Below are positions 1 to 34,114 of a DNA stretch of 34,114 nt, in pieces. The stretch is from positions 1-34,114 of the forward strand of contig CANLLM010000022.1 in NCBI GenBank assembly GCA_947491825.1, written 5' to 3'. Within the stretch, counting starts at the first letter, position 1. Each line of letters opens with the position of its first letter. The translations under genes were made by a program, and so were the position numbers. This stretch comes from Bacteroidota bacterium (GTDB lineage Bacteria > Bacteroidota > Bacteroidia > UKL13-3). The notes beneath the pieces were generated by a model. The model was not told the DNA's origin, ran no database searches, and was given only the letters and a program-made list of their open reading frames with translations.

Positions 1-70
1 AAAGTACGTAAACACTAGTATGTAAATATTATTATTTTCGCACTATCAAATCAGCTAACAAAAGTAACAA

Positions 71-1585
71 ATGTATATTAAAGATTTAAGCAAATACGAA
101 AGCCAAGAAATTACAATTAAAGGTTGGGCAGCTAACAAACGGGAGAGTAAAGGTTTAGTATTTATAATTTTACGCGATGGAACTGGCCTCTGCCAATGCG
201 TTGTAGATGCAAATAACGTAAGCGAAACAATTTTTAATGAGGCACGCAAGGCCACCTTAGAAACATCTTTAAGTATAACAGGTAAAATTGTTAAAGATGA
301 AAAACAAATAGGAGGTTACGAATTACAAGCCACCAATATCGAGCTAATACAAGTAGCCGTTGACTATCCAATTGCAAAGAAAGAGCATGGAATTGAGTTT
401 TTGATGGACAACCGCCATTTATGGCTGCGCAGCCAACGCCAATGGGCAATTATGCGCATTCGTAACACCATCATTTTTGCCATACATAAATTTTTTCAAA
501 ATGAAGGTTTTTTACAAATGGATGCCCCTTTATTTACAGGTAACGCTGTAGAAGGCACATCTACTTTATTTGAAACTGATTTTTACGGAGAAGCTGCCTA
601 TTTATCTCAGTCGGGTCAGCTTTACGGAGAGGCAATGGCTATGGCCCACAATAAAATTTATACTTTTGGTCCAACTTTCAGAGCAGAAAAAAGTAAAACA
701 CGTAGGCACTTATCCGAGTTTTGGATGATTGAACCCGAAATGGCTTTCCATGATATTTTTGATAATATGGATTTGATTGAACACTTTTTACGCGCTGTTG
801 TTACTGATGTTTTAAATGTAAATAGAAACGAACTAGAGATTATTGGTCGCGATACCAATATGCTCGAAAATATAGTTAAACCATTTCCTAGATTAACTTA
901 TGATGAAGCGGTAAAAATTATCAAAGGAGAGGAAGACGTAAATGGTGTGAATGCAATAATTAGTTTAGAAAACGAATTGACTGCTGTAAAAAATAGTATT
1001 GCCGAGGTACAAAAAGAAATTGCAGAACGCGAAGAGAAAATCAAAACTCCAGGAATGAAAAAAGGAGAGATTGGTTTTAATCAAGCTAAAATTGATAAAT
1101 TAAAACAAGAGCTTGCCGACCTTGAAGAGCAAGAACGTAATATACCTCAATGGTTAAATAGTGCTCGCACATTTAAGTATGGAAGTGATTTTGGAGGTAG
1201 TGATGAAACAGTACTAACACGCTTATTTGATGTGCCAATTATGGTTTACAATTGGCCACATGAGGTGAAAGCATTCTACCTAAAACGCGATCCTGAAAAC
1301 AGTAATTTTGCTCGCGGTGTCGATACATTAGCCCCTGAAGGATACGGGGAAATTGTTGGGGGGGGTGAACGTGAAACAGACCTCAATTTATTGGTAGAAA
1401 AAATTAACGAGCACCAATTACCAATGGAAGCTTTTGAATGGTATTTAGATTTACGCAGATATGGATCAGTTCCACACTCGGGATTTGGTTTAGGTTTGGA
1501 GCGCTTGGTAACTTGGGTGTGTAAATTGCCACATGTTAGAGAGAGTATACCATTCCCTAGAATGTATGGGCGATTAAAACCATAA
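71..1585 (+). CDS. asnS: Asparaginyl-tRNA synthetase (class II, AsnRS)
   Basis: Cytoplasmic class II aminoacyl-tRNA synthetase that charges tRNA-Asn with asparagine. Residues 1 to about 105 form the OB-fold anticodon-binding domain. The catalytic core follows, with motif 2 (FRAEKSKTRRH, then EFWMIEPEMAF) and motif 3 at the C-terminus (GFGLGLERLV). The ending, PFPRMYGRLKP, is characteristic of AsnRS rather than AspRS. At 504 residues it is longer than the 466-residue E. coli enzyme. Most of the excess is a charged, coiled-coil-like insertion at about residues 285-368, between motifs 2 and 3. Start ATG 71 is the first in frame and gives a normal N-terminus. The stop overlaps the ATG of the next gene by one base, so the downstream barrel genes are probably co-transcribed. 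A G8 tract lies at 1358-1365, inside the conserved EIVGGGERE segment. Confidence 0.97.
   Translation: MYIKDLSKYESQEITIKGWAANKRESKGLVFIILRDGTGLCQCVVDANNVSETIFNEARKATLETSLSITGKIVKDEKQIGGYELQATNIELIQVAVDYPIAKKEHGIEFLMDNRHLWLRSQRQWAIMRIRNTIIFAIHKFFQNEGFLQMDAPLFTGNAVEGTSTLFETDFYGEAAYLSQSGQLYGEAMAMAHNKIYTFGPTFRAEKSKTRRHLSEFWMIEPEMAFHDIFDNMDLIEHFLRAVVTDVLNVNRNELEIIGRDTNMLENIVKPFPRLTYDEAVKIIKGEEDVNGVNAIISLENELTAVKNSIAEVQKEIAEREEKIKTPGMKKGEIGFNQAKIDKLKQELADLEEQERNIPQWLNSARTFKYGSDFGGSDETVLTRLFDVPIMVYNWPHEVKAFYLKRDPENSNFARGVDTLAPEGYGEIVGGGERETDLNLLVEKINEHQLPMEAFEWYLDLRRYGSVPHSGFGLGLERLVTWVCKLPHVRESIPFPRMYGRLKP
1358..1365 (+). repeat. G8 homopolymer tract inside asnS
   Basis: Eight consecutive G residues in an AT-rich coding background. 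They encode the glycine run of EIVGGGERE, a conserved part of the AsnRS active site. The immediate context (TGGGGGGGGTGA) is the same as in the tract at 1651-1658. Confidence 0.9.
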
Positions 1586-2577
1586 TGAAAACAGCACCAC
1601 AAATTTGTGTCTTTTTACTTTGTAGTATTATCCCAATAATGGCCTTTGGTGGGGGGGGTGATACTACGTATATTAAAACGTTTAACCGAAAGTATAATTT
1701 ACAATTTAATACTTGGTTAACAGATATTGATTTATTGGTTAATCCTATTGGCAAGGAAAAAGATTTTAGCATAAAATTACAGCCAAACGTAAAAGGACAA
1801 GCAGGTTTTGCCTTCGGGTTTAAACACTTTACATTAGCGTTAGGCTTTCAGTTGCCCGGCACTGAGAGTGAGGAAAGACGATTTGGCAAAAGCCAATACT
1901 ATGATCTTTCTTTAGGTTACTACCAAAGAAAATTTGGTGGTGAAATTTACTACAGATATTTTCAAGGTATGCTACGCAGGCGAAATGATTTTGCAGCTGA
2001 AACCATCAGACCCGATATATACCTATCTAATGGTGGAATTAATTTTTTTTACGCTGCTAACCATAAAAAATTCTCGATGCGTTCCGCATTTTCTCAACTT
2101 GAACAACAAGTAAAATCTGCGGGATCATTTTTATTACTTACCAACTTTCAATTCAGAAACCTATTAGCCGATTCGTCCATCATCGCCCATCCTATTGATA
2201 ACGAAGCTACGTTTTCTGATTTAGCAGGTTTAAAACAGATGCGATTTATTACATTCAGTTTACGCCCAGGTTATGGCTATAACTTTTTATCAAAAACAAG
2301 TAGGTGGTTCTTTTCTCCATCTGTATTTTTAGGTCTTGGTACAGGTTGGTATACTTCACTATCAAACATCGGCTTTAAAACGGGGCTTCCCATTGATTTG
2401 GCGCTTCATACCAAAATATTTGCAGGGTACAATCATCCAAAGTGGTACCTCAGTGCATTCTATTCGCATGATAGTAATATCAATATTTTTAAAAGTAGTC
2501 TTATTAATTATGACACACGTAGCATCGGATTAAATATCGGCTACCGCATTAATAGTATAGGTACAAAATGGCTTTAA
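1585..2577 (+). CDS. DUF4421-like outer-membrane beta-barrel protein
   Basis: 330 residues with an N-terminal signal peptide (residues 1 to about 21, hydrophobic CVFLLCSIIPIMAF). The rest alternates short amphipathic aromatic-rich strands, as in an outer-membrane barrel. The first mature segment (YIKTFNRKYNLQFNTWL, then KLQPN and a strand reading GKSQYYDLSLGYYQRKFG) resembles the Bacteroidota DUF4421 family. That assignment is from memory of the family and was not searched. Function is unknown. The ATG overlaps the asnS stop by one base, and its 3' end overlaps the next barrel gene by 10 bases, so translation may be coupled. A G8 tract begins at codon 23, just after the predicted signal peptide; a one-base slip there would truncate the protein. 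Confidence 0.8.
   Translation: MKTAPQICVFLLCSIIPIMAFGGGGDTTYIKTFNRKYNLQFNTWLTDIDLLVNPIGKEKDFSIKLQPNVKGQAGFAFGFKHFTLALGFQLPGTESEERRFGKSQYYDLSLGYYQRKFGGEIYYRYFQGMLRRRNDFAAETIRPDIYLSNGGINFFYAANHKKFSMRSAFSQLEQQVKSAGSFLLLTNFQFRNLLADSSIIAHPIDNEATFSDLAGLKQMRFITFSLRPGYGYNFLSKTSRWFFSPSVFLGLGTGWYTSLSNIGFKTGLPIDLALHTKIFAGYNHPKWYLSAFYSHDSNINIFKSSLINYDTRSIGLNIGYRINSIGTKWL
1651..1658 (+). repeat. G8 homopolymer tract after the signal peptide codons
   Basis: Eight G residues encoding Gly in MAFGGGGDTT of the barrel protein, about codons 23-25. Loss or gain of one base would shift the frame before the mature domain. This placement is typical of contingency loci in surface proteins, although no phase variation can be shown from one sequence. 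Confidence 0.9.
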
Positions 2578-3707
2578 GTTTTAAACGAGCATTGGTAGGT
2601 GCTTTTCTTTTGTGTTACACTACCTCATTTGCTCAACAAAAAAACTTTGTAATGCAAACCATTAACTGGGGATACAAAATTGTACAAGGCGACTCCGCTA
2701 AGCCTAAAAAAAGGTACTTTTTTATTGTACCCATTATTTCATACAAGCCAGAAACCCGCTGGCAATTCGGCATTTCAACATCTCATTTTTTTAGCGCTAG
2801 AAACAACGACAGTATTACACGACCTTCTGTTATTAGGTTAAACATCAGTTACACGCAAAATAACCAACTTAGCATACGGCCCATGTTTGATGTATTTACC
2901 ACCAATAACAAATACAGCCTTCGAGGTTTGTTACAGTATAGTAATTTCATTGAAAACTACTGGGGTATAGGAAACAACACCCCGGAGCGTAACAAAGAAA
3001 TATATAGTTTTAATCAATACAAAGCCAATATTAAAGCAACACGATTAATAAAAAAAGGAGTCTACTTAGGCATACAGTTAGATTACGAAAAGTTGTATAA
3101 CATCGAACATGAAAGTGGAAGCTTAATGGCCGTATCAAATGTAACCGGGGTTAACGGCTATCATTATTTTGGTTTAGGCCCCGTTTTTACTTTAGACAAT
3201 AGAAATCAAGTTTACTTCCCAACAAAAGGCCATATTATCGATATTTCGGCATCCATAAAGAACAAAAACGTTGGTAGCAGCAGCAATTTTGCCAATATTA
3301 CAGTTGACGCAAGGAAATACATTAGACTTTGGAACGAAAACGTTTTGGCAATGCAAACCTTCATATCGTTTAATGATGGGGATGTGCCATACAGAGCAAT
3401 GGGTACTTTAGGTAACGAAAGCTACTTTAGGGGATATTATTTTGGTCGTTACCGCGATAAACACGAAGTTAGCCTGCAAGCAGAATTGCGCAAACAAATA
3501 TGGGGACCATTAAGTATGGTTACTTTTGGCGGTTTGGGAAATGTGGCATCAAGTCCAGAAAAACTGAACAAATTTATCAAGCCGATGTATGGTATAGGAT
3601 TGAGAATCAAGGCTATACCTCGAGAGAAGATCAACTTTAGGCTAGATTATGCACGCGGTAACAATGGATTACAAGCATTTTATGTAACTTTAAATGAAGC
3701 CTTTTAG
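2568..3707 (+). CDS. BamA/TamA-like (D15 family) outer-membrane barrel protein
   Basis: 379 residues with a signal peptide ending around SFAQQ (residues 19-23). The mature protein is almost entirely a beta-barrel. Features of the bacterial surface antigen D15/BamA-TamA class are the repeated strands with TLDNRNQVYFPTKGH, the NESYFRGYYFGRYRDK segment (matching the conserved RGY/RGF loop region), a strand like LQAELRKQIWG, and a C-terminal phenylalanine (NEAF) as used for BAM recognition. No POTRA domains are visible, so it is a barrel-only member and not BamA itself. It overlaps the preceding gene by 10 bases. Likely location is the outer membrane; substrate unknown. Confidence 0.85.
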   Translation: MALSFKRALVGAFLLCYTTSFAQQKNFVMQTINWGYKIVQGDSAKPKKRYFFIVPIISYKPETRWQFGISTSHFFSARNNDSITRPSVIRLNISYTQNNQLSIRPMFDVFTTNNKYSLRGLLQYSNFIENYWGIGNNTPERNKEIYSFNQYKANIKATRLIKKGVYLGIQLDYEKLYNIEHESGSLMAVSNVTGVNGYHYFGLGPVFTLDNRNQVYFPTKGHIIDISASIKNKNVGSSSNFANITVDARKYIRLWNENVLAMQTFISFNDGDVPYRAMGTLGNESYFRGYYFGRYRDKHEVSLQAELRKQIWGPLSMVTFGGLGNVASSPEKLNKFIKPMYGIGLRIKAIPREKINFRLDYARGNNGLQAFYVTLNEAF

Positions 3708-3744
3708 CTGATTATAAATTAGTTCTTAAAGTTATTTCAAACCG

Positions 3745-3775
3745 TTGCTTAATCCATTACTTTTTTACACCTTTG
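3745..3775 (+). promoter_or_regulatory. Bacteroidota-type promoter for nrnA (putative)
   Basis: TTG at 3745-3747 as a -33 element, then about 20 bases, then CACCTTTG (3768-3775) as a -7 element resembling TAnnTTTG. Transcription would start near 3779-3782, very close to the proposed start codon of nrnA. Confidence 0.45.
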
Positions 3776-3796
3776 CACACTTAAAAAATTCATTCT

Positions 3797-4807
3797 CTGA
3801 ACAATATTATAGAAATAAAACCGCTGCTGGAAGCCGCTGTTAAACCAAACATCGTAATTACAACTCATCATAAACCCGATGCTGATGCCTTAGGTTCATC
3901 ATTGGGGTTGTACAACTATTTATTGTTAAAAGGCCTAAACCCCATTGTTGTATCGCCAACAGATTATGGTGATTTTTTAAAATGGATGCCTGGGGAGCCA
4001 ACTGTTATTGACTTTGAAGCAGAAACTGATCACTCAGCAAGTTTACTAGCACACGCTGATTTCATTTTTTGCCTAGACTTTAATGCACTAAAACGCATTA
4101 ATAAAATGGGCGAATTGGTGGCTGCAAGCAAGGCTAAAAAGGTGATGATTGACCACCACCTAGAACCAGAAGACTTCGCTGATTACGAATTGCACAATAC
4201 CCAAAGAAGCAGTACATGCGAGTTAATATACGAAATGATTGATTTGTTTGGAGATGCCGATTTGGTAAATAAAGACATTGCCAATTGTTTGTACGCAGGT
4301 ATTATGACCGACACCGCGTCATTCAAACATGGAAGTACTTACCCGAGTACACACAAAGTTGCCGCACAACTTTTGGCTAAGGGGGCTATACCCAATTTAA
4401 TATACGAACACATTTACGATAACTTTTCATACGATAGGATGCGTTTTATTGGCTTTTGCTTGAACGAAAAAATGCAGTTGTTACGTGAATACAATACCGC
4501 ATTAATTTGTGTTACTGCAGAAGATCTAAAACGTTATAATATTATTACAGGAGATACCGAAGGACTAGTAAATTATGGATTAGCCATAAGAGGCATCAAC
4601 TTTTCAGTATTAATTGTTGACAGAACAGTGTCGCGTAAAATGAGTTTTAGAAGCAAAGGCAAATTTCCAGCTAACGAATTTGCAAAAACATATTTTAGTG
4701 GTGGTGGGCATTTTAATGCAGCAGGGGGCGAAAGCCATGATGCAATAGGAACTGTAGAAATAAAATTTAAAGAAGCACTAGCTGCTTATAAACACTTATT
4801 AATTTAA
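3797..4807 (+). CDS. nrnA: DHH/DHHA1 phosphoesterase, NrnA-like oligoribonuclease/pAp phosphatase
   Basis: Cytoplasmic two-metal phosphoesterase of the NrnA class, which degrades short oligonucleotides and dephosphorylates pAp. With the start proposed here the protein has 336 residues, normal for the family. Visible motifs are THHKPDADALGS (H24, D28, D30), CLDFNAL (D94), MIDHHLEPED (DHH at 119-121), GIMTDTASF (D172) and the DHHA1 motif FSGGGHFNAAGG (H305). No ATG, GTG or TTG exists upstream of motif I in this frame, which opens only at 3785. The first conventional codon, TTG 3902, would delete the essential motif I. CTG 3797 gives an N-terminus (M)NNIIEIKPLL that fits the family; ATT 3788 is the alternative. 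The next gene follows after 5 bases, suggesting an operon with the FKBP genes. Confidence 0.88.
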   Translation: MNNIIEIKPLLEAAVKPNIVITTHHKPDADALGSSLGLYNYLLLKGLNPIVVSPTDYGDFLKWMPGEPTVIDFEAETDHSASLLAHADFIFCLDFNALKRINKMGELVAASKAKKVMIDHHLEPEDFADYELHNTQRSSTCELIYEMIDLFGDADLVNKDIANCLYAGIMTDTASFKHGSTYPSTHKVAAQLLAKGAIPNLIYEHIYDNFSYDRMRFIGFCLNEKMQLLREYNTALICVTAEDLKRYNIITGDTEGLVNYGLAIRGINFSVLIVDRTVSRKMSFRSKGKFPANEFAKTYFSGGGHFNAAGGESHDAIGTVEIKFKEALAAYKHLLI

Positions 4808-4812
4808 ACAAA

Positions 4813-5649
4813 ATGAAAAAATCAATATCCCTACTTGCTGCTGTAGCAGCTTTATTTACCGTGGCATGCGGTGGATACAAAACAACAGACAACGGTGTTA
4901 AATACCGTATTATTAAAGATAACACGGAAGGTCGCGCTGTAGATGGCGATTCCAACGCAGTGTTATTTATGAACTACAAACTTTCTGTTGAATCATCAGA
5001 TTCAATTTTAGTTGAAACATTCAGCAAAAATAGCCCAGTTTACATTCCAGTTTCTGAACCTAATTTTAGAAAAGCGTTTGAATTATTAAGCGTAGGAGAT
5101 AGTGCTGAGCTATTAATTAATGCTGATACTTTCTTTATGAAAAGCTTTGGTCAAAGCAGACCAGCCTGGATTAAAGAAGGCGATAACATTAAGTTTATTG
5201 TTAAGGTTGTTGACATCATGAATCAACAAGAAATTATGAAAAAAGAGCAAGAAGACATGTCGAAGTTACAACAAGCCGATTCACTTGCTTTTAACCAACT
5301 GATTGCCACCATACCTGATGCCAAGAAAACAGCTAGTGGGTTATTTTATGTAATACAAAAAGCAGGAAAGGGTAAAACGCCTAAAAAAGGAGATAAAGTT
5401 AAAGTACTTTATAAAGGAACCTTACTTAACGGACAAGTTTTTGATGAGAACCTAAATGAAGGTATAACTTTCCCTGTTGGTTTAGGACAAGTTATACCAG
5501 GTTGGGATGAAGTATTACAGTTAATGAAAGAAGGTGATAAACTTAAGGCTGTTATTCCCTGGAATTTGGCTTATGGCAACCGCGGTAACGGACCTATTCC
5601 TCCTTTCAGCACGTTGGTGTTTGAAATGGAATTGATGAAAGTTAACTAG
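4813..5649 (+). CDS. FKBP-type peptidyl-prolyl isomerase lipoprotein (GldI-like)
   Basis: 278-residue periplasm-facing lipoprotein. The signal sequence ends in a lipobox (FTVAC, Cys19). Residues about 25-135 form a degenerate FKBP-like domain (VKYRII, LLSVGDSAELLINAD) without the active-site set. A short helical linker rich in E, K and Q follows. Residues about 170-278 form a canonical FKBP domain with the ligand-pocket residues present: YKGTL, VFDEN, VIPGWDE, LAYG and IPPFSTLVFEMEL. GldI, a gliding-motility lipoprotein of Bacteroidota, has the same general design, and the gene sits beside nrnA. Whether it truly works with gliding or T9SS is inference. It is 5 bases after nrnA and 18 bases before its paralogue. 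Confidence 0.93.
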   Translation: MKKSISLLAAVAALFTVACGGYKTTDNGVKYRIIKDNTEGRAVDGDSNAVLFMNYKLSVESSDSILVETFSKNSPVYIPVSEPNFRKAFELLSVGDSAELLINADTFFMKSFGQSRPAWIKEGDNIKFIVKVVDIMNQQEIMKKEQEDMSKLQQADSLAFNQLIATIPDAKKTASGLFYVIQKAGKGKTPKKGDKVKVLYKGTLLNGQVFDENLNEGITFPVGLGQVIPGWDEVLQLMKEGDKLKAVIPWNLAYGNRGNGPIPPFSTLVFEMELMKVN

Positions 5650-5667
5650 GAATAAAACCCCGTATTT

Positions 5668-6507
5668 ATGAAACACCTGTTATTAATAATAATCAGTTTG
5701 TGTAGTTTGGCCGATTTAAAAGCCCAATACACTCCTGTCATTACTAAGGCAGGTGTTTTTTTTTATGATATTATTCCACTTAACGATAGTTTAAATAAAC
5801 GAAAAACGGCACCTGATGATTTAGTGGATATAGATTACCACATGGCCATTGCATCCAATGATTCTGTGTTAGCAGAAACATTCACCAAAAATCAACCAGT
5901 AACTGTACCTGCCAGCCACCCTAGTTTTAGAGGAATTTTTAAAGAAATGAAAAAAGGTGACCGGGTTAATATTGTTATCTCTGCCGACTCATTTTACAAA
6001 TACACCATCAATGCCCCATTACCACCTTATATCATATCTGGCGATAGCTTACGCTTTTATATTAAGGTGCATGAGATTATGAATGAACGAGAATTTGCTG
6101 CGAAAGAATACGCCAAGGAGTTAGCACAAACCCAAGAAGATTCTGTTTTGGCAGCACGTTTTATATCACAATACCAACGTATTAGAAAAACACATACAGG
6201 CTTACATTACTTAGTTAGTAATCCAGGAACGGGTAAACAACCCGTTGCAGGTAATAAGGTAACAGTTAAGTATCGTGGTTATTTAATGAGTGGTAAAGTA
6301 TTTGAAAGCAACCAACAAGGTTATACCTATACACTAGGTAGTAAGGAGGTAATTGCAGGATGGAATGAAGGCATAAAACTAATGCGTGAAGGTGGACGTT
6401 TTAAGTTTATTATTCCGCCACACCTAGCATATGGTGGCAGTGGAGCCGATATAATTTCTCCATTTACCACTATAATTTTTGATATCGATTTGATTAGTGT
6501 TGAATAA
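5668..6507 (+). CDS. Exported FKBP-type prolyl isomerase, divergent paralogue
   Basis: 279 residues with a signal peptide ending near LKAQ (residues 17-20), so a soluble periplasmic protein rather than a lipoprotein. The layout copies the previous gene: a degenerate FKBP-like N-domain (SNDSVLAETFTKNQPV and KKGDRVNIVISAD closely match its neighbour), a charged linker, and a C-terminal FKBP domain (VKYRGYLMSGKVFES, VIAGWNEGIKL, HLAYGGSG). Two pocket positions differ from canonical FKBP: the FD pair is FE, and the IPPN loop is replaced by IISPF. Isomerase activity may therefore be weak and a chaperone role likelier. The two genes look like an old tandem duplication in the nrnA operon. Confidence 0.9.
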   Translation: MKHLLLIIISLCSLADLKAQYTPVITKAGVFFYDIIPLNDSLNKRKTAPDDLVDIDYHMAIASNDSVLAETFTKNQPVTVPASHPSFRGIFKEMKKGDRVNIVISADSFYKYTINAPLPPYIISGDSLRFYIKVHEIMNEREFAAKEYAKELAQTQEDSVLAARFISQYQRIRKTHTGLHYLVSNPGTGKQPVAGNKVTVKYRGYLMSGKVFESNQQGYTYTLGSKEVIAGWNEGIKLMREGGRFKFIIPPHLAYGGSGADIISPFTTIIFDIDLISVE

Positions 6508-6547
6508 CTTTTATATTTAATTTTTATTAATAAAGTAAATACAAGGC

Positions 6548-7426
6548 ATGAAAAAAATTATTGCATCATTATTGCTCGTAACACTAGGTACAAGCTTATT
6601 CGCTCAACAACCTAAAGAGGCTACTAAACCAAAAGTAACCAGTAACAAAACCAAACAACAAACACCTTCAAAACCAAAACAAACTCAAAAAATGGAATTG
6701 AATAAAGAATACACCACCGCATCGGGTTTAAAATACAAACTAACCCATAAAGGTAACGGAATAAAAGCTATAGCAGGAGCAAAAGTTTCTGTGCACTACA
6801 CAGGAACATTAACCGATGGTAAAAAATTTGACAGCAGCAGAGACCGCAATCAACCATTTACATTTACTTTAGGACAAGGACAAGTAATTAAAGGCTGGGA
6901 TGAAGGTGTTGCTTTGTTGCAAATTGGCGATAAGGCTGTGTTTACAATTCCACCAACATTAGGATATGGCGCTAATGGTGCTGGCGGATCAATTCCTCCT
7001 AATGCAACTTTAATTTTTGAAGTGGAGTTAATTGATGTTAAAGAGCCCATTAAACCTTGGAATGTAAAAAGTACTGATACCATAACAACAACTAGCGGAT
7101 TACAATACATAGTGGTTGAAAAATCAACTAACCCCGAAGCTGTAAAAGCTGAAAATGGTAAAACTGTTGATGTACACTACACAGGGTTTTTAATAGGTGG
7201 TAAAGTGTTTGATTCTTCTATAGAAAGAGGACAGCCCATTAGTTTTGAGTTGGGCCAAGGACGTGTAATTAAAGGATGGGAAGAAGGCATTTCCTTAATG
7301 CATGTCGGTGATAAGTTACGTTTAATTATTCCATCAAACTTAGGTTACGGACCAAATGGCGCAGGCGGAGTTATTCCCCCAAATGCTACTTTGTTATTTG
7401 ATGTGGAGTTGGTAAATGTGAAGTAA
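6548..7426 (+). CDS. Exported tandem double-FKBP prolyl isomerase
   Basis: 292 residues. The signal peptide ends at LFAQQ (about residue 20), followed by a low-complexity K/T/Q/P-rich linker (to about residue 48). Two complete FKBP domains then follow, about 52-170 and 185-292. Both keep the pocket: VHYTGTL, FDSSRDR, VIKGWDE, LGYG and IPPNATL in the first; VHYTGFL, FDSSIER, VIKGWEE, LGYG and IPPNATL in the second. It should catalyse prolyl cis-trans isomerisation on periplasmic or outer-membrane clients. The second domain with its leading KPWNVKSTDTITT segment is nearly repeated in the separate gene at 7714. It is last in the nrnA-FKBP operon; a strong terminator follows. Confidence 0.95.
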   Translation: MKKIIASLLLVTLGTSLFAQQPKEATKPKVTSNKTKQQTPSKPKQTQKMELNKEYTTASGLKYKLTHKGNGIKAIAGAKVSVHYTGTLTDGKKFDSSRDRNQPFTFTLGQGQVIKGWDEGVALLQIGDKAVFTIPPTLGYGANGAGGSIPPNATLIFEVELIDVKEPIKPWNVKSTDTITTTSGLQYIVVEKSTNPEAVKAENGKTVDVHYTGFLIGGKVFDSSIERGQPISFELGQGRVIKGWEEGISLMHVGDKLRLIIPSNLGYGPNGAGGVIPPNATLLFDVELVNVK

Positions 7427-7453
7427 ATTTTTAACAAATTTTATATAACAATC

Positions 7454-7488
7454 GGCCGTTCAGCAAAAGTTGAATGGCCAATTTTTTT
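7454..7488 (+). terminator. Rho-independent terminator of the nrnA-FKBP operon
   Basis: Hairpin with an 11-base stem (GGCCGTTCAGC at 7454-7464 against GTTGAATGGCC at 7469-7479, two G-U wobbles), an AAAA loop, and a T7 run at 7482-7488. It lies 28 bases after the stop codon of the double-FKBP gene. Confidence 0.9.
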
Positions 7489-7514
7489 AACGAATAATAT
7501 TTCATAGTTTCTTT

Positions 7515-7657
7515 ACCACAAGAAGCACAAAGTATTTTCACTAGGTAAACAATGACTAAAACATCTAAGCGCGCTCAGCGACTCTGCGTTTATTAACTAT
7601 AAAATGTTGGAAGCATTTCAATTGTGCTCCTTATGTATCCTTGGTGTGCTTTATGGT
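7515..7657. repeat. Degenerate inverted-repeat intergenic element
   Basis: The segment ACCACAAGAAGCACAAAG (7515-7532) has an imperfect inverted partner CTTGGTGTGCTTTATGGT (7640-7657). Between them are phrases such as CAGCGACTCTGCGTTTATT. Similar 'accacaaag...cacaaag' strings recur between genes in Bacteroidota as I remember them, so this may be a decayed dispersed repeat. No coding potential is visible from 7489 to 7713. Confidence 0.4.
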
Positions 7658-7701
7658 TAAGTTTTGAATCTAACTAATCTCTGTGGTTCAACCCAATTCT
7701 G

Positions 7702-7709
7702 TATATTTG
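7702..7709 (+). promoter_or_regulatory. -7 element TATATTTG of the fourth FKBP gene
   Basis: Exact match to the Bacteroidota -7 consensus TAnnTTTG. A weak TGTG lies at the -33 position (7682-7685). It ends four bases before the ATG at 7714, so the mRNA would be nearly or fully leaderless. Confidence 0.5.
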
Positions 7710-7713
7710 AATC

Positions 7714-8169
7714 ATGAAAAATACATCATTCAGATTCTTAGCCTTATTTATAGTTGCCTTTATTACCTATAGTTGTAATCAACAACCTAAAGTAATAACC
7801 ACCAAACCTTGGGACATCAAAACGACAGATACCATAACTACAGAAAGTGGTTTGAAATATTTAGTAGTTAAAAAAAGTAACAACCCAATAAAAGCCGAAA
7901 AAGGCATGATGGTAAATGTACATTATACAGGCTTTTTAATTGATGGAAAAGTATTTGATTCATCTATTGAAAGAGGCAACCCAATTGGATTTGAACTAGG
8001 CACGGGAAACGTAATTAGAGGCTGGGACGAAGGCATTGCCTTGATGAACGTTGGTGATAAAATTCGTTTAATTATCCCTTCTGATTTAGGCTACGGAGAT
8101 AACGGTGCGGGAAGTATTCCACCGAATGCAACCTTGTTATTTGATGTGGAGTTAGTGAATGTGAAGTAA
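7714..8169 (+). CDS. FKBP-type peptidyl-prolyl isomerase lipoprotein, single domain
   Basis: 151 residues. A lipoprotein signal (hydrophobic residues 7-18, lipobox ITYSC, Cys21) is followed by a single canonical FKBP domain, about residues 45-151, with VHYTGFL, FDSSIER, VIRGWDE, LGYG and IPPNATL all present. The whole mature part, from KPWDIKTTDTITT to the terminal ELVNVK, closely matches the second half of the double-FKBP gene upstream, down to the nucleotide level near the stop. It therefore arose by partial duplication plus acquisition of a new lipoprotein signal (or the reverse, by fusion). It is separated from the operon by a terminator and appears to have its own promoter. Confidence 0.94.
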   Translation: MKNTSFRFLALFIVAFITYSCNQQPKVITTKPWDIKTTDTITTESGLKYLVVKKSNNPIKAEKGMMVNVHYTGFLIDGKVFDSSIERGNPIGFELGTGNVIRGWDEGIALMNVGDKIRLIIPSDLGYGDNGAGSIPPNATLLFDVELVNVK

Positions 8170-8197
8170 AGTTCGAATTAAGCTACGCTATAAGTTG

Positions 8198-8220
8198 AAT
8201 GTCGAATATCGAATGTTGAA
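8198..8220 (+). repeat. Left inverted repeat bounding the gene-free region
   Basis: 23 bases ending in GAATGTTGAA. The reverse complement of 8894-8916 matches it at 18 of 23 positions without gaps. The two copies enclose 719 bp. Confidence 0.6.
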
Positions 8221-8447
8221 GTTTTGATATTCGTTGTATAATGAATAAATCCAATTAGATCAATAATCTTAAAGTAAAGGATTTAACGCAGAGTTAGGTG
8301 AACAGTCTTGCGAGGATTTGAGCATTGTCACGCACAAAATTGAGAGTATTCAGACCATTGGTACAGACCGAAGCGTCTGCTAGCAACGCCTGCGGCATTG
8401 GGGAAGGTTTAACTTAAATAGATAAATTAATATTTGAACCCATTAGC

Positions 8448-8489
8448 CTCTTCGAGTTTCACGATTGCAAATCGGGATGTATCGAGAAG
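8448..8489. repeat. REP-like hairpin with CGATT-GCA-AATCG core
   Basis: Inner arms CGATT (8462-8466) and AATCG (8470-8474) around GCA; outer arms CTCTTCGA (8448-8455) and TCGAGAAG (8482-8489) pair imperfectly and are symmetric about the same centre. There is no T run, so it is not an intrinsic terminator. Confidence 0.5.
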
Positions 8490-8651
8490 TGGATTGTTAA
8501 AATTAATTTATTATCTAAACTCCTACTCTCGATACTCGCACCAACAACAGCCTATGCAAAGCGAACTTGAGCAGGCTTATACTTTGCGAAGCAAACTCCT
8601 TTACTCAGAAGCGGTATACTTTGCCCCCTATTTAACTCTGCGAAAAACTCA

Positions 8652-8668
8652 TTTACCTCTGAGGTAAA
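8652..8668. repeat. 17-bp perfect palindrome TTTACCTC-T-GAGGTAAA
   Basis: Two 8-base arms around a single T. Followed by A-rich DNA on the plus strand, so it does not read as a terminator in either direction. It may be a protein-binding site or a remnant of mobile-element DNA. Confidence 0.6.
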
Positions 8669-8893
8669 AAGTAAAAAAAGTTTTATAAATGAATATTTGT
8701 AATCTCAATTGCTGCAAGTGAGCAGGGTAATTGGGTGTTATAGAGAAAGGAAATGTTACAACATCTAGCTCCGCTTAACGTTGTTTCGATACGGCCACTT
8801 AATACTTTATAGCGTTTTGAATTTCAAAAACTCAACAATAATATCCCAACATTATGATGAAATGTAAAGTGAATCATGAAGGTAAACACCTTA

Positions 8894-8916
8894 TTCAACA
8901 TTCATAACTCAACATT
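8894..8916 (-). repeat. Right inverted repeat bounding the gene-free region
   Basis: Inverted partner of 8198-8220 (18 of 23 identical). It overlaps the stop codon of the minus-strand gene by two bases, so the repeat reaches exactly to the end of that coding sequence. Confidence 0.6.
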
Positions 8917-10309
8917 AAGCATTTCCTGCCAAGCTGCTCACATACTTTAACCCGCCACGCTCTTTTATTTTACCAAAACCACCCCAAACATTTTTTACAT
9001 TTTTAATGCCGTTTGCCTTTAAATAACTAACGGCAATCATGCTACGGTAACCACCTGCACAATGCACTAAGTATTCTTTTGTAGGATCAAGCGATTTTGT
9101 ATTTTCTACAATTTTATCCAATGAAAAATGTTGTGCCTTATCCACATGGAGTTCATTAAACTCGCCCGGTTTACGAACATCTAACACAATCACTTCAGCA
9201 TGCTTTACGTCCAATTCAAACTCTTCGTCATCAATAGAAATAACCATATCATAACGTTTATCGGCATCTAACCACGCTTCAAAACCACCGTTTAAAAATC
9301 CTTTTATATTATCAAAACCAACACGCGTTAAACGTTCAGCACTCTCCTGCTCTTTACCTGGTTCAGCAACTAAAACAACAGGAGCACCAATATCTAAAAT
9401 GGTAGCAGCCCAAATGGCATACTGACCATCTAACCCAAAATTTAAAGCGCCTGTAATAAAACCATGCTCAAATAAACCTGTATTTCTCGTATCAATAATA
9501 GTTGTACCGTTTTTAATTTCAGCTTCTATGTCAGATACGGCCAAAGGCTTGAGTGATTTGCTCAACACCTCCTCAAACTTAGCATAACCTTCTTTGTTCA
9601 ATTTAGCATCTTTAAAAAAGTAAGCTGGTGCTGGTTGAATTCCATCAGTAACTGCAGCAATAAATTGTGCTTTAGTCATAGGTTGTAGCGCATAATTATT
9701 AGCGCGTTGTTCGCCAATGGTGCTGAAAGTTTCCTTACCAATATTTTTACCACAAGCACTGCCCGCTCCATGCGCAGGATATACCAATACATCATCGGAT
9801 AAAGGCAATAATTTATTTTGCAATGAGTCGTACATCATCCCTGCCAACTCCTCTTTGGTCATTACGCCATCCAACAGGTCAGGTCTACCTACATCGCCCA
9901 CAAACAAGGTATCACCGGTAAACACACAATGGTCTTTACCATTTTCATCAACCAATAAAAAGCAGCTGCTCTCTGGTGTATGACCAGGAGTGTGCAACAC
10001 CTTGATGGTTATCTTACCTAATTTTAATTCCTCGCTATCCTTGGCTACATGCACCGGATAAGTTGTTTGTGTGGTAGGACCGTACACAATTTTAGCTCCT
10101 GTTTTGTTGGCCAAATCAATATGACCGCTTACAAAATCGGCATGAAAATGCGTTTCGAAAATATATTTTATGATTGCACCACGCTCCTTGGCCATCACCA
10201 AATAAGGTTCATAATCCCTTAATGGATCAATGATGGCAACTTCTCCGTTACTTTCTATATAATAAGCCGCTTGCGCTAAACAGCTGGTGTACAGTTGTTG
10301 AATAAACAT
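8915..10309 (-). CDS. Persulfide dioxygenase-rhodanese fusion (CstB-like)
   Basis: 464-residue cytoplasmic enzyme. Residues 1 to about 245 are a metallo-beta-lactamase fold of the ETHE1/persulfide dioxygenase class, with THFHADFVSGH (H54, H56, D58), HTPGHTPES, GDTLFVGDVGRPDLL and YPAHGAGSACG. A first rhodanese-like domain (about 255-345; IIDTRNTGLFEHGFI to NGGFEAW) lacks the catalytic cysteine, having VAEPG in its place. A second (about 365-455) has the active-site loop HCAGGYRS. This order and size match the S. aureus CstB design (444 residues), which oxidises persulfides to thiosulfate. The likely role is sulfide/persulfide detoxification. bshA elsewhere in the window suggests bacillithiol persulfide as a substrate; this is inference. 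It appears monocistronic. Confidence 0.9.
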   Translation of the reverse strand: MFIQQLYTSCLAQAAYYIESNGEVAIIDPLRDYEPYLVMAKERGAIIKYIFETHFHADFVSGHIDLANKTGAKIVYGPTTQTTYPVHVAKDSEELKLGKITIKVLHTPGHTPESSCFLLVDENGKDHCVFTGDTLFVGDVGRPDLLDGVMTKEELAGMMYDSLQNKLLPLSDDVLVYPAHGAGSACGKNIGKETFSTIGEQRANNYALQPMTKAQFIAAVTDGIQPAPAYFFKDAKLNKEGYAKFEEVLSKSLKPLAVSDIEAEIKNGTTIIDTRNTGLFEHGFITGALNFGLDGQYAIWAATILDIGAPVVLVAEPGKEQESAERLTRVGFDNIKGFLNGGFEAWLDADKRYDMVISIDDEEFELDVKHAEVIVLDVRKPGEFNELHVDKAQHFSLDKIVENTKSLDPTKEYLVHCAGGYRSMIAVSYLKANGIKNVKNVWGGFGKIKERGGLKYVSSLAGNA

Positions 10310-10820
10310 GTGAATAAACTTTAGGAAAGCAAAGTTCTACTTTTACCCGAATTAATCAATAAAAACCCTACATGCTCTGCTCAATTGATACCATTGATTG
10401 ACAAAAACCACATTGGAAAATGATATTTCTATCAAGAAATTATTTATTAACCAGATGTAACCCTATATTTAAATCTATTAAAAGCTAAATATTAATTAGG
10501 CTGAATTTACAACTTTAATTAGTAACAGTTGACAGGTAGTTAACACCATTCTTATTCGAAAGAAACGGTGTAGTATGTTGATTTTATGATAGGTAAAGTT
10601 GTGGTATTTTTTGTGGTTTACTCTTCTTAAATAAACAATCAACCTAACTTTACACCTATTGGATGTGAGCAATACAATTTTAGTAACAATTTCTAACCAA
10701 GGACGTGCTACATATCCCTAAAAAATTAAGCGATTGGTTTTACACCCAGATTAACCATAAGAAAATTTGCTGAATAGCTGTAAATAGTGCAAATTGCAGA
10801 CGCATTTTTACAATACACTG
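10310..10820. other. 511-bp intergenic region between divergent genes
   Basis: No convincing gene. It must hold promoters for the minus-strand persulfide dioxygenase gene (an ACTTTGC element on the minus strand near 10329-10335) and for pyrH (TTTG at 10766-10769, about 20 bases before a weak -7-like element at 10790-10796). A hairpin with ACACC (10543-10547) and GGTGT (10567-10571) arms lies mid-region without a T run. Short peptides in two frames around 10665-10780 look like chance or relics. Confidence 0.5.
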
Positions 10821-11528
10821 ATGAAATACAAAAGAGTTCTTCTCAAGTTAAGTGGCGAGTCGCTAATGGGTTCGTTGCAATATGGTATTGACCCAAAAAT
10901 TTTAGAAAAATACGCTGCCGACATTAAACAAGTGATTGACCAAGGCGTACAAGTTGCCATTGTTATTGGCGGGGGTAATATTTTTAGAGGAGTACAAGGT
11001 GTTTCGGGAGGCATTGTTGATAGGGCACAAGGCGATTACATGGGCATGCTAGCAACAGTTATAAATGCGATGGCTTTACAAGGTGCATTGGAAAAAGCAG
11101 GTATTAAAACCCGTTTACAAAGTGCCATTAAAATGGAGCAAATTTGTGAACCATTTATTCGCAGACGTGCCATGCGTCATTTGGAAAAAGGACGTGTTGT
11201 AATATTCGGAGCGGGAACAGGTAATCCGTACTTTACTACAGATACAGCGGCAAGTTTACGTGCAGTGGAAATTGAAGCGAACCTGGTATTAAAAGGTACT
11301 CGTGTTGATGGTATTTATACTGCCGACCCAGAAAAAGATGCCAATGCAACTCGATACGAGCAAGTAAGTTATAGTGAGGTGTATGAAAAAGGCTTAAACG
11401 TAATGGACTTAACAGCAATTACGTTATGCCAAGAAAATAAATTGCCTATTGTGGTGTTTGACATGAACAAAGATGGTAACTTTTTAAGAGTTTGTGCAGG
11501 CGAAGGTGTAGGTACATTAGTAAGCTAA
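10821..11528 (+). CDS. pyrH: UMP kinase
   Basis: Bacterial UMP kinase of the amino-acid-kinase fold; it phosphorylates UMP to UDP in pyrimidine nucleotide synthesis. The ATG at 10821 gives 235 residues beginning [17 protein letters not shown], the standard N-terminus. A TTG nine codons upstream is open but adds non-homologous residues. Visible landmarks are the KLSGE phosphate-binding motif, [45 protein letters not shown] and [15 protein letters not shown]. frr follows after 24 bases, a widely conserved pair in bacteria. Confidence 0.96.
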
Positions 11529-11552
11529 TTTAAATCATTTAATTTTTTTGAT

Positions 11553-12119
11553 ATGAGCGATCCACGTTTAAAACAAGTACTTGACCAATTAAAAGATGCC
11601 ATGGATAAAGCAATTGACCATGCAGCGAATGAGTTTAGTAAAATACGTGCTGGTAAGGCACACCCAAGCATGCTTGATGCAGTAAAGGTTGATTACTATG
11701 GAAGTTTAGTTCCTTTAAGTCAGGTGGCTAACGTAAACACGCCTGATGCTAAAACCTTAGCTATTCAGCCATGGGAAAAAAGCATGTTACAAGCAATAGA
11801 AAAGGGTATTATTATTTCTAACTTAGGTTTTAATCCGAGCAATGATGGTACCATGATTCGTTGTATTTTACCGCCATTAACCGAAGAACGCAGAAAAGAA
11901 ATTGTGAAAAAGGTAAAAGGCGAAGCAGAAAATGCCAAAATCACAGGACGTACCTTGCGTAAAGATGCGAACGAAAATATTAAGCGTTTACAAAAAGACG
12001 GTTTACCTGAAGATGAAGCTAAAGGAGGAGAAACCCAAGTGCAAAAAATAACCGATGCTTACATCAAAAAAATTGACGAATTAACTGCAGCAAAAGAAGC
12101 AGAGGTAATGCACGTTTAA
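11553..12119 (+). CDS. frr: Ribosome recycling factor
   Basis: 188 residues, usual length about 185. With EF-G it splits post-termination ribosomes. It shows the standard pattern: a three-helix bundle with FSKIRAGKAHPSMLDAVKVDYYG near the N-terminus, the IQPWEKSMLQAIEKGI hinge, and PPLTEERRKEIVKKVKGEAE followed by the long C-terminal helix. Co-transcribed with pyrH; a further gene starts about 42 bases downstream. Confidence 0.97.
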   Translation: MSDPRLKQVLDQLKDAMDKAIDHAANEFSKIRAGKAHPSMLDAVKVDYYGSLVPLSQVANVNTPDAKTLAIQPWEKSMLQAIEKGIIISNLGFNPSNDGTMIRCILPPLTEERRKEIVKKVKGEAENAKITGRTLRKDANENIKRLQKDGLPEDEAKGGETQVQKITDAYIKKIDELTAAKEAEVMHV

Positions 12120-12161
12120 TTTTGTGACATTATTTAATGGTATTCTTATCTAAAAAATGAT

Positions 12162-14192
12162 TTGCATCTGGTGATTAATTTACATCGCATAAAATATATT
12201 TTTATAACACTGGTTAAAATAATCAGTGTTTTTTTATTATTGGCCATTGTTGCCTTTTTTAGCTTTAGAAATATGCTTTTGCAAAAAGCCATTGCTAAGA
12301 TTAGCAGCAAACTTAAAAACGATTACTCAGCTATATTTGCGGTACAAGAAGCAAATTTTACAGGTATTGCAAGTGTAAAACTTAGTGGCGTAAGCTTAGT
12401 TCCTTTTAATCATGATAGTATTTTACGTGTAGCTAATATTGAAACGGGAATAAAAATTGGTTATGCATTGTTTTTAGATTTTAGGCTTGATAATTTAAAA
12501 ATTGATGATGGTTTTGTAAACCTGGTTAGTGATGAACGAGGCCGAAATTTTGATGCCTTTTTACAGAATAAAGATAAGTCAGAAAGTACCCCGTCAGAAA
12601 CCAAGACGACTTCACGTAACCTGGCTAAAACGGCATATAAACTTATTAGCAGGGTTCTTAATTTTATACCTAGTGATGTGAGCATAAATCATGTTGCTTT
12701 AAATATCATTGACCATAAACAGCATGTTGCTTTTAGCATGCAACAAATGATATTGGATAATGAGCAGTTGGAATCGGTTATAAATGTAAGTAGCTTTAAA
12801 GATACCTTGATAACGGAAAACTTTAAACAAAGCTGGCATATAAAAGGCACTGCCAACCCACAACAAAAGAAAGTTGATGTGCAGTTTTTTAATACCGATA
12901 CAGGCCATGTACAAATGCCCTACTTACAAGATAAATTTAACTTAGTTGCAGGCTTTGATAGCATCAGGTTAAAGTTAGATGGAGTTGATTTGGACAATGA
13001 TGAGTTGAACATAAAAGGGTTAGTAAGCACCACAAATTTTATTGTTAATCATCCAAAAATATCGAGCAAAGATGTGGTGATTGAAAAAGCTGAGTTTGAT
13101 TATGTATTTGTTGTGGGTAGCAATTTTATTTCATTGGATAGCACTTCAACAATACAATTTAACAAGGTAAATTTTCATCCATTTATTAAATATCAGCGTG
13201 GCCCTGATACCACTTATCAGGTTAATGTAATCATTGAAAAAACATCAGCTCAAGATTTTATAAGCTCATTACCAGAGGGATTATTTACCCATTTTAAAGG
13301 TATGGAGGCAGAGGGAACATTTAGCTATCGTTTAGACTTTTTATATAACGAAAATAAACCACGTGATTTAATTTTTGACAGCCGTCTAGAAAAGGATGGC
13401 TTACGTATAACAAAATATGGTGAAGCAAACTTAAGCAAGTTGAATGGTGATTTTATTTATCAAGCTCTAGAAAAAGGTAGGGTACAACGTAATATTGATG
13501 TGAGTTATGACAACCCAAATTTTGTACCACTAGACCAAATATCGCCATTATTAAAAAAAGCCGTTTTAACTACCGAAGACCCTTCGTTTTTTTACCACCG
13601 TGGCTTTATTGATGAAGCATTTCGTCAATCAATTATTAAAAATATACGCAAACGCAAGTTCGTAAGGGGAGCAAGTACCATAAGCATGCAGTTAGTAAAA
13701 AATGTATTTCTAACTCGTGAAAAAACATTGTCTCGTAAGTTAGAAGAAATTTTATTGGTGTATATACTAGAGAACAATCGCCTTAGCAGCAAAGAGCGCA
13801 TGTTTGAGGTGTATTTGAATATTATTGAGTGGGGGCCGAATATATATGGCGTTGGAGAAGCAGCCAAATTTTATTTTGGCAAATCCCCTTCAGAGTTAAC
13901 CCTTAGCGAGGCCATGTATTTAGCTATTATTATACCTAGTCCTAAAAAGTTTATGTGGCGCTTTGGAAAAGATGGCCAACTAAAAGACCATGTTGGAAAA
14001 CACTTTCAATCGCTGGCAGGGCTTATGATTAGAAGAAACGTATTGATGCAGGAAGATACCATGGGTCTGACACATCGCATCAATATAAGTGGCCCGGCAA
14101 AAGGATTTATAAAAATTACTACTGATACATTGGTGAACGATACGTTAATTATAGATGAAAACGGATTAATTATTCAAGGAGACGAAGAATAA
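12162..14192 (+). CDS. AsmA-like/GT51 peptidoglycan transglycosylase
   Basis: 676-residue inner-membrane protein. One N-terminal transmembrane helix (about residues 12-36) precedes a long beta-rich periplasmic region (about 40-435) resembling AsmA-type proteins (LSGVSLVPF, DNLKIDDGFVNL). A C-terminal GT51 domain (about 450-640) has all main motifs: TTEDPSFFYHRGF with the catalytic glutamate, RGASTISMQLVKNVFLT, KTLSRKLEEILL, and YLNIIEWGPNIYGVGEAAKFYFGK. No transpeptidase domain is present, so it should polymerise lipid II glycan strands only. No ATG is available before the membrane helix. TTG 12162, just after an A-rich stretch, is used here; GTG 12171 is nearly as likely. It sits between frr and a DUF2079 gene. 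Confidence 0.88.
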   Translation: MHLVINLHRIKYIFITLVKIISVFLLLAIVAFFSFRNMLLQKAIAKISSKLKNDYSAIFAVQEANFTGIASVKLSGVSLVPFNHDSILRVANIETGIKIGYALFLDFRLDNLKIDDGFVNLVSDERGRNFDAFLQNKDKSESTPSETKTTSRNLAKTAYKLISRVLNFIPSDVSINHVALNIIDHKQHVAFSMQQMILDNEQLESVINVSSFKDTLITENFKQSWHIKGTANPQQKKVDVQFFNTDTGHVQMPYLQDKFNLVAGFDSIRLKLDGVDLDNDELNIKGLVSTTNFIVNHPKISSKDVVIEKAEFDYVFVVGSNFISLDSTSTIQFNKVNFHPFIKYQRGPDTTYQVNVIIEKTSAQDFISSLPEGLFTHFKGMEAEGTFSYRLDFLYNENKPRDLIFDSRLEKDGLRITKYGEANLSKLNGDFIYQALEKGRVQRNIDVSYDNPNFVPLDQISPLLKKAVLTTEDPSFFYHRGFIDEAFRQSIIKNIRKRKFVRGASTISMQLVKNVFLTREKTLSRKLEEILLVYILENNRLSSKERMFEVYLNIIEWGPNIYGVGEAAKFYFGKSPSELTLSEAMYLAIIIPSPKKFMWRFGKDGQLKDHVGKHFQSLAGLMIRRNVLMQEDTMGLTHRINISGPAKGFIKITTDTLVNDTLIIDENGLIIQGDEE

Positions 14193-14203
14193 ACTAACTT
14201 GAT

Positions 14204-15685
14204 ATGTTGCAACAATACACTACCAAACAAAAACTGAGTATCTACATTATTGTAAGTTTGTTTGCGTTAATTTTTTGTAGCCTATCGTTGGTAAATCATT
14301 ACTTGTTTAGAACCTACGCTTTTGATTTGGGCATTTACAACAACATGTTGTATTCCTACTCTCATTTTAAATTAAATTATACTACACTACAACAACCTTT
14401 GGTTTATCATGCCTTTGCCGATCATTTTGAACCAGTATTCTTTTTATTTACTCCTTTCTATTGGATTTTTGGAAGCTATACGCTACTCATCATACAAATT
14501 ATTTTAGTAATATTTGGTGGCATTGGTGCCATGCGATTTACACAATTACACAGCAGTAACAATGTATTATCTATAGCCATACTTATTCAGTTTTATACCA
14601 TTTGGGGAGTATACTCTGCTTTGGCATTCGATTTTCACAACAACATAACTGCTGCCATGTTGGTACCATGGGTAATGGTGTTTGCACAACAGAGAAAATT
14701 CAAGTCACTACTTTTATGTTGGGCACTCATATTATTGAGTAAAGAAAATATGGCCTTGTATGGCATATTTGTATGTTTGGGGTTGGCTTTGCATTATTTT
14801 AAAGATAAACCCCTGCGCAATTTATTCTTGCTATTAACAGCCGCATCAGTAGTATATTTTGTTTTGGTAGTTAAAGTGTTTATCCCATCGTTTCAACAAC
14901 CCGGTGCAGGCTATTTATACGATAGCATGTACAGGTCATTAGGCACTACACCTAAAGAAATATTAGGTAACATATTTAATAAGCCTGGATACCTATTTAG
15001 TTTATTGTTTGAAAACTATTCGGGTGAAGCTTTATTTAATGGCATTAAATCTGAACTACATTTTTCGGTATTGATTAGCGGTGGTATTTTCATGTTGTAC
15101 AAACCACAATTTTTGGTGATGTTGATTCCGATTTATGCGCAAAAGCTATTTAATACAGATGCCGCGCGTTGGGGAATTAATTATCACTATAGTATTGAAT
15201 TTGTTCCTGTAATAGCCGCTTGTACAGCAGTATTTATTTCATCACTTAATACTGCAGAAAAATATAAATATTATTTGGGTTTTGTTGTAGCATTATGCAC
15301 ATCTTATTTCACCATAAGCAAAATGGATAGCCGTGTTTCTATTTGGTATGATAAGATAAATACACGCTTCTACACCGCTGATCATTACAACAATAATAAT
15401 ACGGTAAAAACAATTAGAACTGAACTGCACGCGTTACCAATTGAAATTGATGATGCCATCAGTGCTCAGAATAATTTAGTACCACATTTGGCCAACAGAA
15501 ACTACATATACTTATATCCAGAGAGCGGCAAAGCCAGCTATATAATATTAGCTCCAAAAACCAATTTATATCCTTTAAAAGATTCGGCATACGCAAGTAT
15601 ATTTGACACCCTTAAAGTCAGTAAATCATGGCAAAACGTTACACCAAATAACAAAGAGGTTTTCTTGTTTAAGCGCACTCAATAA
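14204..15685 (+). CDS. DUF2079 multi-pass membrane protein (GT-C-like)
   Basis: 493 residues with about nine or more hydrophobic helices. DUF2079 hallmarks are visible: AFDLGIYNNMLYS after the first helix, HAFADHFEPVFFLFTPFYWIF, ALAFDFHNNITAAML and a SKENMALYG segment. DUF2079 proteins resemble GT-C glycosyltransferases that use polyprenyl-linked sugars, but the substrate is unknown. The gene is 11 bases after the GT51 gene and probably ends the pyrH operon. Its stop codon abuts the stop codon of a minus-strand membrane protein with no base between. Confidence 0.87.
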   Translation: MLQQYTTKQKLSIYIIVSLFALIFCSLSLVNHYLFRTYAFDLGIYNNMLYSYSHFKLNYTTLQQPLVYHAFADHFEPVFFLFTPFYWIFGSYTLLIIQIILVIFGGIGAMRFTQLHSSNNVLSIAILIQFYTIWGVYSALAFDFHNNITAAMLVPWVMVFAQQRKFKSLLLCWALILLSKENMALYGIFVCLGLALHYFKDKPLRNLFLLLTAASVVYFVLVVKVFIPSFQQPGAGYLYDSMYRSLGTTPKEILGNIFNKPGYLFSLLFENYSGEALFNGIKSELHFSVLISGGIFMLYKPQFLVMLIPIYAQKLFNTDAARWGINYHYSIEFVPVIAACTAVFISSLNTAEKYKYYLGFVVALCTSYFTISKMDSRVSIWYDKINTRFYTADHYNNNNTVKTIRTELHALPIEIDDAISAQNNLVPHLANRNYIYLYPESGKASYIILAPKTNLYPLKDSAYASIFDTLKVSKSWQNVTPNNKEVFLFKRTQ

Positions 15686-16966
15686 TTAGCCAACCCAATT
15701 ACCAGAAATGAAATAGTGAAATAGGAAACCTTGTAATAATATTCCAGAGAAACAAGTTACATTATTTACTATTTTATAAAATTTAGTAGTATTTGGCAAG
15801 GTTAAGAATACCGTTGTAGTGGTAAGTGTTATTGCCAATACCATCAAAAATTTATGTTCAATATGAGAATGTGAAATTGTGAAACTAAGCATAACAGCCA
15901 AACCTAATAATATTATAGGTTTTACTTTAATTTGTATTTTTTTAATACTTAATAAATGTAATAGTATCAAATAAAATGGCGTAGATAGCACATATCGGTT
16001 TATACTTGCCAAACTCTCTTGTTGATACAATAAGATAAATAAAGTCCCCCCAGATAAGTATAATAATGCGAATAAATCAGCATTGCTAAAGTTACCCTCA
16101 ATAATAAAAATTCTAGACAATGGATTTGACCATTTAAATTTATTACATAGTATATTCAAGAAGTAGGTAACCAAAATTAGCTTACAAAATATCCCGATTA
16201 ACAGTGCAAAATTTTCTGTTAATGCAACAGGCTTATGCCAACTGATATGCACCAGTTTTGGCCAACGCAAGTGGTGGTCCCAATATTGGTGTGCTTCAAA
16301 AAAACCAAAGAACCTATCTGTTTGTTGATATTGATACGCAAAAACCATGACGTTTACTAAGAATACAGTCAACATAGTAAAAAGTATTATTTTTATTTCG
16401 TGCCATTTTTTTTGCTGCATAAATGCCAACAGCAAAATTACCACGAAGGATAATAAGAATATCATTGAAGCAGATCGAGTTCCTATAGCAATTAAAGCGC
16501 CTATAACTAAGTACAAATAATTATTTTTATTAAAGCCTAGCATAATAAGTACAGAACCCAAAAAGAAAAAACTTTCGGTATAAGGAATCATAAAAAAGAA
16601 ACTTAAGCCAACTGCCATAAAAACTATTATTGTTTTTGTTGCAATATGGTAATGGATTGCAAGAAAGAATGTGGCCAATGTAAAAACACAATAATTAACT
16701 ATTCCTATACCAATATTTCCAACACTTAATAGCTTCCATACCAGAGGAAACAAAGGAAAAAATGCAAGATTATTTTGTTGACCTGCTTTATAAATATAAC
16801 CATGCTCACGCATCCCATTGTACCAACCACAATCCCAAATACACCATTTACTCGAATCAGGAAAAACATTATACTGGTGATAAAATAATACAAAAGTAAT
16901 GGCTATTAAAACCAGAGGCATAAACAACAACGTAAGTATAAGAAGTACATTCTTATGTTTAAACAT
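15686..16966 (-). CDS. PIG-V/GT-C-like membrane glycosyltransferase
   Basis: 426 residues with about ten transmembrane helices. After the first helix comes a luminal-type loop with WCIWDCGWYNGMREHGY (D45, WY at 48-49) and then NNLAFFPLFPLVWKLL. This D-x(2)-WY...GY...aFFPLFP pattern is that of PIG-V-like mannosyltransferases and related GT-C proteins. The substrate and lipid donor cannot be told. It starts 6 bases after the mutL stop, so it is probably translated from the mutL transcript. It is convergent with the DUF2079 gene. Confidence 0.8.
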   Translation of the reverse strand: MFKHKNVLLILTLLFMPLVLIAITFVLFYHQYNVFPDSSKWCIWDCGWYNGMREHGYIYKAGQQNNLAFFPLFPLVWKLLSVGNIGIGIVNYCVFTLATFFLAIHYHIATKTIIVFMAVGLSFFFMIPYTESFFFLGSVLIMLGFNKNNYLYLVIGALIAIGTRSASMIFLLSFVVILLLAFMQQKKWHEIKIILFTMLTVFLVNVMVFAYQYQQTDRFFGFFEAHQYWDHHLRWPKLVHISWHKPVALTENFALLIGIFCKLILVTYFLNILCNKFKWSNPLSRIFIIEGNFSNADLFALLYLSGGTLFILLYQQESLASINRYVLSTPFYLILLHLLSIKKIQIKVKPIILLGLAVMLSFTISHSHIEHKFLMVLAITLTTTTVFLTLPNTTKFYKIVNNVTCFSGILLQGFLFHYFISGNWVG

Positions 16967-16972
16967 AAATCG

Positions 16973-18814
16973 CTAGTTTAACAGTTTGTAAATTTCATCA
17001 ATTGTTAGTGCACTAAAACAACTTTTTCCGCTTGGCGAAAGTTTGTTTTCTGAGCAAGCAAAAAGTTCATCAACCAAAGTATTCATTTCTTCAACACTAA
17101 GTCTTGTGCCGGGTTTTACCGATGCACGTTGCGCTAATATGCGCGCAATATTTTGGTGTTTTGTACTGCCTGATTGTTTTTTATAATTTTCTAAAACCTC
17201 ATCAACTAAATGTTGTTCGTTGTAATGGTTTAACTCTGCCGGAACACCATTAATAGAAAATGTATTTCCTCCTAAATCATTCACATCAAAACCCAACGCC
17301 CTGATATCAGCCAATAAATCGTTTAATAACATGGCATCAGCAGCATTTAGAGCAATGGTTTTAGGAAATAACTTTTGCTGGGTGGCCATGGGTTGGTTAA
17401 GCAATGCCTGCATATATTTTTCATACAATACCCGCTCGTGTGCAGCTTGCATATCAATAAGCATTACCCCGCTTTTTATTTGTGATAAAATAAAAGTACC
17501 ATGAATTTGCGTAAAATGCCTAGCCGAGTTTTGCTCCTCTTCCAATGCCAACTCATCAATCGTTTTGTTGAATCGTTTTGGCCCAACATCTCCAATGGTA
17601 TCTTTCTTTTCTAAAATACCAAAAAGCTCTTGCCAATCTTTATTTTGGGTACGGTTAACTGTAAATGAATCTCTGTTGTTATTAAATCCAACACCTGTAT
17701 TAGGGTTTGAAACATGAGGTGATTCTGAATTGGGCTGATAGTTATTAGGCGTTTGTGTTGGCGTAAAACGAGAACCTAAATTTAAAAAGGAATCATCATT
17801 GGAAGGAACGTAAGTTGGTACATGGTAATGTTCCCCTATGGCCTTTTTACAAACAGCACGCAGTATTTGGTACAACGAGCGTTCGTCTTCAAACTTAATC
17901 TCAGTTTTAGTAGGATGTACGTTTACATCAATTTGCGTAGGATCAATATCAATACAAATTACATAAAACGGAAACTGCTCTTTACTAATTAAATTCTCGT
18001 AGCAACTCATTACCGCGTGGTTTAGATATGCATCTTTAATAAACCTATTGTTTACAAAAAAGAACTGCTCTCCACGCGTTTTCTTAGCATGTTCAGGCTT
18101 TCCAACATAACCCTTTATGGTGGCTATGGTTGTTTCTTCGTAGGCGGTTAATAGATGGTCTCCTATTTTATAACCAAAAACCTGTTCAATTCGCTGAGGC
18201 AAATCTCCCCCACGAAGGTTATATACTTCTTCGTTGTTATTATGCAAGGTAAAAGCAATTTCAGGGTGAGCCAAAGCTGCCCGAGTAAACTCATCAAAAA
18301 TATGGCGCGTTTCTACAGGATTTGATTTTAAGAAATTTCTGCGAGCGGGAATATTATAAAATAAGTTTTTAACCACAACACTCGTTCCTCGATTGCAAGC
18401 AACACCTTCTTGCTTTTTAACTTCACTACCTTCTATTAAAATAAGTGTTCCAATAGCATCCTGAGCGTTTTTAGTTTTTAATTCTACTTGCGCTACACTG
18501 GCTACACTGGCCAAAGCCTCACCCCTAAAACCATTTGTTTTTATGTGGTATATATCTTCGGTTTGGGTTATTTTACTAGTTGCGTGGCGCTCCCAACACA
18601 TGCGCGCATCGGTAGGGCTCATCCCTTTTCCGTTGTCAATTACCTGAATGAATATCTTACCGCCTTCCCTAATCACTAACTGAACAAGGGTAGCCTCTGC
18701 ATCAATTGCATTATCCAGTAACTCCTTAACCACAGAGGCAGGACGCTGAATAACCTCACCAGCTGCAATTTGATTGGCTACATGCTCGGGCAATAATTTT
18801 ATTACATCACTCAT
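16973..18814 (-). CDS. mutL: DNA mismatch repair protein MutL
   Basis: 613 residues. The N-terminal GHKL ATPase is complete: IAAGEVIQRPASVVKELLDN (E31, N35), DNGKGM and TNGFRGEALASVASVA. The transducer domain ends with VNVHPTKTEIKF. A Q/N/P/S-rich linker (about 340-385) leads to the C-terminal dimerisation domain. There the endonuclease-type motif DQHA-x2-E-x4-E reads DMQAAHERVLYE, and the C-terminal metal-site segment reads SPSGKSCFSAL, so nicking activity is uncertain. MutL couples MutS recognition to strand removal. A TACTTTG element on the minus strand about 17 bases upstream is the likely promoter. Confidence 0.96.
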   Translation of the reverse strand: MSDVIKLLPEHVANQIAAGEVIQRPASVVKELLDNAIDAEATLVQLVIREGGKIFIQVIDNGKGMSPTDARMCWERHATSKITQTEDIYHIKTNGFRGEALASVASVAQVELKTKNAQDAIGTLILIEGSEVKKQEGVACNRGTSVVVKNLFYNIPARRNFLKSNPVETRHIFDEFTRAALAHPEIAFTLHNNNEEVYNLRGGDLPQRIEQVFGYKIGDHLLTAYEETTIATIKGYVGKPEHAKKTRGEQFFFVNNRFIKDAYLNHAVMSCYENLISKEQFPFYVICIDIDPTQIDVNVHPTKTEIKFEDERSLYQILRAVCKKAIGEHYHVPTYVPSNDDSFLNLGSRFTPTQTPNNYQPNSESPHVSNPNTGVGFNNNRDSFTVNRTQNKDWQELFGILEKKDTIGDVGPKRFNKTIDELALEEEQNSARHFTQIHGTFILSQIKSGVMLIDMQAAHERVLYEKYMQALLNQPMATQQKLFPKTIALNAADAMLLNDLLADIRALGFDVNDLGGNTFSINGVPAELNHYNEQHLVDEVLENYKKQSGSTKHQNIARILAQRASVKPGTRLSVEEMNTLVDELFACSENKLSPSGKSCFSALTIDEIYKLLN

Positions 18815-18830
18815 AACTTAAATACGCCTG

Positions 18831-18837
18831 CAAAGTA
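18831..18837 (-). promoter_or_regulatory. -7-like element TACTTTG of mutL
   Basis: Minus-strand TACTTTGC ends about 16 bases before the mutL ATG at 18814. It resembles TAnnTTTG with one base missing. No clear TTTG lies at the -33 spacing. Confidence 0.4.
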
Positions 18838-18956
18838 CGAAACAAAATGCAGTGTTAATATGTACGTATAAAACTTAGTTTGTAAAAGCATTAAAACCAC
18901 ATGAATTTTAACGTTTTTTGTCGTTGATAGTAGTAGGCTATTATTTAGCAGAAAAC

Positions 18957-21863
18957 ATGAATAGAACTATAATTTTACTTTGTACCACCTTGTTACCCAT
19001 TTTTGGTTGGGCGCAAAACGGTATAATAAACTGGACTAAAAGTAATCCTTGGGTTGATTCAGTATATAATACATTAACCGATGACGAACGCATTGCACAA
19101 CTTTTTATGGTTGATGCATGGACCATGCGCGATACGGCCCATTTCAATGATATAGAAGCATTGGTGCGTGATTATAAAATTGGTGGATTGATTTTTTTTA
19201 AAGGAACTCCATACAAACAAGCCACACTAACTAACAATTTCCAGAGTAAAAGTAAAGTCCCATTATTGGTTGGTATTGATGGAGAATGGGGATTAAGTAT
19301 GCGTTTAGATAGCACCCCTGTTTATCCCCGTCAGATGGTTTTAGGTGCAAGTGCAAATCCTGATTTAGTTTACGAAATGGGATTAAGTATTGGTTCACAA
19401 TGCAAGCGTATGGGCATACATTTTAACTTTGCACCTGATGTTGATGTGAACAATAATGCCAATAATCCAGTAATAAACGATCGCTCATTTGGTGAGAATA
19501 AATATACCGTAGCCAAACTTGGTGCCGCGTATGCCAAGGGTTTACAACACATGCACATCATTGCTTCAGCAAAACATTTTCCAGGACATGGTGATACTGA
19601 AACAGATTCTCATTATGGCTTACCTGTTATTAAAGCCAACAGAAAACGTTTAGACTCTTTAGAACTATATCCTTTTAAAAAGTTGATAGACGAAAACGTA
19701 ATGAGTGTAATGGTCGCACATTTAAATATACCTGCACTTGATACAAGCAATACGCCTTCATCATTATCAAAAACAATTATTACCGACTTGCTTAGAAATG
19801 AAATGGGGTTTGAAGGCATTATTATTACCGATGCATTAAACATGAAAGGTGTAGCAGATTTATACCCTCCTGGCGAGGTTGCCGCACGTGCATTATTGGC
19901 AGGAAATGATATTTTATTATTTGTAGAGAATGTGCCTGAAAGTATGAGTAAAATAAAAGCGCATTTACTGGATAGTTCTTTAACCTGGGCACAAATTGAA
20001 AAAAGTTGTAGGCGTGTGTTAATGGCAAAATATTGGGCAGGATTAAACAAATACGAGCCAATTGAATTAACCAACTTAACAGCAGACTTAAACTCTGGTG
20101 ATGCGCCTGAGATTATCAAAAAGGCTATCAAAAACAGCATAATTGTTGCGAAAAATTCGGATGATATTATCCCAATTAAAAATCCTGAATTGTATAAAAT
20201 TGCTACAGTCGGTGTAGGTATTCAGCAACTTACAGCCTTTCAGGAAATGTGTTTAAACTATTGCAAAAGTGATTATTTTAGTATTGATAAAACAGACAAG
20301 AGTACAAATTTCGACAGCTTATATTTAGCACTAGAAAAATACAACTTGGTTATTGTAAGTATACACTCAACAAGCAGATTTGTAAGCAAAAAATTAGGCC
20401 TTACTCAACCACAAATAGATTTTATAAACCGAATCATTCAATCGCAGCGCAAAGTAATATTGGTTTGTAATGGCAATCCTTACATCCTAAATAATTTTCA
20501 AAACGCACGCAATGTAATTGTATCTTATGAAGATTTAGAATTATACAACCAATTGGCAGCACAAGTGTTGTTTGGCGGGATAGCCGCCAAAGGCCGCATG
20601 CCTGTTAGTTCGGGTGATGCTTTTCCATTAGGAAGCGGTATCACAACCACCGCGTTGGATAGATTTAGCTATCTTTTACCAGAAGAAGCAGATTTAAATA
20701 GTGATGCGTTAGATAAGTTAGACAGTATCGCTAAGCAAGCCATATCAAAAGGGGCTACTCCAGGATGTCAGATATTGGTGGCTAAGCAAGGTAAAGTTAT
20801 TTATCAGAAATCATTTGGTTCTCACACATACGATAATATTTCTGCTGTAAAAAACCATCACCTATATGATGTAGCATCATTAACAAAAGTATTGGCCACC
20901 ACACTTGCAGTGATGCATTTGTATGATCAACATAAAATAAAACTAGAGGAAAAATTAAGTACTTACTTACCTATGTTGAATGGCACCAATAAAGATGAAA
21001 TTACGGTGTATGATGTGTTGCTTCATCAAGCAGGATTACTGGCCTATATACCCATTTATAAAGGCACATTGATAAATGGCAAACCTAATCCCATTATCTA
21101 TCAAACCACAAACGATAGCATATACAATAAACAGGTAGCGCCAAATTTATTTATGCATAATGATTATGAGCAATTTGTTTGGGATGCCATTTTAAAAAGT
21201 GAAGTGAAGCCTAAAGGCAACTATGTTTATTCTGATATTGGTTTTATCTTGTTGCGTAAAGCCATAGAAAACATCACACAAACACCGATCGATTCGTTTC
21301 TAAACGAACACGTATACAAGCCACTTAATTTAGCCAACCTAACATTTAACCCAATAAATAAAATAAATGCTGATTGGGTTATACCTACAGAGATGGATAC
21401 TTTTTTTAGGTGGCAATTGGTTACTGGTACAGTGCATGATCAAACAGCTGCTATGCTGGGAGGAATTAGCGGACATGCTGGATTATTTGCAAGTTCAAAT
21501 GATGTGGCTGTAATTATGCAAATGTTATTAAATGGGGGTGAATATGGAGGTAAGCGAATTTTAAAAGAAAGTACCATCAACTACTTTACCAAAAAGCATG
21601 GCAAATCGCGCAGGGGGCTGGGTTTCGACAAACCCGAAACAGATTTTAAAAAAGCCAGCCCTACCAGTAAGCAATGCTCTCCATATACATTTGGACATAC
21701 TGGTTTTACGGGGACTTGTGCCTGGGTTGACCCCAAATCTAAACTAGTATTTGTGTTCCTATCTAATCGTGTTCACCCCTCACCAGAAAACAAAAAGCTG
21801 ATTGAGATGAATGTAAGAACAAACTTACAAGATGCCATTTACGAAGCATTTATCTTTGATTAA
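18957..21863 (+). CDS. Exported GH3 glycosidase fused to beta-lactamase-fold domain
   Basis: 968 residues from ATG 18957, which begins a clean signal peptide (MNRTIILLCTTLLPIFGWAQ); the open frame extends upstream only from a TTG. Residues about 35-370 are a GH3 beta-N-acetylhexosaminidase-like barrel with KHFPGHGDTETDSHYGLP (K205 region) and IITDALNMKG (nucleophile about D291). A GH3 C-terminal alpha/beta domain extends to about 575. Residues about 600-960 are a class C beta-lactamase/esterase-like serine hydrolase with SLTK (S641, K644), YSD (Y758) and HTG (H914). Probably periplasmic, acting on amino-sugar glycans such as peptidoglycan or chitin fragments. Combinations of these domains occur in Bacteroidota. 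Divergent from mutL. Confidence 0.92.
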   Translation: MNRTIILLCTTLLPIFGWAQNGIINWTKSNPWVDSVYNTLTDDERIAQLFMVDAWTMRDTAHFNDIEALVRDYKIGGLIFFKGTPYKQATLTNNFQSKSKVPLLVGIDGEWGLSMRLDSTPVYPRQMVLGASANPDLVYEMGLSIGSQCKRMGIHFNFAPDVDVNNNANNPVINDRSFGENKYTVAKLGAAYAKGLQHMHIIASAKHFPGHGDTETDSHYGLPVIKANRKRLDSLELYPFKKLIDENVMSVMVAHLNIPALDTSNTPSSLSKTIITDLLRNEMGFEGIIITDALNMKGVADLYPPGEVAARALLAGNDILLFVENVPESMSKIKAHLLDSSLTWAQIEKSCRRVLMAKYWAGLNKYEPIELTNLTADLNSGDAPEIIKKAIKNSIIVAKNSDDIIPIKNPELYKIATVGVGIQQLTAFQEMCLNYCKSDYFSIDKTDKSTNFDSLYLALEKYNLVIVSIHSTSRFVSKKLGLTQPQIDFINRIIQSQRKVILVCNGNPYILNNFQNARNVIVSYEDLELYNQLAAQVLFGGIAAKGRMPVSSGDAFPLGSGITTTALDRFSYLLPEEADLNSDALDKLDSIAKQAISKGATPGCQILVAKQGKVIYQKSFGSHTYDNISAVKNHHLYDVASLTKVLATTLAVMHLYDQHKIKLEEKLSTYLPMLNGTNKDEITVYDVLLHQAGLLAYIPIYKGTLINGKPNPIIYQTTNDSIYNKQVAPNLFMHNDYEQFVWDAILKSEVKPKGNYVYSDIGFILLRKAIENITQTPIDSFLNEHVYKPLNLANLTFNPINKINADWVIPTEMDTFFRWQLVTGTVHDQTAAMLGGISGHAGLFASSNDVAVIMQMLLNGGEYGGKRILKESTINYFTKKHGKSRRGLGFDKPETDFKKASPTSKQCSPYTFGHTGFTGTCAWVDPKSKLVFVFLSNRVHPSPENKKLIEMNVRTNLQDAIYEAFIFD

Positions 21864-21891
21864 TAAAAATATCAATCAACTCCTGATTACG

Positions 21892-21918
21892 CTAAACAAA
21901 TTTCGTTTAGTTTTATTA
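21892..21918 (+). terminator. Probable terminator after the GH3 fusion gene
   Basis: Stem CTAAAC (21892-21897) and GTTTAG (21905-21910), 7-base loop, followed by TTTTATTATT. It sits 28 bases after the stop codon. The stem is short and AT-rich, so strength is modest. Confidence 0.55.
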
Positions 21919-21980
21919 TTAGTAGACAACAACTTACAAAGTAAATGTGCCGCCAACACAAAAACTTAACTCGAAAGTTT

Positions 21981-21988
21981 CATCTTTG
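21981..21988 (+). promoter_or_regulatory. -7-like element CATCTTTG of bshA
   Basis: CATCTTTG resembles TAnnTTTG at six of its fixed positions, giving a start near 21992-21995 and a leader of only about 12-15 bases before ATG 22007. Confidence 0.4.
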
Positions 21989-22006
21989 TAACCTCAAAGT
22001 TAAAAC

Positions 22007-23143
22007 ATGAAAATAGGAATAGTTTGTTATCCAACATACGGTGGTAGTGGAGTTGTTGCAACGGAACTAGGTAAAGCACTTGCCGAACGTGGGCATCAGG
22101 TGCATTTTATCAGCTACAAACAACCTGCTCGTTTAGATTTTTTCACCAATAACCTATTTTATCACGAAGTATATGTGAGCAGTTACCCATTGTTTGATTT
22201 TCCTCCTTATGAAACTACGCTAACGAGCAGATTAGTTGACGTGGTGAAATTTGAAAAGCTAGATGTTTTACATGTGCATTATGCCATCCCGCATGCATCA
22301 GCAGCCATATTCGCAAAACAAATTTTAGCCGCAGAGGGTATTCATATTCCTATTATTACTACCCTGCACGGTACTGATATTACCTTGGTAGGTAAGGATG
22401 CTTCCTTTACCCCAGTAGTAACATATTCATTAAATATGTCGGATGCCATTACTTCCGTCTCCGACTCATTAAAACAAGACACCTACAAGCATTTTAAGGT
22501 GACTAAAGAAATTAAGGTTATACCTAATTTCATAGATTTCGAACGTTTTAGTAAAAAACCTCGTGAACATTTTCGCAAGGCCATTTCCTCTCAAGGCGAA
22601 AAATTATTGGTACACACCAGTAACTTTAGAAAAGTTAAACGTGTGGAAGATGTTGTAAAAACTTTTGCAAAGGTGGTGCAGCAAATTCCTTCCAAACTTT
22701 TATTGGTAGGCGATGGACCCGAAAGGCAACAAATTGAAATATTATGCCGCGAGTTAGAATTGTGTGATAAAATTATATTTTTAGGCAAACAAGATCCAGT
22801 AGAAGAAATTTTATCTGTTTGTGATTTGTTTTTAATGCCCAGTGAAACCGAGAGTTTTGGTTTGGCTGCACTAGAAGCAATGGCCTGCGAAGTGCCGGTT
22901 GTGAGTAGTAATGCAGGTGGTATTCCTGAATTAAATATTGATGGTGTTACTGGTTTTTTATGCGATGTAGGTGATTTAAATTGCATGGCAGAAAAAGCAC
23001 TTTATATTTTAAGCGATGAAAAACGGCTGTTAGAATTTAAACACAATGCCAAAAAACGAGCACTTGAATTTCACATCGATAAAATATTACCTGAATACGA
23101 AAAAGTGTACGATATGGTGATTAAAAACAAACAAATCATTTAA
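22007..23143 (+). CDS. bshA: N-acetyl-alpha-D-glucosaminyl L-malate synthase (bacillithiol synthesis)
   Basis: GT4-family retaining glycosyltransferase of 378 residues, the usual length. It joins UDP-GlcNAc to L-malate, the first step of bacillithiol synthesis. BshA features are MKIGIVCYPTYGGSGVVATE at the N-terminus, HVHYAIPHASAA, TTLHGTDITLVG, SNFRKVKRVEDVV, LLVGDGPE and the nucleotide-sugar motif MPSETESFGLAALEAMACE followed by GGIPEL. The other bacillithiol genes (bshB, bshC) are not in this window. Its stop is two bases from the stop of the convergent gene. Confidence 0.94.
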   Translation: MKIGIVCYPTYGGSGVVATELGKALAERGHQVHFISYKQPARLDFFTNNLFYHEVYVSSYPLFDFPPYETTLTSRLVDVVKFEKLDVLHVHYAIPHASAAIFAKQILAAEGIHIPIITTLHGTDITLVGKDASFTPVVTYSLNMSDAITSVSDSLKQDTYKHFKVTKEIKVIPNFIDFERFSKKPREHFRKAISSQGEKLLVHTSNFRKVKRVEDVVKTFAKVVQQIPSKLLLVGDGPERQQIEILCRELELCDKIIFLGKQDPVEEILSVCDLFLMPSETESFGLAALEAMACEVPVVSSNAGGIPELNIDGVTGFLCDVGDLNCMAEKALYILSDEKRLLEFKHNAKKRALEFHIDKILPEYEKVYDMVIKNKQII

Positions 23144-23145
23144 GG

Positions 23146-24216
23146 TTAGGCATCTAATATGGCCAATATCTTTTCGGTGCTTTTTAAACCATGACCGCTA
23201 AATAATGTTACCCAAGTTTCCCCTTCCACTATTGCTTGTGCCTTCATAAAGCCAGCAATTGTAGCAGCACTTGTGGGTTCAATGTAAAACCCTTGTAAAT
23301 TACACACCTTCAGCGCACTAATAATCTCATCATCACTAACTGTTACAAAAACCCCTTGCGTTTTATTAACAGCATCGATCATTTCTTTACCTCTTATTGG
23401 TTCTGCAATGGCAATACCTTCGGCCAATGTGTGGCCACTATTAACTCTTACAGGTTCGTTTAAGCCTAGTTTCCAAGCATCATAAAGCGGTGCACAATGC
23501 ACTGCTTGCACAGCAACTATTTTAGGTATTTTGGTAATAACGTTGCTTTCAAACAAATGCTTAAACCCTATATAACAACCAAGTATCAGCGTTCCATTTC
23601 CAGCAGGTAGTACAACAACATCGGGCGCTTTCCAGCCCATTTGTTCGCAAACTTCATAGGCAAATGTTTTGGTACCTTGTAAGAAATATGGATTGTAACA
23701 ATGGCTGGCATAATAGGATTTTTGTGCTGCCAATAATACTGCTGCGGCAGTGGCTTCTCTATCCCCATCAACCAAAACTAGGTTTGCACCATAAGCTCGA
23801 ACCTGCACTAACTTTGCACTACTGGTAGCTGCAGGAACAAAGATATCGCAGCCAATTCCAGCATTTGCAGCGTATGCAGCAATCGAGCAGCCCGCATTTC
23901 CACTACTATCTTGCACCACATGCCTTACGCCTATTTTTTTGGCATAACTCATCAACACACTTGCTCCTCTATCTTTATAGGAACCTGTAGGAAATAGCTG
24001 CTCTTGTTTTACAAAAACTTGCTTGCCAAAAAATTTAACTTGCAGCAATGGCGTAAACCCCTCCCCTAAAGTTACCGCATCTTTAAAATCAACTGGCAAA
24101 AATTGATGGTAACGCCACAAACCACCCAGGCTAGCATCAACCAATTTAACATCAAATAAATCTGTATTAAATGGCTGATTATTATATGATTTAAATGTTT
24201 CTTGCGCTAAGTTCAT
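23146..24216 (-). CDS. Threonine synthase-like PLP enzyme
   Basis: 356 residues from ATG 24216; the open frame runs 11 codons further to a TTG, but MNLAQETFKSY is the natural start. It is a fold-type II PLP enzyme of the threonine synthase/threonine dehydratase group. Visible are GEGFTPLL, the PLP lysine in FPTGSYKDRGAS (K81), the SSGNAG phosphate/substrate loop, VVLPAGNGTLILG as the PLP-phosphate cradle, EPTSAATIAG and a C-terminal LFSGHGLKS. The last two and the GEGxTP entry point to threonine synthase (O-phosphohomoserine to threonine). Other homologues such as diaminopropionate ammonia-lyase are not excluded, so no gene symbol is given. Confidence 0.85.
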   Translation of the reverse strand: MNLAQETFKSYNNQPFNTDLFDVKLVDASLGGLWRYHQFLPVDFKDAVTLGEGFTPLLQVKFFGKQVFVKQEQLFPTGSYKDRGASVLMSYAKKIGVRHVVQDSSGNAGCSIAAYAANAGIGCDIFVPAATSSAKLVQVRAYGANLVLVDGDREATAAAVLLAAQKSYYASHCYNPYFLQGTKTFAYEVCEQMGWKAPDVVVLPAGNGTLILGCYIGFKHLFESNVITKIPKIVAVQAVHCAPLYDAWKLGLNEPVRVNSGHTLAEGIAIAEPIRGKEMIDAVNKTQGVFVTVSDDEIISALKVCNLQGFYIEPTSAATIAGFMKAQAIVEGETWVTLFSGHGLKSTEKILAILDA

Positions 24217-24269
24217 TTGGGTAACGTAGTAACGATTGATTAACAGCAATTATAACTAAAAACAAACGT

Positions 24270-24300
24270 CTTAAATTGTTCTTAAATTAGATTCTTAAGA
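24270..24300. repeat. Three CTTAA-type direct repeats in a divergent promoter region
   Basis: CTTAAATT at 24270-24277 and again at 24281-24288, then CTTAAGA at 24294-24300, spaced 11 and 13 bases. They lie between the threonine synthase-like gene and the large secreted-protein gene. The near-helical spacing is what an operator would show, but no regulator is known. Confidence 0.4.
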
Positions 24301-24335
24301 AAAAATTAAGTGGTTAATATTGTATGTTTGATTTG

Positions 24336-24341
24336 TATTTG
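24336..24341 (+). promoter_or_regulatory. Possible -7 element TATTTG of the T9SS cargo gene
   Basis: TATTTG 39 bases before ATG 24380, a shortened form of TAnnTTTG. No -33 TTTG at the expected distance; tentative. Confidence 0.3.
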
Positions 24342-24379
24342 AGCCGAAATAAAGTCACGTTTAAAATAATTACAAGAGT

Positions 24380-27300
24380 ATGAATAAACCAATTACTATA
24401 TTTAAAAGAGTTTCGCTGCTACTTTTACTAACACTAGCGATGGTACTGAGTAACTCTTCTACATATGCATCCCACGTGGTTGGAGGCGATGTAGAGTATG
24501 AATGCACAGGGCCGCGCATTTGGAAAATGAGGTTAACCATTTTTCGTTACTGTAATGGTGCATCCCTATGTTCAAATATGGGCTGTACTGCTCCCATGAC
24601 AGCGAGACCAAATACAACACTAAATCCAGCAGGTTGTGTTGCTAACCCAAACAACGTGCCTTTAACTTTATCATTGGTAAAGGTTGAAGACATTGGTAAG
24701 GCAAACGTGGCGTTATGCGGTAATTTAGCAAAAAATGGATGTAATAACCTTGGGCAAGTTACAGGAGGTCCTTATAACCCCTCCATAGAAAAATACGTAT
24801 TTGAGGGCACTTTAAACTTAAGTATGGCCTCACTAAACAATAGCAACTGCGCTTATTGGGATGTGTTTTGGGAACTTTGCTGCCGCAATGATAACATTTG
24901 GAACTTAGCAGGATCTAGTGGGCAATCATTTAGAATTGGAGCAACCATTAATATATTTAATCGTTCACAAAACCCTTGCAAAAATAATTCTCCTATCTTC
25001 AAAGAGGAGCCTGTTGCCACCTTATGCTCTGGTCAAGAATATGTATTTAACATGGGGGCAATAGATGCTGATGATGATTCCTTAACTTATGAAATATCAC
25101 CCTCTATACAACAAGGAGGTGGCCTAGTAAATTACCAACCACCAGGCAGTGCCAATTACCCTTTCCCCCTAAATTCTACGAAACCTCCGCATATTAATTT
25201 CCCACAACCAAATGGACCATACGTAGTTATTGATTCGGTGAATGGAGACATCAGCTTAAACGCCTTAAATAATACAACAGGTTATATATACGGAAACCTA
25301 AATGTGCGAGTCAAGCAATGGTCCTATGATGCAAATGGGGTTCCCGTTTTAGTTGGTATTACACAGCGAGATTTACAGCTTTATGTATTTAATTGCCCAG
25401 GCAATAATCCGCCACGCATAGCCACACTTCCGTCTGGGCCAAACAATAAACCCATTTATGATTATGCGATATGCGCAGGCGAACAGCTTTGCTTTACCGT
25501 AATTGCCAAAGATACGGATGTTTACCCACTCCTTCCGAGGTATGATACCACTTTTATGTCGTGGAACCAAGGTATAGTTAGACCAGGTAAGTTAACATTT
25601 CAACCTACCTACCCAGTTGGGGCAGGCCTGCCAAGACCTAGAGAAGACTCTTGGCAATTTTGTTGGCAAACAGAAGAAAGTGATGGAAGAACGCTTCCTT
25701 ACTATTTTACGGTAACGGGTGCTGATAAATTCTGTCCAAATGTTGGTCGCGTAACACGTTCTTTTAGTATTCGTGTTTTACCAACCCCAAAAGCAGATGG
25801 TGTAAAACTAGATTTATATTGTGGAAAATGGGTTTACAGGGCTCGAAAAACGGAAGTTAAACAAACGTTCGCTTCGGCTTCAATGAAAATTGCCATTAAT
25901 CCCTACGATTATAATTTTTCTGGAGGATTCAGATCAATTCCACTAAAAGCACTTAATCCTGGCCCTAACCCTACAGGACCAATAACTGATCCTAGGCCAA
26001 TTATTATTGATACATTTACCTACACAAAGGGGGGTAAATATTTAGTACAGTACATTGTCTCTACGCCAGGATATACACCAGGCCAGTTTTGCACAAAAGT
26101 ATATACAGATACCATCACTGTAGATACGCCTGTGGTTGTAAATGTTAAAGACACTTTTACTTGCAAAGGCACTGTGATTAATTTAAAATCAGAGGGTAAA
26201 TTCGGTGTGGCTCCATACACATATACTTGGTATCGCAATGCCCGAACAAACGCACCTGTAAAAGGACCGATACAAAACAATGGTAACAACTACGATGCGC
26301 CCGACACTTCAAATACTAAATACATAGTAGAAATACGAGACTTAAGGGGCTGTAAATACTATGATAGTACTGTTTTAGAAATCAAACAACTCCCTATACC
26401 TTTATTTAGCCCTGATACAGCGCGTATATGCGCAGGTCAATCATTTACGCTTAATGCAGGGAATAATAATGGCAACGTTGCTTCTTACACCTGGTTTAAA
26501 AACAACAGTTTGGAAGCCAATGATTCTGTACAATCTATTGTTAAGAAAGATTCTGGAACATATGTGCTACTTATGGTTGATACATTTGGTTGTAGGAAGC
26601 GCGATACATTTAATTTACGTGTTAATCTACCAATCGTTGTCAATGCAGGATCTGATACTTCTGTATGTCCGAAAGATACTGTTGGCCTTTTAGCAAGAGG
26701 GGGGTATAAGTATAAATGGGATAGAATTGTAGGCCCAACTTTGGTTAATGTGCAAGCCAAAGGCTATTCATCCAACTATAGAGCATCGCCTAATATTACT
26801 ACAGATTATGTGGTAACCGCGTATTATTCTTTTCCAGATACTGCCTCAAGTTACTTAGAGTGTAGCAACACCGATACGGTTCGGGTTATAGCAAGGCCGT
26901 TACCAAATTTATCGCCAACACAACCGCAAAATCTCTGCAGAAGCGAACGAGAATTGGTATTGCCATTTAGATTAGTAACACCTGCTAACCAACAAGGTGG
27001 TATTGGCGGATGGGCATTTAATAATGCTCCAGGAGCATTATCTATTACAGGCAATACTACTATGCTAATTGTAGATAGCTTACCTAACTTACCACAAGAT
27101 ACTTTTTACGCTACCATGCAAACTCAAATTACTGGTGCAAGTAAAAATTATTACCTCAAATACGCATACCGAGGTCCAGCTGATCAAGGTGCCTGTTTAA
27201 GAGAAGACTCCACTTTAATTCGTGTATTTTCTCTACCTAAAACATCGGCAGGTTCTGATACATCTGTATGTATTAATAAGGTAGGTACTTACTCTTTAAA

Positions 27301-29275
27301 ATTTGCAAATCATAAGCATAATCCACAAGATCCTTCAGGTAAAGTTGGTATTTGGTCTATTTCGCAAGGTGCGGGTCTTGTTACCACGGTTGAAAATGCA
27401 AACACAACCAGCTTCTCATACGATCAAAGATTATCAGGCGTTAACTTAGCCCCGACACCCAATGTTTTAAGATATACTTACACCATTAACTATACTTTAC
27501 CTGCACCTTCAACCGGACTAAAAAGTTGCGTAAATGTAGATTCAATGAATATGTTAGTTGTTCCTACACCTATAGTTGATGCTGGTTTAGACTTTGCTGT
27601 TTGTAAAAACGAACCAATTTTTCCAATAGCATTATATTCAGGTGCTACAACAAATTCTACCATACCAGGTTCTACTTATTGGAGCTTTGCACCAGGACAA
27701 CTTCCGAATAGTATGAATAATGCCATTGTAAGTAAACTTAATTTTGATGCGCAAAATCCTATAGTGCCACTTAATGGTGGCATTTGGAAATTATATTACA
27801 CAGATGATGCAACGGGTTGTGCTGCTCGCGATAGTGCTAATATGGAAATCATTAAACTACCTGACGTAGATATTACCTATGCAATTGCAGGAACGAATGA
27901 TTCTATTTGTAAAACAGCTTCAAGCATCCAATTTACAGGAACAGCTACCCCTGTTGGAGGAGTTGGCCTATTTTCTGGAGTTGGGGTTTCAGCAACAGGT
28001 CTATTTAATGTACAAGACCCATTAGTTATTCCACAAAATAGTTATACAGCTTACTATAACTACTCGATAACAAAATTAAGTACTACCTGTACAGGATATG
28101 ATTCTATCATAACTTTTGTGCAACAACCACCATCATTATCATTAGACAATGTTTTGCCAAAATGCGATTATGATACTATTCCATTTGATCTATTTGCTAA
28201 TGTTTCTCCTGTATTTTATGGATTAAAATGGACACACGATGGAACAGGTACTTATGATGATGATGCTTCGTTAACACCAAAATACAAGTTTACAAAACCG
28301 GGCGATTCAGATAAGCAATTTGTAATAGCAACTGCAAGTACTACCAACAACGGGGTATGCGCTGCAACTACAGCAAATGTGCATTTAGATATTAATCCTG
28401 AACCAAATCCTAAATATACCTGTGATAGTTGTGTAGGTTGTGCTCCTCAAACTTCATACCTTGCGGCAGAAGGCGCTGGTGTGGGAAATAGTACATACAA
28501 CTGGTACCTAATTAACGGAACAAGCGAAACCCAGTTTGCTCCAGGAGATTCGGCTATTATCAGTACACTTGCTACATATGGCAAAAGAGTAATTAAGCTA
28601 AAAGTAGTAACACCAGCTGGTTGTATTTCAGCGTATATTGATAGTATTACCGTATATGATGTTCCTCAAGCATCTTTTTATACCAATCCACAGAGGACAA
28701 CTATTGCTAAGCCAGAGTTTGATTTTTTCAATACTTCTACTTTAGCCGATAACCAAACCATGAAATACAGATGGAATTTTGGACCAGACCCACAATACAC
28801 CGGATCAGGTAAAGGGCCAGACAGAATTCTTAACGAAAAAGATCCTCAAAACATTGCTTTTGATACAGTGTCTTGCGATATCCCAACATACTTAACTGTT
28901 ACCACTATGCCTGGTGGATGTATTGATGAAGCAATAAGAACAGTTTGTATCGAACCTGATATTACCGTATTTATTCCATCCGCATTTAGACCAGTGTTTG
29001 GTGCCAACTCTAATCCATGTGTAGATCCAACCTTCCCAGAATGTAATGATAAATTCCGCGTATATGCTGCAGGATTTAAAACAATAGAAGTCTATGTTTT
29101 TAATCGCTGGGGACAACAAGTGTTCTCGACCTTGGATCCAGATATTGGATGGAATGGTTTGGTAAATAATTCAGGTGCAGAGTGCCCGCAAGATGTATAC
29201 ATTTACCAAATAAATGCTACAAGCTTTAACGGAAAAAAATACACCTATTCAGGATCTATTACATTATTGAGATAA
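24380..29275 (+). CDS. Large secreted surface protein, T9SS type B sorting domain, PKD-like modules
   Basis: 1631 residues. A signal peptide (to about residue 31, ending SSTYAS) is followed by HVVGGDVEYECTGPRIWKM, a segment common at the N-terminus of large Bacteroidota gliding or adhesion-type proteins. Residues about 32-470 hold Cys-rich, Ig/cadherin-like domains. From about 590 to 1420 come repeated modules, three of them opening with an AG-x-D-x2-VC motif (about residues 755, 956 and 1064). A PKD-like domain starts about 1428 (PQASFYTNP, YRWNFG). The last 100 residues are the gliding-motility/T9SS type B domain: FIPSAFRPVFG, VYVFNRWGQQVF, GWNGLVNNSG, DVYIYQINA and SGSITLL. It should be exported through Sec and then T9SS to the surface or medium. 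Ligand unknown. Transcribed alone. Confidence 0.93.
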   Translation: MNKPITIFKRVSLLLLLTLAMVLSNSSTYASHVVGGDVEYECTGPRIWKMRLTIFRYCNGASLCSNMGCTAPMTARPNTTLNPAGCVANPNNVPLTLSLVKVEDIGKANVALCGNLAKNGCNNLGQVTGGPYNPSIEKYVFEGTLNLSMASLNNSNCAYWDVFWELCCRNDNIWNLAGSSGQSFRIGATINIFNRSQNPCKNNSPIFKEEPVATLCSGQEYVFNMGAIDADDDSLTYEISPSIQQGGGLVNYQPPGSANYPFPLNSTKPPHINFPQPNGPYVVIDSVNGDISLNALNNTTGYIYGNLNVRVKQWSYDANGVPVLVGITQRDLQLYVFNCPGNNPPRIATLPSGPNNKPIYDYAICAGEQLCFTVIAKDTDVYPLLPRYDTTFMSWNQGIVRPGKLTFQPTYPVGAGLPRPREDSWQFCWQTEESDGRTLPYYFTVTGADKFCPNVGRVTRSFSIRVLPTPKADGVKLDLYCGKWVYRARKTEVKQTFASASMKIAINPYDYNFSGGFRSIPLKALNPGPNPTGPITDPRPIIIDTFTYTKGGKYLVQYIVSTPGYTPGQFCTKVYTDTITVDTPVVVNVKDTFTCKGTVINLKSEGKFGVAPYTYTWYRNARTNAPVKGPIQNNGNNYDAPDTSNTKYIVEIRDLRGCKYYDSTVLEIKQLPIPLFSPDTARICAGQSFTLNAGNNNGNVASYTWFKNNSLEANDSVQSIVKKDSGTYVLLMVDTFGCRKRDTFNLRVNLPIVVNAGSDTSVCPKDTVGLLARGGYKYKWDRIVGPTLVNVQAKGYSSNYRASPNITTDYVVTAYYSFPDTASSYLECSNTDTVRVIARPLPNLSPTQPQNLCRSERELVLPFRLVTPANQQGGIGGWAFNNAPGALSITGNTTMLIVDSLPNLPQDTFYATMQTQITGASKNYYLKYAYRGPADQGACLREDSTLIRVFSLPKTSAGSDTSVCINKVGTYSLKFANHKHNPQDPSGKVGIWSISQGAGLVTTVENANTTSFSYDQRLSGVNLAPTPNVLRYTYTINYTLPAPSTGLKSCVNVDSMNMLVVPTPIVDAGLDFAVCKNEPIFPIALYSGATTNSTIPGSTYWSFAPGQLPNSMNNAIVSKLNFDAQNPIVPLNGGIWKLYYTDDATGCAARDSANMEIIKLPDVDITYAIAGTNDSICKTASSIQFTGTATPVGGVGLFSGVGVSATGLFNVQDPLVIPQNSYTAYYNYSITKLSTTCTGYDSIITFVQQPPSLSLDNVLPKCDYDTIPFDLFANVSPVFYGLKWTHDGTGTYDDDASLTPKYKFTKPGDSDKQFVIATASTTNNGVCAATTANVHLDINPEPNPKYTCDSCVGCAPQTSYLAAEGAGVGNSTYNWYLINGTSETQFAPGDSAIISTLATYGKRVIKLKVVTPAGCISAYIDSITVYDVPQASFYTNPQRTTIAKPEFDFFNTSTLADNQTMKYRWNFGPDPQYTGSGKGPDRILNEKDPQNIAFDTVSCDIPTYLTVTTMPGGCIDEAIRTVCIEPDITVFIPSAFRPVFGANSNPCVDPTFPECNDKFRVYAAGFKTIEVYVFNRWGQQVFSTLDPDIGWNGLVNNSGAECPQDVYIYQINATSFNGKKYTYSGSITLLR

Positions 29276-29297
29276 GTATAGATAAAAAAACCTTGAA

Positions 29298-29325
29298 ACG
29301 CGCGGCCTATGCCGTGCGTTTTTTT
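29298..29325 (+). terminator. Rho-independent terminator of the T9SS cargo gene
   Basis: 9-base GC-rich stem (ACGCGCGGC at 29298-29306 with GCCGTGCGT at 29311-29319, one G-T wobble), CTAT loop, then a T run to 29325. It lies 22 bases after the stop codon. Confidence 0.92.
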
Positions 29326-29366
29326 ATGTCTGCATTTTATATTGCAACAATTTTATATATTGCCTT

Positions 29367-32297
29367 ATGAGGATTTTGTTTATATACGTAGCTCTTTTAT
29401 TAACATCGATTGTTATAAAAGCACAAACTACATTTAATGTTAATGGACCCGTAAACAACACGGTAAACTACATCGCATACACACATGCCGTTGTGTATAT
29501 AAATGCTAATACTGTATTAAACGATGCAACCATTGTTGTAAAAAAGGGGAAAGTAGAACGAGTTACCGCACAAGGTGCTGTGCCCAAAAATGCAATTGAG
29601 GTAAACCTAAAAGGTAAGGTTGTTTATCCATCCTTTATCGATTTATATAGTAATTATGGAATTGATATTCCGTCATTTAACAAGAACAAGAATAATGGCG
29701 AACAGTTTAATAGTAATAAAGCAGGTGCCTTTGCATGGAACGAGGCGATAAAGCCTGAGATTAACGCAGCACAATATTTCAATTACAACCATCAAGATGC
29801 CAGCGCTTTAAGAGTAATGGGAATTGGAGCAGTTATTACTGGGAATCATGATGGAATTTTAAGGGGAACCACCGCACTAGTTACAACGGCAAATGAGGAA
29901 CCACATTTTACAATTATTGGAAATAATATCACCTCGACCTTTAGTTTTAATAAAGGTAATTCACCACAACCTTACCCATCATCATTAATGGGCAGTATTG
30001 CATTAATACGCCAAACATACTATGATGCAAAGTGGTACATATCTCAACAAAAAGAAAAAAATTTATCGCTAGAGGCGTTTGTAAGCCTAAGTAATTTACC
30101 CGTAATTTTTGATGCAGGTAATAAGCAAAATGTTTTGCGTGCAGCGGCTATTGCAAAGGAGTTTAATGCCCAATATATTTTAAAAACAAATGGTGATGAA
30201 TACCAACTTGTACAAGAGATTAAACAAACAAATTTGCCTTTAATTGTTCCGGTTAATTTTCCCAAACCATATAAAATAAATACAGCTTTTGATGCAGAAC
30301 TTGTTTCTACAAGTGATTTAAAGCATTGGGAATTGGCACCTGCTAACTTATACTTTTTATGGAAAAACAATGTTAAGTTTTGTATTACTTCATACGGAAG
30401 TAAAGAGAGTGAATTTTTAAATAATATTAGAAAAGCAGTTAAATACGGTCTGCCTAAACAAGAAGCACTAAAGGCACTTACAGAAAATCCTGCAGCGTTT
30501 ATTAATGCAAGTAATTTGGGTGATTTAAAAGAGGGTAAAATCGCTAATTTTATTATTTGCGATGGCGATTTGTTTGATGATGGAACTTCTATTATGGAAA
30601 TTATAATACAAGGCAAATCACACAAAACAAATAATACACCAGATGTTATACTTGCCGATGAATACAAAATTGATAGCAACATATTATTGGATTTAAAAAA
30701 GAACATTGCTACAATCAATAACGATACATTCAAGCTTAAGGCTTCCTATAATGCAGGAATAGCGAACTTTATATTGGATGGAAAAACATTAATAAACTAT
30801 ACCGCTACTGCTGCTAGAATTGATAGCACACAATATCCATACAACATAAAAGAACTGTCTGGGTTTATTCGTTTATCAAATCAAACAGTTGAAAATTGGA
30901 TTGCAATTGCAGCATCAAACCAAAATAAAAAACAAGAATTAAAGGACACTGTTACCATTTTAAGCGATAGTTTAATTTGGTATCCGTTTAATGATTTTGG
31001 AAACAACATTTTACCACAAGCTAAAAAGGTGCATTTTGAAAACGCCACCATATGGACTAATGAACAGCAAGGTATACTAACACAAACCGATGTAATTATT
31101 GCAAATGGTAAGATTGCTGCTATTGGAAAACGATTACTATGTAGCGATTGCGAAGTAATTGATGCTACAGGTAAACACCTTACTAATGGTATAATTGATG
31201 AGCACTCTCACATTGCCATAACACAAGGTGTTAACGAAGGCACCCAGGCAGTAACAAGTGAGGTTAGAATTAGCGATGCAGTTAATGCCGATGATATTAA
31301 TATTTACCGCCAATTAGCTGGAGGTGTTATTGCAGCGCAGTTGCTACATGGAAGCGCTAATCCAATTGGAGGACAAAGTGCCTTAATAAAATTACGTTGG
31401 GGTGCTTCGCCCGAAAAATTGAAAATTGAAAACGCGCCCAAGTTTATAAAGTTTGCTTTGGGCGAAAATGTAAAACAAGCAAACTGGGGTGATGGTGCTA
31501 CTACAAGGTATCCGCAAACCCGCATGGGGGTTGAGCAAGTATTTATTGATGCATTTACCCGTGCCAGAGAATATGAACGCAAACTAAAAATAGATAAAAA
31601 TTTACGTAAAAATTTAGAGCTAGATGCACTAGTTGAAATTTTAAATAACAACCGCTTTATTACATGCCATAGTTATGTGCAAAGTGAGATAAATATGTTA
31701 ATGCATGTGGCAGATACATTTGGTTTTAAAGTAAATACATTCACTCATATTTTAGAAGGCTATAAAGTAGCCGATAAAATGAAAAAACACGGAGTTAATG
31801 CAAGTACATTTGCCGACTGGTGGGCTTATAAGTATGAGGTTATTGACGCTATACCACAGAATGCTGCTATACTAAATAGAATGGGCGTAACCGTAGCCAT
31901 AAATAGTGATGATGCTGAAATGGGTAGGCGATTAAACCATGAAGCAGCTAAAATTGTAAAATATGGTAAAGTAACTGAAGAAGAGGCTTGGAAAATGGTT
32001 ACACTTAACCCCGCTAAGATGCTGCGTATTGATAGCCGAACAGGAAGTATTAAACAAGGTAAGGATGCAGATATTGTATTATGGAATAATAATCCATTAA
32101 GTATATATGCAAAACCTGAAATGACTTTTGTAGACGGCATTTGTTATTACAGCACCCAAACAGACGAGTTGCTAAGAAAGCAGGTAGCAGCAACAAGAGC
32201 ACGATTAATAAGCAACATTTTACAAGCACAAAAAAATGGCGCTGATACACAAACTCACATATCAGAACAAGAACCTAATTACCATTGCAATGATTAA
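29367..32297 (+). CDS. Exported double-module amidohydrolase
   Basis: 976 residues. The signal peptide ends near VIKAQ (residue 19). Two amidohydrolase (imidazolonepropionase-like) modules follow. The N-terminal one (about 30-430) has lost the metal motif: where an active enzyme has D-x-H-x-H it reads SFIDLYSNYG. The C-terminal one (about 560-960) keeps it: GIIDEHSHIAI (H613, H615), ITCHSYVQ (H768), FTHILEGYK (H794) and AINSDDAEMG (D848). It probably hydrolyses a C-N bond of a peptide- or ring-type substrate in the periplasm; the substrate is not predictable. The next gene encodes a related module and overlaps by 8 bases, so the two may form a complex. Confidence 0.9.
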   Translation: MRILFIYVALLLTSIVIKAQTTFNVNGPVNNTVNYIAYTHAVVYINANTVLNDATIVVKKGKVERVTAQGAVPKNAIEVNLKGKVVYPSFIDLYSNYGIDIPSFNKNKNNGEQFNSNKAGAFAWNEAIKPEINAAQYFNYNHQDASALRVMGIGAVITGNHDGILRGTTALVTTANEEPHFTIIGNNITSTFSFNKGNSPQPYPSSLMGSIALIRQTYYDAKWYISQQKEKNLSLEAFVSLSNLPVIFDAGNKQNVLRAAAIAKEFNAQYILKTNGDEYQLVQEIKQTNLPLIVPVNFPKPYKINTAFDAELVSTSDLKHWELAPANLYFLWKNNVKFCITSYGSKESEFLNNIRKAVKYGLPKQEALKALTENPAAFINASNLGDLKEGKIANFIICDGDLFDDGTSIMEIIIQGKSHKTNNTPDVILADEYKIDSNILLDLKKNIATINNDTFKLKASYNAGIANFILDGKTLINYTATAARIDSTQYPYNIKELSGFIRLSNQTVENWIAIAASNQNKKQELKDTVTILSDSLIWYPFNDFGNNILPQAKKVHFENATIWTNEQQGILTQTDVIIANGKIAAIGKRLLCSDCEVIDATGKHLTNGIIDEHSHIAITQGVNEGTQAVTSEVRISDAVNADDINIYRQLAGGVIAAQLLHGSANPIGGQSALIKLRWGASPEKLKIENAPKFIKFALGENVKQANWGDGATTRYPQTRMGVEQVFIDAFTRAREYERKLKIDKNLRKNLELDALVEILNNNRFITCHSYVQSEINMLMHVADTFGFKVNTFTHILEGYKVADKMKKHGVNASTFADWWAYKYEVIDAIPQNAAILNRMGVTVAINSDDAEMGRRLNHEAAKIVKYGKVTEEEAWKMVTLNPAKMLRIDSRTGSIKQGKDADIVLWNNNPLSIYAKPEMTFVDGICYYSTQTDELLRKQVAATRARLISNILQAQKNGADTQTHISEQEPNYHCND

Positions 32298-33549
32298 AAG
32301 AAACTATTTCATACTCATCATATTTTTTGTATTAGCCTTTACTTCTCATGCACAGCAAATACCAGTAATCATAAAAGGGGCAACGGTACATATTGGCAAT
32401 GGAAAAACCATTAATAATGCCTACGTGGCTTTTGATAGCGGTAAAATTGTATTTGTTGATAGCATCATGCGCAATAGTTATAAAAATGCACGCATAATTG
32501 ATGCAACTGGCAAACATGTTTACCCTGGATTATTTTTATTAAACACGTATCTGGGATTAAATGAGATTGATGCGGTTCGTTCAACCCGCGACTATAAAGA
32601 AACTGGAGAAATAAATCCTAACGTGCGCTCATTAATAGCCTACAATACCGATTCGCGTGTGGTTCCTACAGCAAAGTTTAATGGTATAACGTACATGCAA
32701 GTAGTTCCACAAGGAGGATTAGTTTCGGGTACTTCATGTATTGTAAAAACTGAGGCCATGAATTGGGAAGACGCAGTAATGAACGAAGATGGAATTCATA
32801 TTAACTGGCCTGAAATAAACCACTTTGCAAAAGATCCTAAAGAGCAGCAAAAATATTTAATAGAGCAGCAAGCAAAACTAATTACCTTCTTTGCTGAAGC
32901 AAAACAATACCAATTTAAATCGGATAACGATGAAACTAATCTTAGGTTACAAGCCATGCAAGATTTGTTTAAGCAGCGCAAAGTACTTTATGTACATGCC
33001 AATTCGGCCAAAGGTATCCTAGAAGCTATGCAGTTTATAAAACAACATCAACCTATAAAATCGGCTTTGGTTACAGGTAGTGATGCCCATTTAGTAGCTG
33101 ATGAAATCAAACAAAGTAATATTCCTGTAATTGTGAATTTGATACATAGCCTGCCCAACAGAAACCACCATGATGTTGATCAACCCTATAAAACAACTGC
33201 ACTATTGTTTAATAAGGGTATTTTAGTATCAATAGGTTTTAGCGGAAGTTGGGAAAGCCGAAATGTGATGTATACGGCGGGAACTTGCGCTGCTTACGGA
33301 ATTAGTCCGGAGCAAGCACTTCAGCTTATTACCGAGAATGCCGCAAAAATTACTGGTAACGATAAAAGTACAGGAACAATTGAAGTTAATAAAAATGCAA
33401 CACTCATTATAACTGAAGGTGACGTGTTAAATATGAAAGAAAGCACATTAATACATGCTTTTATAAATGGTGTAGAATGTGATTTAGAGAATAAACAAAC
33501 AGAATTATATAAGAAATACAGTAAACGTTACGGTATAGAAGCTAAGTAA
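32290..33549 (+). CDS. Exported amidohydrolase-like protein lacking the metal motif
   Basis: 419 residues from ATG 32290, which starts a signal peptide (MIKRNYFILIIFFVLAFTSHAQ); an earlier in-frame ATG at 32236 would bury this signal inside the preceding gene. The composite N-terminal beta domain (GATVHIGNGKTI, DATGKHVYPG) and the C-terminal end (GISPEQALQLITENAAKI, TGTIEVNKNATLII) are typical of imidazolonepropionase-like amidohydrolases. Where the metal-binding HxH should be, the sequence is GLFLLNTYLGL. It is therefore probably not a hydrolase on its own and may be a subunit or regulator of the upstream enzyme, with which it overlaps by 8 bases. Confidence 0.87.
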   Translation: MIKRNYFILIIFFVLAFTSHAQQIPVIIKGATVHIGNGKTINNAYVAFDSGKIVFVDSIMRNSYKNARIIDATGKHVYPGLFLLNTYLGLNEIDAVRSTRDYKETGEINPNVRSLIAYNTDSRVVPTAKFNGITYMQVVPQGGLVSGTSCIVKTEAMNWEDAVMNEDGIHINWPEINHFAKDPKEQQKYLIEQQAKLITFFAEAKQYQFKSDNDETNLRLQAMQDLFKQRKVLYVHANSAKGILEAMQFIKQHQPIKSALVTGSDAHLVADEIKQSNIPVIVNLIHSLPNRNHHDVDQPYKTTALLFNKGILVSIGFSGSWESRNVMYTAGTCAAYGISPEQALQLITENAAKITGNDKSTGTIEVNKNATLIITEGDVLNMKESTLIHAFINGVECDLENKQTELYKKYSKRYGIEAK

Positions 33550-33552
33550 TCA

Positions 33553-33960
33553 TTAATATGATAAGCGCATTATTCTGGTAATTTCTCTTCTACTTGTAAC
33601 CTGCACTGCAGCTGTATCTCGAGCCACTGAGCCAGATAAATTTCTTGCCATTACGTAATAATTACCTTGCAACAAGTAACCAAAATCAACTACGCCTGAG
33701 TTATTAGTATAGATATAATTTAGCGACAAATTATTTACCAAATCGCTATAGTTTGCAAAGAGGTAAACTATTGCATTAGTTTCTACATTATTATTTACAT
33801 CACGCACTTCAGCTTTTAAACGCCCGTTAAATTCAGATGAGTCGATTGTAACAATTTGTTGCTGTGGCGTTGTATCGTCATTACTACTTTTTGAGCATGC
33901 TGATCCAATGATAACCAACATCAAACCAAACAATGTAACAAAGGCATTTTTAGTACTCAT
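33553..33960 (-). CDS. Small lipoprotein with a carboxypeptidase-regulatory-like domain
   Basis: 135 residues from ATG 33960. The frame continues upstream to 34011, but MSTKNAFVTLFGLMLVIIGS followed by Cys22 (lipobox GSAC) is a standard lipoprotein signal. A Ser/Asp/Thr-rich spacer follows, then about 90 residues of beta-rich sequence (GRLKAEVRDVN, VYLFANYSDL, YTNNSGVVDFGYLLQGNYYV) resembling the transthyretin/carboxypeptidase-regulatory fold common in Bacteroidota envelope proteins. Function unknown. Convergent with the amidohydrolase gene (3 bases apart) and divergent from the NUDIX gene. Confidence 0.8.
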   Translation of the reverse strand: MSTKNAFVTLFGLMLVIIGSACSKSSNDDTTPQQQIVTIDSSEFNGRLKAEVRDVNNNVETNAIVYLFANYSDLVNNLSLNYIYTNNSGVVDFGYLLQGNYYVMARNLSGSVARDTAAVQVTSRREITRIMRLSY

Positions 33961-34001
33961 AATTTTAGTTTTATTTGGTGCAAAATACAAAAAGAAAACC
34001 A
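33961..34001. promoter_or_regulatory. Overlapping divergent promoters, lipoprotein and NUDIX genes
   Basis: Only 41 bases separate the two start codons. On the minus strand a TATTTTGC -7-like element (with TTTG about 21 bases upstream, inside the NUDIX coding start) serves the lipoprotein. On the plus strand TTTATTTG (33970-33977) may serve the NUDIX gene. The two TTTG boxes face each other across GTG at TTTGGTGCAAA. Confidence 0.4.
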
Positions 34002-34114
34002 ATGAAACCAAACGAACAAAATCCGTGGAAAATTATTGATAAACAAACCGCTTACGATAATTCTTGGATTAACGTTACCCACCATAATGTAATGCATTCA
34101 TCAGGAAAAACTGG
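34002..34114 (+). CDS. NUDIX hydrolase, N-terminal fragment (runs off window)
   Basis: Open from ATG 34002 to the end of the window (37 codons). The start, MKPNEQNPWKIIDKQTAYDN followed by SWINVTHHNV and SGKTG, matches the usual N-terminus of Bacteroidota ADP-ribose pyrophosphatase-like NUDIX hydrolases. The NUDIX box itself lies beyond the window, so the assignment rests on this short similarity alone. Confidence 0.65.
   Translation, partial: MKPNEQNPWKIIDKQTAYDNSWINVTHHNVMHSSGKT

Follow-up and report, generated by a model that had tools for sequence, protein, structure and literature searches.

Introduction

Ordinary GT51 peptidoglycan glycosyltransferases carry the catalytic domain close behind their membrane helix; since the substrate sits in the membrane, they are thought to act at its surface. 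LPD-3, a bridge-like lipid-transfer protein, is eukaryotic, as are Vps13 and Atg2; all three are much longer than the protein described below, and none is known to have a glycosyltransferase domain. The AsmA-like proteins of bacteria have been proposed to be phospholipid transporters, and the E. coli members consist of a chorein region of ca. 120 aa together with a further ca. 425-1,125 aa, as given in PMC8593681, in whose naming the start of AsmA and TamB is the chorein-N region. Seven AsmA-like proteins have been counted in F. johnsoniae, a species in which gene deletions have been made (PMC12045153).

One gene of the window (the whole stretch of 34,114 nucleotides analysed here) encodes a protein in which features of these systems are combined. 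It is similar to MtgA in that it has a GT51 domain without a transpeptidase, in that TIGR02070 is its best NCBIfam model and in the E-x-G sequence at residues 556-558, although MtgA-like open frames are 233-307 aa in length without the long arm, and although the fusion scores under the TIGR02070 cut-off, falls into a separate clade and has M for Q in motif 2. It shares the GT51 fold and the catalytic motifs with class A penicillin-binding proteins, but it lacks a transpeptidase and its GT51 clade is apart from the long PBP-like frames. On the other side, the N-terminal hydrophobic helix, the chorein-N-like start, the predicted beta-groove and a weak profile homology are reminiscent of the AsmA/TamB/YhdP/YdbH clan (Pfam CL0401), whereas the fusion ends in a peptidoglycan glycosyltransferase and its arm is only about 400 aa. 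Vps13, Atg2 and LPD-3 match the predicted N-terminal arm at the level of structure.

No paper combining AsmA, GT51 and transglycosylase was found, and no AsmA-GT51 fusion is described among the literature matches listed, judged by title and the start of the abstract, with thin coverage of subscription journals. The accessible parts of PMC4494059, PMC12045153, PMC8824477, PMC8593681, PMC12419801 and PMC10900882 do not mention such a fusion, and the terms transglycosylase and Bacteroid are absent from Levine 2019 (PMC6791001). The gene has already been annotated by its GT51 domain in a public record, so that what may be new is that the arm has been recognised, and that the family forms a single clade with the distribution given below.

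Gene and protein layout

The preliminary description of the window had placed here a fusion of an AsmA-like region with a GT51 transglycosylase. This architecture is confirmed, the open reading frame having exactly the boundaries 12162-14192 on the forward strand with a TTG start, the GT51 domain being present, and the arm being AsmA-like on family and structure-prediction grounds (Table 1). An in-frame GTG is an equally plausible start, and both are possible since the GTG lies in frame at 12171 and the alignments of the four closest named homologues begin at residues 1-4 of the fusion protein. The opposite strand of 12162-14192 contains no ORF of at least 100 aa. The protein begins with a hydrophobic helix, which is followed by about 390-400 residues of beta structure and then by GT51. 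In the AlphaFold secondary structure, a helix predicted at residues 2-55 encloses the hydrophobic stretch.

Table 1. Features of the fusion gene and its neighbours in the window
Feature	Position	Strand	Basis or remark
pyrH	10794-11528	+	named from sequence; the Pfam match is the general amino-acid-kinase model only
frr	11553-12119	+	named from sequence
AsmA-like arm + GT51 peptidoglycan glycosyltransferase, complete gene	12162-14192	+	676 aa; TTG 12162 or GTG 12171
N-terminal hydrophobic stretch, residues 12-35, likely inner-membrane anchor	12195-12266	+	sequence reading
AsmA-like / chorein-N-like beta-groove region, residues 36-445	12267-13496	+	family profiles, structure prediction
Best-conserved arm stretch, residues 370-386	13269-13319	+	P371, G373, F375, G385 invariant in both alignments
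GT51 transglycosylase domain, residues 448-598	13503-13955	+	PF00912
DUF2079 gene	14204-15685	+	Pfam

The GT51 domain and its active site

The GT51 domain is matched by PF00912 with E 6.9e-46 (156.3 bits against a cut-off of 27), and no Pfam transpeptidase model matches the fusion protein at E<=1. TIGR02070 (MtgA), the top NCBIfam model, gives 158.3 bits, which is under its equivalog cut-off of 182.65. The predicted C-terminal domain superimposes on PBP2 (3dwk; Z 17.9, 2.7 Å, 184 aligned) and on the Aquifex GT (3nb6; Z 17.6, 2.6 Å, 164 aligned). Residues E472, D473, T506, Q510, K513, N514, R525 and E529 are invariant in all 29 rows of alignment A1 and all 52 rows of alignment A2, which are overlapping sets. 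When the protein is aligned with the Aquifex enzyme, E472 and E529 fall opposite conserved glutamates, and presumably they occupy the positions of the catalytic glutamates of GT51. The earlier reading of this domain as apparently intact and unaccompanied by a transpeptidase thus holds on both counts. A degenerate GT51 domain was considered and rejected, all the counted motif residues being invariant.

Motif 2 departs from the canonical form. M509 replaces the first Q of the canonical QQ in every fusion row (29/29 and 52/52), whereas the equivalent position is Q in 8/8 MtgA-like and 15/16 PBP-like rows. This methionine is a mark of the fusion clade and could point to a change in how the substrate is handled. 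The glutamate of the E-x-G sequence is found in 8/8 MtgA-like rows vs 5/16 PBP-like ones.

The N-terminal arm

When this protein is scanned alone, no AsmA-type Pfam model gives a match, and Pfam yields, other than GT51, only a sub-threshold match to DUF7757 (E 0.019); the grounds for calling the arm AsmA-like are therefore the family and structure prediction. Among the 29 members of A1, DUF748 is matched at E<=1 by 17 (best 9.7e-8), AsmA by eight (best 4.6e-7) and the NCBIfam TamB model by four (best 2.7e-5). Ten members were also scanned singly: six match at E<=0.1 (DUF748 in four, AsmA in two), five of these six matches falling in the N-terminal part of the profile, while none of the ten is above the cut-off and four give nothing for DUF748 or AsmA at E<=0.1. 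A profile of residues 36-445 detects a 1465-aa ORF of the same genome over its first 100 positions with E 3.9e-9, computed for a search space of 1000; none of the 440 shuffled ORFs in the control does better than E 2.9. This ORF, which is TamB-like by size, itself matches the AsmA profile. The genome's two other AsmA-like ORFs (L172 and L173) are missed by the arm profile (E about 1 or worse), and the hhalign probabilities against it are 86 for the 1465-aa ORF and 3.4 and 0.8 for the two others. Since the profile match covers the first 100 positions of the 1465-aa ORF and five of the six single-member Pfam matches lie in the N-terminal part of the profile, the sequence homology of the arm is mainly with the start of AsmA/TamB. 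Sequence searches of the PDB gave no confident match for the arm. The mean column identity is 59% for the arm (alignment A3) vs 63% for the whole protein (A2), and within the arm conservation is highest at the stretch listed in Table 1, toward the GT51 junction.

For the whole protein, AlphaFold2 with 52 rows gave pLDDT 81.6 and pTM 0.66; residues 1-445 alone reached pLDDT 86.1 and pTM 0.75. With the arm model, Foldseek returned a single match at E<=0.001, which is LPD-3 (2.7e-6), followed by apolipoprotein B (E 3.1e-3) and TamAB (E 8.1e-3). In VIA-align, the arm was superimposed on LPD-3 (Z 9.6, 7.8 Å), the N-terminus of Vps13 (Z 9.2, 4.9 Å, 175 aligned), Atg2 (Z 8.0, 5.7 Å, 123 aligned) and TamAB (Z 7.0, 5.3 Å), the sequence identity to LPD-3, Vps13 and Atg2 being 8-11%; Z alone is not decisive for the fold, because porins, at Z 10.1 and 8.4 Å, are level with the lipid-transfer proteins. 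A chorein-N/beta-groove fold is predicted from three things weighed together: the Foldseek result, the succession of a helix and then a sheet, and the homology seen in sequence. Structure prediction had been set as the refutation test for the proposed AsmA-like fold; the models did not refute it, and the family homology agrees with them.

In the single sequence, hydropathy does not alternate significantly along the strands (2/18 with p<0.05; mean p 0.44). The family-averaged hydropathy autocorrelation is -2.99 at lag 1 (-0.55 ± 0.42 in shuffles) and +1.60 at lag 2 (-0.55 ± 0.45 in shuffles), a strong family-level pattern, in keeping with strands that are greasy on one face, as a groove would require, and also compatible with a sandwich or a barrel. 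If the ~20 predicted strands make one continuous sheet at ~4.8 Å per strand, the length of the arm can be estimated at about 9-10 nm. On this model the arm is probably too short to span the periplasm, and would be long enough to lift the active site off the membrane or to reach the cell wall.

Distribution and phylogeny of the fusion

The survey covered Bacteroidota genomes and plasmid records, and the fusion family is seen in Bacteroidota. Within the class, 198 genomes (120 genera) were searched with the protein, and 45, including the window's own, gave a full-length match, 44 of them as one aligned piece and one as two, with one in-frame stop in two; eight further genomes have partial matches that extend past the GT51 domain. 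A profile search at E<=1e-60 across the phylum found the fusion in 34 of 296 genomes and 14 of 140 genera, of which 15 genomes belong to one genus and seven to other classes; 33 of the 34 matches span almost the whole model. The family is widespread but patchy within the phylum, as these proportions of genomes and genera indicate. Named carriers include many Flavobacterium species, one Lentimicrobium MAG and Parabacteroides distasonis, where a plasmid copy is annotated as 'biosynthetic peptidoglycan transglycosylase'. Among 520 plasmid records with a match, one has a single place covering 80% of the protein. Flavobacterium is a genus with laboratory genetics.

The length of the frames varies. 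In six genomes (G043, G082, G116, G147, G177 and G179) the match runs only from about residue 303-358 on, in frames of 567-612 aa, and these possibly have shorter or more diverged arms. Frames of 722-798 aa occur in G145, G114, G080, G040, G421, G188 and G433, where extensions at one end may exist.

The GT51 domains were placed in a tree of 43 rows, consisting of 19 fusion rows (two of which are the same gene), eight MtgA-like and 16 PBP-like rows, with the groups named by open-frame length only. Thirteen of the fusion rows were picked from A1, and 7 of the 37 GT51 matches of fusion-bearing genomes have no locus and are absent from the tree. A single branch separates all the fusion domains from the rest (100/100), the MtgA-like branch has 99/96 and the PBP-like branch 98/88, and the stem branch of the fusion clade is long (1.35). 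Fusions and MtgA are drawn together, but a sister relationship was rejected: the tree is midpoint-rooted and comprises three groups without an outgroup, so that the nearest group to the fusions cannot be told from it. Each of the 11 fusion-bearing genomes that were examined carries one or more further GT51 genes in a long frame, and 8 of the 11 also have a short MtgA-like one; the two other GT51 genes of the present genome have open frames of 735 and 260 aa. The simplest reading of these sequences would be that the fusion arose once and has been retained beside the usual GT51 enzymes.

Possible function and alternative explanations

The protein is probably a GT51 peptidoglycan glycosyltransferase of the monofunctional kind, with its catalytic domain borne at the C-terminus of a short AsmA-like arm (chorein-N and beta-groove) that is anchored in the inner membrane; it would work as an accessory lipid II polymerase whose arm positions the enzyme and/or shields lipid. 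Lipid II would be polymerised on the periplasmic side, and the fusion enzyme would be accessory to the other GT51 enzymes of the cell. The arm might set the place of the enzyme in the envelope and/or shield the prenyl lipid on the substrate or on the product. In the fusion, ~400 residues separate the membrane helix from the GT51 domain, and two alternatives can be conceived for the encounter with substrate: the arm may fold back so that the GT51 domain touches the membrane, or lipid II may travel along the arm. The earlier proposal that lipid II handling or envelope position is coupled to glycan synthesis would fit the sequence data. A lipid-transfer-like fold between anchor and enzyme would mean a new placement of wall synthesis in the envelope, or lipid handling joined to it, and as the fusion is an AsmA-like member with a predicted chemical output, an enzyme assay could serve to probe what the fold does. 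It is unlikely, in our estimate, that the arm is a lipid conduit in the full sense, where lipid II or the undecaprenyl carrier would slide along the groove from the inner membrane to a GT51 site held off the membrane and glycan would be polymerised near the cell wall. If this were true, a peptidoglycan synthase and a bridge-like lipid-transfer module would be united in one chain.

The arm might instead be a mere spacer, or a platform on which a partner in the wall, the divisome or the outer membrane docks, with a groove that holds no lipid and a GT51 domain that acts at the membrane as MtgA does; we give this a modest chance. Conservation is lower in the arm than over the protein as a whole and peaks toward the junction with GT51, and the arm seems too short for the outer membrane, all of which would suit a spacer. 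The short AsmA-like protein PA2708 has likewise been argued to be too short to reach the outer membrane (PMC10900882). However, the strands are amphipathic on one face and the arm matches chorein-N lipid-transfer proteins, findings more in keeping with a groove than with an inert rod, although still compatible with the latter.

The GT51 domain might also have drifted to another polyprenyl-linked glycan or to a binding-only regulatory role, the protein being mainly an AsmA-like envelope-lipid factor. The long stem branch, the methionine of motif 2 in the whole clade and the bit score below the MtgA equivalog cut-off point in this direction, and the first two allow for an altered activity. Both catalytic glutamates and the other counted motif residues are nevertheless invariant, which argues against a dead enzyme, and such a drift is considered distinctly unlikely. 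It is highly improbable that the fusion is an artefact of assembly or gene calling, or that its N-terminal part is an unrelated beta domain. The source assembly consists of 148 contigs and is 88% complete, the single protein has no N-terminal Pfam match above cut-off, and porins equal the lipid-transfer proteins in Z; on the other hand, AsmA/TamB homology is detectable and the gene is annotated on the Parabacteroides plasmid. The artefact itself was rejected because the same single open frame recurs in many other genomes. The accessory polymerase with a positioning or shielding arm is the reading which we prefer.

Genomic neighbourhood

The fusion gene is separated by 42 bp from frr and by 11 bp from the DUF2079 gene. 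The preliminary description had given weight to these neighbours; the common strand and the short gaps of pyrH, frr and DUF2079 stand, but their functional weight is not supported, since among 80 named relatives, with loci covering up to 6 kb on each side and some incomplete, frr is nearby in 12, pyrH in seven and DUF2079 in five. A functional operon of pyrH, frr and DUF2079 was rejected on the same counts. Upstream of the fusion gene, Flavobacterium pectinovorum has other genes, RadA-like and PanC-like ones among them (identities by sequence reading), in the Flavobacterium locus a RadA-like gene is followed by the fusion gene, and in Parabacteroides the fusion gene adjoins other genes altogether. 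The arrangement is lineage-specific, and because it is local to close relatives, the neighbours say little about function. In one close relative, ~2.6 kb of extra DNA separates the fusion from DUF2079 (locus L035, 5145-7724).

Co-transcription with pyrH and frr, which had also been proposed, is not borne out by the signals in the region. Promoter-like sites number 22 vs 25.9 ± 5.3 in shuffles and are thus not in excess, and terminator-like sites are near chance (5 vs 3.5 ± 2.2). One terminator-like hairpin (12206-12230, + strand), with 11 pairs of which three are G-C and then a T run, is located just after frr and within the first codons of the fusion gene.

Three further genes of the window are mentioned here for their products. 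An apparent membrane protein of 426 aa is encoded on the reverse strand at 15686-16966, end to end with the DUF2079 gene; it has no Pfam match above cut-off, Wzy_C being under it at E 0.0015. A 1631-aa protein (24380-29275, + strand) has a CHU_C type IX secretion signal at its C-terminus and matches nothing else in Pfam at E<=0.001. A 981-aa protein (18918-21863, + strand), encoded a few genes from the GT51 fusion, combines a GH3 glycosidase (PF00933, E 1.1e-83) with a serine beta-lactamase-like domain (PF00144, E 1.6e-48) and is possibly a cell-wall recycling fusion.
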